Shown here piece by piece: positions 1 through 64,000 of a stretch of 64,000 nucleotides of DNA. Position numbers and translations under genes: made by a program. The stretch covers positions 1 to 64,000 of the forward strand of contig JANWZE010000035.1 of assembly GCA_025054955.1 (NCBI GenBank). Direction: 5' to 3'. Source of the stretch: Blastocatellia bacterium (GTDB lineage Bacteria > Acidobacteriota > Blastocatellia > HR10 > J050). Each line of letters starts with the position of its first letter. Position 1 is the first letter of the stretch. The notes under the pieces were generated by a model. It did no database searches and was not told where the DNA came from. It saw only the letters and a program-made list of their open reading frames with translations.

Positions 1-580
1 GTGGCTGTGAGCTCGCGTTTTTGCCAGGAAAGCGGGCAGGCCTGTATGGGGGCCTCGCTGTGGGCCCCCGCGTAGAATGCGTGTGAGCGGATAGGACCGA
101 ATTCTTCAACCCGCAATTGGTACTGTCCATCTGTGTTCATCAGTGGTGTTTCCGAGGAATCGCTCAAATGTTATTTTCAGAGGAATCGCCCATGAGCTCC
201 GTGCTCGCCACGAACCATGAAAATGGTTATTTTCCAAGGAATCGGCCATGAGCTCCGTGCTCGCCACGAACCATGAAAATGGTTATTAGCAGAGGAGTCG
301 GGCGGCCACGGCGAGCCGCCCGTACAGGGTGGCTGTGGGCCCGCGTTTTTGCCCGGAAAGCGGGCAGGCCTGTATGGGGGCCTCGCTGTGGGCCCCCGCG
401 TGGCTGTGGGCCAGCGTTTTTGCCAGGAAAGCGGGCAGGCCTGTATGGGGGCCTCGCTGTGGGCCCCCGCGTAGAATGCGTCTGAGCGGATAGGACCGAA
501 TTCTTCAACCTACAATTGGTACTGCCCATCTGTGTTCATCAGTGGTGTTTCCGAGGAATCGCTCAAATGTTATTTTCAAA
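1..580. repeat. Diverged direct repeats, about 180 bp unit
   Basis: Bases 1-181 recur almost unchanged at 400-580. A third, shorter copy of the first 72 bases lies at 329-400. Between them, a unit of about 52 bases that includes CCATGAGCTCCGTGCTCGCC occurs twice in tandem (180-232 and 236-288). Each long copy carries a GC-rich hairpin, GGGGGCC and GGCCCCC around a short loop. The ORFs that cross this stretch are arginine/proline-rich and depend on the repeat, so I see no gene here. It is probably a non-coding repeat family; only the copies inside this window can be judged. Confidence 0.85.
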
Positions 581-616
581 GGAGCCAGCAGCTCGGCCCC
601 TGAATGAACCTGCTGG

Positions 617-2332
617 TTACTCTGCATCATCCCACGTCCACGCACGAGCTAACTGATAAATGCTGGTTCGCAGTCGCTGATGCCGATTCGAGAGCCTGAC
701 AAAACGAGCCTCATGCCTTCCCCCTTTTGCTCGCAGAATGCGAATCAACTGTCGCTTTTGTGCTGAACTCCATTGATCCAAATCGGGAAACAACTCGATC
801 ATGACGCTCCAGCGGCGAAACGCCTCGCGCTCAGCCGATGGCCAGGCGCTCAGGTCAGTGACGCCGAGCCGTTGTGCGACATTGGCCGTTGCTGTCTGCA
901 CAGCCCGGATCGGATCGCCACCATAGGCGCGAGCAATGTGGTGTGTTACTTGATGCCCGATATTCTCATACGGGAACAGCCCGATCAGCTCGTCGCGTGG
1001 CTCGCCGAGATGGAAGTAGATATTCTCCCGACTGAGTCGGCGCAGGACGCGCCGCGGCGAACGATAGCGAGGATCACGGCGGAGCTTCTCTCGCTCCGCG
1101 CGTAGCAGATTTACGACAGCCCGGCCTCGTGGCTCGAAGCCGAGGTTGTAGTAAAACCAGCAGGCGCCCGAACTGAGCGCTTCGTCATTTTCATAGCCAA
1201 TTTGGTAGCGCATGACGGTAAAATCGGTCGGTCGAAACAGATCGTAGACCACTGCTAAGACGCGGCCAAATATCCAGCTTGATTCGCCGCCGCGAAACGT
1301 CTCGAACACGTTGTATGCCACCTCAGATGATTCAAACAGGCCGCTGGCCAGCGTATAGCCGATCGGAACGCCGTTCTTCAGCAACAAGCCTGCATAAACG
1401 CTTTCAAGAAATAATCGGCGCGCCGGTTGCAGGCCGATCATGACGATGCGCAATCCTCGTCCGCACTCGTACAGAAGGCCATCGTCGGGACTGGCGTAAT
1501 CGAACGCTTCCAGTTCCCGATGGCGAACAGCCATGCAGGCCCTCGCCAGGTTGATCAACCGGCTCGTTTCGTTTCGGCTCAACCGACGACGTGCAGGCAG
1601 GCGCTGCAGCTCGCGCCGAAGGTCAATCGCGCCGCGACGCAAAGGTTCACGATGATAGTAGGGCTTCTTAACGTTGATCGCCGCTGTGGTTCGACTTGGA
1701 AAATCCTTACCGAGCGTCAAGCGCAACGGCAGCGCGAGCGAATCATAGAGCGACTGCCGAGTCATTTCATCGCAGCTCATAGTGTTGAACCGATTGATAA
1801 GAGAGACAAACGCATTGCCTCCCCCGGCAGCATTGGCCAGCCACTCGGCCGAAGACACATGCTCATCATCAATGCCCGGATGCTCGGCCAGCGTTGTCAG
1901 CAGAACCAATATCCTATCCAGTGGCGCTGGGTCAGCATAACAATCCCATGCGATGTCAACGTGAGCCGGATAGGATTGCGCTAGCCAGCAGGCCATCGGG
2001 TAGGAAAACGGATAGACGGTCGTGGTGGTGATGATCCCTGTCTCGTCCAGCTTGCGTCGCGCGCGTGCAACTTCAGGGCGGTCGGCAAATTCATACAGCA
2101 GCCGGTTGACTCGATGGAGCACTGCCGGACTATCAGGATAAGCCTTGATGAAACAGAGCGCCTCATGCAATCGCAACAACAACGATGCCTCCTGCGGAAA
2201 CGCGCCGGGCAAGGCGTCCAGCAGGGTGATCTTTGCAGCTTCGGCCTCGGCGCCGAATTGAGTGCGCCAAGTTTCTAATTGTTCGACGCATTGTTCTGAC
2301 GGCGGGGCTAGGCTCGCGCGTGAGCGTTTCAT
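617..2332 (-). CDS. Unknown protein, 571 aa, with a possible GNAT-like C-terminal part
   Basis: Long minus-strand ORF with even codon use and no internal stops. I do not recognise the family with certainty. The N-terminal 230 residues are helical and leucine-rich. Residues about 300-430 alternate strands and helices in a way that suggests an acyltransferase fold: a segment reading GVPIGYTLASGLFESSEVA, then an FYYNLGFEPRGR segment like the end of GNAT domains. No signal peptide or membrane span is seen. The start is taken at ATG 2332 because the upstream TTG (2341) adds only three residues; neither has a clear ribosome binding site. It is divergent from the ABC transporter at 2590. Existence is fairly certain, function is not. 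Confidence 0.7.
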   Translation of the reverse strand: MKRSRASLAPPSEQCVEQLETWRTQFGAEAEAAKITLLDALPGAFPQEASLLLRLHEALCFIKAYPDSPAVLHRVNRLLYEFADRPEVARARRKLDETGIITTTTVYPFSYPMACWLAQSYPAHVDIAWDCYADPAPLDRILVLLTTLAEHPGIDDEHVSSAEWLANAAGGGNAFVSLINRFNTMSCDEMTRQSLYDSLALPLRLTLGKDFPSRTTAAINVKKPYYHREPLRRGAIDLRRELQRLPARRRLSRNETSRLINLARACMAVRHRELEAFDYASPDDGLLYECGRGLRIVMIGLQPARRLFLESVYAGLLLKNGVPIGYTLASGLFESSEVAYNVFETFRGGESSWIFGRVLAVVYDLFRPTDFTVMRYQIGYENDEALSSGACWFYYNLGFEPRGRAVVNLLRAEREKLRRDPRYRSPRRVLRRLSRENIYFHLGEPRDELIGLFPYENIGHQVTHHIARAYGGDPIRAVQTATANVAQRLGVTDLSAWPSAEREAFRRWSVMIELFPDLDQWSSAQKRQLIRILRAKGGRHEARFVRLSNRHQRLRTSIYQLARAWTWDDAE

Positions 2333-2589
2333 CGCGCGCAATTATTCCAGATGGTCGAATTGTTCGGCAATGGACAGCGTGGCCGCTGTCCAGGTTTCTT
2401 TACATCAATGAGCTTTTTTGCTAAACTGGCCGCCGCTTTGACAATCACCAGACGTGAGAAGAAACAGCGAGTGAGAGGGCGCTGGGTTACACGTCCCACA
2501 CAAGAAGGTGAACGATCCGTCACTCAGCAGGAGCCTCGCTGGAATGTATCATGAGCGCAAGCGTTTGACATGGGCGCTTGCGAGGTCAC

Positions 2590-4473
2590 ATGCCCCTGAG
2601 CGGGCTTGCGCATGGCGTTATGAACGAGAGCCTCAAAATACTCACTGTCAAGCTGAGCGGGGCGATGACTCAACTGCCGTACATACCACAGGCGCTTGCC
2701 TTGGTGTGGTCGGCGGCGCGGCCGTGGACGATTGCCTGGGCTGTGTTGTTGATCGCGCAAGGGCTGCTGCCGGTTGCCCTCGTCCATCTGACTCAGAACG
2801 TCGTTGACAGCATGGTTGCTGCCATGAACGCCGGCGGTCAGTGGCAGGCGCTTGAGCCGGCGCTGCGATGGGTCATTGTGATGGCCTTGGTCTTGTTGTT
2901 GATTGAGGGGCTGGAAAGCGTCATGGCGTGGATTCGCGCGACCCAATCCGAGCTGGTCAGCGATCATGTCAGCGGGCTAATCCACGACAAAGCGGTCTCG
3001 CTGGACATGGCCTTTTACGAGACGCCGGACTATTACGATCGGCTGTACCGCGCTCGCATTGATGCCATCAGCCGACCAGTGGCGTTGCTGGAGAATGTAG
3101 GAAGCCTGGCGCAAAACGGCATCACGTTGATTGCGATGGCCGGTGTGTTGATGCGGTTTGGGTGGTGGGTTCCCCTGCTGTTGATTGTGAGCACCCTACC
3201 GGCCTTCCACGTAGTGCTACAATCAGCCATGCACCGACACCAATGGCGCGTGCGAAACACGACAGACCAGCGTCGGACCCGCTATTACGACTACATGCTT
3301 ACATCACAAGAAACGGCAGCCGAACTGCGTCTGTTTGCGCTCGGCGACCACTTCAAAACGGCCTTTCAGAGCTTGCGTCAACGGCTGCGAGGCGAATCGG
3401 CGCAACTAGCTCGCCGGGAAGCCATGGCTCGATTCGCTGCCGGCGGCATGGCCATTGTAGCCATCTGTGGCGCGATGGGTTGGATGGTCTGGCAAGCAGC
3501 GCGCGGATTGGTCACGCTCGGCAACGTGGCGCTCTTTTATCAAGCGTTCAACCAAGGCCAGCGTGTCATGCGAACACTGCTGGGGCAGGCGGGTGATACC
3601 TATAGCAATATCCTATTTCTCGAAAACCTGTTTGAGTTTCTCGGCCTGCAATCACAGGTGACCGACCCGATTGCGCCGGCTGCCACGCCAGCCGCATTGC
3701 GAGAAGGCATTCGCTTTGAGCAGGTCACGTTTCGCTATCCGGGCAGTCAACAACCAGCATTGGCGGATTTCAACCTCAGTGTTGACGCGGGCCAGATTGC
3801 CGCTATCGTCGGCGCGAACGGAGCCGGCAAAAGCACGCTGATTAAACTGCTCTGCCGGTTTTATGATCCGGAAGCCGGTCGCGTGACGATTGACGGAACA
3901 GATATACGTCAATGGCCGCTTATCGAGCTGCGCCGGCTGATCACGGTTCTGTTTCAGGAGCCAGTTCACTACCACACGACGGCAGCAGAGAATATCGCCA
4001 TCGGCGATCTAGCCGCAGCGCCGAACATGTCACAGATTGAAGCGGCAGCCGCCGCCGCCGGCGCCGATGCTCCAATCCGCCGGTTGCCGGACGGATACCA
4101 GACGGTGTTGGGCAAGTGGTTTGGCGGTGCTGAGCTGAGCGTCGGTGAATGGCAGCGTGTGGCGCTGGCCCGCGCATTCATCCGCCAAGCGCCGATCATT
4201 ATCCTGGACGAACCGACCAGCGCCATGGACTCATGGGCAGAAGCGGATTGGTTAGCGCGGTTTCGCCAGTTGGCTGCCGGTCACACGGCGATTGTGATCA
4301 CCCATCGGTTCACAACGGCGATGCAAGCTGATGTCATTCATGTCATGGATAACGGTCGGATCATTGAATCGGGTTCACACGAGCAATTACTGGCGCAGGG
4401 CGGGCGGTATGCTGAATCGGTGCAGGCTCAATTCCAGGGCCGATTCAATCTCAACCCGTTAAACCGCGCCTGA
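2590..4473 (+). CDS. ABC transporter, fused permease and ATPase
   Basis: Half-size exporter of about 627 aa. An N-terminal six-helix membrane domain (roughly residues 25-320) is followed by a nucleotide-binding domain with Walker A GANGAGKST, Walker B IIILDEPTS and an H-loop ITHRF. The signature is LSVGEWQR rather than LSGGQ, a variation common in lipid- and peptide-type exporters. It probably works as a homodimer in the inner membrane and expels an unknown substrate. ATG 2590 is preceded by GAGGT at short spacing; starts at 2620 and 2665 are also possible because the protein only becomes clearly conserved after MTQLPYIPQ. It stands alone, divergent from the gene at 617-2332, with no partner gene to reveal its substrate. 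Confidence 0.9.
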   Translation: MPLSGLAHGVMNESLKILTVKLSGAMTQLPYIPQALALVWSAARPWTIAWAVLLIAQGLLPVALVHLTQNVVDSMVAAMNAGGQWQALEPALRWVIVMALVLLLIEGLESVMAWIRATQSELVSDHVSGLIHDKAVSLDMAFYETPDYYDRLYRARIDAISRPVALLENVGSLAQNGITLIAMAGVLMRFGWWVPLLLIVSTLPAFHVVLQSAMHRHQWRVRNTTDQRRTRYYDYMLTSQETAAELRLFALGDHFKTAFQSLRQRLRGESAQLARREAMARFAAGGMAIVAICGAMGWMVWQAARGLVTLGNVALFYQAFNQGQRVMRTLLGQAGDTYSNILFLENLFEFLGLQSQVTDPIAPAATPAALREGIRFEQVTFRYPGSQQPALADFNLSVDAGQIAAIVGANGAGKSTLIKLLCRFYDPEAGRVTIDGTDIRQWPLIELRRLITVLFQEPVHYHTTAAENIAIGDLAAAPNMSQIEAAAAAAGADAPIRRLPDGYQTVLGKWFGGAELSVGEWQRVALARAFIRQAPIIILDEPTSAMDSWAEADWLARFRQLAAGHTAIVITHRFTTAMQADVIHVMDNGRIIESGSHEQLLAQGGRYAESVQAQFQGRFNLNPLNRA

Positions 4474-4733
4474 AAGCTCGACAGCAAACCGACGTCATTG
4501 CCTTCAATCAAGCGACACACCGAGATGAACTGACCGCGCACTCGTCCATGAAAATTCGTTATACAGGTTGCCAGTGTGCTCGTCGAGCCAGGATGCTTCG
4601 CCGGTTCGCTCTGGCGGCCAGTACGCTGATACCTTCTCCACAGCCTCATTAAGTTGACGCGACACGCTCGTTGTAGGTACATTTTTTCTTCCATTAAAGG
4701 CGTCAAATTGACGATGATTCGGAGCAAGTATTC

Positions 4734-6440
4734 ATGCAACACAAGCGGTGGCGAGTGCGGGAAGCAGATCAGGCAGCCACGCATCGGTTAAGACAAGAGC
4801 TGGGCGTGTCGCCGATACTATCGCATCTGCTATGTCACCGCCGGCTGAGCGATCCTGAAGCTGCATATCGGTTCCTTCATCCGCGCATTGAACATCTGCA
4901 CGACCCCTATCTGATGACCGATATGCGAAAAGCTGTCACCCGAATCATGCGCGCCATTCACCAACGCGAGAAGATCATCGTCTACGGCGATTACGACGTG
5001 GACGGCACAACCAGCATCATCATCTTGCGAAAAGTTCTGGAATGGCTCGGCGCCAACGTCTCGTATCACGTGCCACAGCGATTGGTGGATGGCTACGGCA
5101 TGAAAGATGAAGCGATTGAGCAAGCATACGCGGCTGGCGCAAAACTGATCATCAGCGCTGATTGTGGGATTCGAGCCTATGATGTGGTCGAGCGCGCCCG
5201 CCAACTCGGCGTGGACGTCATTATTACCGACCATCATCTGCCGGAAACCCGCTTGCCCCGCGGCGTGGCCGTTTTGAATCCACGGCGGCCCGATTGCGGC
5301 TACCCGGACAAAGAGCTTGCCGGCGTCGGCGTTGCCCTCAAGCTGGTGCATGCGCTGCTGAAAGAAGCGGGGCGTGAATCGGCGCTGGAATCGTTCATCA
5401 AGGTCGCAGCCATCGGCACGATTGCCGACATGGTCCCGCTGACGGGTGAGAATCGTATCATTGCCAAAGTCGGATTGGAGGGACTGCGTCGGCCTCAAAA
5501 CGATGGCCTGAAGGCGCTGCTGGATGTATCGGGTATTCAACTTGACCGACCGATAGGATACGATGACATCGCGTTTCGCGTCGGCCCACGTATCAACGCG
5601 ATGGGGCGCATGGGGAAGGCGAATCCGGTGGTTGAGTTGTTTTGGGCCGGGACAGCAGAGGAGGCGCAGATGAGAGCCCGCGAGCTGAATCAACAAAACG
5701 CGGCTCGGCAACAAGCGGAACGGCAGGTGTTGAATGAAGCGCACCAGATGATTCAGGCCGATCCAAGTCTGGTCGCCGGTTCGGTGATCGTTTTGGCCGG
5801 GCACGGGTGGCATCGCGGCGTCACCGGCATTGCGGCGGCGAAAATTGTAGAGAAATTCTATCGTCCGACGATTGTCATCTCGTTGGATAATGGCCTTGGT
5901 CATGGTTCCGGTCGAAGCATTCGCGCTTTTCACTTGCTCAACGGCCTGGATCAATGCGCTGACCTGTTTGTGCAGTATGGCGGTCATTCACATGCCGCCG
6001 GCTTAACGATCCGCGAAGATCAGGTCGGTGCGTTGGCGTCACGGCTGAACCGCTATGCTGCCTCGGTGCTGACCCAAGACGATCTGATCCCTGAACTGGA
6101 CATCGAACACATATTGACCATCCCTGAGGTGACATTGAATCTCTGGCAGGACATCTCGCAATTAGAACCCTTCGGGCATGGCAATCCGAAGCCGATCTTG
6201 GCCGTGCGCCACGCGCATATAGCTGGCGAGCCACGCATCGTCAAAGACAAGCACCTGAAGTTCCGCCTCATGCAACATGGGCGAGACATTGAGGTCATCT
6301 GGTGGAACGGCGTCGAAGCGGACGTAGAGTTGACGGGCCGAGAACTGGTCTCAGTCGCCTTCACCGTGGACGCCCATTACTATCAGGGTTCGGTCGGCCT
6401 ACACCTTGTGGCCAAAGACCTCAAAGTGAGGAGTCACTAA
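4734..6440 (+). CDS. recJ: Single-stranded-DNA-specific exonuclease RecJ
   Basis: A 568-residue DHH-family 5'-3' exonuclease used in recombination and mismatch/base-excision repair. The metal-binding motifs are all visible: DYDVDGTTS near residue 80, a DCGIRAYD segment, ITDHHLPE (the DHH box), and the DHHA1 motif GGHSHAAG near residue 416. The C-terminal OB-like part is present, so the length is normal. GGAGC lies 8 bases before ATG 4734. The stop codon is only 2 bases before the fused LptC/LptA start, so the two are probably co-transcribed. Confidence 0.97.
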   Translation: MQHKRWRVREADQAATHRLRQELGVSPILSHLLCHRRLSDPEAAYRFLHPRIEHLHDPYLMTDMRKAVTRIMRAIHQREKIIVYGDYDVDGTTSIIILRKVLEWLGANVSYHVPQRLVDGYGMKDEAIEQAYAAGAKLIISADCGIRAYDVVERARQLGVDVIITDHHLPETRLPRGVAVLNPRRPDCGYPDKELAGVGVALKLVHALLKEAGRESALESFIKVAAIGTIADMVPLTGENRIIAKVGLEGLRRPQNDGLKALLDVSGIQLDRPIGYDDIAFRVGPRINAMGRMGKANPVVELFWAGTAEEAQMRARELNQQNAARQQAERQVLNEAHQMIQADPSLVAGSVIVLAGHGWHRGVTGIAAAKIVEKFYRPTIVISLDNGLGHGSGRSIRAFHLLNGLDQCADLFVQYGGHSHAAGLTIREDQVGALASRLNRYAASVLTQDDLIPELDIEHILTIPEVTLNLWQDISQLEPFGHGNPKPILAVRHAHIAGEPRIVKDKHLKFRLMQHGRDIEVIWWNGVEADVELTGRELVSVAFTVDAHYYQGSVGLHLVAKDLKVRSH

Positions 6441-6442
6441 AG

Positions 6443-8731
6443 ATGAACCTTCATCGCGCTCACAGATGGCCTCAACTGGTCAGGGTGGTTGCTGCCGTTA
6501 TCTTCCTCAGCACGGTGGTCGCCATCTTCATTTCCTATCGAAACCGCTCAACCACGAACCCTCGCGCCGGCGATGCATTCCCCAAGCTGAGTAAACGGCT
6601 GGTCTCCGTTGCCGAAAATGTCGAACACCGACGAGAGCGGGGCGCAGAGACGACCTTGTTTCTCAAAGCCGCGCGCGACGAAGTATATGACGACGGCCAC
6701 CATGAATTAACAGATGTGGTGGCTGAACTCTATGATGAGACAGGGAAGCCACGTGGGTCGCTGCGAGCTGGCTTCTGTATTTACGATCCAACACAAACGC
6801 TCGTCATCTTTCAGAACCGCGTCTCGGTGACAGCATGGGACATGTTGTCATTGGAGACTGAACGGCTGACGTATGAACAGAAAACCGGCTTGATTCTGAG
6901 CGATCAACCAGTGCAATTCCGTTATCCTCATTGGCGCGGCCAGGTGGTCGGCATCGAAGTGCGGACACAGCCCGGACAGGAGCAGATCATCTTCAAACAG
7001 CACGTCCGCGTCGAGATTGACTCATCCACCGGCTCGACCAACCAAATCATTCGCCTACAGAGCGACTCGGCGTATGCCACAAAGGCGGATGCCAGCGTGC
7101 ACCTGCTCGGTAATGTGAGTTTGACACAGTCCACACAATCACTGCGCGCTGACCGGATGGTAGCCGTGTTTAATCACGAACGGCAGTTGCAACACGTCGA
7201 GGCGCAGGGACGTTGCGTCATGACATTTCAATCCGAGTCGCGTATCAGTGAGGTGCGAGCCAGTAGCATGAAGTTTCTATTCGACGCTCAGCAACGATTG
7301 CACCAGGCGACGGCAACAGGTGGAGCGGTGGCCACGGTCACCGATGCTCGAGAGGTGCGGCAGGTGCGCGCCTTTCACATTGAGGCGACATTTGTGCCAT
7401 CCTCCGGCGGAGCCGTGCATGTGGCGCGAGTCGTCGGTGATCGGGGACGAGTGGACGTGCAGGTGACGCCAGTCAAAGGCGCTCCGAGTGAACCACGTCA
7501 AGAAAGAGCTCGACTGAGTCTGTCCAGCTCGGAACAGAAGCGGCTCGTGGCGGATCGAATCGAGCTGTTGTATCAACCAGGCGGTCGAGAGCTAGACCGT
7601 GCCACGGCTTCCGGCCAAGTCGAACTGGTGTTAGAGCCACTGGCCGCGAGCCGCGCCGCTGAACGCAAAACGATTCGCGCCGGACGAATGGAGATCGCGT
7701 TTTACCAGGATGGTAATCTGGCCGAGACGCTTAATGCCCAAGATGTACAGGTGGAATTCGAGCCGTTGAAACCCACGTCGGCGCGAGCCAAGCGCACAAC
7801 CAAGAGCAAACAACTAGTCGGACAGATTGATCGCGCGACGCAAGACCTGACCAGCTTGACGCAATCAGGTGATTTCCATTTCGTTGAAGGTGACCGGCAA
7901 GCGAAAGCCGATACAGCCACGTACGATGCAGCTACTCACATCATCAGTCTGCGTGGTGGCGAGCCGGTGATCTGGGATAGCCGCGCGCGCACACGCGCCG
8001 AGCACATCCAGATTGACGTGCAAGCGGGCACGAGTGTCGCACAGGGTCGCGTGACAACGACCTACTACAACCAAGAGGCCACCGAGCGAGCAACTCCATT
8101 TCAACAGCAACAATCGCCCGTGTTCATTGCAGCGGATCGCGTCGAGGTCAATCACGAGAATCACTTTGCTGTGTACACTGGCAAGGCGCGTGCGTGGCAA
8201 GAGGAAGCCTATGTGACAGCCCAGCGCCTTGAATTGTACGGTCGAGAACGCATGATGGTGGCGGTCGGTCAGGTGAAATCGGGCTTTTATCGCGCTCCCG
8301 CGGGTCACCAAACAGGCCAAGCTAGATCGTTCGTTCCAGTGTTCGTCAGTGCCGGGCGGATGACTTATCAAGATAGCAATCGGTTGGTGCGCTATGAGAG
8401 TCAGGTGCAGTTGCAGCACGCTGACCGGCGCATGATGGCCGATCAGCTCAGTGTGTTCCTCAAGCCTGAGCTGAACGAGATCGAACGCGTTGTCGCTGAC
8501 GGGCACGTCGTGGTGACCGAACCACAGCGGCAAGCATTCGGCGATCAGGCTGTCTATACGGCAGCCGACGAGCGCGTGGTCATCATTGGCCGACCAGCGC
8601 GCATTGAAGACGACCGCTACGAAGCCGCGCAGAGGGGCTCTCGATTGACTTATCTAATGGGCGATGATAAAGTAGTGCTCGGAGATCATGAAGGATCACA
8701 ACGGGTTAAATCAATGCGGAAAATCCAGTAA
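6443..8731 (+). CDS. LPS transport periplasmic protein, LptC-LptA (OstA-like) fusion
   Basis: A 762-residue protein with one N-terminal membrane anchor (residues about 12-30) and then an entirely beta-rich periplasmic region. The first part matches LptC: a short hydrophobic anchor followed by repeats of the type '[21 protein letters not shown].v.l'. The later parts (from about residue 480) read like LptA/OstA domains, with phrases such as [23 protein letters not shown] and [17 protein letters not shown]. LptC and LptA are normally about 190 and 180 aa, so this chain could supply several jelly-roll units of the periplasmic bridge. GAGGAG precedes ATG 6443; an upstream in-frame start at 6302 lies inside recJ and is rejected. 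lptB follows directly. Confidence 0.85.
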
Positions 8732-8751
8732 TACTGAGGCGTAGAGGCGTG

Positions 8752-9567
8752 ATGTCGCAGCTCATTGTAGAGAAAGAAATACCCGACGTGTGGCACGGCG
8801 AAGTCGTCTCCTCAATGCCTGATTGGGTTGATCCGGCCATTGTCACTGAAACACTGCGAGCTGTCGGCTTGAAAAAATCCTATAAGAAACGCTGCGTCGT
8901 CAACAATGTCTCGCTACATGTGCGACCGGGTGAGGTTGTCGGCCTGCTGGGTCCTAACGGCGCAGGCAAAACAACAACGTTCTACATGATCCTCGGCTTG
9001 GTTGATCCCGATGAGGGTGACATCTTCCTTAAAGGAAAGTGCATTACCAAGCTCCCCATTTACATGCGAGCGCGCCAGGGAGTGACCTATTTACCTCAAG
9101 AGCCGTCCATCTTCCGCAAGATGACCGTCGAGGATAATCTTCTGACGATCCTGGAAACGTTGAATCTAAGCAAACAGGAACGCTACCAACGACTGGAAGC
9201 GTTGTTAGATGATCTGGGCATTCGCCATGTGAGAAAAACGATGGGGTATGCCCTGTCTGGCGGCGAACGCCGACGCACGGAAATCGCCCGCGCGTTGGTG
9301 ATTGAGCCGCAGTTTATGTTGCTTGATGAACCATTCGCCGGAATTGATCCGCTGGCTGTGCTGGACCTGCAAACTATTATTCGTGATCTGAAGGCGCGCG
9401 GCATCGGCGTGTTGATCACCGATCACAATGTGCGCGAAACCTTGGCAATTACCGACCGCGCCTACATCATCAACGAGGGGAAAATTTTCCGTTCAGGCAC
9501 GCCCCAAGAATTGACGGATGATCCAATGGTTCGACGAGTCTATCTAGGAGAAGGATTCAGGTTGTAG
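8752..9567 (+). CDS. lptB: LPS export ABC transporter ATPase LptB
   Basis: A 271-residue ATPase that powers LPS extraction from the inner membrane with LptF/LptG (neither is in the window). Walker A is GPNGAGKTT, the signature is LSGGERRR, Walker B is [13 protein letters not shown] and the switch is TDHNVRETL, all typical of LptB. An extra 35 or so residues at the N-terminus precede the usual start near '[13 protein letters not shown]'. GTG 8749 lies directly before ATG 8752; the ATG is preferred. It sits between the LptC/LptA fusion and rpoN, the classic order. Confidence 0.95.
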
Positions 9568-9570
9568 CGT

Positions 9571-11040
9571 ATGCCTTCGGTCAAACTCCACACTACGCTG
9601 TCTCAACGGCTGATCCTTACGCCTCAGCTCAAGCAGCGGATTGATATGCTGGCGATGACCAAGGTGGAGTTGCTCGATGCGATAAATCAAGAGCTGCAAG
9701 AGAATCCGGTCCTGGAAGAAGTGACCGAACCGGTGACCGACGGCCAACAGTTGCTGGCCAAGACAGATCAAGAAGAATTCTCCATCCATCCGCGAGAAAC
9801 CGAGCTGGAGAAGGTGGAGCCGGTGACCCCGGAACCAACGGCCAACGGTGACCCGTTCGATCAAATTGATTATGGATCGTTCTTCCAAGATTATCTTGAT
9901 CCGGGCCCGCGAACCACACAGAGCGAAGTCGCAGAGGACGAACCCTCTCTGATCGAAAAACTCACACCGGGCAAAACAAGCCTGTATGATCATCTCACCT
10001 GGCAGTTGCGACTGATCGGTTTGTCAGACGAGATGCTGAGTATCGCTGAAGCGATCGTCGGGAATCTGAATGAGGACGGATACTTGGAGGCAACCCTCGA
10101 GGAAATTGCTGCCATGGGCCCGTGGCCGGTGGAGCAGGTTGAGGCTGCGCTGAAGGTCGTCCAACATCTGGACCCGCCGGGGGTCGGCGCGCGTGATCTG
10201 CGCGAATGCCTCTTGATCCAATTGAGAGAGCACGGATGGGAAAACGATCTGGCTGCAACGTTGGTGGCTGAGCACCTGGAAGAATTACAACCGCGCCGAT
10301 TACCTGAGCTGGCCAAGAAGTTGGGATTGCCACTGGATGTCGTCGAGGCCGAGATGGACAAAATCCATCAGCTCGATCCACGGCCGGGCCGGAATTACGC
10401 GGCGACGCCACCACAATACATTACGCCAGAAGTGAGCATCGTCAAGATTGGCGACGAGTACCGCCTCATCTTCAATGATGATGAAGTGCCACGACTGCGC
10501 ATCAATCCGACCTATCGGCGCATGTTGGAAGGCAATGACGTCTCAAAGGAAGTCCGCGACTTTGTGCGCGAGCGATTTCGCGGCGCATTGGAATTGTTGA
10601 AAAATATCGAGCATCGGAAACGAGCGATCTACCGCGTATGTGAGGCGATCGTCCGGCGGCAACGAGACTTTCTCGATTTCGGGCCGGAGTACCTCAAGCC
10701 GATGCTGCTCAAAGATATTGCTGAGGAGTTGAATTTGTCGCTGTCCACGATCAGTCGAGTGGTCAATAACAAATACGTCGAGACCCCGCAAGGAGTGATG
10801 GAGCTGCGTCGGTTCTTCACCGAAGGGTTGACGCGAGATGACGGCCGAGAAATCTCGACACGCGTCATTAAGCTGCGCATCAAAGAACTGATCGAGCGCG
10901 AGGACCCGCGCAATCCGCTGACTGACGATGATATTGTGAACATTCTCGGCCGCAATGGCATTCGGCTCTCACGCCGAACTGTGACGAAATACCGCAAGCT
11001 GATGGGCATCGAGAGTTCACGAGACCGACGGGCTCCCTAG
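9571..11040 (+). CDS. rpoN: RNA polymerase sigma-54 factor RpoN
   Basis: Full-length sigma-54 of 489 aa. Region I is glutamine/leucine-rich (QRLILTPQLKQRIDMLAM), followed by an acidic linker, the core-binding domain, a helix-turn-helix (SLSTISRVVNNKY) and the RpoN box LSRRTVTKYRKL near the C-terminus, which reads the -24 element. The start is 3 bases after the lptB stop, so the two are coupled. The window also holds a sigma-54 activator (37751) and a good -24/-12 promoter in front of glnA, so the factor appears to be in use for nitrogen control. Confidence 0.97.
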   Translation: MPSVKLHTTLSQRLILTPQLKQRIDMLAMTKVELLDAINQELQENPVLEEVTEPVTDGQQLLAKTDQEEFSIHPRETELEKVEPVTPEPTANGDPFDQIDYGSFFQDYLDPGPRTTQSEVAEDEPSLIEKLTPGKTSLYDHLTWQLRLIGLSDEMLSIAEAIVGNLNEDGYLEATLEEIAAMGPWPVEQVEAALKVVQHLDPPGVGARDLRECLLIQLREHGWENDLAATLVAEHLEELQPRRLPELAKKLGLPLDVVEAEMDKIHQLDPRPGRNYAATPPQYITPEVSIVKIGDEYRLIFNDDEVPRLRINPTYRRMLEGNDVSKEVRDFVRERFRGALELLKNIEHRKRAIYRVCEAIVRRQRDFLDFGPEYLKPMLLKDIAEELNLSLSTISRVVNNKYVETPQGVMELRRFFTEGLTRDDGREISTRVIKLRIKELIEREDPRNPLTDDDIVNILGRNGIRLSRRTVTKYRKLMGIESSRDRRAP

Positions 11041-11049
11041 GAGGTGGCT

Positions 11050-11574
11050 ATGTTACTAGAGTTGACCGGACGGAATGTTGAAATCACCCCGCGCATTGAA
11101 AAACGTATCAACAAGCACTTATCGAAACTTGATAAATTGTTTCATGATGACTCGGCCAGCGCTCATGTGATCATCACCGCCGAAAAACATACTCACCGGA
11201 CGGAGATCATCCTGACGTGGCGCGACCACCGGCTGACGGGCGTGGCTGAAACCACTGACTTGGATACGTCCGTCAGTCAAGCGATTGATAAGATCAACCG
11301 CCAAGCCCTCAAACAAAAAGAGAAATTCGCTGCCCGCCGACGCACAGCCCGCAAAGCGCCTCGGATGATCCCAGCCCTGGAAGAGACAACCGCGCCGGAG
11401 CCACGAATCATTCGGGCACGGCTCAATTCATTCAAACCACTGACCGTTGAAGAAGCCGCCCTCCACCTGTCTGAGACGGGCGATCATTTTTTGGTCTTCC
11501 GCGATGCCGAGCGAGACGCCGTGTCGGTGCTGTACAAACGCAAAGACGGACACTATGGGTTAATCGAGTCCTAG
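11050..11574 (+). CDS. hpf: Ribosome hibernation-promoting factor, long form
   Basis: A 174-residue long HPF. The N-terminal domain (residues 1-100) has the ribosome-binding beta-alpha fold, and the C-terminal domain (about 118-174, RARLNSFKPLTVEEAALHL...) is the dimerisation domain found in forms that link two 70S particles into 100S dimers. An AGGAGG overlapping the rpoN stop lies just before ATG 11050, so that start is preferred over GTG 11044. Its place between rpoN and rapZ is conserved in many Gram-negative bacteria. Confidence 0.95.
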   Translation: MLLELTGRNVEITPRIEKRINKHLSKLDKLFHDDSASAHVIITAEKHTHRTEIILTWRDHRLTGVAETTDLDTSVSQAIDKINRQALKQKEKFAARRRTARKAPRMIPALEETTAPEPRIIRARLNSFKPLTVEEAALHLSETGDHFLVFRDAERDAVSVLYKRKDGHYGLIES

Positions 11575-11597
11575 CGCCTTGATTTCTTGTCCTAATC

Positions 11598-12476
11598 ATG
11601 GCCTCTCCGCACATTGTGATTATTACCGGGCTGAGCGGTTCGGGAAAAACCTCAGCCGTCAAAGCCTTTGAAGACCTCGGCTACTTCTGCGTTGACAACT
11701 TGCCGATCCAACTCATTCCGACATTCGTTCAGTTGTGTGACCGCTCCGATGAAACATTGAGCCGCGCCGTCATTGTGGTTGATATTCGGGAGAAAGAGTT
11801 CCTGCCTGAATTTCCCCATATCTATGAAACGCTAAAAAAACGCAACATTCATCTGACCGTCCTGTTCTTTGAGGCCAATGATGAAACGATTCGTCGTCGC
11901 TTTTCAGAAACACGCCGGCCTCATCCGTTAAGCCAACAGAAGAAGCATCTGGCACAATCCATTGCCGCTGAGCGCGCTCTGCTGGCGCCTTTACGCGCGC
12001 TCGCCGATATGGTCGTGGATACCTCCGATCGGAATGTGCATGCCTTGCGTCAATACCTGATTGAACAATTCAGTGGCAACGGACGCCGCCTAGAGATGCA
12101 TATTCTGATCGTGAGTTTTGGCTATAAGCACGGGCTGCCACCAAACATGGATTTGTTATTCGATGTGCGATTCTTACCCAATCCTCATTTCGTGCCCGAA
12201 CTGCGCCCTCTGACCGGCAAGCATCCGCAGGTGGCGGCATACATGAATCAGTCGCCTGAGACTCAGGAGACGCTGCGCCGATTGCAAGAGCTGCTGGAGT
12301 TCTTGCTGCCTCATTACCGACGTGAAGGACGCAGTTATCTCACCATTGGCATCGGATGTACCGGCGGGCGGCACCGCTCGGTGATGGTGGCCGAAGCGCT
12401 GCGCCGATTTTTGCGACGAAAAGGATACAAGGTGAAAGTTCAACATCGCGACTGGAAAAAATTCGACATGTATTGA
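11598..12476 (+). CDS. rapZ: RNase adapter / P-loop protein RapZ
   Basis: 292 aa. Walker A GLSGSGKTSA lies at the N-terminus, with DNLPIQL and the C-terminal GIGCTGGRHRSV motif of the RapZ/YvcJ family. In E. coli RapZ targets the GlmZ sRNA to RNase E and senses glucosamine-6-phosphate; in other phyla the role is less clear and nucleotide binding is the only general feature. It lies 23 bases after hpf and before the PTS genes. Confidence 0.95.
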   Translation: MASPHIVIITGLSGSGKTSAVKAFEDLGYFCVDNLPIQLIPTFVQLCDRSDETLSRAVIVVDIREKEFLPEFPHIYETLKKRNIHLTVLFFEANDETIRRRFSETRRPHPLSQQKKHLAQSIAAERALLAPLRALADMVVDTSDRNVHALRQYLIEQFSGNGRRLEMHILIVSFGYKHGLPPNMDLLFDVRFLPNPHFVPELRPLTGKHPQVAAYMNQSPETQETLRRLQELLEFLLPHYRREGRSYLTIGIGCTGGRHRSVMVAEALRRFLRRKGYKVKVQHRDWKKFDMY

Positions 12477-12554
12477 TTCCCAGAGCCATCACGAGTTGAC
12501 AGGGGCGCTGGCAACCGGCGCGCCGCGGTCAAATCGGTGTGGAGGTGACAGACA

Positions 12555-12959
12555 TTGATCGGTGGAGTTTTAGTAACACATGGACAATTAGCCAGAGAAT
12601 TGGTTCACGCAGCCGAGACAATCGTTGGCGAAGTGCAACAGATCACTGCCGTTTCCATCGGCTGGCATGATGATGTGGAAACGGCTCGCCAAGCGATCAA
12701 AGCGGCGATTGATCAGGTTAATTCAGGCAGTGGCGTCCTGGTGCTAACCGACGTGCTGGGCGGAACGCCGACCAATATCGCGGCTAGCTTTATGGGGATT
12801 GAACCAATCGAGATCGTGACCGGCGTCAACCTGCCGATGGTCATTCGATTGGCTAGCCAACGCGGGGACGAAGACCTGATGACCTTAGCTCAGCAGGTGC
12901 GGGATCAGGGAAAACAGGACATTTACCTGGCCAGCGAAATTCTCACTCCGAAAGCATGA
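12555..12959 (+). CDS. PTS EIIA component, mannose family
   Basis: 134-aa EIIA(Man)-like domain. The phosphorylatable His is in VTHGQLARE near residue 9, followed by the LTDVLGGTPTNIA segment typical of this fold. The start is a TTG with GGAGGTGA about 8 bases upstream; no ATG is available nearby. No EIIB, EIIC or EIID gene accompanies it. It therefore probably acts as a phosphorylation sensor rather than in sugar uptake. It forms a block with HPr and EI. Confidence 0.9.
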   Translation: MIGGVLVTHGQLARELVHAAETIVGEVQQITAVSIGWHDDVETARQAIKAAIDQVNSGSGVLVLTDVLGGTPTNIAASFMGIEPIEIVTGVNLPMVIRLASQRGDEDLMTLAQQVRDQGKQDIYLASEILTPKA

Positions 12960-13010
12960 TCCATCGCTTGCTCAGGCCGATGAACTGCCTCCTGGCAACG
13001 GCATATCCCG

Positions 13011-13289
13011 ATGCGACAACAAACGATCACCGTTCGGAATCGTCTCGGACTGCACGCGCGCGTGGCTGCCAAGATCGTCCGCGTGAGCAATCAGTTCAAG
13101 AGTGACGTGCGATTGCAGCGACTGGATAACGGACGCGCCGGAGACGCCAAGAGCATCTTCGGCATTCTCTTGTTGGCGGCGACGCAAGGCACGCAGCTCA
13201 TCCTGACAACATCGGGCGAGGATGAAGCGGAAGCTTTGAAGGAACTGGCAAACTTCATTGAACGTCAATTCGATGACACCGACGCATGA
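13011..13289 (+). CDS. Phosphocarrier protein HPr
   Basis: 92 aa. The active-site His lies in RLGLHARVA (normally GLHARPA, here with Val for Pro). The second regulatory site is also recognisable: DAKSIFGILLLAA, corresponding to the Ser46 loop phosphorylated by HPr kinase in many bacteria. No hprK is visible in the window, although it often sits between hpf and rapZ in such clusters. The HPr accepts phosphate from the EI encoded next. Confidence 0.95.
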   Translation: MRQQTITVRNRLGLHARVAAKIVRVSNQFKSDVRLQRLDNGRAGDAKSIFGILLLAATQGTQLILTTSGEDEAEALKELANFIERQFDDTDA

Positions 13290-13305
13290 CAGAACAAGCA
13301 ACCAG

Positions 13306-15081
13306 ATGATGAAGCAATGGCGCGGATTGGGCGTATCGCCCGGCATTGGCATCGGCTGGATCGTTCGCATGAGCGCGCGCGGAGAGCGCGTGTTCCGCTT
13401 CCGTTTGAACCCATCACAAGTGGAACACGAAGTCAAACGACTCACCGAGGCCATTGATAAAACGCGACAGCAACTGCTTCAGATCAAATCGAAGCTGGAA
13501 CAAACACTGGGATCAGCGCATGCCTACATTCTGGATGCTCACTTGCTCATGCTGGAGGATCGCCAACTGGTCGAAGAGATCAGAACACTCATCCGCTATG
13601 AGCTTGTCAACGCCGAATGGGCTGTTAAGACGGTCACCGATCGCATCCTGGCTTCCTACGCTGAAATCAAAGACGAGTACCTCTGTGAGCGAGGCAGTGA
13701 TGTTCGAGATGTGATGGATCGGCTGACAGCGATGCTGCGAGGCGATCATCCCCCGCAAGGGCTGCCCCAACAAACCATTCTGGTGGCGCAACACATCTTG
13801 CCCAGCATCATGGCCGAACTCGATGTCGAATCGGTTGTCGGACTGGTGGCCCAAGCCGGTGGACGCACTTCGCACGCAGCCATCATTGCTCGAAGCCTGG
13901 GCATCCCTGCGGTCGTCGGGATTGACCAGTACGAGGAGATTGAAGCCGGAGCGGCAGCCATCATTGATGGGCAGAGCGGTCTGTTGATTCTACACCCCAC
14001 AGACGAGACTGTGCGCCAGTATCAGCACCGACAAACCGAACGAGAGCGACTCTGGAGCTTCATGCAAGCCCGCGCACAGTTGCCCGCGCAAACGTGTGAT
14101 GGCATCAGAATCACCCTGCGAGCCAACATCGAATTACCCTCTGAATGCAACATGCTCGCTCACTATAGCGCCCAAGGCATCGGACTCTTTCGGACACAAT
14201 ACCTATTCCTTTCGCGGGCCGCTGACGAGCTGCCTTCAGAAGAGGAGCAGTTCAACGTCTATCGGCAATTAGCTCAAGCCTGCGGAACTGACGGAGTAGG
14301 CATTCGCACATTCGACTGGGCTGAAACTGGTGTGGCTCAGTCTGGGCGTGAATTGGAGATCAATCCAGCACTCGGTCTACGCGCGATTCGATTTTCCTTG
14401 CAAGCGCGTGACGTGTTCCGCACGCAGTTAAGGGCTATTCTGCGAGCCGCGTGTTACGGGTCTGTGCGCGTTGTTCTTCCGTTGGTATCCACGATCACCG
14501 AACTGAGGCAAGCCCGACAAATCCTCCAGCAGGCTGCTCAGGAATTGACCGCTGAGGGCGTCGCTCATCAGGACAATGTCCCTATCGGGGTGATGATCGA
14601 GGTGCCAGCAGCGGTGATGATTGCCGATGTGTTGGCGGCCGAATCCGACTTCTTCAGCCTTGGCACGAACGACCTGATCCAATACCTGTTAGCCGTTGAT
14701 CGCGACAATACGCAGGTGGCCTATCTTTATAAGGCACTACACCCCGCCTTACTACGCGCCATTAAGCAGACAGTTGATGCAGCCACCCATGCGAACATTC
14801 CTGTTGAAGTGTGTGGTGAAATGGCTTCGGACCCACTTCATGCCCTTGTCTTGATAGGACTGGGGGTACGCTCCTTGAGTATGGCGCCCAAATTCATACC
14901 GTTCATTAAAGACATCATTCGATGCGTTGATGCCGCAACTCTACAACAGACGGTCAAGCGGGCGCTGAACCTATCATCCACTGAGCAAGTAGAAGCACTC
15001 TTGCATGAAGAGTGGCATCCGTTTATGCAAATGTGGTCCGAACAGACCCCATCTGAATGGGCTCAAATTGAGCAAGCTTGA
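13306..15081 (+). CDS. ptsI: PTS enzyme I (phosphoenolpyruvate-protein phosphotransferase)
   Basis: About 591 aa. The phosphohistidine swivel domain has GGRTSHAAIIARSLGIPAVVG, and the PEP-binding barrel has the catalytic Cys in EVCGEMASDP. ATG 13306 is chosen as the first start after the HPr stop. In-frame starts at 13258 (TTG) and 13273 (ATG) would overlap HPr; none has a strong ribosome binding site. It closes the recJ-to-ptsI gene block, whose genes all run in the same direction with short gaps. Confidence 0.95.
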   Translation: MMKQWRGLGVSPGIGIGWIVRMSARGERVFRFRLNPSQVEHEVKRLTEAIDKTRQQLLQIKSKLEQTLGSAHAYILDAHLLMLEDRQLVEEIRTLIRYELVNAEWAVKTVTDRILASYAEIKDEYLCERGSDVRDVMDRLTAMLRGDHPPQGLPQQTILVAQHILPSIMAELDVESVVGLVAQAGGRTSHAAIIARSLGIPAVVGIDQYEEIEAGAAAIIDGQSGLLILHPTDETVRQYQHRQTERERLWSFMQARAQLPAQTCDGIRITLRANIELPSECNMLAHYSAQGIGLFRTQYLFLSRAADELPSEEEQFNVYRQLAQACGTDGVGIRTFDWAETGVAQSGRELEINPALGLRAIRFSLQARDVFRTQLRAILRAACYGSVRVVLPLVSTITELRQARQILQQAAQELTAEGVAHQDNVPIGVMIEVPAAVMIADVLAAESDFFSLGTNDLIQYLLAVDRDNTQVAYLYKALHPALLRAIKQTVDAATHANIPVEVCGEMASDPLHALVLIGLGVRSLSMAPKFIPFIKDIIRCVDAATLQQTVKRALNLSSTEQVEALLHEEWHPFMQMWSEQTPSEWAQIEQA

Positions 15082-15269
15082 CAACGAGAGCTTGATCATC
15101 CAAACATCGTCTGAACAGAACCCATCTGAATGAGCCTGCCATGAGCCGAGCTTTTGCCCAGCCGTGACCATTCGCTCTGGGGCAGCGCATGGCTAAACGC
15201 ATGCACCCGGCCGCGCCGTCCCCGATGCTCAAACACGCATTTTCAAACGGATTGACTCAAGCGGAAACT

Positions 15270-15983
15270 CTAGGGTTCTACAATCTGTTTGACCCGGTCC
15301 ATGACACTCCCCCCACCTGTATTCATAACCATGCGCACAAGCATAATGGACACAGCAAACGTCACAGGGATCACGAATGCCTTCCAGGCAGCCAATTGAA
15401 GCCGCCGATATAACAACCGGCCACAAATCAGGCAGGAGCAGATTGCCGCTGCGATCCAAAACGGCGTCAAGCTGGCCGTCTCTTGCTGTTTTGCTCTTAA
15501 CAATTCATCCATCTTTGCTTGCGTTGCAGGATCAATCGTGGGCTGGTTTATATTGCTGAGCATGGTATTGAAGACCTCCGTCAGCTTCTGCGAAACGCTG
15601 GGATCTACTTTCATAAACACGACTGTGTAGACCAACAATCCCAACATAAGCACAGCAAGGGGGAGGATCGAAAGAACAACGATTTGATAGAGCTTGCGTA
15701 GATCAACGCGTGTGTCCATCAAATATAACCAGCAAAAGATGAAGACCATGGCCAGCGGCACCAGGCTCAGATAAAACCCACTATTGACCAAAAAAAGCAC
15801 GCTAAAGAGCGCCTGCAACAGACCGCGTATTTGTTCCGGCACGAAGGAGAGATACTTATTCAAGCCGGCATATTGTGCTGTCCAACTCAAGATAAAGAAG
15901 GCCACGAGCGTCAGGTGGTATTTCAACAAAGAGGACTTGCCTTCTTCTGTGACCGGTTGTGCAGAGGGTTGTGGTGCACTCAT
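15270..15983 (-). CDS. Integral membrane protein, Yip1-like
   Basis: 237 aa with about five membrane segments (residues 24-44, 58-90, 103-124, 171-187, 196-214). A short glutamine/serine-rich N-terminus precedes the first helix, and a charged loop (about 125-165) separates the third and fourth helices. The pattern is like YIP1-family proteins, but no diagnostic motif fixes the family. The start is 6 bases after the stop of the SpoIIM-family gene, so the two form one unit. Confidence 0.75.
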   Translation of the reverse strand: MSAPQPSAQPVTEEGKSSLLKYHLTLVAFFILSWTAQYAGLNKYLSFVPEQIRGLLQALFSVLFLVNSGFYLSLVPLAMVFIFCWLYLMDTRVDLRKLYQIVVLSILPLAVLMLGLLVYTVVFMKVDPSVSQKLTEVFNTMLSNINQPTIDPATQAKMDELLRAKQQETASLTPFWIAAAICSCLICGRLLYRRLQLAAWKAFVIPVTFAVSIMLVRMVMNTGGGSVMDRVKQIVEP

Positions 15984-15989
15984 AGAACT

Positions 15990-16565
15990 TCACGGATGAA
16001 AATATCGAGCCGCAATCACGGGCGTCAAAAATGTTTCAATAGCAGCAGCAATCACTAAGACCACATAAGCCGCCAACGCGATACGTGCGTAGTTTTTCAC
16101 TTCTGTAGTCCAATCCACTGTGTCACCTTGAAGCTGGCGATACACCCGGAAGGGGAAATAAAATCCCAACGCTGCTATAACCATAAACGATGAAATTTCA
16201 AAAATCCCATGTGGCAAAACAGTAGCCAACAAAAAGGCTAATGTTATGCCTGGTGCTGCGGTCAATTGACCGAAGACAAGTCCTAGGCTGCTGCCAATCA
16301 GAAACGAGTGGATCATAGAAACGATGCCGCAGGTTAGGATACCCATAAACAAAAACAGGAAGACTTTTGAATTCGTCGTGAGAATCAATTTGAAGGTGGC
16401 GGCTGACCGCACGCGTTCAAGGATGGAGAGATCAAACGACCGGGCATCAATCTGGGCCAGCAGAAAATCAGGCAGCTTAATCGAAGCCGCGAGCATGAAA
16501 CCCGCAAGGAAAATCAGCAAGCAGAGCGCAAGGCAAACTCCAAACTGTTTCCAGTTAAAACTCAC
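15990..16565 (-). CDS. SpoIIM (DUF95)-family membrane protein
   Basis: 191 aa with four to five membrane helices. The motif LPHGIFEISSFM in the middle of the protein is the hallmark of the stage II sporulation protein M / DUF95 family. Outside sporulating Firmicutes the family occurs in many non-sporulating bacteria, often as a small membrane protein next to other membrane genes, so the name does not imply sporulation. The start is GTG 16565; no good ribosome binding site is visible. Confidence 0.85.
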   Translation of the reverse strand: MSFNWKQFGVCLALCLLIFLAGFMLAASIKLPDFLLAQIDARSFDLSILERVRSAATFKLILTTNSKVFLFLFMGILTCGIVSMIHSFLIGSSLGLVFGQLTAAPGITLAFLLATVLPHGIFEISSFMVIAALGFYFPFRVYRQLQGDTVDWTTEVKNYARIALAAYVVLVIAAAIETFLTPVIAARYFHP

Positions 16566-16748
16566 ACTACTATCTTACTGTTCCTTGTCGCTCTGTGGCA
16601 AAGCAAGCTGATAGCCCCGAAAAGAGGCTTCCTCTATCTCGTCGCACGTATTGAAGTGGGAAATACAAGCCAGCCCTGTAAATATGCAGAAAACAGCTTA
16701 TATGAGCGGTTGCCGATGAAAGGTCATCCGCTAGCCGTCTCAAAATGT

Positions 16749-16803
16749 AAAGTCGCTTTCAGACCGCAGGACTCAGAACAGGCCCCCATCCGAAAGCGAC
16801 TTT
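16749..16803 (-). terminator. Hairpin after the first small hydrophobic gene
   Basis: A perfect 12-bp inverted repeat, AAAGTCGCTTTC (16749-16760) and GAAAGCGACTTT (16792-16803), encloses a 31-base loop and lies 16 bases after the stop codon of the gene at 16820-17029. In transcript direction the second arm ends in TTT and then ACATTTTG, so termination is plausible but not classical. The same stem core recurs after the sister gene. Confidence 0.6.
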
Positions 16804-16819
16804 GAATTTTGCTGATCGT

Positions 16820-17029
16820 TTACAGGATAAAAAGCAGACTCTCGGAGACCGTCTGCCCAGCAAAGCCCAAAATCCCAATGACCAATAGCGGAAGCGTCAA
16901 CAACAAAATTGTGTTGAATCCTGCCGGGAAAAAGAGCAGCAACAATACCGCTACCTTGGGGAGAACGCTTGGGAGTGCCAGTAATAGAGGTGAGCCAACA
17001 ACACCAGCCAAAGCTAGTAGTTTTTTCAT
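16820..17029 (-). CDS. Small hydrophobic peptide A, 69 aa
   Basis: Begins MKKLLALAGVVG and ends LLFIL. Nearly the whole chain is hydrophobic, with two or three possible membrane segments (about residues 5-20, 24-45, 46-60). It could also be read as a signal peptide plus hydrophobic core. An excellent AAGGAGGG stands 5 bases before the ATG, inside a leader segment TTAGACTAAGGAGGGT shared with the sister gene. It is therefore very likely translated. It is paralogous to the protein at 17234-17437: same length, same N-terminal LALA segment, same C-terminal FIL. I do not recognise the family. A toxin, bacteriocin or membrane-stress peptide are all possible. Confidence 0.7.
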   Translation of the reverse strand: MKKLLALAGVVGSPLLLALPSVLPKVAVLLLLFFPAGFNTILLLTLPLLVIGILGFAGQTVSESLLFIL

Positions 17030-17188
17030 AAAAACCCTCCTTAGTCTAGAGAATTGGATTCAAACGCCAAGACCGACTTACTAAAGTTGGCAAGATGGTC
17101 AGATAAATTGCTTCCATGTGTCGAAGCAAAACCGACAACGCATTCCTCTGTGCTCCTAGTTGCCAAGGAGTAACACATAGGTAAAACG

Positions 17189-17227
17189 AGTCGCTTCCAG
17201 GCCGCTCTCAGATTGCTGAAAGCGACT
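17189..17227 (-). terminator. Hairpin after the second small hydrophobic gene
   Basis: AGTCGCTT (17189-17196) and AAGCGACT (17220-17227) form an 8-bp stem, just after the stop of the gene at 17234. The arms repeat the sequence of the hairpin at 16749-16803, so the gene and hairpin seem to have been duplicated together. It lacks a T-tract, so it may be a processing or stability element rather than a full terminator. Confidence 0.5.
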
Positions 17228-17233
17228 AGTCAA

Positions 17234-17437
17234 CTACAGGATGAACACAAAATCTGACGGCAGGAAGAACCCGCCCGGAAAGAAAATCAGGCTGCTAAAT
17301 AGCGCCACCAGAGCTCCGAACCCAATATTGCTGCCCAATTGGAGCAGAGCGAGCAAAATACCAAGAACCTTGGGTACGGCAACACCAACTGCCACTGGCG
17401 TGCAAAGGATACTGGCTAACGCTAGAACCTTGTTCAT
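17234..17437 (-). CDS. Small hydrophobic peptide B, 67 aa
   Basis: Begins MNKVLALASILC and ends SDFVFIL; rich in Leu, Val, Phe and Gly, with two likely membrane segments. AAGGAGGG lies just before the ATG, and the shared segment TTAGACTAAGGAGGGT precedes it. A textbook promoter (17476-17504) drives it from 40-70 bases upstream. The peptide is related to peptide A by length, ends and upstream and downstream flanks. Function is unknown. Confidence 0.72.
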   Translation of the reverse strand: MNKVLALASILCTPVAVGVAVPKVLGILLALLQLGSNIGFGALVALFSSLIFFPGGFFLPSDFVFIL

Positions 17438-17475
17438 AACACCCTCCTTAGTCTAATTTGATAAAGCCGAGCCGT

Positions 17476-17504
17476 AGTATACATACAGGCTACTACCTTG
17501 TCAA
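17476..17504 (-). promoter_or_regulatory. Sigma-70 promoter for the small hydrophobic genes
   Basis: Read on the minus strand: TTGACA (17504-17499), a 17-base spacer, then TATACT (17481-17476). This is nearly consensus and points at the ATG of peptide B at 17437. Peptide A, about 205 bases further on, has no equally good promoter and is probably on the same transcript. Confidence 0.8.
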
Positions 17505-17881
17505 GAGATTTTAAGTTCCGCCTATGCGCCCTTGAAGAATGATGGGAAAAGACTTGGGTGAATTTCTCCCCTACCCCAAGCAGTCTTACACCACGATAGC
17601 AATTTCATGTATCACAACCAGGATGGCTTCGCGGTACCCCGAGGTCATGATGCCTCACGCAGCGGTTTTCAACCTATGGAAGAACCTATACCTGCGCTTC
17701 AGGCATGCTTGCATCAAGCCTTCATGACTCGGCTTTTGCTGACGAGCGGTGGCAGGCCGACTTCTCTGGTTCGTGGCCGACTGACAGCTAATGATATTGT
17801 CCCAATGCTTGATCGGCCTAATCAACTTTGTTAGAGTTAGCGGGCAAAAACAAACTTCTACCTGAGGGCAATAAACAAGCT
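17505..17881. other. Intergenic stretch before the carboxylase gene
   Basis: About 380 bases with no convincing gene. The ORFs that cross it lack ribosome binding sites and known motifs. The promoter of the carboxylase gene should lie here, but I could not pick out a strong one. Confidence 0.4.
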
Positions 17882-19432
17882 ATGGACATTCATGAGAAAT
17901 TGAAGCTGCTTCAACGGCAAAATGCGCTGGCCGAAAGTGGCGGTGGAGCCGAGCGCATTGCCAAGCAACATGCGGCTCAGAAGATGACAGCCCGCGAGCG
18001 CATTCACCAGTTACTGGATGAAGGGACATTCGAGGAATTTGACAAATTCAAAACCCACCGCTGCCTTGATTTCGGGATGCAAGAGCAGCGGATTCTAGGC
18101 GACGGGTTTGTTGCCGGGTACGGCAAAATTGATGGTCGCCCGGTCGTCGTCTTTGCTCAGGACTTCACAGTGTTTGGTGGGTCTTTATCTGAGACGAACG
18201 CGCAGAAGGTTTGTAAGATTATGGACCTGGCGATGAAAATCGGTGTCCCCATTATCGGGCTGAACGATAGTGGCGGCGCGCGCATTCAGGAAGGTGTTGC
18301 CTCGTTGGCCGGCTACGCCGACATCTTTTTGCGCAACGTCTTGGCCTCCGGCGTGGTCCCACAGATTTCAGCCATTATGGGCCCATGCGCCGGCGGGGCT
18401 GTCTACAGCCCAGCTATCACCGATTTCATCGTGATGACGAAACAGACCAGTTACATGTTTATCACCGGCCCCGATGTGATCAAGGCCGTGACGCACGAAG
18501 AAGTGACCAAAGAGGATTTGGGTGGAGCGGCTACGCACAATGCCAAAAGTGGTGTGGCTCACTTCCTAGCCGAGGATGAAGCAGAGACATTCCACATCAT
18601 CCGCGAGCTCTTATCATTCATGCCTTCTAACAATATGGAGGACCCGCCACGACAAGCCTGCTCAGACCCTCCTGATCGCGTTGAAGAAAAGCTCAACACC
18701 ATTATCCCGTCCGCTTCCAATCTTCCCTATGACATTCGGGAGGTCATTCATGCGGTTGTTGATGAAGGATATTTCTTCGAGGTGCACCAGTATTTTGCGC
18801 CGAACATTGTCGTTGGATTTGCTCGGCTTGACGGTCGGCCGGTGGGTATTGTGGCCAACCAGCCGGCCTATCTGGCAGGCGTCTTAGATATTGATGCCTC
18901 TATTAAAGGCGCGCGTTTCGTCCGGTTCTGTGACTGCTTCAATATCCCGATTATTACATTTGAGGATGTTCCGGGCTTCTTACCCGGAGTCCAACAAGAG
19001 CACGGCGGCATCATTCGACACGGGGCTAAACTACTGTATGCTTTCTCTGAGGCCACCGTTCCAAAAATCACGGTCATTACCCGCAAAGCCTACGGAGGCG
19101 CTTATTGTGTTATGGGATCGAAGCACATCCGCACGGACATCAATTACGCGTGGCCGACGGCGGAGATCGCAGTGATGGGCCCTGAAGGCGCAGTCAATAT
19201 TTTGTACCGCCGAGAGCTCCAGACAGCGGCAGACCCTGAGGCAGTGCGCAAGCGCCTCATTCAAGAATATGAGGAGAAATTTGCTTCACCTTATGTAGCG
19301 GCTGAGCGTGGCTACATTGATGAAGTCATCGAACCAAAACTGACGCGACCAAAACTCATTCGCGCGCTCGAGCTGCTGAGCACGAAACGGGACACAAATC
19401 CTCCGAAAAAGCATGGCAATATTCCTCTATGA
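17882..19432 (+). CDS. Acyl-CoA carboxylase, carboxyltransferase (beta) subunit
   Basis: 516 aa from ATG 17882; the upstream extension to 17828 is unlike the family. It has the two crotonase-like halves of propionyl/methylmalonyl-CoA carboxyltransferases: N-terminal [19 protein letters not shown], the [19 protein letters not shown] oxyanion region, [17 protein letters not shown], and the C-terminal half with [12 protein letters not shown] and [16 protein letters not shown]. It transfers carboxyl groups from biotin to an acyl-CoA, most likely propionyl-CoA. The biotin carboxylase and biotin carrier subunits are not in the window. Confidence 0.95.
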
Positions 19433-19463
19433 CTGATACCGATGTTCTAGGAAAGAGCAAACT

Positions 19464-20984
19464 ATGCACAATACCGTCAATGACTACCTGGAACGTATTC
19501 TGACCGCGCAGGTTTATGATGTTGCTATTGAGACGCCGCTGGAGCGACTTCCCTTGTTGTCGCAGCGACTCGGTCATCACGTTTTTCTGAAACGCGAAGA
19601 CATGCAGCCAGTTTTCTCCTTCAAGCTACGGGGAGCCTACAATAAGATGGTGCGGCTTGATCCACAGGTGCGACAGCGTGGCGTGGTAGCAGCCTCTGCC
19701 GGCAATCATGCTCAAGGGGTTGCTTTGGCGGCGCAAGCGCTCAATTGCCAGGCAGTGATCGTGATGCCTGTGACGACGCCGCAGATCAAGGTCAATGCCG
19801 TCAGGAAGCTTGGCGCTCACGTGATCTTGCATGGCGACTCATACGACGAGGCCTACGCATACGCAAGGCAGTTGACAACCGAGGAAGGACGGACCTTTGT
19901 TCACCCCTATGATGATCCGGACGTCATCGCCGGTCAGGGAACCGTGGCGATGGAGATTCTGCGGCAATACAACAAACCGTTGCACGCGATCTTCGTGCCG
20001 GTCGGTGGCGGTGGATTGATTGCTGGGATCGCAGCCTATGTCAAACGGCTGCGCCCTGACATTAAGATCATCGGCGTGGAACCGCTCGATGCTGATGCCA
20101 TGTACCAATCATTGCGTCAGAAGCAACGCGTCCGCTTATCACATGTCGGATTGTTCGCCGATGGCGTGGCCGTCAAAGCTGTCGGGCAAGAAACGTTCCG
20201 GCTATGCCAGCAGTTTGTTGACGAGATTGTGCTGGTTGATACGGATGCCATCTGTGCTGCGATTAAAGATGTCTTTGAGGACACGCGCTCAATCCTGGAG
20301 CCATCCGGTGCGTTGAGCGTGGCTGGCGTCAAAGCTTATGCCGCACGGCAGAACCTGGAGGGGCAATCAACTGTCGCCATTGCCTCGGGAGCGAATATGA
20401 ATTTTGATCGCCTGAGGCACGTCTCAGAGCGAGCTGAGCTTGGGGAAGAACGAGAAGCCATCCTCGCCGTTACCATTCCTGAACGACCGGGCAGTTTCAA
20501 AGCGTTTTGTTCATTGCTCGGCCCGCGCAATATAACCGAGTTTAACTACCGTTATGCTGACCCCACCTGGGCTCATGTGTTTGTTGGACTGGAGATCCAG
20601 CGTCGGGAAGAAGTGCAAGCCATCATCAGCATGCTGCGCGCTCATGGCCTAGAGGCGCTCGATTTCACGAACAACGAACTGGCGAAGTTGCACATTCGCC
20701 ACCTTGTCGGTGGGCATGCGCCGCAGGTTGACAATGAGGTGCTTTATCGCTTCGAGTTTCCCGAACGTCCCGGCGCGTTGATGAATTTCCTCAACAGCAT
20801 GACACACAACTGGAACATCAGCTTGTTCCACTATCGCAATCACGGCGCCGATTATGGTCGCGTGCTCGTTGGCATACAGGTGCCGCCGCAAGATCAGCCG
20901 GCATTCCAACAATTCCTCAACACGCTTGGATACGCCTATTGCGAGGAGACGCACAATCCGGCGTATAAACTGTTTTTAGCCTGA
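19464..20984 (+). CDS. ilvA: Threonine ammonia-lyase (threonine dehydratase), biosynthetic type
   Basis: 506 aa, the length of the E. coli biosynthetic enzyme. The PLP lysine is in FSFKLRGAYNKM, the glycine-rich phosphate loop is VGGGGLIAGI, and two ACT-like regulatory domains follow (about residues 330-405 and 425-500; both start with 'ERPGsFkaF/ERPGALMNF'). The double regulatory tail is the form inhibited by isoleucine. It converts threonine to 2-oxobutanoate, the first step to isoleucine. It lies 31 bases downstream of the carboxylase gene. Confidence 0.95.
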   Translation: MHNTVNDYLERILTAQVYDVAIETPLERLPLLSQRLGHHVFLKREDMQPVFSFKLRGAYNKMVRLDPQVRQRGVVAASAGNHAQGVALAAQALNCQAVIVMPVTTPQIKVNAVRKLGAHVILHGDSYDEAYAYARQLTTEEGRTFVHPYDDPDVIAGQGTVAMEILRQYNKPLHAIFVPVGGGGLIAGIAAYVKRLRPDIKIIGVEPLDADAMYQSLRQKQRVRLSHVGLFADGVAVKAVGQETFRLCQQFVDEIVLVDTDAICAAIKDVFEDTRSILEPSGALSVAGVKAYAARQNLEGQSTVAIASGANMNFDRLRHVSERAELGEEREAILAVTIPERPGSFKAFCSLLGPRNITEFNYRYADPTWAHVFVGLEIQRREEVQAIISMLRAHGLEALDFTNNELAKLHIRHLVGGHAPQVDNEVLYRFEFPERPGALMNFLNSMTHNWNISLFHYRNHGADYGRVLVGIQVPPQDQPAFQQFLNTLGYAYCEETHNPAYKLFLA

Positions 20985-20999
20985 ACAGGGGCAGGCTTT

Positions 21000-22589
21000 T
21001 TATATGCTCCGGTAGACGCGGTAATCAATCTCTTGAAAGATTGTGTCCTTGCTTTCTACATCTTCCAACCACTGTTCATCAATCTGTCCTGATTGAATCG
21101 CTTCGTCCAATCGGTGAAACCGGTGGATATGATCTTTGACCCGCTTGATAGCATACGAGACAGCCGTTCCGGTGGAAATGATAAATGGCCAGTCACTGGA
21201 CTGAGCCAGCAATAGCTCACGCGCTGCCTGATTGAGCGCCCTGAGCCGGAGCCCCTGGGCAGTCGGATTTTGATTGGCCAGCTCGATCATGCGTCGTTCG
21301 GCGTAGTGCAGATGCGGGTATATCCACTCAGTGCTGCCATTGAGCCACATCCGGTAGTACCCTTCGGCGCCCCAGGACGAGGAAGCGGGCGTCTGCTGTT
21401 GAATATCATTGTATTCACTGAGATAGTCTAGTGGCGTAGCCAGTCGGATGCGGTCTGTGTCGTAGTATGTCATTCGAATCAGGAAATTGAGGAACTGCGG
21501 TCCCTCGAACCACCAATGACCAAACAGCTCAGCATCGTATGGCGAGACGATCAGTGGTTTACGTCCGAGCAGCGGATAGAGGTACTCCGCTTGTCGCTGT
21601 CGGCTCGTGAGGAAGTGGCGAGCATGCTCGGCTGCTCGCTCAGTCGCTATTGAAGGAACATAGAAATCCTTTTGGTCTAGCCCGACTTTACCGGTGACAC
21701 GATGATACTTCAGACCGATATTTCGGCGTACACCGTCGCTGTGCAGATAAGGCTTGATATATTCATACTCAGCATCGTATCCGAGGTCACGGTAAAACTC
21801 GCGATAGACCGGGTCGCCCGGATAGCCGATTTCCGAGCTCCAGACCTGCTCGCTTGTTTCGACATCGCGGGCAAATGCATAGACGTCGGCAGGTGTTTTC
21901 ACAGGCGCGTAAATGCCGCGAAGCGGACGAGGCTGACCGTACATGATGCCGTGTGAGTCCACGATGAAATAACGGATGCCCGCCTCAGCAAGCAATTGTT
22001 CGAGGCCTGGCTCGTACGCGCATTCGGGCAGCCAGATACCTTGCGGGTCGCGCCCGAAGTGTTTTATGTAGTTGCGCCGCGCCACTTGAATTTGCGCTCG
22101 TCGCGCTTCGGTCGTGCTCATCAACGGCAAGAAGCCGTGCGTCGCAGCGCAGGTGATAATTTCTAAGTAGCCGGCATCCTGAAGCTCGCGAAAGCCGTTG
22201 ACTAAGTTGCGTTGGCACTGATCTTCATAAATGGTCTGCGCCGCGCGGAAATGATCCAGATACATGCGGGCTGTTTCGTGCTGCGCTGGATGATTCTTGG
22301 TGCGTTCAACTTCTTTCTCTGATAATTCGATGAGCCGATGCAGATGCTTAACATATCGCTGCTGCAGCAGTGGATCAACGAGCATTTCACACAGCGGCGG
22401 CGTCAATCCCATTGTCACACGGAATCCGATCCCTTCCTCGGCGAGCGTGCGAAAGAGAAACAGAAGGGGGATATAGGTCTCGCTGATGGCCTCAAAGAGC
22501 CAGTCTTCTTCCAAGAACTCCGGATACTCCGGATGACGCACAAACGGTAGGTGAGCATGGAAGATCAGCGCGAGCAGTCCTTGTTCCAT
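21000..22589 (-). CDS. GH57 family glycoside hydrolase, 1,4-alpha-glucan branching type
   Basis: 529 aa from ATG 22589 (an extension to 22655 has no support). It has the N-terminal FHAHLPFVRHPEYPEFLEEDW signature and the GIWLPECAYEPG motif containing the nucleophile Glu. The SPYDAELFGHWWFEGP motif contains the acid/base Asp. A C-terminal helical domain (DUF1957-type) follows. These motifs and the length match GH57 branching enzymes that make alpha-1,6 links in glycogen. The DUF4912 gene next door is a frequent partner of this family, which supports a role in glycogen or glucan metabolism. Confidence 0.92.
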   Translation of the reverse strand: MEQGLLALIFHAHLPFVRHPEYPEFLEEDWLFEAISETYIPLLFLFRTLAEEGIGFRVTMGLTPPLCEMLVDPLLQQRYVKHLHRLIELSEKEVERTKNHPAQHETARMYLDHFRAAQTIYEDQCQRNLVNGFRELQDAGYLEIITCAATHGFLPLMSTTEARRAQIQVARRNYIKHFGRDPQGIWLPECAYEPGLEQLLAEAGIRYFIVDSHGIMYGQPRPLRGIYAPVKTPADVYAFARDVETSEQVWSSEIGYPGDPVYREFYRDLGYDAEYEYIKPYLHSDGVRRNIGLKYHRVTGKVGLDQKDFYVPSIATERAAEHARHFLTSRQRQAEYLYPLLGRKPLIVSPYDAELFGHWWFEGPQFLNFLIRMTYYDTDRIRLATPLDYLSEYNDIQQQTPASSSWGAEGYYRMWLNGSTEWIYPHLHYAERRMIELANQNPTAQGLRLRALNQAARELLLAQSSDWPFIISTGTAVSYAIKRVKDHIHRFHRLDEAIQSGQIDEQWLEDVESKDTIFQEIDYRVYRSI

Positions 22590-22668
22590 AATCTGGAAGC
22601 ACTCTGTGCAAGGCAACGTGCTACGATCCACTATCGAACTGGGACACGTTGGCACGCGTCATCGGTCA

Positions 22669-23577
22669 TCACAGTGGGCTTGCTGGTACGCCCACCGGCC
22701 GCACAGGCGGACGCATCATCGAGGGGAACCAACGGTGACCGGCTGGCGGTTGAGCCATTATTTCCGAACCCACTTGTACCAGACGCATGTCTTCGCGTTG
22801 CAAATCGAGAATCTGCCAGTAGGCATCCGGCGCGGTCTCGTACACCAGTTCCGGCACGTACTCCAGAAACGCCTGACGCATCGCTTCGAGGCCGACGCCG
22901 ACGCCAATAGCTCGTAACTGATGCTGCAACCAATCGGGCAATTGGGAGATTTCGTCTTCGCTCAGCACCTGACCTTGTAACAGCTTCATGACCATATCCC
23001 GAATCCAGGCGGGCAACTGATTGACCCACCACGGCACCGTTGATTGATCCGTCTCAATCAGGGTGGAAGCAGAGACTGAGGTCGGCGGCGCAGCGACGTC
23101 AGCTTCCGTCACGCTCGAATCCAAGCCAGGGCCAATCCGTGGCGTGCGCACCTGTGGTGAACGCAACCAGCGAATATATCCATATCGCGGCGCATAAAAA
23201 CCGACTTCAACTTGGTATGGAGCATCCGGATAGACATCAAACCACCAACGCGTGGCCAGATTCGTTTCATAAAGACCTTCCCAACCCACACGCGGATTGC
23301 GCAACTTGATTACCGTGCGAAATCGTTTCACCTCGGCAGGAGGAAAAATTTTCTCCAGCGACCTCCAGGCCCGCTGACTGATAGACCAGAAGGCATGCAG
23401 CCTATAGGGGTTCTGCACCATGACACTGAGCATATCAACATCATAACGGTCAGGGATCGGAAGGCCCAAATCAATATCAGTTGTATGCGTCGGTCGTCGA
23501 GCGACTTCCTCAGCGCGTTGTTGAATGGTCGGTGTCCGCGTCAGCGCGTGACCAGGAACGGTATAATTCAGAACCAT
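22669..23577 (-). CDS. DUF4912 protein
   Basis: 302 aa. The central part (about residues 35-135) is the DUF4912 domain, with DRYDVDMLSVMVQNPYRLHAFW near its start and a beta-sandwich pattern after it. The domain resembles carbohydrate-binding modules and is typically coded beside GH57 enzymes. The C-terminal 150 residues are poorly conserved and proline/arginine-rich. It is co-directional with, and 79 bases upstream of, the GH57 gene start. Confidence 0.85.
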   Translation of the reverse strand: MVLNYTVPGHALTRTPTIQQRAEEVARRPTHTTDIDLGLPIPDRYDVDMLSVMVQNPYRLHAFWSISQRAWRSLEKIFPPAEVKRFRTVIKLRNPRVGWEGLYETNLATRWWFDVYPDAPYQVEVGFYAPRYGYIRWLRSPQVRTPRIGPGLDSSVTEADVAAPPTSVSASTLIETDQSTVPWWVNQLPAWIRDMVMKLLQGQVLSEDEISQLPDWLQHQLRAIGVGVGLEAMRQAFLEYVPELVYETAPDAYWQILDLQREDMRLVQVGSEIMAQPPAGHRWFPSMMRPPVRPVGVPASPL

Positions 23578-23716
23578 ACATGACTCTCCTCACGTCAGTG
23601 TCAACAGCTCGATCTTCACAGCTAACAGGCTCGCTTGAACTGAGCCCTACAGCCGAGCGCCACGGCTGGCCAGCCGCCTGTTTGAGTGTTGACTCTGCCG
23701 TTTGATATTCGGATGT

Positions 23717-25084
23717 TCATTGTATCCATCTTAGGAACAAAGTCGCCAATCCTAAAAAGGAAAAAAAACCACACACATCGGTAAATGTCGTGACAAAGAT
23801 GCCGGACGCCACGGCTGGATCAGCGCGAAGCCGTTTCAGCACCAGCGGGATCAGAGTGCCCATCAATCCGGCCACAAACATGTTACTGATCATGGCAAGA
23901 GCAATCACCACGCCCAGCATCGGCCGCCCAAACCAAAGCCATGCCAACAGACCCACCACCAGCCCGTTGCCAATACCGTTGCCAATGCCAACGAGGACTT
24001 CTTTGAGGATCACGCGCTTGGTATTGCCCCATGAGAGCTCACCTAAGGCTAAACCACGCACGGTCACCGTCAACGTCTGAATCGCCGCATTACCCCCCAT
24101 GCCTGCAACAATCGGCATGAGCACTGCGAGCGCCACCACTTGACTGATGGTCCCCTGGAACGCATAGACCACCGTCGAGGCAACGACCGCGGTAATCAAA
24201 TTCACATACAGCCATGGGAGCCGGAGTCGAATCGAGCGCAGCGCCGGCGTCCCAACTCGCTCCTCCGTGTCTACACCGGCCAGACTATACAAATCCTCTG
24301 TGGCTTCTTCACGAATGACATCCACGACATCATCAACGGTGACCATCCCAACCAACCGATTCTCCTCGTCGGTAATTGGGACCGCCACGAAGTTATACTG
24401 ACTGACAATGCGCGCGACTTCCTCCTGATCGGCGCTGGTCGGCAGACTGATGACATCGGTGGACATGATCTTTTTCAACGGCATGCTGGGCGGGTTCAGC
24501 AACAGCTCTCGCAGACTGACCACGCCGACCAGATGGTGTCGGTCATCCACCACATAGACATAGAAGACCATCTCCAATTCATCACTTTTTCGTTGGAGTG
24601 TAGCGATGGCTTCGCTGATGGTCACGTCCTCATGCAACGCGAACACATCGGGCGTCATGATACGACCGGCTGTGTCTTCGGCAAACTGGAGTTGATCTAA
24701 GACGTCTGCCGACTGATCCACGTGCATCAAGTTCATGACTGACTCGAACAGGTCTGGCGGCAGTTGGGAAGCCAACAGCGTGGCATCGTCGGTCGGCAGT
24801 CGCTGCAATAACTTGGCGATCGTTGGCGGGTCCAGTTGAGCCAGCAAACGAGCGGCAACTTCGGGCGCCATCTCGCCCAGCGTTTCTGTCACCAGTTCCT
24901 CATTCTGACCGAGTAGGACGTTAAAGGCGAATGATCGCTCTTGCTCTGTCAGGCCACCAAAAATAGACGCAATATCAGCCGGACGTAACTTTTGCAACAA
25001 GTTGCCTAAGTGCGTCCCGGCCCGCATGCGAGCCAGCTTCCGCGCTGACTCGGCGGCCACATCCAGTTTCCGCAAATACGCCAT
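23717..25084 (-). CDS. mgtE: Magnesium transporter MgtE
   Basis: 455 aa. A cytosolic N domain (helical, residues 1-130) and two CBS domains (about 135-255) sense Mg2+. Five membrane helices follow (about 290-455), with the selectivity-filter region PIVAGMGGNAAIQTLTVTVRG. Length and domain order are normal. I see no M-box riboswitch upstream. Confidence 0.95.
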   Translation of the reverse strand: MAYLRKLDVAAESARKLARMRAGTHLGNLLQKLRPADIASIFGGLTEQERSFAFNVLLGQNEELVTETLGEMAPEVAARLLAQLDPPTIAKLLQRLPTDDATLLASQLPPDLFESVMNLMHVDQSADVLDQLQFAEDTAGRIMTPDVFALHEDVTISEAIATLQRKSDELEMVFYVYVVDDRHHLVGVVSLRELLLNPPSMPLKKIMSTDVISLPTSADQEEVARIVSQYNFVAVPITDEENRLVGMVTVDDVVDVIREEATEDLYSLAGVDTEERVGTPALRSIRLRLPWLYVNLITAVVASTVVYAFQGTISQVVALAVLMPIVAGMGGNAAIQTLTVTVRGLALGELSWGNTKRVILKEVLVGIGNGIGNGLVVGLLAWLWFGRPMLGVVIALAMISNMFVAGLMGTLIPLVLKRLRADPAVASGIFVTTFTDVCGFFSFLGLATLFLRWIQ

Positions 25085-25193
25085 ACGATTAAATCGGGCA
25101 GTTTACCAAAGACCACGTCATGTTCCAAGTGCTCGGCAGATTTTTGCTGCTTTAGCAGGAGGAATTTACCCAGCCAAGGCAAAAAGCTATCTT

Positions 25194-25670
25194 ATGTGCA
25201 TGACTTCCTATCAACGCATTTTTGGATCAGGGCCGTTACTGTTGGTGCTGACGCTCGCGCTCATGCTGGGAACTCTGCAGGCGCAGAAGGTCATCGGTGG
25301 AGCGCACTGGCAAGGAGCCGTTACCCTCCGCTCGGCGCTGGCTGGCTTTGTGACGGTGATCGGGATAAGCATCATTCTTTGGTCATTTGGCACACTGAGC
25401 CTGCGGCAGCGAGGCCGTGAACTGGTTACCAGAGGGCCTTATCGGTACGTCCGACACCCGCTCTACAGCGTCATGTTTTGGGGTCCTCATCTGTTGGTCT
25501 TTCTGTTAACGGGGACATGGTTGGCGCTTGCGGCTATTGTGCTGATGTTCGTGGCCGGTCACCTGTTGATTGGACATGAGGAGAAACTGATGGAACAGAC
25601 ATTTGGAGAGGCGTGGCTGGAGTACGCCCGGCGAACACCTCGATTCTTGCCACGGCTCTTGCGAAGCTGA
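25194..25670 (+). CDS. Isoprenylcysteine/phospholipid methyltransferase-like membrane protein
   Basis: 158 aa with four membrane helices. The C-terminal part reads RGPYRYVRHPLYSVMFWG and then EEKLMEQTFGEAWLEYARRTPRF, the signature pair of the ICMT/PEMT membrane methyltransferase family, where the conserved RHP and GxxYxxY-type residues bind S-adenosylmethionine. Substrate in bacteria is usually unknown. ATG 25194 is preferred over ATG 25200; AGGAGGA is about 30 bases upstream and too far away, so initiation may be weak. Confidence 0.85.
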   Translation: MCMTSYQRIFGSGPLLLVLTLALMLGTLQAQKVIGGAHWQGAVTLRSALAGFVTVIGISIILWSFGTLSLRQRGRELVTRGPYRYVRHPLYSVMFWGPHLLVFLLTGTWLALAAIVLMFVAGHLLIGHEEKLMEQTFGEAWLEYARRTPRFLPRLLRS

Positions 25671-25714
25671 TGGTGCGTACACAAAGCCGTTGCCATCGGC
25701 AAGCTTTTGTCATC

Positions 25715-25811
25715 GGAAGACTGATGTACAAGGCTCTTGCCCGCATATTTCGAGGGCCGTCGCTCGCGCTGCCTCGCTTGCTATGGGAAGGCTGATATAC
25801 AAGGCTCTTGC
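25715..25811 (+). repeat. Two copies of a 26-base repeat
   Basis: GGAAG.CTGAT.TACAAGGCTCTTGC occurs at 25715-25740 and again at 25786-25811 with two mismatches. They sit in the 200-base gap between the methyltransferase and the DUF1844 gene. A related GCAAGGCTCTT occurs at 46228. It looks like a dispersed intergenic repeat. Confidence 0.7.
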
Positions 25812-25874
25812 TCCTACGTGGTCATGATGTTAGCATCTTGCTCCCAAGCCTATTGAGCGAGGACGATTCTCAGA

Positions 25875-26306
25875 ATGAGCGAAGAACGAACCGAGACCAT
25901 AAAAGTTACGGACCGGCGACACTTCTACGCGGATGGCACACGGCGGCAAGAAGCCAGTCAGGAGGAATCCGACCAGATACCGGCCTCGACAACCCAGACA
26001 GTCGCATCCGATTCCAACGCAGCCGCGCAGCCCGCGCCAAGCGAGCAGGAGAATCCGGTGTTCTTGGATTTTCTGGCCAATCTCATCAGCGGCGCGGCTG
26101 GTTATCTGGGGCTTGCACCACACCCGATCACCGGCCAGATGACTTCTGACCTAGATGGAGCCAGGCACATGATTGATGTGCTCAAAGCGTTGCAGCAAAA
26201 AACCAGAGGCAACTTGACAGCTTCCGAACGGGAGTTCTTGGACAACGCCTTAGCCCAGTTGCAACTTGCCTACGTTCGCGCGTCGTCGGCCAAACAGAGC
26301 GCGTGA
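25875..26306 (+). CDS. DUF1844 protein
   Basis: 143 aa. The C-terminal half (residues about 55-138) matches DUF1844: FLDFLANLISGAAGYLGLAP, then DLDGARHMIDVLKALQQKTRGNLTASE. The domain is small and helical, has no known function, and is common in Acidobacteriota and Deltaproteobacteria-like lineages. The N-terminal half is low-complexity, rich in Thr, Gln and Glu. It is followed closely by ribF. Confidence 0.9.
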   Translation: MSEERTETIKVTDRRHFYADGTRRQEASQEESDQIPASTTQTVASDSNAAAQPAPSEQENPVFLDFLANLISGAAGYLGLAPHPITGQMTSDLDGARHMIDVLKALQQKTRGNLTASEREFLDNALAQLQLAYVRASSAKQSA

Positions 26307-26330
26307 GTGGCAATTCAATGTTGACGCACC

Positions 26331-27302
26331 ATGAAGATTGCTTACGAGCTGACTAGCCCCGATATTGCGCAACCCACTGTCTTAACATGGGGCGTCTTTG
26401 ATGGACTTCACATCGGCCATCAACAAATCATCCGGACGGTCGTGCAACGGGCTCGGCTGGTATCGGCTGTGCCGACAGTCGTCACGTTCGATCCTCATCC
26501 GCGCGCCGTGTTGAGGCCTGAGCACGCGCCGCCGCTGCTGCAAACCTTCGGCCAACGCCTGGAAGGATTCGAGCAACTGGGCATCGAACAAACGGTGGTG
26601 ATCCGGTTTTCACCGGAGTTTGCCGCGACGCCTGCCGAACAGTTTCTGCGCAACCTCATTTTTGGACGCCTCGGCGCTCTGGAAGTATACGTGGGGCAAG
26701 GCGTCGCGTTTGGACACAATCGCGAGGGACGTTTTGAATTAGTCGAGCGTGTCAGCGCGGAGCTGGGACGGCGAGCAGCCATCGTCCCTGAAGTGATGTA
26801 TCGCGGCCATCGCGTTCGCTCAACGACAATTCGGCGATTGCTCAAAGCGGGATACCTGAATCTCCCCCGTCGCATGTTGGGGCGTCCTTATGAAGTCATC
26901 GGCACGGTAATCCGAGGACGAGGCATCGGCGGAGAGTTGCTGGTTTCCACCGCTAATCTACAGTTGGAAAACGGCGTCATTCCCGCTCAAGGCGTGTATG
27001 TGACATGGGCATACGCAGGCCAGCAGTGGCGCCCCAGCGTAACCAACATCGGCACACGCCCAACGTTTGGCGGCGACCCACACATCAGTGTTGAATGTCA
27101 CCTGCTGGATACGCAGCAAGACCTCCTTGGGCAGCGCCTGCGCCTGCGATTCTTGCATCGGCTGCGCGATGAGATTCGATTCCCCGATGTGACAGCATTG
27201 AAGCAACAAATCATGAAAGACATTGAGCGAACGCGACGCTATTTTCAACGCGCAACAGTCCACTGCTTGTCAATTGCCGATTTTCAACCGCCGGCTCACT
27301 GA
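26331..27302 (+). CDS. ribF: Bifunctional riboflavin kinase/FMN adenylyltransferase
   Basis: 323 aa. The FAD synthetase half begins TWGVFDGLHIGHQQII, with the nucleotidyltransferase GxHxGH motif; the riboflavin kinase half starts near residue 180 (GRPYEVIGTVIRG). The usual PTAN motif of the kinase domain appears as STANLQL, so the first residue differs (Ser for Pro) while Thr and Asn are kept. The enzyme makes FMN and then FAD. No FMN riboswitch is apparent upstream. Confidence 0.95.
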   Translation: MKIAYELTSPDIAQPTVLTWGVFDGLHIGHQQIIRTVVQRARLVSAVPTVVTFDPHPRAVLRPEHAPPLLQTFGQRLEGFEQLGIEQTVVIRFSPEFAATPAEQFLRNLIFGRLGALEVYVGQGVAFGHNREGRFELVERVSAELGRRAAIVPEVMYRGHRVRSTTIRRLLKAGYLNLPRRMLGRPYEVIGTVIRGRGIGGELLVSTANLQLENGVIPAQGVYVTWAYAGQQWRPSVTNIGTRPTFGGDPHISVECHLLDTQQDLLGQRLRLRFLHRLRDEIRFPDVTALKQQIMKDIERTRRYFQRATVHCLSIADFQPPAH

Positions 27303-27424
27303 GCCAGCCAACGGGCAAGCAAACCGGAAAAGTACACTGTTGCTTGACAGCCTCATTTCTTCTTTTGTAAGGTGTTTTTCGATGAACATCCACATATTGA
27401 CCGACATCAGTGGCACTGGTGACC

Positions 27425-28420
27425 ATGACCGATTTACATCGCGGAGGTAGTGCGACAGTTTTGAAGAAGATTGTTGTGCCCCATAAAGGATTAGAAACGC
27501 TGTTTGGCCCTCACGACCAAAATCTGAAATATCTTGAATCCATGCTCAATGTCCGGGTGGACGCTCGCGGCAACGTGCTGACCGTTGAAGGTGAAGAGCA
27601 AGATGTACATGTTGTCGAGCGCATCTTCGACGACTACGCCGCGCTGTTGCGCGATGGCCATCAACCCACGGAAAAAGAAGTGAAGCATGTCTTTCAGCAA
27701 ATCGCCGAGGATCGCACATACAGCCTACGCGACCATTTCCTCGAAGGCAGCTTCACGCCGGCAGGTAAAAAGCGGATTGTCGCGCGCACACCCACACAGT
27801 TGAAGTACATTCAAGCGATCCGTGAAAACGACATCGTGTTCGGGATTGGGCCGGGAGGCACAGGGAAAACTTACCTGGCCGTTGCGATGGCCGTGGAAGC
27901 ATTGACGACCAAGCGGGTCAGCCGCATCATCCTGACGCGACCGGCAGTGGAGGCCGGCGAGCGGCTCGGCTTCCTTCCCGGCGACATGCAAGAGAAGATT
28001 GACCCGTACTTGCGGCCCCTATATGACGCCCTCTACGACATCATGGAGTTTGAGCGGGTCACGCAGTTGATGGAGCGGCGGATCATCGAGATTGCCCCGC
28101 TGGCCTTTATGCGGGGGCGCACACTCTCCAATTCATTTATCATTCTGGACGAAGCGCAAAACACGACCAGCGAACAGATGAAAATGTTTTTGACGCGATT
28201 GGGCGTTGATTCCAAAGCCGTCATCACGGGAGACATCACCCAGATTGATCTGCCACCAGGGAAACGATCCGGTTTGGTCGAAGCCCAACAAGTCATTCAG
28301 CATGTTGAGGGATTGGCCTTCATTTACTTCACCGAGCGAGATGTCGTTCGCCACCGGCTGGTGCGACTCATTATCAAAGCCTACGAAGAATATGACCGAA
28401 ATCAGCCGATGACGTCATAG
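27425..28420 (+). CDS. phoH: PhoH-family ATPase
   Basis: About 331 aa from ATG 27425 (GTG 27410 is also possible). An N-terminal KH-like RNA-binding region ([24 protein letters not shown]) precedes the P-loop ATPase with [14 protein letters not shown], and Walker [12 protein letters not shown]. It lies before ybeY, the usual arrangement for the PhoH that works with YbeY in ribosome and RNA quality control. Confidence 0.95.
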
Positions 28421-28443
28421 CATATTGCATTAACGGAACCCCG

Positions 28444-28929
28444 ATGAAGAATCACTCTCCTGCCGAATCGAAAACGGAATCAGATGACGACCCTTCAATC
28501 CTGGTGTTGAACCGTCAACGATTTCGTCCCGTGCAATGCCATGCGCTGGCACAACTGGCGCGGCAGGTCTTAGCGGCTGTCGGTCAAGCTACCAGTCGGC
28601 TCACGATCACGCTGGTGAGCGACCGTTGCATGCGACGGTTGAACCGGACATATCGGTCGCTGGATCAGCCTACTGACGTGCTTGCCTTCCCTAACGAACC
28701 TGACTTCCCCCACGAGAATCACCCGCGACGGGACCTGGGCGACGTCATCATTTCCACTGAAACGGCAGCGCGGTATGCTGCCCGCTACGGCATCTCGTTC
28801 GAGCGAGAGATACAACAGCTTGTCATTCACGGCGTGTTGCATTTGTGCGGCTACGACCATGAAACCGATCAAGGTCAAATGAGACAACTGGAGCGGCGGC
28901 TACGTCGAAAGCTGCTTGGCAAGGCCTGA
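28444..28929 (+). CDS. ybeY: rRNA maturation endonuclease YbeY
   Basis: 161 aa. The zinc site HGVLHLCGYDH is intact (H-x3-H-x5-H). Length is normal. It processes the 3' end of 16S rRNA and takes part in ribosome quality control. It lies between phoH and the corC-like gene. Confidence 0.97.
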   Translation: MKNHSPAESKTESDDDPSILVLNRQRFRPVQCHALAQLARQVLAAVGQATSRLTITLVSDRCMRRLNRTYRSLDQPTDVLAFPNEPDFPHENHPRRDLGDVIISTETAARYAARYGISFEREIQQLVIHGVLHLCGYDHETDQGQMRQLERRLRRKLLGKA

Positions 28930-28935
28930 CCGTCA

Positions 28936-30219
28936 ATGATGTCCGTAACCTTTCATATCAGCTTGATCTTGATCCTGACGCTTCTGTTGGTCTTTCTCTC
29001 GACCATTCAGAGCGCCGTCAATGAACTCAGTGAAGTCCAACTGCGCGTCTTGCTGGCTGAACATGAACAAAGCCTCCGCCATCGGTTGCTCAAAATTGTC
29101 GTCGAAGACTACCAGCTCTTCCTACTGACGCTCGGGCTGGGCGGGCAAGTGCTGATTGTGTCAATAACGATTCTGGTCAGCACACTCTTTGGTCAGTTGC
29201 CGGCAACAAACAAGCACCCGCTGCTGTGGGCATTTGTGACCATGTGCTTGGTTATTGGTCTCTTCCGTCAACTGGTGCCGCAACTGGTGGCGCAGATCAA
29301 TCCGTCGCGCGTGTTGTTACTGCTGCTGCCGCCTTTGTCCATTGTTTATCGAGGACTCCACCTATTGGCTGCTCCACTGCACTGGGTCATTCAACGGCAG
29401 CGGCAAAAATTGCAGAGCGCATTCGATCAACTGGCACAGGCCGAGGAGGAGGATACAGATGAAGAGGAAATTCAAGCATTCATTGATGTGGGCGAAGAAG
29501 AAGGCATTTTGGAAGAAGGCGAAGCCGAGCTGATCCAGTCTATTGTGGAACTGGGCGACCGCCGAGTCACCGAGCTGATGACGCCCCGCTCGGAGATCGT
29601 GGCCGTGCGTCACGACACCTCGATTATGGCCGCACTCAACACGATTATTGAGACCCGCTTCTCGCGCATTCCCATCTACCGTGATCACCTGGATAACATC
29701 GAAGGCATTGTCTACTTGCGCGACCTGCTCAAGTGTTGGCGAGCTGGACAGGCCGAGGAGCCTGTTGCGCACATTGCTCGCCCAGCTTATTTCGTGCCAG
29801 AGACAAAACTGGCCGGCGATTTATTGGAAGAGATGCGCCATTCTCATACCCACATCGCGCTGGTGATTGATGAATTCGGAGGACTGGCCGGGTTGATCAC
29901 CATTGAAGACCTGTTGGAAGAAATCGTCGGCGAGATTCAAGAGGAAGAACTGGACGAGGTCGCCGATGAAGTTCACGCCCTGCCGGATGGGAGCTTTCTG
30001 GTCAGCGGCAGCGTCGAGATTCGACGAGTTGAACAATTGGTGGGAACGGAAATTGAAGCCGATGATTTCACCACTGTCGCTGGCCTGATTATCCGCGAAT
30101 TGGACCGGTTGCCAGACGTTGGCGAGCAACTCCATTTCAAAAACCTCCTGTTCGAGGTGGTGGCTGCCGACGGGCGCCGCGTGCAAAAGGTTCGCATCAA
30201 GCCGACCCCCTCGGCTTGA
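28936..30219 (+). CDS. CNNM/CorC-type transporter (hemolysin-like)
   Basis: 427 aa. N-terminal DUF21 membrane domain with three or four helices, two CBS domains (about residues 200-325, starting at VTELMTPRSEIVAV), and the C-terminal CorC_HlyC domain (about 340-425). Members of the family export Mg2+ or Co2+ or control their transport. It overlaps no neighbour and starts 6 bases after ybeY. Confidence 0.92.
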   Translation: MMSVTFHISLILILTLLLVFLSTIQSAVNELSEVQLRVLLAEHEQSLRHRLLKIVVEDYQLFLLTLGLGGQVLIVSITILVSTLFGQLPATNKHPLLWAFVTMCLVIGLFRQLVPQLVAQINPSRVLLLLLPPLSIVYRGLHLLAAPLHWVIQRQRQKLQSAFDQLAQAEEEDTDEEEIQAFIDVGEEEGILEEGEAELIQSIVELGDRRVTELMTPRSEIVAVRHDTSIMAALNTIIETRFSRIPIYRDHLDNIEGIVYLRDLLKCWRAGQAEEPVAHIARPAYFVPETKLAGDLLEEMRHSHTHIALVIDEFGGLAGLITIEDLLEEIVGEIQEEELDEVADEVHALPDGSFLVSGSVEIRRVEQLVGTEIEADDFTTVAGLIIRELDRLPDVGEQLHFKNLLFEVVAADGRRVQKVRIKPTPSA

Positions 30220-30240
30220 GCGAACAGACGTCGAAGAGCT

Positions 30241-31137
30241 GTGAGCCAGCAGCAAACCAAATCCGGATTCGTCGCGTTACTTGGTCGGCCCAACGCCGGT
30301 AAATCAACTTTGCTCAATCAACTGATCGGCCTGAAAGTCGCTGCCGTATCAGATAAGCCGCAAACGACGCGCATGGCAATCCGCGGCATTCTCACCCGGC
30401 CTGAAGGGCAGATCATTTTCGTGGACACCCCCGGCATCCATAAGCCCGTTCACCAAATGAACCAACGCATGATGCGCGCCGTGCAGACGGTCAGCAGTGA
30501 TGCCGATGTGCTCTTATTGCTGGTTGACGCTACAGTGCCCTTCGGCAAGGGAGATCAGTTCGTCTTGGATTGGATCAAGACCATTCAAAAACCGGCTGTG
30601 TTGTGGCTCAATAAAATAGACAAGCTGAAGGATCGAGCCAGCCTCCTGCCACTGATTGAGCGCTACCGAAACGAGGTTTCGTTTGCAGACTTCATTCCCG
30701 GTTCAGCCCTCACGTCGGAAAATGTTGAGTTACTGATCAGCCGGCTGTTCGAGCTGTTGCCGCCAGGTCCGCTCTACTATGCCGAGACGGATATTACCGA
30801 TCAACCCGAACGCACGCTGGCCGCAGAAATCGTGCGTGAGAAACTGTTGCAGGTGGTCCATGACGAAATTCCTTACGAAACGGCTGTCTACACTGAGCAG
30901 TTCAGCGAAGAACCAACGCTGACACGCATTCACTGCACTATTTTGGTGGAACGAGATTCACAGAAAGCAATCATCATCGGGCGCGGCGGACAGCAGCTAA
31001 AACGCATTGGCACATTGGCGCGGCAGGAGCTTGAGTTTCTGCTGGGCAGGAAAGTGTTCCTGCAATTGTATGTGAAAGTGCGGCGGCACTGGCGCGAGGA
31101 CAGCGCCATGCTGGATCAACTCGGCATTCATGGATGA
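30241..31137 (+). CDS. era: GTPase Era
   Basis: 298 aa. G1 is GRPNAGKST; G3 is DTPGIH; G4 is NKIDK. A C-terminal KH domain has IIIGRGGQQLKRIG. Era binds 16S rRNA and helps assemble the 30S subunit, in keeping with the neighbouring ybeY and rsmE. The start is GTG at 30241. Confidence 0.97.
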   Translation: MSQQQTKSGFVALLGRPNAGKSTLLNQLIGLKVAAVSDKPQTTRMAIRGILTRPEGQIIFVDTPGIHKPVHQMNQRMMRAVQTVSSDADVLLLLVDATVPFGKGDQFVLDWIKTIQKPAVLWLNKIDKLKDRASLLPLIERYRNEVSFADFIPGSALTSENVELLISRLFELLPPGPLYYAETDITDQPERTLAAEIVREKLLQVVHDEIPYETAVYTEQFSEEPTLTRIHCTILVERDSQKAIIIGRGGQQLKRIGTLARQELEFLLGRKVFLQLYVKVRRHWREDSAMLDQLGIHG

Positions 31138-31143
31138 TGGAGT

Positions 31144-31887
31144 ATGAGCCGACACCGTTTTTTCGCGCCACCGTCTGCCATCACGGAGAACCGCATTGTT
31201 CTTATGGCTGAAGAGTCATATCACCTTCAACGTGTGCTTCGACTCCGACCCGGCGCAATAGTAGCCGTGTTCGATGGTTCAGGAAAGGAATACACTTGCA
31301 GTATCCAACGTCTCGACCACGATCAAACCGAGCTGCTGATCCTGCAAGAAACCCGCCCGAACACCGAATCTGAATTGAACCTGACCCTGGCGCAAGGCCT
31401 TATCAAAGGCGAGAAATTCGATCTGATCGTTCAAAAAGCGACGGAACTCGGTCTCCGGCGTCTCATTCCCCTGGTGACTGCTCACACGGTGAGCAGTGGC
31501 GCGCAACGGGTTTCTGCCGCGCGACTGGCCCGATGGCAGCGGATCGTCCTTGAAGCAACCAAGCAATGCGGTCGCACGCGGCTAATGGAAGTCACCGCAC
31601 CGATGCAATGGCGCGAATTTATCGCTGAGCTTCCTCCACAGACGCTGCTACTTTGTGAACGCAGTGGGGAGTCGCTGCAAGCGCTGCGGGAGCGATGGAC
31701 TGCCTCAAAGCCTCCCAATTGCCTCATGGTCGGCCCCGAAGGCGGATGGGATAGTCAGGAGCTTGAAGTGGCTCTGCATGCCGGCGCTTTCCCTGTCTGG
31801 CTCGGCCCGCGCATTTTGCGCGCGGAGACGGCCGCCATTGTGGCGCTCAGTCTGATTCAATATCTGTGGGGCGACTTGAAGCAATAA
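31144..31887 (+). CDS. rsmE: 16S rRNA (uracil-1498-N3)-methyltransferase RsmE
   Basis: 247 aa. N-terminal PUA-like part and C-terminal SPOUT knot with LMVGPEGGWDSQELEVA and LGPRILRAETAAIVAL, the standard SAM-binding end of RsmE. It methylates U1498 of 16S rRNA. Its start is 6 bases after the era stop. Confidence 0.95.
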   Translation: MSRHRFFAPPSAITENRIVLMAEESYHLQRVLRLRPGAIVAVFDGSGKEYTCSIQRLDHDQTELLILQETRPNTESELNLTLAQGLIKGEKFDLIVQKATELGLRRLIPLVTAHTVSSGAQRVSAARLARWQRIVLEATKQCGRTRLMEVTAPMQWREFIAELPPQTLLLCERSGESLQALRERWTASKPPNCLMVGPEGGWDSQELEVALHAGAFPVWLGPRILRAETAAIVALSLIQYLWGDLKQ

Positions 31888-31932
31888 GCCAGCCCCGCAT
31901 CCTAAGCCGCTCCGGCCAACCGGAAAAAAACC

Positions 31933-31961
31933 TTGACTTTACCATCTAGTTGTTGTATACC
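31933..31961 (+). promoter_or_regulatory. Sigma-70 promoter with a long leader
   Basis: TTGACT (31933-31938), 17 bases, TATACC (31956-31961). The next gene starts at 32291, so a transcript from here would carry a leader of about 320 bases. Confidence 0.6.
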
Positions 31962-32058
31962 AACCCCAGCAAGTTGCAGTTGTGGATTAATCGCTAGAAG
32001 TAGGGCGAGAAAAGTTGTTTTGTTGGTGTGGTGGTGGTTGTCTTGAAGGAGTTTTTAA

Positions 32059-32139
32059 GTGGGTCAGGCGAAGGTATTGAATGCGAGTGACGGTAGGCAG
32101 GTTACTCCGATTACCTTCGTTAAGTCTGATGAGTTTTAA
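32059..32139 (+). other. Structured leader and possible 26-codon ORF
   Basis: GTG 32059 with GGAG upstream opens a 26-codon frame ending at TAA 32137-32139. The same stretch folds as a nested hairpin: outer CGAAGGTA/TACCTTCG (32069-32076 with 32112-32119) and inner GAGTGAC/GTTACTC (32085-32091 with 32101-32107). It could be a leader peptide, a regulatory RNA, or both. The segment GGTAGGCAG...GTTAC faintly recalls the 3' half of c-di-GMP (GEMM) riboswitches, but the 5' half of that aptamer is not seen. Confidence 0.35.
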
Positions 32140-32290
32140 CAACTTCAGGAGGGGGTTCCTCAGGTGGGACCATCGCTTAATTCAAGCCGGACGGCAAGGC
32201 GTAGGTTAACCGAGTTTCATTCGGTCCCCCACGTGTACCCCATTGAGAGCGTAGATCAATTGTATCAGTATCAAAGCAAGGAGGATCAAT

Positions 32291-33604
32291 ATGAGGAGAG
32301 AGAGTTTTGCGAAAACCGGTAGAATCCTTTGCATCATGGTGATTGCCCTTGTCTTGGCAACCATGAGTTTGCCCCAACCAAATCAAGCTCAAGGCTTAAT
32401 CGGTAATGTGATCACGGAAATGGAAGTCAGTCTGACCGGCGCGGATAACGACAGGACGGCGTTTCAAATTGTCCCTGGGCCGCCTGGCGTCATCAGAGGA
32501 CGCGCCCAAGGTGAACTACTCTTTGGAATCGTGGCCTTTTTAGAGGATATTCCCCCTATCATTAGCCCCATCACGGGTGATGTAGTGGGAACGCCGCGAC
32601 AAACCCAGATCATTGCCACTGTGAGTGCGTTTACTGACAGCCAAGACCTTTACTCGCTCCGGCTCACGCGGGACCAGAATGTGTCGCTCAACTTAGGATT
32701 TTCAGGTGACGGCTATCACCATCTCTCAGCCGATGCCGCTGCATTAGCCCTCGGGCTGCCGTACCACTTGTTTCCCTTTAGTATTGTCTTTCCAAGTGAC
32801 CTTGACCTCTTGCTGCTTAATGCGAGAGGGCAGTTTATTGACGGATCGTTCGATGCGGAGGGTAACGGCCTTTGCTTGCTGCCATGGGCATTTGGCGCGC
32901 CCCCGCCGTTTTGCGATTTGAATCTTGTCAATTCGACAGAAAGTGTCACAAACGTCTCATTGCCACGCGGACGCTACATCATCAATGTGGATCAGTTTTA
33001 CACCAACAGCGTCTTCCTGCTGACGGTGACACCTGACCAAAACATCCTCACCAATGAGCTTGTTCAGGCGTGGGATAGTGCCACAGATGAATCTTACACG
33101 CTTCGCGTTGGCACCTTGGGTACGGTCGGACAGCCTCCTGAGGCAATTGAACCAATCAAAAGTACGATCAAGTTCCTAGCCGGCTTTAGACCCGTGACTC
33201 CCATTTCTGGCGCTGCGGCAGAATACCAACTGATTGATGTGCTCGAATCAGGTCGTTATTCGTTTAACGCCGTCGTTGGCCGCGCACAAGACAAGGGGGG
33301 GCATCTGTTCCTGCTGCGGCAAGGTGCCAACTCCCGGCAATGGATTCCGGTTGCCCGCTCGTCGGTGGTACAACAAGGCTTCGAGAGCATCGCCAATGTT
33401 CAATTGCAAGCTGGACGTTACATGTTGGCTTATAGCGGAAACGGCATCAGACCGTTTTCAAAGAAGCACCACTACATTGTGACCGTCTTGAATCACGCTG
33501 ACGAGGTCGTTGGCATGCACATCAGTGAGGTTGTTAACCTGCAGGCCATACGCGACCGGATGCAATTCATCAAGAATTCAATTAAGGTCTCACCTCCTAA
33601 GTAG
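32291..33604 (+). CDS. Secreted protein of unknown function
   Basis: 437 aa. A signal peptide spans about residues 1-34 (basic start, hydrophobic core, cleavage near PNQAQG). The mature part is beta-rich, and two stretches (about 115-215 and 285-400) look like pre-peptidase C-terminal (PPC)-type beta sandwiches: segments such as TDSQDLYSLRLTRDQNVSLNL and LPRGRYIINVDQF. No catalytic motif is seen. AAGGAGGA is 6 bases before the ATG. It could be a surface or extracellular binding protein. Confidence 0.7.
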   Translation: MRRESFAKTGRILCIMVIALVLATMSLPQPNQAQGLIGNVITEMEVSLTGADNDRTAFQIVPGPPGVIRGRAQGELLFGIVAFLEDIPPIISPITGDVVGTPRQTQIIATVSAFTDSQDLYSLRLTRDQNVSLNLGFSGDGYHHLSADAAALALGLPYHLFPFSIVFPSDLDLLLLNARGQFIDGSFDAEGNGLCLLPWAFGAPPPFCDLNLVNSTESVTNVSLPRGRYIINVDQFYTNSVFLLTVTPDQNILTNELVQAWDSATDESYTLRVGTLGTVGQPPEAIEPIKSTIKFLAGFRPVTPISGAAAEYQLIDVLESGRYSFNAVVGRAQDKGGHLFLLRQGANSRQWIPVARSSVVQQGFESIANVQLQAGRYMLAYSGNGIRPFSKKHHYIVTVLNHADEVVGMHISEVVNLQAIRDRMQFIKNSIKVSPPK

Positions 33605-33657
33605 CTTGTTTGGTGACGGGAGACTGACTCCCGATTTCAATGGGGCAACTACATAGC

Positions 33658-33698
33658 ACCCTAGCCGCCACCGCGCGGGGCGGCTAGGGTTTGTTTTC
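33658..33698 (+). terminator. Intrinsic terminator
   Basis: ACCCTAGCCGCC (33658-33669) pairs perfectly with GGCGGCTAGGGT (33679-33690) around a 9-base loop and is followed by TTGTTTTCT. It terminates the secreted-protein transcript. Confidence 0.9.
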
Positions 33699-33885
33699 TA
33701 TAGAAAAAGCTTCGATGGGCGACGAGCCTTCGTTCATGCTTGTCCACCGGGCCTTGGCTTCATTCTTATGTCATCGCATTCTGAAAAACTCTCATTCACG
33801 ATGAATAAGTGGCCACGGGCTGCGTTTCCGCAATTGGTATCACTTGCGGAGTGCTTCGTCTCTGGTCCCCACTCAATTTTTTAGT
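33699..33885. other. Intergenic sequence with a small hairpin
   Basis: TCCGCAA and TTGCGGA (about 33826-33850) enclose TTGGTATCAC. The phrase CAATTGGTATCAC also occurs at 56124. No gene is seen. Confidence 0.4.
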
Positions 33886-33914
33886 TTGCCTTATGGCCAG
33901 CCCTGTTATATCAT
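33886..33914 (+). promoter_or_regulatory. Probable promoter of the ligase cluster
   Basis: TTGCCT (33886-33891), a 17-base spacer and TATCAT (33909-33914) lie about 70 bases before the first ATP-grasp gene. No other good promoter was noticed in front of the three ligase genes, so they are probably one operon. Confidence 0.55.
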
Positions 33915-33985
33915 GTTGCGCCAAGCTGGTTAGCTACTACTGGTAGGGTCTATAAGAATGTGGGTACGCGAGGAGTGAGGCGTCT

Positions 33986-34939
33986 ATGAAAATAGGACTT
34001 TTGGTAGGCCGCGAGCAGTCGTTTCCTCAAGCCTTCATTGAAAAGATTGCTTCGATGAATGTTGGGCTCACGGCTGAATACATCAAACTAGGTGGCGTCA
34101 AGACGATTGATCCCTGCGAGTATCGCATCATTATTGATCGCATCTCGCATGAGATTCCATACTATCGCGCTTTCTTGAAGCAGGCCGTGCTCAATGGCGT
34201 CATCGTCATCAATAATCCGTTTTGGTGGTCGGCTGATGACAAGTACTTCGGCACGGCACTGATTCAACGATTGGGCGTGGCGGTGCCCAAAACGGTTTTG
34301 TTGCCGCAAAAGGCGTATAAACAAGGTGTCGTCAGCGAATCGTTGCGCAATCTTCAATTTCCATTAGACTGGCAAGGAATTCTGCAGTATGTCGGATTGC
34401 CGGCCATCATGAAGCCCTATGACGGCGGCGGATGGAAAAACGTCTATCGCATTGACTCATTGGAAGAGTTGTTATGGCATTACAATCAGACGGGCGAGCT
34501 GTGCATGATGCTGCAAGAGTTCATTCAATTTGAGAAATTCGTCCGATGTTATACCATCGGGCGCAAAAAAGTGCTGGTAATGAAGTACGATCCAACCAAG
34601 CCATATCTGCAAGGCCAATACCAGCCGCTTGACGGGTATCTGGACGACGAGCTTCATGAGCGCATTGTGCGTGATTGCCTCAAGATCAATCAGGCGCTTG
34701 GCTACGACATCAACACGCAGGAATTTGCCATTCGCGACGGCATCCCCTATGCCATTGATTTTACCAACCCGGCCCCCGACGCGGATATTTTTTCTGTCGG
34801 TGAGAAACACTTCTACTGGTTCCTGGACGCGGTCACCGAGCTAGTGATCGAGTATGCGTATCACGGGCAGCCCACCATTCGGGATCATCGGTGGCACGAG
34901 TTTTTGAACGCATCGGTGGCCGTGGGCGGTTCAATGTAG
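33986..34939 (+). CDS. ATP-grasp ligase
   Basis: 317 aa. ATP-grasp core: IMKPYDGGGWKNVYR (nucleotide-binding glycine loop and Lys), LQEFIQFEKFVRCYTIG, and the metal-binding C-terminal segment QEFAIRDGIPYAIDFTNPAPD. The fold couples ATP hydrolysis to joining a carboxylate with an amine or thiol, via an acylphosphate. The substrate cannot be told from the sequence. GAGGAGTGAGG is upstream of the ATG. It leads a row of three ATP-dependent ligases. Confidence 0.85.
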   Translation: MKIGLLVGREQSFPQAFIEKIASMNVGLTAEYIKLGGVKTIDPCEYRIIIDRISHEIPYYRAFLKQAVLNGVIVINNPFWWSADDKYFGTALIQRLGVAVPKTVLLPQKAYKQGVVSESLRNLQFPLDWQGILQYVGLPAIMKPYDGGGWKNVYRIDSLEELLWHYNQTGELCMMLQEFIQFEKFVRCYTIGRKKVLVMKYDPTKPYLQGQYQPLDGYLDDELHERIVRDCLKINQALGYDINTQEFAIRDGIPYAIDFTNPAPDADIFSVGEKHFYWFLDAVTELVIEYAYHGQPTIRDHRWHEFLNASVAVGGSM

Positions 34940-34990
34940 AGGCGCTAGACAGAAACATCAGCGCCCATCAAACTTTCTGCATAAAGGAAC

Positions 34991-36331
34991 ATGCTCAAGG
35001 AAGCCGTCACAACCTATCACACGCTGCTGGAGCAGAACAACGGCATCGAGCGCACCAGAGAGCAGCTCTGGCAACGGCTCAACGAAGTGGAATTTGTCTT
35101 TGGTGGACGCATGCTCAGCCCGTTTTTGCGTCCTCATTTTGTCACGCGCCAGCAGTTTGAATTTATTCGCAGTGTGTGCGAAGGATTGTGGCCGGCGATT
35201 CTGAAAGTAGCCGACCACGCATTGCGTGAACCAGAGTTGCTCGATTACTTGGGCGTGACTGAAACAGAGCGCCGATTGATCAGCTTTGAGCCGGGCTATC
35301 AAGGCGTCTCGCGCACGGCGCGGCTGGATTCGTTCTTGACGCAGGAACGCTACTCGTTTGTCGAGCTGAACGCCGAAACGCCTGCCGGTATCGCCTATTC
35401 GGATGTGGCCACCGAGATTTTCTTAAAGCTGGATGTGATGAAGGAATTTGCCAAACACTATCGCGTCACGCCGCTCAGCGGACGAGAGAAACTATTGAAT
35501 GTGTTGTTGGCAGCTTATCAGGAATTCAGCGGTAGCGATCACCGGCCTAATATCGCCATCGTTGATCTGCCTGGACTGCCAACGAGACGCGAGTTCGAGC
35601 TGTTTCAGGAATTCTTCGAGTCGCGCGGACTGAACGCCATCATTGCTCATCCGCAAGAGTTGGAGTTTCGCCAGGGGAAACTCTATGCTGGAGATTTTCG
35701 CGTTGATTTGATCTACAAACGGTTGCTGGTCAATGAACTGATTGAAGTCATGGAGCAGGCGCAGGGCTTGCTCGAAGCGTGCCAAGCCGGCGCGGTGTGC
35801 ATGGTGAATTCGTTCCGCGGCAAACTGATTCACAAGAAACTGCTATTCGGCGTGCTGACTGACGAGCAGTTCGCTCACCTCTTCACGGAAGCTGAGCGAA
35901 CGCTGATACGCCAGCATGTCCCCTGGACGCGACGGTTTGAGCCTCGCAAAACAACCTATTATGGGCAGGAAATTGATCTTATCGCCTTTGCCCGGCAACG
36001 ACGCGACCAACTGGTGCTCAAACCGAATGATGAATATGGCGGCAAAGGAATTTTCATCGGCTGGGAATGCGATGAAGCAGCCTGGGATGCGGCTATCGAG
36101 TCTGCGCTCACGCATCCCTACTTGCTGCAAGAGCGCGTGACTACGGCTCGAGAGGTCTTCCCGTGGATCATAGATGGGACTACGGTTGATTTTGTTGAGC
36201 AGTTGGTTGATCTGGACCCGTTATTGTTCGACGGTCATGTCGGCAGTGCGTTCACCCGTTTATCCAGTAGTGAGTTGTGCAACGTAACCGCCGGTGGCGG
36301 CATGGTGCCGACATTTATTTTGGAGAATTGA
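34991..36331 (+). CDS. Circularly permuted ATP-grasp type 2 ligase
   Basis: 446 aa. Two halves carry the permuted ATP-grasp: a glutathionylspermidine-synthetase-like N-terminal part (residues 100-200, SFVELNAETPAGIAYSD) and a C-terminal part with QLVLKPNDEYGGKGIF, YLLQERV and the acidic segment around PWIIDGTTVDF. The type is found in clusters with carboxylate-amine ligases. It probably forms an amide bond, but the substrates are unknown. The gap to the previous gene is 51 bases. Confidence 0.85.
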   Translation: MLKEAVTTYHTLLEQNNGIERTREQLWQRLNEVEFVFGGRMLSPFLRPHFVTRQQFEFIRSVCEGLWPAILKVADHALREPELLDYLGVTETERRLISFEPGYQGVSRTARLDSFLTQERYSFVELNAETPAGIAYSDVATEIFLKLDVMKEFAKHYRVTPLSGREKLLNVLLAAYQEFSGSDHRPNIAIVDLPGLPTRREFELFQEFFESRGLNAIIAHPQELEFRQGKLYAGDFRVDLIYKRLLVNELIEVMEQAQGLLEACQAGAVCMVNSFRGKLIHKKLLFGVLTDEQFAHLFTEAERTLIRQHVPWTRRFEPRKTTYYGQEIDLIAFARQRRDQLVLKPNDEYGGKGIFIGWECDEAAWDAAIESALTHPYLLQERVTTAREVFPWIIDGTTVDFVEQLVDLDPLLFDGHVGSAFTRLSSSELCNVTAGGGMVPTFILEN

Positions 36332-36415
36332 TTGGTTGGCCATTTTACTGAGCAATGATTCACTCACCTATGACTAAACGGCTTGATTCTCCTCTGGTAG
36401 CATGGAGGAAGGCTT

Positions 36416-37561
36416 ATGAGTTCACAAAGTCCGTATAGCTTGCCATCACTGGGAAAATTCGATCAGGATTTCACCATTGGCATTGAAGAAGAATATCAGA
36501 TTGTTGACCCGGTCACACGGGACTTGCGCTCGCATGTCTACTCCATCCTGGAGGAAGGCAAGCGCATCCTAGGCGAGCAAGTCAAACCGGAGATGCATCA
36601 GTCCATGGTGGAAATCGGCACGGGCATCTGCGCTAATATCAAAGAAGCGCGCGCCGACCTGTTTCGCTTGAGGAAAACGATGGCCGAATTGGCCGCGCGT
36701 CAGGGACTGAAAATCGTCGCCGCCTCAACCCATCCCTTTGCCTTGTGGACCGAGCAGAAAATTTATGACCACGAACGCTATTACAAGATCGTCGAGGATA
36801 TGCAGGTGCTGGCGCAATCGCTGCTCATCTTCGGCATGCATGTGCATGTGTGCATTGAAAACCGCGAGATGGCTATTCACATCCTCAACGCAGCACGCTA
36901 CTTTCTGCCTCACGTCCTGGCATTGTCAACGAGCTCGCCGTTTTGGACGGGGCGCAATACCGGGTTGAAATCCTACCGTTGCGAGTTGTTCAAAAAATTT
37001 CCCCGCACTGACATTCCTGACTATTTCCCGTCCTATTCAGAGTACGAAAATTTCGTCAATCTGCTGATCAAGACCAATTGCATTGACAATGCCAAGCGAA
37101 TCTGGTGGGACCTGCGCATTCATCCAGTCTACCCAACGCTGGAGTATCGCATCTGTGACTTGCCAACAAACCCCGAAGATAGCCTCTCGATCGCAGCCTT
37201 GTTCCAGGCCATCACCGTCAAGCTCTATAAGCTCATTAAACTCAACATGGGTTGGCGACTCTATCGCCGCGCCCTGATCCAGGAAAATAAGTGGCGGGCT
37301 ATCCGCTATGGACTCGATGGCCGTTTGATTGACTTCGGCAAACAGGAAGAAGTCCCCGTCCGCCAACTCATCTGTGAGCTGATCGAATTCGTTGATGATG
37401 TGGTTGATGAGTTAAACTGCCGCGAGGAGATCAATCATATTTATGAAATTCTGGAACGCGGCACTAGCGCCGACCAACAACTCCGGGTCTACCGCGAGAC
37501 AGGTGATTTGAAGGCCGTGGTGGACTTCTTAATCGAAGAGACCATGCGCGGCATTACCTAG
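36416..37561 (+). CDS. Carboxylate-amine ligase, YbdK/GCS2 type
   Basis: 381 aa. Family motif FTIGIEEEYQIVDPVTRDLR at the N-terminus (GIEEE glutamate cluster), then EMHQSMVEIGTG, FGMHVHVCIENRE and the C-terminal WWDLRIHP segment. YbdK-type proteins are weak glutamate-cysteine ligases. In this cluster it would most simply act on a glutamate-like substrate. It is 84 bases downstream of the permuted ATP-grasp gene. Confidence 0.92.
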   Translation: MSSQSPYSLPSLGKFDQDFTIGIEEEYQIVDPVTRDLRSHVYSILEEGKRILGEQVKPEMHQSMVEIGTGICANIKEARADLFRLRKTMAELAARQGLKIVAASTHPFALWTEQKIYDHERYYKIVEDMQVLAQSLLIFGMHVHVCIENREMAIHILNAARYFLPHVLALSTSSPFWTGRNTGLKSYRCELFKKFPRTDIPDYFPSYSEYENFVNLLIKTNCIDNAKRIWWDLRIHPVYPTLEYRICDLPTNPEDSLSIAALFQAITVKLYKLIKLNMGWRLYRRALIQENKWRAIRYGLDGRLIDFGKQEEVPVRQLICELIEFVDDVVDELNCREEINHIYEILERGTSADQQLRVYRETGDLKAVVDFLIEETMRGIT

Positions 37562-37676
37562 AACAGCTCGCGAATGAGCTTTATCCCAGAAGCAGAGGGC
37601 AGGGATAACCCCACCACCAGGCGGGCACTCTCAGCGTGATAGGCTACAAAAATATGGCGTCTTTAAGCTCAGAGTG

Positions 37677-37686
37677 ACAATTTTGT
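37677..37686 (+). promoter_or_regulatory. Possible activator-binding site ACAATTTTGT
   Basis: ACAATTTTGT (4-base arms ACAA/TTGT) lies 7 bases before the -35 box of the activator gene. An identical copy lies upstream of the glnA sigma-54 promoter (39395-39404). Two identical sites in front of a regulator gene and its likely target suggest they are its operators, with autoregulation at this copy. Confidence 0.35.
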
Positions 37687-37692
37687 AGTAAA

Positions 37693-37721
37693 TTGACAAG
37701 AAAGAATCATTTTTGTACGAT
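37693..37721 (+). promoter_or_regulatory. Sigma-70-like promoter of the activator gene
   Basis: TTGACA (37693-37698), 17 bases, TACGAT (37716-37721). The transcript would begin around 37728, which favours ATG 37751 over TTG 37733 as the start of the next gene. Confidence 0.6.
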
Positions 37722-37750
37722 TCTCCGTCACGTTGATTCGAGATTGTCAG

Positions 37751-39283
37751 ATGGCTACAAGTGACGTACAACAATTGTCAACGCTGTTAGAGCTCAGTCA
37801 GACATTAGGCTCGACGCTGAACCTGAAATCTTCGTTGGTGCGAGTGCTGGAAATTCTGGAGGAGCATCACGACACTGTGAGCAGTGCCATCACGTTACTT
37901 GACGAGAACACGGGGGAGATGGCTATTGAGGCAGCGGCGGGGATCAGTTGGAAAGTGTCGCAGCAAACCAAGTATCGGCTCGGCGAGGGGATTACGGGAC
38001 GTGTTGTCCAGAGCGGCAAACCGATCATCGTGCCTCGTGTGAGCAAGGAGCCGCTGTTTCTCAATCGCACTGGCACATGGAAAAAATCGGGCAAGACAGA
38101 ACTTTCGTTCATCTGTGTGCCAATCAACGTGAGCCAGCAAACCGTTGGCGCGCTGGGCGTCAGTTTGCCTTATGACCCGGACCGCAATCTTGGTCAAGTC
38201 AGCAAGTTCTTCAGCGTCGTTGCTTCCATGATTGCTCAAGCATTGAAGGTCAACAGACTGATCGAGGCCGAACGCCAGCGGTTGTTAGCGGAAAACTTGC
38301 ATCTGCGTCAGGAATTGCGCGAACGTTACGATTTCCGCAACATCATCGGCAATAGCCACCAGATGCGACAGGTTTATGAACAGGTCGCTCAGGTGGCGCC
38401 GACCAACACCACCGTGCTCATCCGCGGCGAGTCGGGAACAGGCAAAGAATTGATCGCTCACGCGATTCATTACAACTCTCCACGAGCTAACAAACCGTTT
38501 ATCAAGGTCAGTTGTGGGGCGCTCCCTGAAAGCCTCATTGAATCGGAATTATTCGGGTATGAGCCGGGCGCTTTCACTGATGCACGCACACAAAAGAAAG
38601 GACGGTTTGAGCTGGCTCATGGCGGCACGTTGTTTCTGGACGAGGTAGGTGAGCTAACGCTGCCAACGCAGATCAAATTGCTGCGCGTATTGCAAGAGCG
38701 AGAATTTGAGCGACTCGGTGGCATCCAACCAATCAAAGTCAATGTCCGTTTGATTGCGGCCACCAACCAAGACCTCGAAGCGGCTATGCAGCAGGGCCGA
38801 TTTCGCGAGGATTTATACTACCGCCTCAATGTATTCACCATCTACGTGCCACCGTTGCGCGAGCGACGCCCAGATATTTTGTTGCTAGCCGATCATTTTG
38901 TGGAAAAATATGCGACCGAACATGGCAAAAGCGTCAAGCGCATCTCGACGCCGGCCATTGATATGCTGATGAGCTATCATTGGCCTGGGAATGTGCGCGA
39001 GCTGGAGAATTGCATTGAGCGAGCTGTGCTGTTGTGTGAAGGCGGCGTCATCCATGCGCATCATCTGCCCCCTACGCTGCAAACAGCCGAAGTCTCAGGA
39101 ACTGTTCCTCGTCTCTCGTTGTCCGCTGCCGTGGCCAGTTATGAAAAGGACCTTATCATAGACGCGCTCAAAACGACTCGCGGAAATCGCGCTAAAGCCG
39201 CCCGATTGCTTGATACGACCGAGCGCATCATCAACTACAAGATCAAGAATTACAAAATTGACTGTTCGCGATTCAAAACCTAA
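37751..39283 (+). CDS. NifA-like sigma-54-dependent transcription activator
   Basis: 510 aa from ATG 37751. An N-terminal GAF domain (about residues 15-165), the AAA+ domain with Walker A GESGTGKE, the sigma-54-contact loop GAFTDA (canonical GAFTGA), Walker B LFLDEVGEL and the GNVRELENC sensor region, and a C-terminal Fis-type helix-turn-helix (NRAKAARLLDTTERIINYKI). The domain layout is that of NifA. It is placed next to glnA, whose promoter has a good -24/-12 element, so it most likely activates glnA and perhaps itself. The activating signal would be sensed by the GAF domain. Confidence 0.93.
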   Translation: MATSDVQQLSTLLELSQTLGSTLNLKSSLVRVLEILEEHHDTVSSAITLLDENTGEMAIEAAAGISWKVSQQTKYRLGEGITGRVVQSGKPIIVPRVSKEPLFLNRTGTWKKSGKTELSFICVPINVSQQTVGALGVSLPYDPDRNLGQVSKFFSVVASMIAQALKVNRLIEAERQRLLAENLHLRQELRERYDFRNIIGNSHQMRQVYEQVAQVAPTNTTVLIRGESGTGKELIAHAIHYNSPRANKPFIKVSCGALPESLIESELFGYEPGAFTDARTQKKGRFELAHGGTLFLDEVGELTLPTQIKLLRVLQEREFERLGGIQPIKVNVRLIAATNQDLEAAMQQGRFREDLYYRLNVFTIYVPPLRERRPDILLLADHFVEKYATEHGKSVKRISTPAIDMLMSYHWPGNVRELENCIERAVLLCEGGVIHAHHLPPTLQTAEVSGTVPRLSLSAAVASYEKDLIIDALKTTRGNRAKAARLLDTTERIINYKIKNYKIDCSRFKT

Positions 39284-39394
39284 TGCAAGAACTCGACCGT
39301 GTCTGGGTTGTACACTGCTGGCGAAAACACGTGCATCTATGTCGGAGCGCAGAAGAAAATTCCTACAATCGTGGAGGATTTAGTGAGTCTTCAT

Positions 39395-39404
39395 ACAATT
39401 TTGT
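39395..39404 (+). promoter_or_regulatory. Possible upstream activator site ACAATTTTGT
   Basis: Identical to the site at 37677-37686. It lies 80 bases before the -24 element of the glnA promoter, a usual distance for enhancer-type sites of sigma-54 activators. Confidence 0.4.
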
Positions 39405-39482
39405 CATCCACCTTTTCAATCAAAAATCTCGTAATTGCCTCGTTTTATGTTCGTTGACAGCTTTGAGTCAACATTGACGTTG

Positions 39483-39498
39483 AGGCATAAGACTTGCT
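39483..39498 (+). promoter_or_regulatory. Sigma-54 (-24/-12) promoter of glnA
   Basis: The sequence AGGCATAAGACTTGCT has GG at 39484-39485 and GC at 39496-39497, spaced exactly 10 bases apart, and the -12 part TTGCT is consensus. It stands about 70 bases before the glnA ATG. It is the only site with a correctly spaced GG-N10-GC pair that I noticed in a promoter position. Confidence 0.65.
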
Positions 39499-39513
39499 GT
39501 AAACCAGCTCATG

Positions 39514-39530
39514 ACACCGAGAATCGGTGT
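39514..39530 (+). other. Small hairpin in the glnA leader
   Basis: ACACCGA and TCGGTGT pair perfectly around GAA, just downstream of the predicted sigma-54 start site. It may protect the 5' end of the mRNA. Confidence 0.4.
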
Positions 39531-39565
39531 ACAAACAACGATAACAATTTTGGAGGCGAATTTTC

Positions 39566-40972
39566 ATGAGTGTGGCAGATGTACTGAAGTTCATGGAGGA
39601 TGAACAGGTTGAATACGTTGACGTCCGATTTACTGATTTGCCCGGTCAGTGGCATCACATGACGATTCCCAGAGAGGAAATCGGTGAAGAGGCCTTTGAA
39701 AACGGCGTTGGGTTTGACGGGTCCAGTTTGCGTGGTTGGGCTTCGATTCACGAAAGTGACATGTTGCTGCGGCTTGATCCGAGCCGCTACTGGATTGATC
39801 CGTTCATTCAGCGCAAGACGGTTTGCCTGATTGCGGATGTCATTGACCCGCTGACCAAACAAGACTACCCGCTTGATCCGCGAGGAGTCGCTCGTCGCGC
39901 CGAGGCCTACTTGCGACAAACGGGCATTGCCGACACTGTCTATTTTGGTCCCGAAGCCGAATTTTTCGTCTTCGACAAAATTTCCTATTACGCCGATGTG
40001 GACGCGGCTTGCTATAAGATTGAGAGCGCAGAAGCCATCTGGAGCAATCGCGAAAAAGGCAACGGCGGCCACCAAATCCGTCACAAGGAAGGGTATGTGC
40101 CTGTGCCACCGCTGGACACGTTACAGGATTTTCGCAGCGAAGTGGCTGAATATCTCAAACGGGTTGGCATTCAGGTAGAGTGCCATCATCACGAAGTGGC
40201 CACGGCTGGGCAGTGCGAAGTTGATTTTCGATATGCCACTCTGGTCAAGACGGCTGACAATGTGTTGCTGTTCAAATACACGGTGAAGAATTTGGCTCGT
40301 CAATTTGGTCGAACAGCTACATTCATGCCGAAGCCGATGTATGGGGATAATGGCAACGGGATGCACTGTCACCAAAGCTTATGGAAGAACGGCGAAGCGC
40401 TGTTTGCTGGCGATCAATATGCAGGTCTTTCCAAGCTGGCGTTGCACTACATCGGCGGCCTACTTAAGCATGCGCCGGCCATTGTTGCGTTTGCCGCGCC
40501 GACGACCAATAGTTATCGTCGCCTCGTGCCGGGCTTTGAGGCGCCTGTCAACTTGGCCTATTCGCGACGCAACCGCTCGGCTGCTGTGCGAATTCCTATG
40601 TATTCATCCAGTCCCAAAGCCAAGCGGCTCGAGTTCCGGCCGCCAGACCCAAGCTGCAATCCCTATCTGGCATTTGCTGCAATGCTCATGGCTGGCCTTG
40701 ATGGCATTCGCAACCAGATTGATCCTGGCCCGCCATTGGACAAAGATATTTATGACTTGAGTCCTGAAGAGCTCAAAGATGTGCCGAGCTTGCCCGGCTC
40801 ACTCGAAGAGGCGATTGCCGAGCTGGAACGCGATCATGAATTCTTGCTGGCTGGCGATGTATTCACCGAAGAACTGCTCGATCGCTGGATTGCCTATAAG
40901 AAGGAGCGTGAAATCAACGTCGTGCGCATGCGGCCGAGTCCAATCGAGTTCACGCTCTACTACGACATTTAG
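39566..40972 (+). CDS. glnA: Glutamine synthetase, type I
   Basis: 468 aa, the size of GSI-beta. Motifs: [19 protein letters not shown] (latch and substrate site), the glutamate/ammonia-site [11 protein letters not shown], and NRSAAVRIP. The adenylylation site [11 protein letters not shown] has the Tyr used for control by GlnE in GSI-beta enzymes. It makes glutamine from glutamate and ammonia. It sits behind the predicted sigma-54 promoter and activator and before gltB, so the complete GS/GOGAT route is in one place. Confidence 0.97.
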
Positions 40973-40980
40973 AGATTCGA

Positions 40981-41051
40981 CATCAGACGTCAGACAGCAG
41001 CCCTAAGCTCCCGCAGCAGCCGGTTTGCTGACTGAGGTCTGACGTCTGATG
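40981..41051. repeat. Perfect 15-bp inverted repeat
   Basis: CATCAGACGTCAGAC (40981-40995) and its exact reverse complement (41037-41051) enclose 41 bases. It follows the glnA stop by 8 bases. There is no T-tract. It may be a REP-like or transcript-stabilising element. Confidence 0.7.
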
Positions 41052-41079
41052 ACTGATGCCTGAAACCAGGAGGTTGTTG

Positions 41080-41289
41080 ATGGAGCGACAGTATGGCGAG
41101 ATCATGAATTTTCTTCTTGATTTTCGTGGTCGTTTTCAAACCGATGAAGATTTCCGACAATTTCTGCGAACGCAAATAAAGATGCTGGTTGACGACCTCC
41201 GCGACTTTAGTGTATTTATAACGCTCCAACCCGAATCCATCAGTCGTCAACGAACGAGCGCTCGTGGCATTGCCGGCATGATGGATTAG
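41080..41289 (+). CDS. Small protein between glnA and gltB, 69 aa
   Basis: AGGAGG precedes ATG 41080, so translation is likely. The first 40 residues form a charged helix-rich part (MERQYGEIMNFLLDFRGRF, then FRQFLRTQIKMLVDDLRDF). No known family is recognised. Its position between the two genes of the glutamine/glutamate pathway suggests a nitrogen-related role, but this is inference. Confidence 0.6.
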   Translation: MERQYGEIMNFLLDFRGRFQTDEDFRQFLRTQIKMLVDDLRDFSVFITLQPESISRQRTSARGIAGMMD

Positions 41290-41302
41290 CGTGGGCTTCT
41301 CT

Positions 41303-41461
41303 ATGAGATTGAAGGCAACAACGCAACGAGACCATAGTTTGCTAGGCGAATTGTTGCCAGCGGTCGGCCCGGCGGCATGCGGCGCTTCCCTTCTGGGGAG
41401 CAACCCGACCACAGCGATTACCAAGGTAAAGGCTATCACCACCGCTGTACGCGATGGGTGA
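41303..41461 (+). CDS. Leader peptide of the gltB attenuator, 52 aa
   Basis: The ORF begins at ATG 41303 (or GTG 41291, directly after the stop of the previous gene) and ends at TGA 41459-41461. Its last part reads PTTAITKVKAITTAVRDG, unusually rich in Thr, Ile, Val and Ala, like leader peptides of threonine and branched-chain amino-acid attenuators. Its stop codon lies inside one of four mutually complementary RNA segments (see the attenuator). No good ribosome binding site is visible, so translation is inferred from the architecture. Confidence 0.5.
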   Translation: MRLKATTQRDHSLLGELLPAVGPAACGASLLGSNPTTAITKVKAITTAVRDG

Positions 41462-41535
41462 TGGCCTGAGCCGTTCAGATCAATAGGCACGAGCGGCCAT
41501 CACCCTAGTTGCAGAGGTGATGGCCGTTTTATTTT
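41431..41535 (+). promoter_or_regulatory. Transcription attenuator in front of gltB
   Basis: Four segments can pair in alternative ways: 1, GGCTATCACC (41431-41440); 2, GGTGATGGCC (41457-41466); 3, CGGCCATCACC (41494-41504); 4, GGTGATGGCCG (41516-41526). Segments 3 and 4 make an 11-bp stem followed by TTTTATTTT, a strong intrinsic terminator. Segments 2 and 3 are fully complementary and would give an antiterminator; segments 1 and 2 would free the terminator. A leader ORF runs through segment 1 and stops in segment 2. This is the trp-type attenuation layout. Confidence 0.75.
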
Positions 41536-41566
41536 GACCAAATCCGTTCTCCGGAGATCACAAACG

Positions 41567-44500
41567 ATGGTTCAGCGACAACAAGCAGATGATTCATACC
41601 AACGCTCGCTCTACGATCCACGGTTTGAACACGACGCCTGCGGTGTCGGTTTCATAGCGCATCGAAGCGGGCAACCCAGCCAGCTCATCATTCAAACGGC
41701 CGTGCAAGCGTTGGTCAATCTTGAACACCGAGGCGCGGCCGATGCGGACGCAGCCACCGGTGACGGCGCCGGTCTAATGACGCAGGTGCCTCAACGATTC
41801 TTCCGGCACGCAATAGCTGATGTGCCTCACTCTGTTCCCGACTCAACTCCGCTGATTGTCGGCATGATCTTCCTGCCGATGGAACCGACCGCCTCAGCGC
41901 AAGCGAAGCGAATCATTGAAACGGTGCTGGCGCATCGCGGATTTCGTTTGTTGCGTTGGAGAAGTGTGCCCATCAACGATGGACTGCTGGGAACAAAAGC
42001 ACGGCAAACCCAGCCCGATATTGTTCAGGTGATTGCCTTCTCGCCAACCCCGCTGTCCGGCACGGAGTTGGAACGACGCTTATTTGTAACCCGCAAACAG
42101 ATCGAGAAGGAATGGCAAGAAGCGGCGCTCCAGGGCTGTTATATCTGCTCACTCTCACACCGAACCATTGTCTACAAAGGTCTGCTGAGCGCGAGCGATT
42201 TGGCAAAATTCTATCCTGATCTGAACGACCCACTGTTTCAATCGGCGTTCGCCATCTTTCATCAACGCTATAGCACCAACACATTTCCCAATTGGTTTCT
42301 GGCTCATCCGTTTCGCATGTTAGCCCATAATGGCGAGATCAACACGATTCAAGGAAATCGCTACTGGATGCAAACGCGCGAAGCCGACCTCGACACCAGT
42401 CTGTGGCGTCATGATGCGCGCTATTTGAAACCGATCATCTGGCCGGATGGCAGCGACTCAGCCAGCCTGGATAACGCTGTCGAGTTATTGGTTCGTTCGG
42501 GGCGCAGCCTCATGCACACAATCATGATGATGATTCCCGAAGCGCATGAGCATATTCCGCAGATGGATCAGGCGCTGCGCGCGTTCTATCAATTTCACGA
42601 AGGGATGATGGAGCCGTGGGATGGACCGGCCGCGTTGGTGTTCAGCGATGGCGTGGTGGTCGGCGCAGCACTTGATCGGAATGGCTTGCGTCCATTGCGT
42701 TACCTGATCACAGACGATGGACTGGTGGTGGTTGCTTCTGAAGCCGGCGTTGTTCGGATAGACCCAGAGCACATCATTGAAAAAGGACGCCTCGGCCCCG
42801 GTCAGATGATCGCCGTTGATCTGATTGGTGGTCATGGCGTGCTGAACAATGATCAAATCAAGCACATAGTGGCGACGCATCACAATTATCAGTGGTGGTT
42901 GGAGCAAAGCCTTGTTCACTGTCCTCCCCCATCGCACACATCTGCTAGCGGCCAGCCATTAGACGATGCGGCATTGCTTCGACACCAGCGCATTTTCGGC
43001 TACTCGACCGAAGACCACAAATATATCCTGGCGCCGATGGCCCGCGAGGGACAATCACCGACGGGGTCCATGGGCGATGATACGCCGTTGACGCCGTTAG
43101 CCACCAAGCCACGCCTGCTCTATTCCTATTTCAAGCAACGCTTCGCTCAGGTGACAAACCCGCCGATTGATCCTATCCGCGAGCGGCTTGTCATGGCGCT
43201 GGAGATGCTCGTCGGTCCGTGGGGCAACGTGTTAACCGAGGGACCGCGTCATGCTCACTTGATTCGATTGCAAAGTCCTATTTTGCTGGAGAACCAGTTT
43301 ACCTGGATCAAACAACATTCGGGATTCTCCCACAAAACGCTTGATGCCACATTCGCCGTCAGCGAGGGCGCAGCCGGGCTAGAGCAAGCTGTTGATCGGC
43401 TATGCCAGCAAGCAGAAGAGAGTGTGCGCGACGGCTGGGCCTTGCTCATCATCAGCGACCGGAACATCGGACCTGAGCGGGCGCCCATCCCGATGTTGCT
43501 GGCCGTCAGCGCCGTGCATCATCACTTGATTCGTCGTTGCCTACGACTGAAAACGTGCCTCATCGCTGAATCAGGCGAGCCACGTCAAACACACGATTTT
43601 GCCTGCCTGATCGGATATGGAGCCACTGCTGTGTTTCCTTATCTGACTTATGAGGTCGTGCGATACATGGCACGCCATAATCAGTGGCCGGCCAGCGCCG
43701 CCATTGAAAAATACGTTCGCGCCATCGAAAGCGACTTGCTCAAGGTGATGTCCAAAATGGGCATCTCTACACTCAATAGTTATTGCGGCGCTCAAATCTT
43801 CGAAGCAGTGGGACTAGACCAAAGCGTCATCAATGCGTACTTCACTCACACGCCCTCGCCGGTTGGCGGCGCGCGGCTCTCGGAGATTGCCGAAGAGATA
43901 CAGCAACGGCATCGCCTTGCCTATGAGGACGCGACCAAATTGGAGGATCACGGTTACTACCGCTATCGGCGTAGCGGCGAATATCACGGCTTCAATCCCG
44001 ACGTCGTCCGTGCGTTGCACAAGGCAGCGCGCAGTGGGCGCGCAGAAGATTTTCGCGCCTATTTCGATCTCGTGTACGGCCGGCCTCCTATGGCGTTGCG
44101 CGACCTTTTGAGATTCAAGCCGACTGAGCCGATTCCGCTCGATGAGGTGGAGCCGGTTGAGCAGATCGTGACTCATTTTTGCGCGCCCGGCATGTCACTA
44201 GGCGCGCTCAGTCGGGAAGCGCACGAAACGATTGCCATTGCCATGAACCGCCTCGGAGCGCGCAGCAACAGCGGTGAAGGCGGCGAAGCCTCCAGCCGCT
44301 TTCATCCGCTGCCCAATGGCGACTCGGCCAACAGCGCCATTAAACAAGTGGCGTCAGCCCGATTTGGCGTTACGCCGGCCTATTTGGTCTCGGCCAGTGA
44401 ACTGGAGATCAAAATGGCGCAAGGCTCCAAACCGGGTGAAGGCGGGCAATTGCCTGGCCATAAGGTGTCACCAGAAATTGCCGACGTCCGTCATTGCGTG

Positions 44501-46075
44501 CCCGGCATCACGTTAATTTCGCCGCCGCCGCATCACGACATTTACAGCATCGAGGACCTGGCGCAATTGATCTTCGACTTACGACGGATCAACCCGCACG
44601 CGCGAATCGCTGTGAAGTTGGTAGCGGAAGCCGGCGTTGGTACGATTGCCGCCGGTGTAGCTAAAGCTCACGCCGACACGATTCACATCAGCGGACACGA
44701 TGGCGGGACAGGCGCCTCACCGCTCGGATCAATTAAAAACGCCGGCGTGCCTTGGGAGCTCGGACTGGCTGAAGCGCATCAAGTCCTCAGCTTGAACGGC
44801 TTACGCGACCGTGTGCGGCTGCGCGTTGATGGCGGCATGCAATCAGGGCGTGATGTCGTCATCGCAGCGATGCTGGGGGCCGATGAATATGCATTTGGCA
44901 CAGCTATGCTCGTGGCGCTCGGATGCGTCATGGCTCGTCAGTGCCATTTGAACACCTGTCCCGTTGGCGTCGCCACACAGCGCGAAGACCTGCGAGCGAA
45001 GTTTCCTGGCACACCGGAAATGGCCGTCCGGTTTATGCTGGCGGTGGCAGAGGAAGTTCGGCGACTGCTGGCGCAGCTTGGCATCCGGCGACTTCAAGAG
45101 ATTGTGGGACGAACCGATTTGCTTGAGCAAATTCCTATGAGCCCTGAAACCATTGGAGGACGACTCGATTTGAGTCGCCTGCTCTTTCCTGTTGAACACA
45201 GGCGTGGCGATAACGGCTCACATCCACGGCCTCAGACACCGTCACTGGACGACCGGTTAGCCGAGGACGCGCAACTGGCTATGAGCGCGAATCAGCCCGT
45301 GCGACTTGAATATGCTATCCAGAATACCGACCGCACGGTTGGTGCGCGGCTGGCTGGCCAGATTGCCCGCCAATGGGGCGACCGGGGATTGCCCGACGGC
45401 GCGATTGAAGTTCGCTTCACTGGCACAGCAGGTCAGAGCTTTGGCGCCTTTTGTATTCGTGGCATGCGGTTGATGCTGACCGGCGAGGCCAATGATTACG
45501 TGGGCAAATCAATGGCCGGCGGACAGATTATCATCCGACCGCCGGCCAATGCTCCATTTACTCAAGTGGCGCACACAATCATCGGCAACACTGTTCTGTA
45601 TGGCGCCACCGGTGGCGAATTGTTTGTCGCCGGTGCAGCGGGAGAACGATTCGCCGTCCGCAATAGCGGCGCTGTAGCCGTCGTTGAAGGCGTTGGCGAT
45701 CATGGCTGTGAATATATGACTGGCGGCACGGTGGTGATTCTGGGACCTGTCGGCAAAAATTTCGCTGCTGGCATGACCGGCGGCGTCGCTTACGTATTTG
45801 ACGAAGCTGATCGGCTCTTGTTCTCGTTGAATCGTGAGCTCGGCCACATCCAACGACTCACGGTGGAGGATGAGCGTCACCTGCGCTGGTTGATCGAGCG
45901 TCACGTGGCGTTGACCCATAGTCAACGCGCCACGATGATCCTGGCAACATGGGAGCAATCGCTCGCGCACTTCCGTAAAGTGACCGCGCTCATGCCGACG
46001 ACGGAATTGAAGCAAGTTCCTCAGGTTTCCCATTCGCCGCTTGCCGAGAGGCCCGCACCAGCAATAGCCGGATAA
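41567..46075 (+). CDS. gltB: Glutamate synthase large subunit
   Basis: 1502 aa. The glutamine amidotransferase nucleophile is Cys25 in HDACGVGFIA, after a 24-residue propeptide. The central domain, the FMN/synthase domain with SGHDGGTGASPLGSIKNAG, the [3Fe-4S] cysteine cluster (GCVMARQCHLNTCPVGVATQ) and the C-terminal beta-helix repeats (G..GG...) are in order. GGAG precedes ATG 41567. No small subunit (gltD) lies next to it, so reductant may come from ferredoxin or from a distant gltD. Confidence 0.95.
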   Translation: MVQRQQADDSYQRSLYDPRFEHDACGVGFIAHRSGQPSQLIIQTAVQALVNLEHRGAADADAATGDGAGLMTQVPQRFFRHAIADVPHSVPDSTPLIVGMIFLPMEPTASAQAKRIIETVLAHRGFRLLRWRSVPINDGLLGTKARQTQPDIVQVIAFSPTPLSGTELERRLFVTRKQIEKEWQEAALQGCYICSLSHRTIVYKGLLSASDLAKFYPDLNDPLFQSAFAIFHQRYSTNTFPNWFLAHPFRMLAHNGEINTIQGNRYWMQTREADLDTSLWRHDARYLKPIIWPDGSDSASLDNAVELLVRSGRSLMHTIMMMIPEAHEHIPQMDQALRAFYQFHEGMMEPWDGPAALVFSDGVVVGAALDRNGLRPLRYLITDDGLVVVASEAGVVRIDPEHIIEKGRLGPGQMIAVDLIGGHGVLNNDQIKHIVATHHNYQWWLEQSLVHCPPPSHTSASGQPLDDAALLRHQRIFGYSTEDHKYILAPMAREGQSPTGSMGDDTPLTPLATKPRLLYSYFKQRFAQVTNPPIDPIRERLVMALEMLVGPWGNVLTEGPRHAHLIRLQSPILLENQFTWIKQHSGFSHKTLDATFAVSEGAAGLEQAVDRLCQQAEESVRDGWALLIISDRNIGPERAPIPMLLAVSAVHHHLIRRCLRLKTCLIAESGEPRQTHDFACLIGYGATAVFPYLTYEVVRYMARHNQWPASAAIEKYVRAIESDLLKVMSKMGISTLNSYCGAQIFEAVGLDQSVINAYFTHTPSPVGGARLSEIAEEIQQRHRLAYEDATKLEDHGYYRYRRSGEYHGFNPDVVRALHKAARSGRAEDFRAYFDLVYGRPPMALRDLLRFKPTEPIPLDEVEPVEQIVTHFCAPGMSLGALSREAHETIAIAMNRLGARSNSGEGGEASSRFHPLPNGDSANSAIKQVASARFGVTPAYLVSASELEIKMAQGSKPGEGGQLPGHKVSPEIADVRHCVPGITLISPPPHHDIYSIEDLAQLIFDLRRINPHARIAVKLVAEAGVGTIAAGVAKAHADTIHISGHDGGTGASPLGSIKNAGVPWELGLAEAHQVLSLNGLRDRVRLRVDGGMQSGRDVVIAAMLGADEYAFGTAMLVALGCVMARQCHLNTCPVGVATQREDLRAKFPGTPEMAVRFMLAVAEEVRRLLAQLGIRRLQEIVGRTDLLEQIPMSPETIGGRLDLSRLLFPVEHRRGDNGSHPRPQTPSLDDRLAEDAQLAMSANQPVRLEYAIQNTDRTVGARLAGQIARQWGDRGLPDGAIEVRFTGTAGQSFGAFCIRGMRLMLTGEANDYVGKSMAGGQIIIRPPANAPFTQVAHTIIGNTVLYGATGGELFVAGAAGERFAVRNSGAVAVVEGVGDHGCEYMTGGTVVILGPVGKNFAAGMTGGVAYVFDEADRLLFSLNRELGHIQRLTVEDERHLRWLIERHVALTHSQRATMILATWEQSLAHFRKVTALMPTTELKQVPQVSHSPLAERPAPAIAG

Positions 46076-46198
46076 GCGTTGAGCTGGCCTCTGCACCATG
46101 GCCTCAGGCATTAGAGACGGAGCATGCTCGGAAAAAGTCATCCGGTTCGATGGTGTGGCTGATGATGGGCTAATTTCTGTCTTTATCTGATTGTGAGG

Positions 46199-46227
46199 TT
46201 GACGAACGCATCGAATCAGCCTATCAT
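46199..46227 (+). promoter_or_regulatory. Promoter in front of the thrC leader
   Basis: TTGACG (46199-46204), 17 bases, TATCAT (46222-46227). A transcript starting near 46234 would run through the hairpin at 46329-46358 before reaching thrC. Confidence 0.5.
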
Positions 46228-46328
46228 GCAAGGCTCTTTGAAAACTTGACACGTGGCGATTTAAGGCGACTTGCTCCACGTTAAAAACTGTCTAAATAGC
46301 CCGGCGCTGTAGCCGTCTTTGCATTCCA

Positions 46329-46362
46329 AGCCCCGTGTTGTTTAGGCAGCACGGGGCTTTTG
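46329..46362 (+). terminator. Terminator-like hairpin in the thrC leader
   Basis: AGCCCCGTGTTG (46329-46340) pairs with CAGCACGGGGCT (46347-46358) with one G-U pair and a TTTAGG loop, followed by TTTGCTTTT. It lies between the promoter at 46199 and thrC. It may end gltB transcription or act as an attenuator of thrC; no alternative pairing was found. Confidence 0.7.
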
Positions 46363-46479
46363 CTTTTCACGGAGCGAGCTTCCGAGGCGCAAGATGGAGG
46401 ATGAAATGACGAGCAGTCACACTCAGCGGCGTCACACGGAAGGTGCTTCGGGCAGAGCATCGGGCCAAGGAGGAATGCT

Positions 46480-47763
46480 ATGAGTACAGTCACAGGATTG
46501 ACATGCCGGAGTTGCGGTCGGAGCTATCCGGCTGAGCCGCTCTCCATTTGCGATGATTGCTTTGGACCATTGGAAGTTGTGTACGATTATGACGCGATCA
46601 AGCGAGTGCTGTCACGCGAGGTGATTGCCGCGCGAGGTCCGAGCATGTGGCGCTATCGTGAATTATTGCCACTTGACGGCCCACCGCGTGTCGGCCTTGA
46701 AGCGGGTTTCACGCCACTTCTGCGGGCGCACCGATTAGGCGCAGCGCTCGGCCTTCGGCGATTATTCATTAAAGACGACAGCGTGTCTCGTCCATCGTTG
46801 TCGTTCAAAGACCGCGTGGTGGCCGTGTCGCTTTCCAAAGCATTGGAATTTGGTTTTGACACGGTCGGCTGCGCCTCCACAGGTAATTTAGCTAATTCGG
46901 TCGCAGCTCATGCAGCGCGAGCTGGTCTCAGGGCCTACATCTTCATTCCCGCTGATCTTGAACGAGCCAAGATCATCGGCACGACGATTTACGGCGCTCA
47001 GGTGGTTGGTATTCGCGGCAATTATGATGATGTCAATCGCCTGTGCAGCGAAATCGCTGACCGTTACCACTGGGCGCTGGTCAACGTTAACCTGCGTCCT
47101 TATTATGCGGAAGGCTCGAAAACGTTCGGATTCGAAATCGCCGAGCAACTCGGATGGCGCGCGCCTGATGCTATTGTTGTGCCAATGGCAGGTGGCGCCT
47201 TGCTAACGAAAATTCACAAGGGCTTGAAAGAACTGGAACGCATTGGCCTGATTCCCCCCTGTGCGACTCGCCTGTATGGCGCACAGGCAAGCGGCTGCAA
47301 TCCGATTACAGCGGCGGTGAAAAATCACCAATCTCGGATTCAACCGGTGAAACCTCACACCATTGCCAAATCGCTAGCCATCGGCAATCCGGCGGATGGG
47401 CTTCTGGCGGCGCAAGCGATCCGCGAATCTGGCGGCTGGTCTGAAGAGGCCACCGATGAAGAAATTCGCCAGGGCATCGCGTTGTTGTCCGAGACAGAAG
47501 GCGTGTTCGCCGAAACGGCCGGCGGTGTGACCGTCGCTGTCACCAGGAAGCTGGTCGCGCAGGGCCTCATTGGCCCAGATGATTTGACCGTCATTGCCGT
47601 CACCGGCAATGGCCTAAAAACGGCCGAGGTTTGCCAGATCAACGAGCCACGCTCAATTGACGCGAAGCTCATTCAATTTGAAGAAACATTTCGTCCCGAA
47701 AGGAGGTCTACCGTTTATGCCAAGAGTGCGCATCCTTCAACCGCTCAGGAAGTTCACTGCTGA
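46480..47763 (+). CDS. thrC: Threonine synthase with N-terminal zinc ribbon
   Basis: 427 aa. The first 30 residues form a zinc ribbon (CRSC ... CDDC). The PLP lysine is in SLSFKDRVVAVS, and the phosphate loop is CASTGNLANS. It converts O-phosphohomoserine to threonine. AAGGAGGA is 6 bases before the ATG. Its end overlaps the sulfur-carrier gene by 47 bases in another frame, a sign of translational coupling. Confidence 0.93.
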   Translation: MSTVTGLTCRSCGRSYPAEPLSICDDCFGPLEVVYDYDAIKRVLSREVIAARGPSMWRYRELLPLDGPPRVGLEAGFTPLLRAHRLGAALGLRRLFIKDDSVSRPSLSFKDRVVAVSLSKALEFGFDTVGCASTGNLANSVAAHAARAGLRAYIFIPADLERAKIIGTTIYGAQVVGIRGNYDDVNRLCSEIADRYHWALVNVNLRPYYAEGSKTFGFEIAEQLGWRAPDAIVVPMAGGALLTKIHKGLKELERIGLIPPCATRLYGAQASGCNPITAAVKNHQSRIQPVKPHTIAKSLAIGNPADGLLAAQAIRESGGWSEEATDEEIRQGIALLSETEGVFAETAGGVTVAVTRKLVAQGLIGPDDLTVIAVTGNGLKTAEVCQINEPRSIDAKLIQFEETFRPERRSTVYAKSAHPSTAQEVHC

Positions 47764-47989
47764 TTTGGAGTCCATTGATGTTGCCGGTCCAACCGTCGCA
47801 GCCGTTCTCGAAAATCTCGATCAGCAGTATCCGGGTTTTCGAGACAGACTGTTAGACGGTTCAGGCCAACTGAAACAATTCATCAATATCTACATTGATG
47901 GTGAAGACATTCGCTTTCTGGACGGACTCAACTCCATCGTCCCGGAGAAAGCTGAAATCATGATTGTACCGGCGGTGGCCGGCGGTTGA
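47717..47989 (+). CDS. MoaD/ThiS-family sulfur carrier protein
   Basis: 90 aa ending AVAGG, with the C-terminal Gly-Gly that is activated to a thiocarboxylate. AGGAGG stands upstream of ATG 47717, inside thrC. The beta-grasp pattern is clear (VRILQPLRKFT at the start, INIYIDGEDIRFLDGL). Because it is coupled to threonine synthase, which uses O-phosphohomoserine, it may feed sulfur into homocysteine or cysteine synthesis as CysO- or HcyS-type carriers do, rather than into molybdopterin or thiamine. That is inference; no adenylyltransferase gene is nearby. Confidence 0.85.
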   Translation: MPRVRILQPLRKFTADLESIDVAGPTVAAVLENLDQQYPGFRDRLLDGSGQLKQFINIYIDGEDIRFLDGLNSIVPEKAEIMIVPAVAGG

Positions 47990-48554
47990 AGTTGACTCCA
48001 ACGACTGCACCACGCCACGAATGTCACATCTGATCACTTGCTCAAGACCGCTCGTATCGGCATGTGGCATTTGTGCCCGCGCGCTGCGTGGTACTTTGAA
48101 CGACCCTTGTGCTCAATGCGCCATGTGCGTATCAGATTTGAAACACCTGTGCCAACATCAGGAAAATTCTTCTCAAATTGAAACAACGTGAGGCTGCACG
48201 ACCGATGAACAGATGATGAGGTTGATCACCAATCTAACAGTTTATCTGCTCAGTGGTTAGCCGGCCTCCGTGGCTGCAGCAACGCGCTTGATGACCGACC
48301 GGCACATCGCTTGCTCAAGAAAACATTGCGGGAAACCGCACGGCAGGTCCGAAAACTAAGAAGGTGGTTCTCGACATGGCGCGGACCATGAACTCAGCCG
48401 TGCGTATCGCTCGTTTCGGACAAGGCACTCGCCGATCAAATCAAGCATTTCACATCATCCATCCAAGAGCGCAGGCAAAACAGAGTTGGCCGCATCAGTG
48501 TAATGTCACTACTGACACGGTGGATGCTTACTTCCGAACTGAGTTTGCTTCATG
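47990..48554. other. Intergenic stretch before the ECF sigma gene
   Basis: About 560 bases. Small ORFs exist (one of 56-75 codons at 47964-48191 is cysteine-rich), but none has a ribosome binding site or a known motif. The phrase CTTGCTCAAGA occurs twice (about 48040 and 48310). Confidence 0.4.
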
Positions 48555-48633
48555 GGTAAAATCCGCGACTGGTTTACGTAATCTTACTGATTCTCACCGA
48601 CAGGCTCTTATGAGAGAATCAAGCTGCACCGGA
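48555..48633 (+). promoter_or_regulatory. Shared upstream element, copy 1
   Basis: About 79 bases that align with 56249-56328 at roughly 70 % identity with one gap. The best parts are GGTAAAA, TTACGTAAT, ACTGATT, TATG.GAGAAT and GCACCGGA. TTACGTAA is a palindrome. It stands 55 bases before the sigma factor ATG. It is probably a promoter with an operator. Confidence 0.55.
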
Positions 48634-48687
48634 TTAACGCCCTTCAATGCGCGCGTTCTCAGTAGACACTCTAAGGAGCCGATCACT

Positions 48688-49272
48688 ATGCCCACTCACC
48701 TGAGCGGTACCGTTGCCGAATTCGCTGTGCCGGTCTTTTTTCCTGGAGACAGCTATCAACACCACACGGATGCCGAGCTGATCGAACGCTGTCTGCAACG
48801 CGATGAACAAGCCTGGCAATCATTGCTCAACCGATATGGCAGCTTCGTTTACTCCATCATCACACGCTTCAACCTCATGGCGGATGAGATGGCTTACGTG
48901 TTTCAGGCCGTGTTCCTTTCTGCACTGGACAACTTGCAAGAACTGGTTCATGAGCCAAATTTGAGCACGTGGTTCACAACAATCACCCTATGGTACTGCC
49001 GACAATATGCCGAACCGGACCAGGCGGACGAGATACTAGCAATGGATGAGACGTCGGCTCTCTACCAAGAAATTGAGCAGTTGGAAGAGCAACGCTCGAT
49101 GCAGCAAGCATTGGCTTCGATGCAGGAACCAGCGCGACGGGCATTGTTCGAATTACTCAATTGGTTGGATGACATCAGCGTTACTCAAGCATCATCGCTC
49201 GGAAACGAAGACCCTGCCATGCTAATGGCTAAAAAAGAAAATATCATTAAGGAGCAGCTCCATGAACTGTAA
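48688..49272 (+). CDS. ECF-type RNA polymerase sigma factor, divergent
   Basis: 194 aa from ATG 48688, with AAGGAGC upstream; a longer reading frame upstream contains the conserved promoter-like element and is rejected. Region 2 is recognisable: LIERCLQRDEQAWQSLLNRYGSFVYSIITRF, then LSTWFTTITLWYC. Region 4 (ALASMQEPARRALFELLNW...) is weak: its helix-turn-helix is hard to see. It overlaps the next gene by 11 bases. Its small zinc-motif neighbour and the TPR-CHAT protease suggest a controlled sigma-factor switch. Confidence 0.8.
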   Translation: MPTHLSGTVAEFAVPVFFPGDSYQHHTDAELIERCLQRDEQAWQSLLNRYGSFVYSIITRFNLMADEMAYVFQAVFLSALDNLQELVHEPNLSTWFTTITLWYCRQYAEPDQADEILAMDETSALYQEIEQLEEQRSMQQALASMQEPARRALFELLNWLDDISVTQASSLGNEDPAMLMAKKENIIKEQLHEL

Positions 49273-49885
49273 ACAACTCGACTCATTATTCCACACAAGC
49301 GATCCCTTGTTGGTAGCAGACATTCAACGACAAATTGATTCACACATTGCTCACGGGTGCGTGGCATGCCGGCAACGGTTGCAGCGCATCAAGGAGGTTC
49401 TCAGCCAGCGCGACCGCTGCCTTTTGTTACCTATGCCAACATGGTTAGCGGAGCAAGCAATGGGTTTGTTCCGCTGGAAGCAGATGCCGTCAACACCGGC
49501 GGACATAAAGCGCCTGCCCGCTCTACTCCGCCTCGACAGCGCCACGCACGGCCAAGTGGCTGGGTTCCGCAGCATTGGCACAATGTCGCGCCAGTTGCTC
49601 TATCAGGCGGGCAATTACAACGTGACCCTGTTACTGACGGCAGCAGGCCCGCAATTGGTGGACATCATGGGTCAGCCAATGCCTCATGACGTTGAGAGTC
49701 AACCGATCCGCGATGTGGATGTCGCATTACTGGCTGAGTCGGATGTTGTGTGCACAGCCAAATCAAATGAGTTCGGTGCCTTCATCCTCAACGGCATCGC
49801 CGAAGGCATCTACAATCTGCGAATGAGATTAGCAGAAGAAGTACTAGAGATCATCGGCCTACATGCAACGGTGAAGCCTCACTGA
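49262..49885 (+). CDS. Small zinc-motif protein, possible anti-sigma factor
   Basis: 207 aa. The N-terminus has HIAHGCVACRQRL, close to the H-x3-C-x2-C motif of ZAS anti-sigma factors. No membrane helix is present, so it would be cytosolic. The C-terminal 70 residues (VDVALLAESDVVCTAKSNEFGAFILNGIAEG...) resemble a carboxypeptidase-regulatory-like beta sandwich. The start codon lies in the stop region of the sigma gene, which implies coupled synthesis at a fixed ratio. It is a candidate for the substrate of the CHAT protease encoded next. Confidence 0.7.
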   Translation: MNCKQLDSLFHTSDPLLVADIQRQIDSHIAHGCVACRQRLQRIKEVLSQRDRCLLLPMPTWLAEQAMGLFRWKQMPSTPADIKRLPALLRLDSATHGQVAGFRSIGTMSRQLLYQAGNYNVTLLLTAAGPQLVDIMGQPMPHDVESQPIRDVDVALLAESDVVCTAKSNEFGAFILNGIAEGIYNLRMRLAEEVLEIIGLHATVKPH

Positions 49886-49914
49886 GGCTGTTCGGATTGA
49901 CCAGGAAGATTCCC

Positions 49915-52830
49915 ATGGAGCACGGGTTCGGTAGCGAGTCATTGACAGAGCAGTTGATCGCATTGGCCGGCAGCCACCCGGTCGCCGATGTGCTTGAGCG
50001 GCATCGTGAGCAGATTACTGCTGATCTGATCCGACGATTCAAGGACAAAGTGGCGCATGCTATCCGCGCCGACATCAACCGCGCGACTCAACTGGCTCAA
50101 CTGACCTGTCAGGCAGCCATGATGACGGATGATCCAATTTGTCACGCCCTCGCTCATCACTCGATGGGTATGTCCAAACACTTTTCCGGGCGCTACGCCG
50201 AGGCCGTTGCATCTTACGAACAGGCTGAGGCGATCTACGCCCAGCTCGGTGATGAAGTGGCAGCAGCGCGCGTCGGTCGCGCCAAAGTTGATGCTTTGAT
50301 CTATCTGAGCCGCTACGATGAAGCATTGCAATTGGCGGCGCAGGCGCGGTCTATATTTGCGCGGCACAGCGAAAACAACCTGCTGGCTCAACTCGAGATG
50401 AATGTTGGGAACATCTATCATCGCCTCGATCAGTATCACCAGGCATTGGAACATTATGAGCGTGCCGAGAAAACATTCGCCCGACTGGACAATGCGTTTG
50501 ACTTGGCGCAAGTTTGGATGAACCAAGCCAATCAGTACACTCAGTTAAACGACTTTAATAAAGCGCTCGACCTCTATGAGCGGGCTCATCGGCAATACGA
50601 GAAGCTCCGGATGCCATTGATGGTGAATCAGGTTGAGTACAGCATTGCCTGGCTCCATTTTCTGCGCGGGAATTTCAAACAAAGCCTAACACTGTTTGCC
50701 AAGAGCAAGGCCAAAGCCTTGGAGCTTGGTGATGTCACGTTGCCGATTCTGTGCGACCTGGATCAGGCGGAAGTCTATCTGCAACTGAACGCCTATGAAG
50801 ACGCTATCGAATTTGCGCAACGTGCGGCTGAGCAATTTCACCAGCTCGGAATGAATTACGAATTTGCCAAAGCTCGCATGTACGTGGGCATGGCCTACCT
50901 GCATCTGAATAACTTCGACGCTGCCCAAACGGCGCTGCGGCAGGCGCGGGATGCGTTTGTCGTCGAGCACAACGACATTTATGTCGCGCTGACCAATATC
51001 TACCTGAGCGATGTTGTCGCGCACAAACACGATTGGACACAGGCGCAGCAATTATGCGCGGAGGCCAAAGCGTTATTCGTTGCACATAACCTCACCACGA
51101 AGGTCGCCTATGCAGACCTGCAAATGGCGCGGCTGAAATTCCTGCAAGCAGACCTTCAAGCAGCGGAAGCGCTCTGCGGCGCGGCGCTGAACGCGCTCGG
51201 CCAGATGGAAGCGCCATGGGTCAAATATCAATGCTTTCATCTGCTGGGTAACGTGCTGCACCGGCGCGGTCAACATCAAAAAGCATACGACTATTACCGG
51301 CAGGCGATTGATTATCTGGAAGCCATGCGCAGCAGCATTCGCGTGGACGAATACAAATGTTCATTCCTCAAGGATAAGCTCCGCGTCTACGAAGACCTGA
51401 TCGAACTCTGCTTGGCAACAGATCAGCACAATAAGCTAGAGGAAGCATTCACGAACATCCAAGCAGCCAAATCACGCTCGCTGGTCGAACTGCTCGCCGT
51501 CGAGCGAGACATCCGCGGCAAGGTACATGACGCATCGGTTGAAGCCCTCTACCGCGAGTGGAATCGCATCCGCGAAGAGCTCGATTTTTATTACAGTCGC
51601 ATCAATCAATATCAAAATCATGGTCAGCGCCCAGCATGGATGGGAACAGAGCTGCAAAAGGAAGTGCAAGAACGTGAGCAACAACTCGCCAGACTCGCCC
51701 GCCAGTTGCGTCTGCAAGACGCTGAGTACGCTTCGTTACATACCACGACGCACATAGATATGGACCGGGTGCGTCACCACTTGGCCGACGATGAGGTATT
51801 GATCGAATACTTCATGCTGAACGACCGGCTCATGGCTTTTGTGCTTGACCGCAATGATGCTCGCTTGGTCAATGACGTGACGAATCTAACAACAACGGCG
51901 CCTCTTCTGCAGTGGGTCAGGTTCTACAATGAACAATGCACGATGGCGGATCGCCTGTCGCCAGCACAATTGGCGCAAGCGGCGACCATGCAACGTCAAT
52001 GCCTGGAAAAACTCTATGCCCACCTTATCGCGCCGATTGAGCCGCTGATTGACGGCAAGAAGCTGATCATTGCGCCGCACGGCTTCTTGCACTATATCCC
52101 TTTTCACGCTCTACATGATGGTCAACAGTTCCTCATTGATCGTTACGAAATCTCCTATTGTCCCAGCGCCAATGTATTCACGTTGTGCACGGAGAAAGCG
52201 CGAACCCAGTCGGCTGGCGATGACATGTTAATCCTTGGCATTTCTGACGAAGCCGCGCCGCTGATTCGTGATGAAGTACAAGCAGTCAAATCGCTCTGGC
52301 CGAAAGCGCGGCTGTTCATGGATCGTGACGCGACATTTGAACGCCTGCAACAGCACGCGCCAACGGCCCGTTGGCTGCATTTGGCGTCTCACGGGACGTT
52401 CCGTCGGGATAATCCGATGTTCTCGACGCTCAAACTGAGCAACCGATGGCTCAATCTGTATGATATTTTCAATTTGAACTTGAATGCCGACTTGGTCACG
52501 CTCAGCGCTTGCGAAACCGGGATGAATGAGGTTTTCCCCGGCGACGAACTGTTTGGTTTGATACGCGGATTCTTATATGCCGGCGCGCCATCGTTGATCG
52601 TCAGCCTGTGGGTTGTGCATGATCGCTCAACCACTGAATTAATGTGTCAGCTCTACACCGGCCTGCGGCAGGGTATCTCCAAGCGCGCTGCTCTCCGTCA
52701 GGCTCAGTTAACAGTCAAAGAAGCGTTTGAGCACCCGTATTATTGGGCTCCGTTCATCTTGGTCGGAGCAACGGCTTGCGTGCCGTCGCAAAATAAGCAG
52801 GCCAAGGAGAAAATAGCGCCATGGCATTGA
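49915..52830 (+). CDS. TPR-CHAT protease
   Basis: 971 aa from ATG 49915 with AGGAAG upstream. Residues about 60-470 are tetratricopeptide repeats (at least nine, e.g. the YAEAVASYEQAEAIYAQLGD and YHQALEHYERAEKTFARLDN units), then a coiled-coil-like helical linker (about 530-630). The C-terminal CHAT domain (about 690-965) is a caspase-like fold with catalytic His826 in LASHGTF and Cys866 in LSACETG, both present. It should be a cysteine protease whose activity is controlled by the repeats. The ECF sigma and zinc-motif genes lie directly upstream; two S8 peptidases follow. Confidence 0.93.
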   Translation: MEHGFGSESLTEQLIALAGSHPVADVLERHREQITADLIRRFKDKVAHAIRADINRATQLAQLTCQAAMMTDDPICHALAHHSMGMSKHFSGRYAEAVASYEQAEAIYAQLGDEVAAARVGRAKVDALIYLSRYDEALQLAAQARSIFARHSENNLLAQLEMNVGNIYHRLDQYHQALEHYERAEKTFARLDNAFDLAQVWMNQANQYTQLNDFNKALDLYERAHRQYEKLRMPLMVNQVEYSIAWLHFLRGNFKQSLTLFAKSKAKALELGDVTLPILCDLDQAEVYLQLNAYEDAIEFAQRAAEQFHQLGMNYEFAKARMYVGMAYLHLNNFDAAQTALRQARDAFVVEHNDIYVALTNIYLSDVVAHKHDWTQAQQLCAEAKALFVAHNLTTKVAYADLQMARLKFLQADLQAAEALCGAALNALGQMEAPWVKYQCFHLLGNVLHRRGQHQKAYDYYRQAIDYLEAMRSSIRVDEYKCSFLKDKLRVYEDLIELCLATDQHNKLEEAFTNIQAAKSRSLVELLAVERDIRGKVHDASVEALYREWNRIREELDFYYSRINQYQNHGQRPAWMGTELQKEVQEREQQLARLARQLRLQDAEYASLHTTTHIDMDRVRHHLADDEVLIEYFMLNDRLMAFVLDRNDARLVNDVTNLTTTAPLLQWVRFYNEQCTMADRLSPAQLAQAATMQRQCLEKLYAHLIAPIEPLIDGKKLIIAPHGFLHYIPFHALHDGQQFLIDRYEISYCPSANVFTLCTEKARTQSAGDDMLILGISDEAAPLIRDEVQAVKSLWPKARLFMDRDATFERLQQHAPTARWLHLASHGTFRRDNPMFSTLKLSNRWLNLYDIFNLNLNADLVTLSACETGMNEVFPGDELFGLIRGFLYAGAPSLIVSLWVVHDRSTTELMCQLYTGLRQGISKRAALRQAQLTVKEAFEHPYYWAPFILVGATACVPSQNKQAKEKIAPWH

Positions 52831-52990
52831 ACAGCATTCGGCATAGCTATCTCACAACACATCCGCGCGCACACCGACGAGGCGTAACGGGAACCTCCCA
52901 CATTTTTGTCTCGTTGCGCCTCGTCGGCTGCTTGCCGATACTACACCAATGCCCGCAGGTCGGACAGGAAGATTTAGAGGGGTCATAGCC

Positions 52991-54208
52991 ATGAAACACC
53001 AATCAATCATAAAAACACTGTCAACACTTTTGATTGCGATTGTAGTCACATTGGCGTTCATCGGTGGCGGCAGTTCCTGGCCGCCTACCATCCATGCGCA
53101 ACGTGGCCTGAGAGCGCCGCACACCAATAACGAGGTTGTAGTGAAACTAACGCCTCAGGCCAACGCCAAACTGTTCGCTCAACAGCATCGGCTCATCGCG
53201 AAACAACGAATCAAAGCCAACATCTACTTATTCGAGATGCCCGCCAACGACTCACGATCCGTGCAAGATGTGGTTGATCAGGTAACTCGAGACCGGAATA
53301 CTATCTGGGCCGAGCCTCATTTTCTGGCCAGCATTGACCAGGATGAGGGCGATACGGATTCTGACCAGCGCAGTGGAGCGAGCGTTGATCAGCGCAATAC
53401 ACCATTTGTGGATGGTCAATCGCCGCCAAGCTATTTTGGGCAAAACGCGCTTTCGCTCATCCGCGCCCAGCACGCTCGTCAATATGCCAGCGGCGCAGGC
53501 GTTATTGTGGCCGTGATTGACACGGGCGTGGACGCTTCCCATCCGGCCATTGGCGCTATCTATCCAGGATGGGATTTCGTCAATAACGACGCAGACCCGT
53601 CAGAGGCAGGCACAGGTCCAGCTTATGGTCATGGCACGCACGTGGCCAGCATCATCAAATTGATTGCGCCGGGAGCGGTCATCATGCCACAACGTGCATT
53701 CAAGGCTGACGGAAAAGGGAAAACAGCGGACATTGCCAACGCGATCTACAACGCCGTTGATTACGGCGCTCAAGTGATCAACATGAGCTTCAGCATGACC
53801 ACCAACTCATCGAATATTCGAGAGGCTGTTGCCTACGCTGCCAATCATGGCGTAGTGCTGGTTTCGACGGCGGGCAACACTGGCACATCGGCAGTGCGCT
53901 ATCCGGCCTTTTATCTGGGTGTCATCGGTGTGGCAGCGACCGACGAGTACGATCGGCGAGCGAGCTTTTCCAGTTATGGAGTGCATGTTCGAGCCTCGGC
54001 GCCGGGCGTCGGCATTTACGGCGCGTATCCTGGCAATCAGTGGGCGTGGTGGAGCGGAACGTCGTTTGCCGCGCCGATGGTTAGTGGGCAAGCAGCCTTA
54101 CTCATCTCGCGGGGTCGTTCGACAAACTACATTTTCACCACCGCCGTCCCGCTGCCAGACAGCGGCATGGGGAGCGGACGCATTGATTGCCTTGCGTCAG
54201 TTCAATGA
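52991..54208 (+). CDS. Secreted S8 (subtilisin-like) peptidase, copy 1
   Basis: 405 aa. Signal peptide (residues 1-37, ending near IHAQ). A prodomain of the fervidolysin type (NEVVVKLTPQANAKLFAQ...) and then the catalytic domain follow. The triad is Asp177 (VIDTGVD), His214 (HGTHVAS) and Ser358 (SGTSFAAP), and the oxyanion Asn lies in STAGNTG. AGAGGGG precedes ATG 52991. It is very similar in architecture to the next gene, so this is a tandem duplication. Confidence 0.9.
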   Translation: MKHQSIIKTLSTLLIAIVVTLAFIGGGSSWPPTIHAQRGLRAPHTNNEVVVKLTPQANAKLFAQQHRLIAKQRIKANIYLFEMPANDSRSVQDVVDQVTRDRNTIWAEPHFLASIDQDEGDTDSDQRSGASVDQRNTPFVDGQSPPSYFGQNALSLIRAQHARQYASGAGVIVAVIDTGVDASHPAIGAIYPGWDFVNNDADPSEAGTGPAYGHGTHVASIIKLIAPGAVIMPQRAFKADGKGKTADIANAIYNAVDYGAQVINMSFSMTTNSSNIREAVAYAANHGVVLVSTAGNTGTSAVRYPAFYLGVIGVAATDEYDRRASFSSYGVHVRASAPGVGIYGAYPGNQWAWWSGTSFAAPMVSGQAALLISRGRSTNYIFTTAVPLPDSGMGSGRIDCLASVQ

Positions 54209-54241
54209 ACACCCGACAGAAGTCAATCAAGGAGGTTTGGC

Positions 54242-55504
54242 ATGAAAACAACAACCAGAAAAGCACAGGCCTTCCCGATGGTCAAACAAGCCATCATCAA
54301 GATGCAAGCCCTCACGATGCTGACGGTGGTAATGCTTGTCACTTTGACCTTGACTTCAGCCCCATTGCCTGAAGCTGACAACTTGAATACAACCGCGCAT
54401 GCGCAACGCGAGCGAGTGATGCTCTATGTCAACAACCAACTCCTCGTCAAGTTGTCAGCAGAAGCGCAGGCCAAACCGTTCGCCCAACGATATGGCCTGA
54501 CGCTCAAGCGACACATCAAGGCGAATCTGCATCTGTTCGAGATCGCCGCCGCTGATGTCACATCGGTCGAAGACCTTGTTGCTCATGTCAAACGAGACCG
54601 CGATGTCATCTGGGCCGAACCGAATTATCTGGCCAAGCTGGATCAAAACACAGATCAATTGCCCGACCCTTCGGTTGATCAACGTCACGTGCCACGTGTG
54701 AGTGACCGACTGCCGTCGGAGCATCTGAGGCAGTATGCCATCACCCAAGTCAAGGGTGAGCAGGCGCACCATTACTCAACAGGAGCGGGTACCTGGGTCG
54801 CCGTGATTGACACAGGAGCTGATGAATCACATCCGGCCATCAGGCAAGTGATCCAACCGGGATGGGACTTTGTGAGTGACGATGATGATCCTTCGGAAAG
54901 TGGTCACGGCAGCAGCTATGGCCATGGAACGGCTATCGCCAGCGTCATCCATCTGATCGCTCCCGATGCGACGCTCGTCGCCTACCGAGCGTTCAACGCG
55001 GACGGCTTAGGAACGGCAGCCGACATTGCCAGCGCGATCTACGACGCTGTGGACTATTACTGGGTTGATGTGATCAACGCCGGCTTCAGCATCCCGGTGG
55101 ATTCCTCTACGCTCAGCGAGGCCATTGAGTATGCTCGCCAACGCGGTGTTGTACTGATCGCTTCAGCCGGCAACGCAGCCGAGCGAGCAGCGCGCTATCC
55201 GGCGATCTACGCCGGCGTCATCGGTGTAGCAGCAACCGACTCAACAGACCGACGAGCCCCATTTTCAAATTACGGAGCCGGCGTTGACGTAGCGGCACCG
55301 GGCGTCAACATTCATGGCGCGTATCCCGGCAATCGCTGGGCCCGGTGGAGTGGAACCTCGTTGGCCACAGCGTTGGTCAGTGGCCAGGCCGCTCTGATTC
55401 TGGCAGAAGGGCGCTCAATAGACGTGATGAGTCGCACGGCCGATCCCGTTGTTGACACGGAGCTGCGAGCAGGGCGAATTAACTGCCTGCGCGCTCTTCA
55501 ATAA
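54242..55504 (+). CDS. Secreted S8 peptidase, copy 2
   Basis: 420 aa with AAGGAGG before the ATG. Signal peptide, prodomain and catalytic domain as in copy 1. The triad is Asp190 (VIDTGAD), His228 (HGTAIAS) and Ser373 (SGTSLATA); the second His of HGTH is Ala here, and the region after Ser is ATALVSG instead of AAPMVSG. All catalytic residues are present, but these changes may alter activity. Confidence 0.9.
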   Translation: MKTTTRKAQAFPMVKQAIIKMQALTMLTVVMLVTLTLTSAPLPEADNLNTTAHAQRERVMLYVNNQLLVKLSAEAQAKPFAQRYGLTLKRHIKANLHLFEIAAADVTSVEDLVAHVKRDRDVIWAEPNYLAKLDQNTDQLPDPSVDQRHVPRVSDRLPSEHLRQYAITQVKGEQAHHYSTGAGTWVAVIDTGADESHPAIRQVIQPGWDFVSDDDDPSESGHGSSYGHGTAIASVIHLIAPDATLVAYRAFNADGLGTAADIASAIYDAVDYYWVDVINAGFSIPVDSSTLSEAIEYARQRGVVLIASAGNAAERAARYPAIYAGVIGVAATDSTDRRAPFSNYGAGVDVAAPGVNIHGAYPGNRWARWSGTSLATALVSGQAALILAEGRSIDVMSRTADPVVDTELRAGRINCLRALQ

Positions 55505-56248
55505 TGGCTGGATACTGTTCGTCAACTGTACAACATTAAGGTGAGCGTCAAACTCGCCGATAGAACCTGCGAAATACCCAATCACGATCTGCTTATAACA
55601 ACGGTAGGGGGCGCGGCCTCCGAGCGCTCGTCAGCGGGATGGATGAGCGCTCGGAGGCTTCATAATGATAGGTTGTCCGGTCGCGCCGGGTACGTGCTCG
55701 GAGGCTTCATGAGGATAGGTTGTCCGGTCGTGATAAACGAGCAGTCGGATGTTTCGTGCCGATAGGTTGCGCGGTCGTGCCGGCCAACTTCGTTGAGAAT
55801 CAATGCTGAGTAGTTACCAATGCAATCATGTCCCCCTTCACACCAATAGTCCGGCGAAAGGCCCTATGTGATGAAGCGATATGGAGAGCAGCAGCAGAAC
55901 GTTCCAAGCGGCAGTCTACGGTCTTGTGTGGGTATTTGGGATTACTCATGCTACGCTCGTTCCTGCTGAGCCGCGCAAGCGGCGCATGAAAGGGTAGCCG
56001 ACGTGCAACGTCTGGCTACCCTCTAGTAGGCGGCTGCCGCTGCTCGGAGCTCGATCGTTAAAAACGCCAAACTTCAGCGGGCATCCACACAGCCACACCC
56101 CTACAAAGAACATGGGTCTTTCCACAATTGGTATCACATCGCTGATGGCAGCTTTGATCAATCTCTCATCCGTTCTTGCTTGCGGCCATGCCGAACGACA
56201 CAGCGGATACTCTTACTTTTGTTGTAGTCCATCTTCACACGAGCTCTA
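55505..56248. other. Intergenic stretch with hairpins and a short tandem repeat
   Basis: About 740 bases. A 13-bp inverted repeat CCTCCGAGCGCTC/GAGCGCTCGGAGG (55617-55629 with 55645-55657) is followed by three imperfect repeats of about 45-47 bases that include GCTCGGAGGCTTCAT and GATAGGTTGTCCGGTCG (55649, 55696 and 55741). Another hairpin, AGGGTAGCC/GGCTACCCT with an inner ACGT stem, lies at 55991-56022. No gene is seen. Confidence 0.7.
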
Positions 56249-56328
56249 GGTAAAACCGCCGAGCAGCTTACGTAATTTCACTGATTGTAGCCAACGGCGC
56301 ACTATGCGAGAATAGTGCTTGCACCGGA
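56249..56328 (+). promoter_or_regulatory. Shared upstream element, copy 2
   Basis: Counterpart of 48555-48633. It stands 63 bases before the histidine kinase ATG. The shared core includes TTACGTAAT, ACTGATT, TATG.GAGAAT and GCACCGGA. Confidence 0.55.
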
Positions 56329-56390
56329 AAGAGCCATCCTCAACGAGGCGCGATCCAATCAGCGGGAATCAGGGATTTGATAGGATTACT

Positions 56391-59096
56391 ATGAATGGCT
56401 CAACGCAACAGACAACCGTCAGCTCCTCGCCTAGTGCTGGTGGAGCCAATCCTGCGGTTCCTGATGCCATTAAAACCGTCCCTGCAGTCACACACGAACG
56501 CATTCTTCAGCGAACCGGCCGAATCGTGGAACGCAGTAAACAAGTATCGGTGTTGTATGCGATTGCCTCGTCGGTGAGTCAATCACTGGATTTTCAGCAG
56601 ACGTTGAATCGAGCTGTTGAGCTGGTTCCACGTCTGATGGGCTTTGAAGCAGGCCTGATTTTGCTCACCGATAAAACATCGGATGCGCTCACGCTCAAAG
56701 CGCGATTTGGTTTTTCAGACGAAGCAGGTTCGTTTATCCAATCGTTGAATCCCAAGGAGCAATTCATTGGCCCATCTGTCATCACCGGCGAAACGCTCAT
56801 TGGTGAAATTCCTCGCCAGAGTCATGACCTGCTGGCAACTCACCTGCGCGAGAGAGGCTTCTGGTTCTTTGTGACGATCCCGCTACGATCCAAAGGAAGC
56901 ACGTTGGGGGTGATGGTGCTGGTCAGCCATGGTCCTCGACACGTTGACCCAGAAAGCAGCCAATTTCTGCTTTCTATGGGCGATGTCATCGGTGTGGCGA
57001 TTGAAAACGCGAGCCTTTATCACGACGTTGCTAACTTGCTCGAGGAAACACAACGGCAGGCCAATCGGCTGCAAGAATCGGAGCGCCAATCACGAGCGAT
57101 TGCCGAACTGGGACAACAAGCGTTAGCCGGCGTTGACCTCTCGACGTTAATGAACGAGGCGACAACGCTCATCGCCAAAACACTGGATGTCGAATATAGC
57201 GGCGTGCTCGAACTCATGGAGAACAAAGAGACGCTGCGGATTCGCGCCAGCGCAGGCCCACTCGCTCAGATGATTACCCAAACGATGATCCCTGTGGACC
57301 GCTCGCAGGCCGGCTATGCGCTACGGACGAATCGGCCCGTCATTGTCGAAAACCTCGCCACAGACCCGCGCTTTACTCAGCAGACTCGACTTCATGAGCT
57401 TGGTGTCGTCAGTGGCATGAGCGTGGTCATCCCCGGCCATCATCAACCATTTGGCGTGCTCTTCGCGCATACAACGAACCGGCGAACATTCACCAAAGAT
57501 GACACCAACTTCTTACAGAACATAGCCCATATACTAGCTGAAGCGATCGAGCGCAAGCGAACCGAAGAAGCGCTCGAAGCTGAAAAACAACGTCTTTCTA
57601 TCACCTTGCGTTCGATTGGCGACGGCGTCATCACCACCGACACGCAAGGATGTGTTGTGTTAATTAACAAAGTGGCGGAGATGTTGACCGGCTGGACTCA
57701 GCAAGAAGCTGTAGGACAGCCCTTGAGCGCCATCTTGCGCCTTCTCGATGAGAAGACCCACGAATTGTACGGCAATCCAGCCACCCAGGTGTTACAAACG
57801 GGAACCCGAGTGACACAAACAGAGCCGATCACCATGGTGGCCAGGGATCAAACACGCTACATCATCACCTACGAAAGCAATCCGATTGTCGAGCGAGATG
57901 GCAAAATTGTTGGCACGGTCTTGGTCTTCCGCGACATCACTGAAAAACAACAGATGGAATACGAGCGGCTCAAGGCTCAGAAGCTCGAATCAATTGGACT
58001 GTTGGCCGGCGGCATTGCTCATGACTTTAACAATCTACTCATGGCGATCATGGGCAACATTTCTCTGGCCAAAATTGAGGCCGAAGGAGACGAGAAATTG
58101 GTGGACCGTTTAACTGCTGCTGAACGCGCTTGTTTGCAATCGAAGAACCTGACGCATCAGTTGCTCACCTTCTCCAAAGGTGGAGCGCCGATCAAGAAAA
58201 CGACTTCGATGGTTGGCCTGATCAAAGACACGGCTGAATTTGCGCTGCGTGGCTCAAATGTGCGCTGTCAGTTTGTCATCGCTGATTCACTCTGGCACGT
58301 GGAAGCCGATGAAGGACAAATCAGTCAGGTCATTCAAAACCTGATCATCAATGCCATGCAGGCTATGCCAGATGGCGGAACAATCACGGTGAGCGCCGAG
58401 AATGTCCATCTGGAGCCCAATACTACGTTGCCACTGCCTGGTGGTCGTTATGTCAAAGTCGTCGTCAAAGATCACGGAGTCGGTATTCCACCAGAAAATA
58501 TCACTAAGATTTTCGACCCGTACTTCACCACCAAGAAAAAGGGCAGCGGCCTTGGGCTGGCTGCCGCCTATTCAATTGTCAAGAAGCATGACGGGTTTAT
58601 CGGTGTCGAGTCTGAGGTGGGTGTCGGTTCAACGTTCACTGTTTATCTGCCGGCCACGACTAAATCCGTAACATCGGCCAAGCCGCCCTCGGTGGCGCCG
58701 ACACAGGCGCAGGGGAGTGGACGTATTTTGGTCATGGACGATGAGCAAATCATTCGCGATGTCACCGGCCACATTCTCCGACGGTTGGGCTACGAAGCTG
58801 CGTTCGCCCAAGATGGCGAAGAGGCGATCACGGCCTATCAGCAAGCGATGGCTGAGAATCGTCCATTTCAGGCAGTTATTATGGACCTGACTATCCCCGG
58901 CGGCATGGGCGGAAAAGAAGCGATTAAACGATTGCGTGAAATAGACCCCAGCGTCAAAGCCATTGTCTCCAGCGGATACTCGAATGATCCTGTCATGAGC
59001 AACTTCACGGAGTATGGATTTTCTGGGTGCGTTGCCAAGCCCTACAACGTACAGGAGCTCAGTCACACTCTACAGAAAGTTATCAGCGGAAATTAG
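56391..59096 (+). CDS. Hybrid histidine kinase with two GAF, one PAS and a receiver domain
   Basis: 901 aa. GAF domains lie at about 45-210 and 240-400, a PAS domain at about 410-530, and the kinase dimerisation region contains the phosphorylatable His544 in GGIAHDFNNLL. The ATPase domain has QNLIINAMQ (N box) and GLGLAAAYSIVKKHDG, and the C-terminal receiver has Asp832 in AVIMDLTIPGG. No membrane segment is seen, so it would be cytosolic and sense small molecules or redox state via GAF/PAS. No cognate regulator gene adjoins it. An AGGA lies upstream of ATG 56391. Confidence 0.94.
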   Translation: MNGSTQQTTVSSSPSAGGANPAVPDAIKTVPAVTHERILQRTGRIVERSKQVSVLYAIASSVSQSLDFQQTLNRAVELVPRLMGFEAGLILLTDKTSDALTLKARFGFSDEAGSFIQSLNPKEQFIGPSVITGETLIGEIPRQSHDLLATHLRERGFWFFVTIPLRSKGSTLGVMVLVSHGPRHVDPESSQFLLSMGDVIGVAIENASLYHDVANLLEETQRQANRLQESERQSRAIAELGQQALAGVDLSTLMNEATTLIAKTLDVEYSGVLELMENKETLRIRASAGPLAQMITQTMIPVDRSQAGYALRTNRPVIVENLATDPRFTQQTRLHELGVVSGMSVVIPGHHQPFGVLFAHTTNRRTFTKDDTNFLQNIAHILAEAIERKRTEEALEAEKQRLSITLRSIGDGVITTDTQGCVVLINKVAEMLTGWTQQEAVGQPLSAILRLLDEKTHELYGNPATQVLQTGTRVTQTEPITMVARDQTRYIITYESNPIVERDGKIVGTVLVFRDITEKQQMEYERLKAQKLESIGLLAGGIAHDFNNLLMAIMGNISLAKIEAEGDEKLVDRLTAAERACLQSKNLTHQLLTFSKGGAPIKKTTSMVGLIKDTAEFALRGSNVRCQFVIADSLWHVEADEGQISQVIQNLIINAMQAMPDGGTITVSAENVHLEPNTTLPLPGGRYVKVVVKDHGVGIPPENITKIFDPYFTTKKKGSGLGLAAAYSIVKKHDGFIGVESEVGVGSTFTVYLPATTKSVTSAKPPSVAPTQAQGSGRILVMDDEQIIRDVTGHILRRLGYEAAFAQDGEEAITAYQQAMAENRPFQAVIMDLTIPGGMGGKEAIKRLREIDPSVKAIVSSGYSNDPVMSNFTEYGFSGCVAKPYNVQELSHTLQKVISGN

Positions 59097-59320
59097 CAAT
59101 TGGTCAGAAGCTGTTTCAGCAGGCCGGCGGCCAAGCACCGGTGGGCGACGCATCCATCACACCTGATGCTTATAGCAATTGTGGAGTGAAGACTGTGGGG
59201 ATGGCCGCTCGGTAAGTTCATGTCCACCCTTCTATATCCTCTCGTGAAACGTGGCCCTTCTTAGGTCAATTGGTCTGAGCAACTCGCATATCTGCTCAAG
59301 TGTCTTCTCAGCCTCTAGCT
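59097..59320. other. Intergenic stretch after the kinase gene
   Basis: About 220 bases with no gene or clear signal. Confidence 0.4.
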
Positions 59321-59650
59321 TCACCCGAGTGATAGTTCCTCCGCAGGAGATGTCTTGAATGCCAGGGAAAGTTGCTGCAATTCGTCAAGAGCCGTGTAGC
59401 AGTGATCTCGCATTTCTGAGTCCAAGCTAAGCAGATCGAAGATCACGCGATCAAGTATGGTTTGATCCTGGCCATGACATGCAAGGAACTGGTTGTACGC
59501 CTCAACAAGTTGATGCAGGTCGTGTGGGGATAGCTTGTCCAGATCCAACACGGGAATCGCTTTTACATCGTTCGGATTGAGATTACAAACCCCGCCGCCG
59601 TAGACATGGGCAAGGATAGGCTTCTGCGCTTCATGAGATTGTCTCTGAAC
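59321..59650 (-). pseudogene. C-terminal fragment of a probable N6-DNA methyltransferase
   Basis: On the minus strand an open frame reads KPILAHVYGGGV, then NLNPNDVKAIPVLDLDKL and a helical tail of about 70 aa. The YGGG...LxPxDxxxxPVxDL pattern is typical of the C-terminal end of N6-adenine DNA methylases of restriction systems. No start, no catalytic NPPY and no upstream part are present, and the surrounding 59650-59900 holds other broken frames. It looks like a remnant. Identification rests on one short motif. Confidence 0.35.
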
Positions 59651-59916
59651 TGGCCAATCAGGTGGTGCAAATCCTGCTCTTACTCGACAAGGACAGCCGC
59701 CACAGCGAAAGCTTGGGCAGAGCAGTCTTACGCAACAGATTTGAAGCCCCGCGTTTCCAACACAATGCTATTGTGCCATAGCCCAGCAACACAGTAGACT
59801 TACTCTGTGTCACTTGGAATTATTACCAGTGCCTATGTCGGGCCAAATAGGAGTTACCTAGGAGGAGAGAAGCTGAAAAGCTATGAACGGATAAGAGGGC
59901 CAATTGGCCGCAGCGT
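59651..59916. other. Remnant-rich stretch
   Basis: About 265 bases. Short open frames exist on both strands, but none has a known motif. AGGAGGAGAG at 59861-59870 stands in front of a 3-codon frame (ATG AAC GGA TAA) before the gene at 59917. Confidence 0.3.
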
Positions 59917-60987
59917 ATGAGTGCCGTTATCGTCAGAGATTATTATTCAGTTCCAGTCAGGGCTGAGATACCTTTTCCGCTATCTCAGCCTACTGAAGAA
60001 GTTTCTTTGCGAATCATCATTCCCGATTTCGACTTTTCTCTCTCCATTCCCCTCACATCTATCACATCAGAAATCGAGTCAGGCAAAGTAGCCCTTCAAG
60101 CCGCTGTTGATGCCAACGTCATTGCCACCCTGATCTTGACCGGCGGACTGATCGAAGCTAGGGCTAAGTTTCGACTAGAACGGGTGTCCCTGAATGTGGA
60201 ATTAACAAAGCAGAGCGCGCGAGCCGAGTTCGTTGCCTCAACACTCATTCCCATGTTGGCTCTTGCGCAGGAGGTTCATTTACAAATCCCTGATGTCCAA
60301 TTTGAGCAAAAGCTGAAATTTGATCTCCCCCTTCGAGAAATCAGTCATTTGCTGCAACGTCGGCAGGTGGCTTATCGGCTCATGGTGATCGAGCAGGCGA
60401 CAGGAGTAGAGTTCGTGCTACCACCAAGTTTCTCGGCAGAGGAGACTGAAACAATCGCCTATCTTTACCACGCCATCACTGATCGCTCGTTTGTGTGGCC
60501 AGTTAATGCAATAACGGTTGACGTCCCGGCAAGTCAACAGAGGCTTGATCAACTCCCCTCAGACGACCAGCCGACCAGCCAACAGATTGGCCCGGCGCCG
60601 AGCACAACAACTTTACTTGGCCACTCAATTACACTTGGCAACGAAACGGTAGAGATTGATGATATGATCATCGAGCACATTGATGAAGTGCGGCGTGAGT
60701 TAGCACAAAATGATGGTCATCTCGTTAAGGTTGTGGTTCGCTCCCTAAGCGGTCAGGCTAGAGTTAAACTACCTGAAGCGCCACGTTTGCCCGAGGCACC
60801 GTGGGATTCAAAGATTCAGGCGCTGATTGACCTCGAACCGCAGCTCGACGCGCGGCTAGCCGAACGCTATCACGCTCTTGCAGCGGCAACCTTGGCTGAT
60901 CTGACGGAAGAAGAGAAAGCCGCCCTGACAGCCAGGCCGGAACTAGGTGAAGAAGCATTCTCGATGAGCGACCTGGACGGAGAATAA
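59917..60987 (+). CDS. Unknown protein, 356 aa, paired with a PIN-domain gene
   Basis: Begins MSAVIVRDYYSVPVRAE. The first 170 residues are beta-rich and regular, the next 90 mixed, and the C-terminal 90 residues are helical and acidic (DLEPQLDARLAERYHALAAATLADL). No family is recognised. The stop is 6 bases before the start of the PIN gene, so the two are surely co-transcribed. As partner of a PIN toxin it could be an antitoxin, but it is far longer than usual antitoxins and has no DNA-binding motif I can see. Confidence 0.65.
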   Translation: MSAVIVRDYYSVPVRAEIPFPLSQPTEEVSLRIIIPDFDFSLSIPLTSITSEIESGKVALQAAVDANVIATLILTGGLIEARAKFRLERVSLNVELTKQSARAEFVASTLIPMLALAQEVHLQIPDVQFEQKLKFDLPLREISHLLQRRQVAYRLMVIEQATGVEFVLPPSFSAEETETIAYLYHAITDRSFVWPVNAITVDVPASQQRLDQLPSDDQPTSQQIGPAPSTTTLLGHSITLGNETVEIDDMIIEHIDEVRRELAQNDGHLVKVVVRSLSGQARVKLPEAPRLPEAPWDSKIQALIDLEPQLDARLAERYHALAAATLADLTEEEKAALTARPELGEEAFSMSDLDGE

Positions 60988-60993
60988 CGACTG

Positions 60994-61476
60994 ATGGCAA
61001 TCGGCCCGGTACTCCCCGACACTTCGCTTGTTCTCGATAACGACATCTTGAACGACTGGAGATTTCAGAAGCCATACGTCCAACGAGCGATTGATGATTA
61101 TATATCGAGATTGAAAAAACCTCCGGCGCTAACCTCCATGACCGTTTTCGAGGCGCTCTATGGATTCGAGAACAAGGCGTTCAAATCTGGAAAGCTCGAC
61201 CAACGTATAGAACAGGACCGCGATAAGACGATCCAACTCATCAACTCCTGTACTGTCTTGCCTTGGGATCAAACCGCTGCCCAGATAACTGCTTATATTT
61301 ACCCCCGACTTTCTCAAAGTGAACGCAACAAGCACTGGCGCGATTTATTCATTGCTACAACGGCCATCGCGCACGGGCACGGTGTCGCTACACGAAATCA
61401 AAGCGACTTTGAACTTATTGCCAAACATTTGCCTCCCAGTCACCCACTTCTCCGCCTTGCCATTTGGAAGCCGTGA
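60994..61476 (+). CDS. PIN-domain ribonuclease (VapC-like)
   Basis: 160 aa. The acidic residues of the PIN active site can be placed: Asp15 (VLDNDILND), Glu53 (TVFEALYGF), Asp117 (WRDLFIATTA) and Asp138 (NQSDFELI). The C-terminal HGHGVATRNQSDFE segment is typical of VapC toxins. It follows the 356-aa unknown protein by 6 bases. Most likely a toxin-like RNase; the target is unknown. Confidence 0.85.
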   Translation: MAIGPVLPDTSLVLDNDILNDWRFQKPYVQRAIDDYISRLKKPPALTSMTVFEALYGFENKAFKSGKLDQRIEQDRDKTIQLINSCTVLPWDQTAAQITAYIYPRLSQSERNKHWRDLFIATTAIAHGHGVATRNQSDFELIAKHLPPSHPLLRLAIWKP

Positions 61477-61661
61477 AGCACAACCCTGTGTCCGTGTGCT
61501 TATAACCACTTCACCACCCAGGCACAGCCGAGGCGTGGATGATCCCACCGTTCTTTTCCCGCAATTCAATCACGTGCGCGCAAACCCGTTCTACCGCCCG
61601 GCAAATCTCATCCATCTCAAGCGGCAACGCCCCGACTGAGGTTCTCATCCGCATACGCAGC

Positions 61662-62726
61662 TTACGGCGCGCACGCAGCATGAGATGGCGCGATGTCAAC
61701 AGCCCGACCATGCGCGGCTAACGACTCTACAATCGCTTCGATCACCCGCACAACATCAACACTGTGCTCCGCTGTGCCAACCTCCACGCGACCCGTTCGG
61801 AGGCAGGAAAGAAAATACTGCGACTGCACTTTCAATGGCTCTTCCATGTGAACGTGAGGAATGGTCACGTTCCCTTCCCGTGTGAGCAATTGGAATTCGC
61901 CAAAATCATGATAGTAGGGATGACTGACGATCTGATTGTCATAGATGCGCACAGGACCACTCAGCGACAGATCATCCCACGTCACCATCTTCTTATCGCC
62001 AACAATCGTGATCTCCCGAACCTTTTTCGGGTCCAACCAGCTTACATGAATGTTGGCGATGATGTCGTTAGGATATTGCATTGAGATGAATGCGACATCC
62101 TCAATACCGTTCTGAAGAAACGCCTGCCCAAGCGCCGACACACGTATGGGCATCGCGTCGAGCAAAAAATTGAGGATCGAAATATCATGCGAGGCCAGAT
62201 CATAGACCGAGTTGACATCCTGTCGAATCGGTCCCAGGTTCGTCCGTTTGGCTGTCACGTAATAGAGCCGACCGACCTCGCCGCTGCTGAGCAACTGCTT
62301 CAGCTTGAGGATGCCGTTGTTGAAGAGAAAAACATGGCCAACCATGAGCAACAACCGCTTCTCATCAGCAAGACGAATCAACTCGCGACCTTCCTGGCTG
62401 CGACAGGAAAGTGGCTTTTCGCAGAGAACGTGACGACCTGCCAACAACGCATCCTTGGTGATGCGATAATGTGTCCGTGTCGGCGTGGAGACGACAACAG
62501 CATGGATGTCATCGCGCGCCAGCAGTTCATGATAGTCCTCATACACCGTGAGGAAAGGATATTGCCGCTGAACGGCGGCTAGTCGCTCCTGGCTGATGTC
62601 TGCTACGGCCACGACCTGCGCGTCGGGCAACAGCGAGAAATTACGAATATGATTCGGCCCCCAATGACCACACCCGATAACCCCCAACCGATATGTGTTC
62701 GACACCCGATCAACCTCCTTATTCAT
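61662..62726 (-). CDS. Gfo/Idh/MocA-family NAD(P)-dependent oxidoreductase
   Basis: 354 aa from ATG 62726; the upstream extension to 62867 overlaps the next gene and is rejected. The Rossmann motif is GVIGCGHWGPNHIRN, and the conserved EKPLSCR segment with the active-site-type Lys follows at about residue 98. The C-terminal beta-sheet domain is normal. Members act on sugars or sugar nucleotides. The glycosyltransferase upstream supports a role in cell-surface polysaccharide synthesis. Confidence 0.93.
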   Translation of the reverse strand: MNKEVDRVSNTYRLGVIGCGHWGPNHIRNFSLLPDAQVVAVADISQERLAAVQRQYPFLTVYEDYHELLARDDIHAVVVSTPTRTHYRITKDALLAGRHVLCEKPLSCRSQEGRELIRLADEKRLLLMVGHVFLFNNGILKLKQLLSSGEVGRLYYVTAKRTNLGPIRQDVNSVYDLASHDISILNFLLDAMPIRVSALGQAFLQNGIEDVAFISMQYPNDIIANIHVSWLDPKKVREITIVGDKKMVTWDDLSLSGPVRIYDNQIVSHPYYHDFGEFQLLTREGNVTIPHVHMEEPLKVQSQYFLSCLRTGRVEVGTAEHSVDVVRVIEAIVESLAAHGRAVDIAPSHAACAP

Positions 62727-62754
62727 TCTGACGCTTTCACCAGCGGCTAAGATT

Positions 62755-63879
62755 TTAGCACAAGATACGTTGATAGACGGCAACAACTTGCTCGCTGGCC
62801 CTCTCCCAGGAGAACAACTGAGCGCGGCGGCGGCCTCTCTCAACAAACGACCGGCGCAACGGTTCATCGCTCAGCAATCGTTCAATCGCGTCAGCGATTT
62901 GCGCGCTATCATCTGGGTCCACCAACAAGGCTGCATCGCCGGCCACTTCAGGCATAGCGTAACGGTTCGAGGTGACGACCGGACATCCACAGGCCATCGC
63001 TTCAAGGATCGGCATACCGAAGCCTTCGTGAAACGAGGGAAACACAAACACGTCTGCCTGTGCATAGTACCGGATCAATTCATCCGTTGAGACACGCCCT
63101 TTGAATTCCACATCATGCTGCAGACCGAGCGAGATGATCTGACGCACAATCGCATCATAGCCCCAATCGCGCGGCCCAACGTGAATCAATCGGTGCGGCA
63201 AACCGTTCGCTTTCAAGATGGCCAACGCTTGCAGAATGCCGACGATATTCTTCTTTGGAATCGTCGCGCCAACAGCCAGAATGAAGGGTCGCTCGCCGAC
63301 AGGCCGGATGATCGGCTGCTGCATCAATGCGTATCGGTGAAATGCGTCTGCAATGCCGTTGTAAATCACCGTGACCCGCTCCGGCGGCACGCGAAACGTT
63401 TCGAGAATGTCTTGCCGCGAGGCTTCCGACACGGTGATGATGGCTGCCACGCGACGCAGCAGGTAACGATATTTGATCAGCGCGCGACGTGGTAATTGCT
63501 GATGCAAGTGCGGCGGTAATCGCGTTGCAGCGCAACCGTGAATTGTGACGACCAACCGGGTTCGCTTCAGTCCTGCGTAGAACAACTCCGATTCCGTCAT
63601 GAAATGGAGTAACGAAAATCCGCGTACCCTGAGGGCGCGTGGAGCAAACCATCGGCGATATGGATCACGCGCCGGCGCGGCAATTGCCCTCGTTCGGTCG
63701 CCAGGCAGAAAGTCCGCTGGCATCTCTCCGTGGATCAACCAGAGCTCCTGCACGCGCCGTTGCAGCGCACGATACAAATTGCGGGTATACTCACCAATGC
63801 CCGTTGGGTCTGACCAAGCGCGTGTGGCAACGAGGCCGACCTTGTGGGAACTTGCCAGTTGGCGTGACGACTCATTCAT
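62755..63879 (-). CDS. Glycosyltransferase, GT4-type
   Basis: 374 aa. GT-B fold: PFILAVGATIPKKNIVGILQALAIL in the middle and the EX7E region GFGMPILEAMACGCPVVTSN near the C-terminus. It transfers a sugar from a nucleotide donor to an unknown acceptor. The start ATGA overlaps the stop of the upstream frame by 2 bases (63876-63879), a typical coupled junction. Confidence 0.92.
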   Translation of the reverse strand: MNESSRQLASSHKVGLVATRAWSDPTGIGEYTRNLYRALQRRVQELWLIHGEMPADFLPGDRTRAIAAPARDPYRRWFAPRALRVRGFSLLHFMTESELFYAGLKRTRLVVTIHGCAATRLPPHLHQQLPRRALIKYRYLLRRVAAIITVSEASRQDILETFRVPPERVTVIYNGIADAFHRYALMQQPIIRPVGERPFILAVGATIPKKNIVGILQALAILKANGLPHRLIHVGPRDWGYDAIVRQIISLGLQHDVEFKGRVSTDELIRYYAQADVFVFPSFHEGFGMPILEAMACGCPVVTSNRYAMPEVAGDAALLVDPDDSAQIADAIERLLSDEPLRRSFVERGRRRAQLFSWERASEQVVAVYQRILC

Positions 63880-64000
63880 TCGAGGTATCCGAGGTCTTTG
63901 AGCCGATTCATCATCTGAGCATCATCCCGTTTGCTTTGTTCAGCGGAGCTGGACATGGAAGGAAGCGGCTCAGGTTGAACAACGACGGGTTGCGCCTGCA
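63876..64000 (-). CDS. C-terminus of a protein, sulfatase-like tail (partial)
   Basis: The last 40 codons of a minus-strand gene run off the right edge. The end reads DDAQMMNRLKDLGYLE. A final LxxLGYxx is common at the C-terminus of sulfatase-family hydrolases, but this alone does not prove the family. It overlaps the glycosyltransferase start, so the genes form one operon. Confidence 0.45.
   Translation of the reverse strand, partial: QAQPVVVQPEPLPSMSSSAEQSKRDDAQMMNRLKDLGYLE

Follow-up and report, generated by a model that had tools for sequence, protein, structure and literature searches.

The stretch of DNA analysed here (the window, 64,000 nucleotides) comes from a presumed member of the Acidobacteriota, probably of the class Blastocatellia, as judged by the other genomes of its class. 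It carries upstream of the glutamate synthase gene gltB an element that we read as a ribosome-mediated leader-peptide transcription attenuator. It would sense threonine, isoleucine and valine, and it would be derived from, or share ancestry with, the attenuator found on the ilvB genes of the same class. We put the probability of this reading at about 0.85.

In the proposed mechanism, a scarcity of charged tRNA for Thr, Ile or Val would stall the ribosome at 41408-41449, where it would mask the first of four pairing segments. Segment 2 could then pair with segment 3, which would block the terminator formed by segments 3 and 4 and allow RNA polymerase to enter gltB. When Thr, Ile and Val are plentiful, the ribosome would reach the stop codon in segment 2 and occupy this segment, so that the 3:4 hairpin would form and transcription would end. 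Glutamate serves the branched-chain transaminase as amino donor, and its output would thereby be tied to the demand for Thr, Ile and Val. From the architecture, conservation, covariation, codon enrichment and ilvB relation that are observed, we infer stalling, termination and read-through, as well as the dominant residue among the three in the window genome.

Anatomy of the element and its upstream context

The element lies on the + strand and is made up of, and surrounded by, the following features.

39566..40972, + strand: glnA, glutamine synthetase (TIGR00653, 661 bits), upstream of gltB; context
41080..41289, + strand: small conserved ORF of 69 aa, with its stop just before the leader start; context
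41303..41461, + strand: leader peptide ORF, 52 codons from ATG 41303, with TGA 41459-41461 in segment 2
41408..41449, + strand: TTAITKVKAITTAV, putative control codons that lie ahead of segment 1 and extend across it
41423..41540, + strand: span of the end-to-end match to the ilvB-attenuator covariance model, E = 1.8e-5
41430..41440, + strand: segment 1 AGGCTATCACC, partner of segment 2
41456..41467, + strand: segment 2 (GGGTGATGGCC at 41456-41466), 5' arm of the predicted antiterminator, which holds the leader stop codon and covaries with segment 3
41494..41505, + strand: segment 3 CGGCCATCACC(C), with segment 2 or segment 4 as alternative partners
41516..41526, + strand: segment 4 GGTGATGGCCG, 3' arm of the terminator
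41527..41535, + strand: T-tract TTTTATTTT of the intrinsic terminator, directly after segment 4
41567..46075, + strand: gltB, glutamate synthase large subunit, the putatively regulated gene (NF008730 equivalog, 1813.6 bits; PF00310, PF04898, PF01645, PF01493)

An earlier reading of the sequence alone (the sequence-only reading) had proposed four mutually exclusive segments at this place, and we recovered them at the same coordinates or within 1-2 bases, with a complementarity of 10/11 for segments 1 and 2, 11/11 for segments 2 and 3, and 11/11 for segments 3 and 4. The intrinsic terminator that it described, with an 11-bp stem and a T-tract about 30 bases before the likely gltB ATG (41567), its 52-codon leader ORF with a stop in segment 2, and its assignment of the downstream gene as gltB were likewise borne out. 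The predicted energies of the window hairpins are -23.0 (1:2), -26.7 (2:3) and -26.6 (3:4) kcal/mol, and the region 41303-41560 folds with z = -4.9, with 0/200 dinucleotide shuffles being equally stable. A generic terminator scan did not call the 3:4 hairpin because its loop of 11 exceeds the limit of 8 in that tool. When the exact stem was searched in its own genome, only the gltB element and one other short hairpin were found.

The leader ORF ends in SNPTTAITKVKAITTAVRDG directly before its stop codon, and GTG 41291 is a possible alternative start. Its ribosome binding site is weak, as judged by eye, and no sigma-70 consensus promoter was detected before the leader. Translation of the leader may therefore depend on coupling to the upstream 69-aa ORF, and we consider such translational coupling possible. 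The small ORF matches no Pfam family; it is conserved between glnA and the leader in family f1 and is also found before gltB in f3 genomes.

The same surroundings could be explained in another way, in that the 3:4 hairpin might be the ordinary terminator of a glnA operon, with the leader ORF being open by chance. In line with this explanation, gltB has glnA and the small ORF before it in the same orientation, and no promoter consensus was detected ahead of gltB. We nevertheless judge it very unlikely, given the observations on relatives described below.

Distribution among gltB genes of the class

In our comparisons, the genome of the window is G000, while G001 and G002 belong to the same family and G003 to the same order. 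Scanning located the element before gltB in 13 cases, which come from families f1, f2, f4 and f5 of the same class. The gltB leaders end in KRSVTIMISAMTPGGGDG in G001, KRSVTIIISAMTPGGGDG in G002, TISVIVGITIGLITIRGSG in G003 and TGILAKRVILPSASG in G029. The f5 genomes G131, G142, G141, G078 and G157 also have a gltB element (leader example DLATVTVLISIALLVTKDST), and in G019 the element is present with a lower score. In each same-class gltB element described, those of family f8 aside, the leader stop codon lies within segment 2. The element is likewise present on a divergent gltB (G081, G149, G150 and G151), a second type that shares about 30% identity with the window gene. In several families of the class gltB occurs without the element. 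Elsewhere in the phylum, a sample of about 75 regions upstream of gltB in other classes yielded only three terminators, all weak or unrelated. In G003 and G029 the element is present with no glnA match in the upstream stretch examined, which argues against a terminator that merely serves glnA.

The genes that follow gltB differ between genomes. In G001, ilvA (TIGR01124, 858.6 bits) lies directly after gltB, in G003 this place is taken by cimA (698.4 bits), and in G019 the next gene resembles gltD by eye. The pairs gltB-ilvA and gltB-cimA suggest that the attenuator could place the enzyme for the amino donor and the entry step of isoleucine synthesis under joint control.

Alternative pairing and covariation

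The pairing logic was examined in an alignment of 11 gltB elements (A2). The terminator helix 3:4 has a covariation score of 0.266 compared to 0.150 for shuffled alignments, and the antiterminator helix 2:3 has 0.153 compared to 0.096; in both cases 0/500 shuffles reach the score, with the caveat that related sequences can beat shuffles without structure. Both helices also exceed every slid control. Three-way changes, at a position shared by segments 2, 3 and 4, are seen in places: one such position reads G-C-G in the window and A-U-A in G001, and G157 has U-A-U where other elements have C-G-C or C-G-U. This covariation of segment 2 with segment 3 speaks against a plain glnA terminator. The 1:2 pairing varies between genomes: the window has a strong one (-23.0 kcal/mol), while in G157, G078 and G081 it is weak or absent.

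The choice between 2:3 and 3:4 could in principle be made by a riboswitch ligand or an RNA-binding protein instead of a ribosome. A hint of this might be seen in the conserved small ORF without a Pfam family, which in f1 separates glnA from the element and in f3 precedes gltB. However, no Rfam riboswitch or leader family matches the window element at gathering score, and outside the four segments alignment A2 has no conserved aptamer-like core. Conservation concerns the leader frame, the placement of its stop codon in segment 2 and the class of codons, none of which a riboswitch would need, and we thus regard control by a ligand or protein as extremely unlikely.

Leader reading frame and codon content

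A translated leader is what the ribosome-mediated reading predicts, and the frame set by the stop codon in segment 2 has 0 stops over 34 codons in 13/13 gltB elements, with totals of 19 and 27 in the other two frames. The codon counts were taken over 17 codons (positions -20 to -4) in these 13 elements, which are partly dependent since several come from one genus. Ile, Leu, Val and Thr together make up 8.7/17 codons in the leader frame and 2.6 in the other frames (p = 1.2e-4), and the enrichment is restricted to the leader frame. Ile, Leu and Val account for 6.6/17 leader-frame codons compared to 2.1 in other frames, and Thr alone for 2.1 compared to 0.5 (p = 0.0017). A frame that is open in 13/13 elements and enriched in these codons is not what an ORF arising by chance before a glnA terminator would lead one to expect. 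Substitution counts by codon position in close leader pairs were uninformative, giving no sign of purifying selection on the whole peptide, as can be expected if few codons matter.

The sequence-only reading had looked to relatives for the leader ORF and for compensatory changes in the stems. Both were found, as the ORF is open in 13/13 gltB elements and the 3:4 and 2:3 helices covary among the 11 elements of A2, and its interpretation of the region as an attenuator is supported. The class of amino acids that it named holds as well, with one refinement. Across relatives Ile, Leu and Val plus Thr are enriched, whereas in the window only Thr lies above background: Thr takes 5/17 codons (binomial P about 0.004 for 5/20), and Ile and Val together take 4/17, which is not above background.

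These counts might indicate that the attenuator of the window genome is threonine-specific, having shifted from an ancestral branched-chain specificity. This version of our explanation, with which it overlaps, would fit the 5 Thr codons against 4 for Ile plus Val among the 17 control codons, and also the higher share of Thr in gltB leaders than in ilvB leaders (27/221 vs 4/170 codons, p = 2.4e-4, the codons not being independent). On the other hand, segment 1 of the window and its surroundings retain Ile and Val codons, Thr codons are scarce in the gltB leaders of the close relatives G001 and G002, and pairing with segment 2 partly imposes the ATC ACC ACC run of the window. A further argument against it is that the adjacent thrC-like gene comes with a promoter-like site, an aptamer and a terminator of its own. 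We therefore consider exclusive sensing of threonine doubtful and read the window element as a mixed Thr/Ile/Val sensor.

Co-regulation of the thrC-like gene that follows gltB in the window was considered as a source of the Thr codons and was set aside. The gap between the two genes contains a promoter-like site (46199-46227), a full-length SAM-II (RF00521) aptamer-like match (46243-46316; 29.3 bits with a gathering score of 36) that is the sole one found in the genome, and a strong terminator (46328-46359) between this aptamer and the threonine-synthase-like gene (46480-47760). With such signals of its own, the thrC-like gene is an unlikely cause of the Thr codons in the window. Co-regulation is further disfavoured by the gene order in G001, where ilvA separates gltB from the thrC-like gene.

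The threonine-synthase-like gene is followed by a gene for a ThiS/MoaD-like protein with a GG end (47657-47986), and the gene order in G001 (L349) is as in window 46199-47989. This arrangement suggests that the region serves SAM-controlled, sulfur-carrier-dependent synthesis of methionine or cysteine and not plain threonine synthesis.

Relation to the ilvB attenuator and other target genes

The ilvB genes of the class (TIGR00118) carry a branched-chain attenuator in which segment 2 and segments 3 and 4 have the same sequence as in the gltB element. In G000 the ilvB leader ends in LAVIIVGLINSG, with GGATGATGGC, and the corresponding leaders of G001 and G029 end in LGVIGLVIEGSG and VIALLAIVAVISIILLISGG. 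A covariance model built from ten ilvB elements only (R1) matches the window at 41423-41540 over its full length with E = 1.8e-5. It also matches seven other gltB elements end to end at 2.9e-5 or better, with rough, per-genome E-values of 3.7e-9 (G029), 9.9e-8 (G003), 1.5e-7 (G002), 4.1e-7 (G001), 8.6e-7 (G142), 1.9e-5 (G141) and 2.9e-5 (G157). Conversely, a model of gltB elements only (R2) matches ilvB elements with equally rough E-values of 1.5e-13 (G029), 3.2e-10 (G006), 1.2e-9 (G021) and 1.5e-8 (G000). Since an ilvB-only model finds the gltB elements, the window element appears to be the branched-chain attenuator of the class placed on gltB, and its end-to-end match is a further argument against a glnA terminator. 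Shared ancestry of the gltB and ilvB elements is the simple reading, and convergence under the constraint of the stop codon TGA TGG in a G+C-rich segment 2 is the less likely alternative.

In family f8, the gltB elements of G018, G033, G043 and G049 have a different stem, GCCTCAGCGAG, with a leader stop past segment 2 in most, and they were excluded from the statistics. The gltB (L015, L018, L020, L021) and ilvB (L243, L247, L248) attenuators of this family have another stem, CTCGCTGAGGC and CTCGCCGGGG, and a leader stop past segment 2. As the change of stem is common to both genes, the gltB element here is similar to the ilvB element found in the same lineage.

The scaffold is also found before other genes. 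It precedes cimA (citramalate synthase, TIGR00977) in f3 genomes and G078, ilvE (TIGR01122) in G143, and a second ilvE-like gene in G133; like those of ilvB, the cimA and ilvE elements have Ile/Leu/Val leaders. In G086 the same scaffold lies before pheA (chorismate mutase/prephenate dehydratase; L343, G086:C79:19856-19964) with the leader FFRTFGFYYFYLLDG, apparently as a Phe/Tyr attenuator. With a shared scaffold and codons that fit the pathway, pheA provides a positive control within the data set. Together, ilvB, cimA, ilvE, gltB and pheA would form a small regulon whose leader codons would tell which amino acid is sensed. Upstream of leuA, considered as a further target, no terminator was found in 11 loci. 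Outside the class, the R1 matches examined lie at ilvB-type genes and one prephenate dehydratase, and none of the listed R1 matches falls at the gltB places found there.

A small cupin gene recurs as the first gene behind these attenuators. In G003 (L007) it lies between the attenuator and gltB, giving the order attenuator-cupin-gltB-cimA. In all three genomes of family f1 (L337:1485-3044 on G000:C56, L338 and L339), a Leu-rich attenuator, LINLVLTPLLGLLLGIILLVLARGSG, stands before two genes, one for a small cupin and one of the menaquinone-biosynthesis type (PF02621).

The probable ilvB parentage, the gltB-ilvA and gltB-cimA operons and the control signals of the thrC-like gene itself were absent from the sequence-only reading. 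Collectively, our results lead us to lean, by somewhat better than even odds, towards a scenario in which a branched-chain attenuator was moved onto gltB within the class, including the divergent gltB type (about 30% identical), and gained Thr codons. It would form a unit of amino donor plus isoleucine pathway, in which the nitrogen supply is set by the demand for Thr, Ile, Val and Leu without a regulatory protein.

Comparison with known systems

Branched-chain leader-peptide attenuators of the ilvGMEDA type occur in enterobacterial ilv operons. Leader-peptide attenuators are also described for corynebacterial ilvBNC (PMC11857589, PMC10272879). The window element shares with the ilvB/ilvGMEDA-type attenuators a stop near or in segment 2 and an antiterminator and terminator that exclude each other; a leader rich in Ile, Leu and Val is shared by the gltB elements taken as a set. 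The window element differs from them in that its predicted target is gltB and not a gene for the carbon skeleton, in the extra Thr codons, in a leader that starts closely behind the stop codon of a small ORF, and in the phylum. Within open-licence papers, the novelty relative to known ilv-type attenuators would thus lie in the target gene, the codon mix and the phylum. In such papers we found no report of leader-peptide attenuation of gltB or glutamate synthase; a subscription paper could exist. A survey of attenuators found associated functions for almost none of those predicted in Acidobacteria (PMC2965389), and the present element offers a likely function for such attenuators.

With thrL (Rfam RF00506) the element has in common Thr and Ile codons before segment 1, whereas the gene that would be regulated here is gltB. 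Among Rfam families, only Thr_leader RF00506 aligns with an E-value of 5 or less. The alignment covers the whole family model at 41415-41533 and scores 14.2 bits (E = 4) compared to a gathering score of 55, so by this score the element is not a member of the family. The E. coli trp attenuator has the same four-segment logic of 1:2, 2:3 and 3:4 with a leader peptide, while the window element has no Trp codons and differs in sequence and target.

In E. coli, Lrp exerts leucine-responsive control of gltBD. Glutamate synthase is linked to the state of the branched-chain amino acids in both cases; however, Lrp is a DNA-binding protein, whereas the window element would act by transcription attenuation, and a link that E. 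coli leaves to a protein would here be RNA-based. Leader-peptide attenuators are known from genes for making the sensed amino acid itself; the one on gltB would act a step to the side of that pathway, on the provision of the amino donor.

Follow-up and report, generated by a model that had tools for sequence, protein, structure and literature searches.

The ECF54 group of sigma factors was reportedly put in context by Huang (2015) and by Casas-Pastor (2021). Genes for a carboxypeptidase, a subtilase and a CHAT protein are conserved next to those of its members, which have been classed as subject to control by proteolysis without an anti-sigma factor (PMC8999054). Anti-sigma factors are themselves known targets of dedicated proteases: CalpL cuts the anti-sigma factor CalpT (PMC11417357), and Csx29 cuts the anti-sigma factor Csx30 within a small flexible loop, at a site with no essential residue (PMC10028731), so that Csx29 sets no precedent for arginine specificity. 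Separase needs an arginine at P1, located in an unstructured region of its substrate (PMC10317155).

The window analyzed here is the 64-kb stretch comprising positions 1-64,000 of the forward strand of Blastocatellia bacterium contig JANWZE010000035.1 (GCA_025054955.1). Five genes that an earlier note, made from the letters alone, had grouped in one locus are present where it placed them (Table 1), and ORF and domain searches agree on this: a sigma factor, a small protein, a TPR-CHAT protein and two S8 peptidases, all in open frames on one strand. The described junctions are likewise found, the sigma gene overlapping the small-protein gene (by 11 bp) and 29 bases separating the latter from the TPR-CHAT gene, whose start has a good ribosome site. 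Because a strong hairpin lies between the CHAT and S8 genes, and may separate transcripts, a single transcript for the whole set is not assured; the Rfam match of this hairpin to a miRNA is attributed to chance, and Rfam yielded nothing else. The upstream element has exactly two exact matches in the genome, and two matches of an element of this type were reached in none of 100 shuffles of the window; the GAF-PAS hybrid histidine kinase is put forward as a suggested member of the system. The neighbors within the window include housekeeping genes (glutamate and threonine synthase). As the note had it, there is no CRISPR array or effector at the locus: the array search of the window came back empty, and no effector-sized ORF of unknown kind was seen. 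The same genome has cas1 genes, on other contigs.

Table 1. Features of the sigma/TPR-CHAT locus, in positions of the window
Feature	Position	Strand	Remarks
Upstream element TTACGTAATCTTACTGATT	48574..48592	+	Common to the sigma gene and the kinase gene at 56391
Degenerate ECF sigma factor, 194 aa	48688..49272	+	Region 2 retained, region 4 gone; RBS AAGGAG
Soluble anti-sigma family protein, 207 aa	49262..49885	+	Helical ZAS-like half and beta-sandwich half
Arg103 codon, candidate CHAT cut site (cut after Arg103)	49568..49570	+	From conservation and loop in model; cleavage predicted
TPR-CHAT protease, 971 aa	49915..52830	+	Pfam CHAT, TPRs
Catalytic His826 codon	52390..52392	+	Kept in 110/110 relatives
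Catalytic Cys866 codon	52510..52512	+	Kept in 110/110 relatives
Strong hairpin, CHAT-S8 interval	52874..52927	+	RNA fold z=-5.65; without T-run; single copy
Secreted S8 peptidase 1	52991..54208	+	Triad intact; ORF opens at 52949, ATG at 52991 is the better start
Secreted S8 peptidase 2, paralogue of S8 peptidase 1	54242..55504	+	Triad intact
GAF-PAS hybrid histidine kinase	56391..59096	+	Related kinases directly 3' of CHAT in loci L051, L059 and L062

The gene order, on whose conservation in relatives the earlier proposal had been made to hinge, is conserved. Among 69 well-flanked loci (non-redundant loci of small-protein relatives, flanked on both sides by 5.5 kb or more), a CHAT gene lies within 5 kb in 65 and an S8 gene as well in 61. 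The commonest order, sigma-inhibitor-CHAT-S8, accounts for 48 loci, and the same partners recur in several permuted and divergent arrangements. The genome of the window has some 10 CHAT matches over 4.7 Mb, from which a CHAT neighbor would be expected by chance at ~2% of its loci; the linkage of CHAT to the small protein is far above this. CHAT is missing within 5 kb at four well-flanked loci (L084, L191, L193 and L194), at one of which, L191, it lies slightly beyond that distance. The genome that supplied the window holds seven loci of the 207-aa protein, which has a match in 22 of the 58 genomes searched, nearly all with the same gene set around it. A sigma-based scan of public genomes locates the set in Acidobacteriota, Chloroflexota, Burkholderiales, Rubrobacter, Phycisphaerae and Armatimonadota, and an Actinomycetota search contributes further loci; at least six phyla are spanned (Acidobacteriota, Chloroflexota, Burkholderiales, Actinomycetota, Planctomycetota and Armatimonadota). 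Of the two S8 peptidases that the note counted in the set, the second is a local addition, one being usual.

The notion that the small protein restrains the sigma factor is backed by the identity of its family. Among 33 family members, matches to anti-sigma models are found with RsrA in 16, NF052375 in 13 (best, 1.9e-12) and zf-HC2 in 10, and the family profile matches RsiW (2e-7), DdvA (4e-5) and also ChrR among solved structures. The window's 207-aa protein by itself matches no anti-sigma or zf-HC2 model; it is placed in the family by phmmer, and its assignment to an anti-sigma family, with sigma binding as a predicted property, follows from that sequence relationship. Its N-terminal half carries the motif Cys...His-x(3-4)-Cys-x2-Cys, and the C-terminal half forms a CarboxypepD_reg/transthyretin-like beta-sandwich; the predicted structure (pLDDT 87) proceeds from four helices through a loop (residues 93-108) to strands. 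A fold search with this model returned weak Ig-like matches only, Csx30 not among them, and neither the small protein nor the TPR-CHAT protein has a strong membrane segment. The description as a zinc-motif protein is correct for the window, and His28, Cys33 and Cys36 (His27, Cys32 and Cys35 of the trimmed row) are invariant in alignment A2, but the motif is dispensable: many Chloroflexota, Burkholderiales and Pyrinomonadaceae have lost its ligands, and in the last two the N-terminal half is shortened as well. Zinc is therefore not essential to the family, and sigma binding is uncertain in the several lineages that lack the ligands along with some of the N-terminal half.

A natural experiment on the inhibitor is offered by six CHAT-less Chloroflexota loci in which the sigma gene is followed by a gene for a FecR-domain protein, five of these proteins having a membrane helix besides a recognized zf-HC2 half. 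Both the beta domain and CHAT were looked for at these loci and not found (searched on a short flank only at L102, L107 and L135), and well-supported branches of the sigma tree place the loci so that three or more independent changes are required. By their domain content, a membrane helix and FecR stand in place of the beta half in these loci. Since the beta domain and CHAT come and go together, the likely target of CHAT is the beta half or its linker; the comparison also suggests the rewiring of one sigma family from internal to envelope signals through exchange of half of the inhibitor.

The TPR-CHAT protein has a CHAT domain that scores 223.5 bits in Pfam against a cut-off of 24 (E=5e-66), and many TPRs, also far over cut-off. 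Its His826 and Cys866 are intact, as had been noted, and the dyad is present in every one of the 110 relatives that cover both sites. In a Foldseek search with the predicted structure (pLDDT 89), human separase (4e-17) and Csx29/Craspase (5e-17) are matched, with DdvA (5e-11) lower in the list; the claimed likeness to Csx29 is accordingly seen in the predicted fold, and the score with the Csx29 sequence model is 74.7 bits, under its cut-off of 300. Asp903 of CHAT, conserved in 109 of 110 relatives, was considered as the residue of a P1-arginine pocket and set aside on account of its spacing from Cys866 (37, versus 41 between Cys2029 and Asp2070 of human separase).

Where such a protease might cut is indicated by a single residue of the small protein. 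Within a linker of variable length and sequence, Arg103 is found in 126 of 127 relatives, the sole exception having an arginine one residue further on; its context is mostly G-x-R-[S/G], and in the predicted structure it lies in the loop between the two halves. Conservation, the model and the separase analogy together mark the bond after Arg103 (GxR↓[S/G]) as the most likely site of the predicted cut of the anti-sigma factor by CHAT.

The reading that we favor, and rate as somewhat better than an even bet, is that the set constitutes a conserved regulated-proteolysis switch. It is drawn from the observed conservation and linkage of the gene set, the anti-sigma family matches, the FecR domain swaps, the conservation of Arg103 and the CHAT catalytic dyad, together with the separase, Csx29 and DdvA folds and the CalpL precedent. 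At rest, the ECF sigma factor would be held by the soluble anti-sigma factor through the ZAS-type helical half of the latter. The TPR solenoid would read a cytoplasmic signal, and the activated CHAT Cys/His dyad would then cut the anti-sigma factor in the interhalf loop, probably at Arg103, destabilizing it and freeing the sigma factor to drive genes whose products are secreted or lie at the surface, chiefly the adjoining S8 peptidase gene. Against this reading stand the degenerate sigma factor of the window, the several lineages short of zinc ligands and of some of the N-terminal half, the four well-flanked loci with no CHAT gene inside 5 kb, the negative search for a shared promoter, the lack of an essential residue at the Csx30 cut site, and the near-invariant Asp903, which does not clearly coincide with the P1-binding aspartate of separase. 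As to the output, both S8 proteins of the window have Pfam S8 domains far over cut-off, signal peptides and intact triads; the catalytic residues are intact at nearly all loci, and 89 of 103 S8 peptidases have a hydrophobic N-terminal segment. DUF5666 proteins or domains recur in CHAT variants and in FecR variants, and Tad-type genes adjoin three sigma genes of this genome. The company kept by these sigma factors suggests that the system controls exported proteins. Two-box and k-mer searches 5' of ~100 sigma genes for a shared sigma-specific promoter found nothing convincing above shuffles or expectation, and autoregulation is therefore not supported.

For the copy in the window, it is the final step of the proposed switch that is in doubt. 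The note had called its first gene an ECF sigma gene, and region 2 (weakly, at Pfam E=0.003) and NCBIfam ECF models (down to 5e-11) do match its product, but region 4 is not recognizable: it has no Pfam match, and its motif is absent. Regions 2 and 4 are both found in the sigma factors of relatives, and the region 4 motif, near-universal elsewhere, is absent from the window sigma factor and from its C77 paralogue. (This conservation is biased among the loci of the sigma-based scan, because a region 4 pattern served as its seed; the loci retrieved with the small protein are free of the bias.) The two exceptional proteins are sisters on the sigma tree, where their branches measure 1.45 and 1.52 and the median is 0.36; the window's anti-sigma branch is about twice its median, and its CHAT branch is ordinary in length. 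A frameshift as the cause of the loss was considered and rejected, the other frames being without an intact helix. Without region 4, and on a branch of fourfold length, the window sigma factor may, to judge by its sequence, no longer drive transcription, which makes sigma-driven transcription doubtful here; the protease of this copy is still constrained, despite the degeneration of the sigma factor. The window copy might accordingly be a decaying or repurposed paralogue, its sigma factor dead and its protease and anti-sigma factor serving another sigma factor in trans, or nothing. We give this slightly less than an even chance: the lost motif, the long sigma branches beside an ordinary CHAT branch, and the several intact paralogues elsewhere in the genome are what it would lead one to expect, and the five open frames, intact active sites, translational coupling and freedom from frameshifts are not.

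Control of the sigma factor by this set might also be non-proteolytic, with TPR-CHAT binding the beta half and shifting the conformation of the anti-sigma factor, and the dyad reserved for another substrate, such as the S8 peptidase or some other cell protein. DdvA (8rot), a single transmembrane polypeptide that unites a CHAT-type domain with a ZAS half, is consistent with CHAT as an anti-sigma module rather than a destroyer, and the conserved arginine might serve for docking. However, the dyad is kept without exception, as in an active protease, and Csx29 (PMC10028731) and CalpL (PMC11417357) are proven anti-sigma proteases; we consider this mode of control unlikely. Somewhat more unlikely is the model published for ECF54 (PMC8999054), in which there is no anti-sigma factor and the adjoining proteases degrade the sigma factor itself, keeping it inactive. 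It is true that CHAT and S8 genes are conserved neighbors, but the family of the "carboxypeptidase" neighbor has an anti-sigma half, its beta domain is of regulatory type only, the S8 peptidases, mostly bearing an export signal, would hardly reach a cytosolic sigma factor, and CHAT is lost where a transmembrane FecR protein takes over from the beta half, yet the sigma factor persists. A conflict or cell-death module, in which CHAT and S8 would act on phage or on the cell itself and the sigma pair would merely set their dose, is very improbable: such proteases are known in defence systems and there are weak PADLOC matches to S8 models, but the set fits none of the PADLOC defence models (the matches are generic TPR and subtilase ones), the window neighbors are housekeeping genes, the S8 peptidases are exported, and seven related loci in one genome with stable chromosomal conservation over phyla fit regulation better.

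The regulated-proteolysis switch has its closest described counterpart in ECF54, likened here by its described neighborhood: an ECF sigma factor with "carboxypeptidase", subtilase and CHAT neighbors (61/69, Actinomycetota included). The earlier note presented this gene association without that record, but the CHAT/S8 neighborhood of such sigma factors had already been published (PMC8999054). The neighborhood itself being known, the new part is the identification of the anti-sigma factor and the predicted cut. ECF54 was published as lacking an anti-sigma factor, whereas the family of the carboxypeptidase-like neighbor has an anti-sigma half and a predicted cut site, and the present set spreads well outside Actinomycetota. 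Within the part of the literature covered, four points are new: the "carboxypeptidase" neighbor as anti-sigma factor, the swaps to FecR, the near-invariant arginine and the phylum spread. A catalogued but unexplained neighborhood becomes a concrete proposed switch in at least six phyla, with candidates named for the anti-sigma factor, the cutting enzyme and the residue.

Type III-E CRISPR has the same trio of TPR-CHAT protease, small inhibitor and ECF sigma factor (Csx29-Csx30-CASP-sigma), with a similar predicted CHAT fold. The window locus differs in having neither Cas7-11 nor array, a longer TPR part and an S8 partner; its small protein has no detected relationship to Csx30, the cutting of which needs no particular residue. 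A non-CRISPR counterpart for the CRISPR-linked TPR-CHAT/anti-sigma/sigma circuits is plausible. That a TPR-CHAT protease akin to separase, ancient and independent of CRISPR, cuts a dedicated soluble anti-sigma factor after one near-invariant arginine, and that type III-E CRISPR recruited Csx29, Csx30 and the sigma factor from such a switch, is a tentative extension that we think rather doubtful. DdvA, a protein of Myxococcus xanthus with DdvS as its sigma factor, resembles the small protein in the ZAS half only; a search for prior work on it, in the part of the literature covered, returned nothing relevant. Its ZAS anti-sigma half is joined to CHAT (PDB 8rlz, 8rot, 8rw5) in one transmembrane polypeptide, whereas here a soluble anti-sigma factor and TPR-CHAT are encoded by separate genes. 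ChrR and RsrA share the N-terminal ZAS sigma-binding half with the small protein but work through redox or cupin sensing, with no dedicated CHAT protease. In CalpL/CalpT/CalpS (PMC11417357) a regulated protease likewise cuts an anti-sigma factor and frees an ECF sigma factor, but CalpL is a cA4-triggered SAVED-Lon protease unrelated to the CHAT enzyme. Eukaryotic separase combines helical repeats with a caspase-like fold and cuts after arginine in an unstructured region, as proposed for TPR-CHAT, although its substrate is cohesin and its motif ExxR rather than the GxR of the present set; if the proposal is true, separase-like, arginine-directed signaling proteolysis extends to bacterial gene control.

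The sigma gene and the gene of the GAF-PAS hybrid kinase have an upstream element in common, TTACGTAATYTYACTGATT, and the two copies in the window are its only exact matches in the genome. The promoters of the paralogous loci on two other contigs, C77 and C103, which were compared by eye, likewise show sigma70-like boxes, followed by GCACCGG.

Sequence features of the window
Feature	Position	Location
TTACGTAATYTYACTGATT, copy 1	48574-48592	5' of sigma gene
TTACGTAATYTYACTGATT, copy 2	56268-56286	5' of GAF-PAS hybrid kinase gene
Perfect hairpin, 19 bp	52874-52927	between CHAT and S8 genes
Degenerate direct repeats, 3 x 35 nt, spacing 47 nt	55649-55777	downstream of S8 genes

The hairpin is present in one copy genome-wide and lacks a T-run. 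The direct repeats are too few and too uneven to be a CRISPR array.

Tad/TadE-like pilus genes are found at three paralogous loci of the same genome (L053 on C103, L054 on C100 and L055 on C21), either adjoining the sigma gene or lying between the inhibitor and CHAT genes. At a related locus in an Aquabacterium MAG (L150:3301-5439), the anti-sigma gene is followed by a TPR-S8 fusion ORF, and CHAT is absent; the fusion could be genuine or could be an assembly joint.
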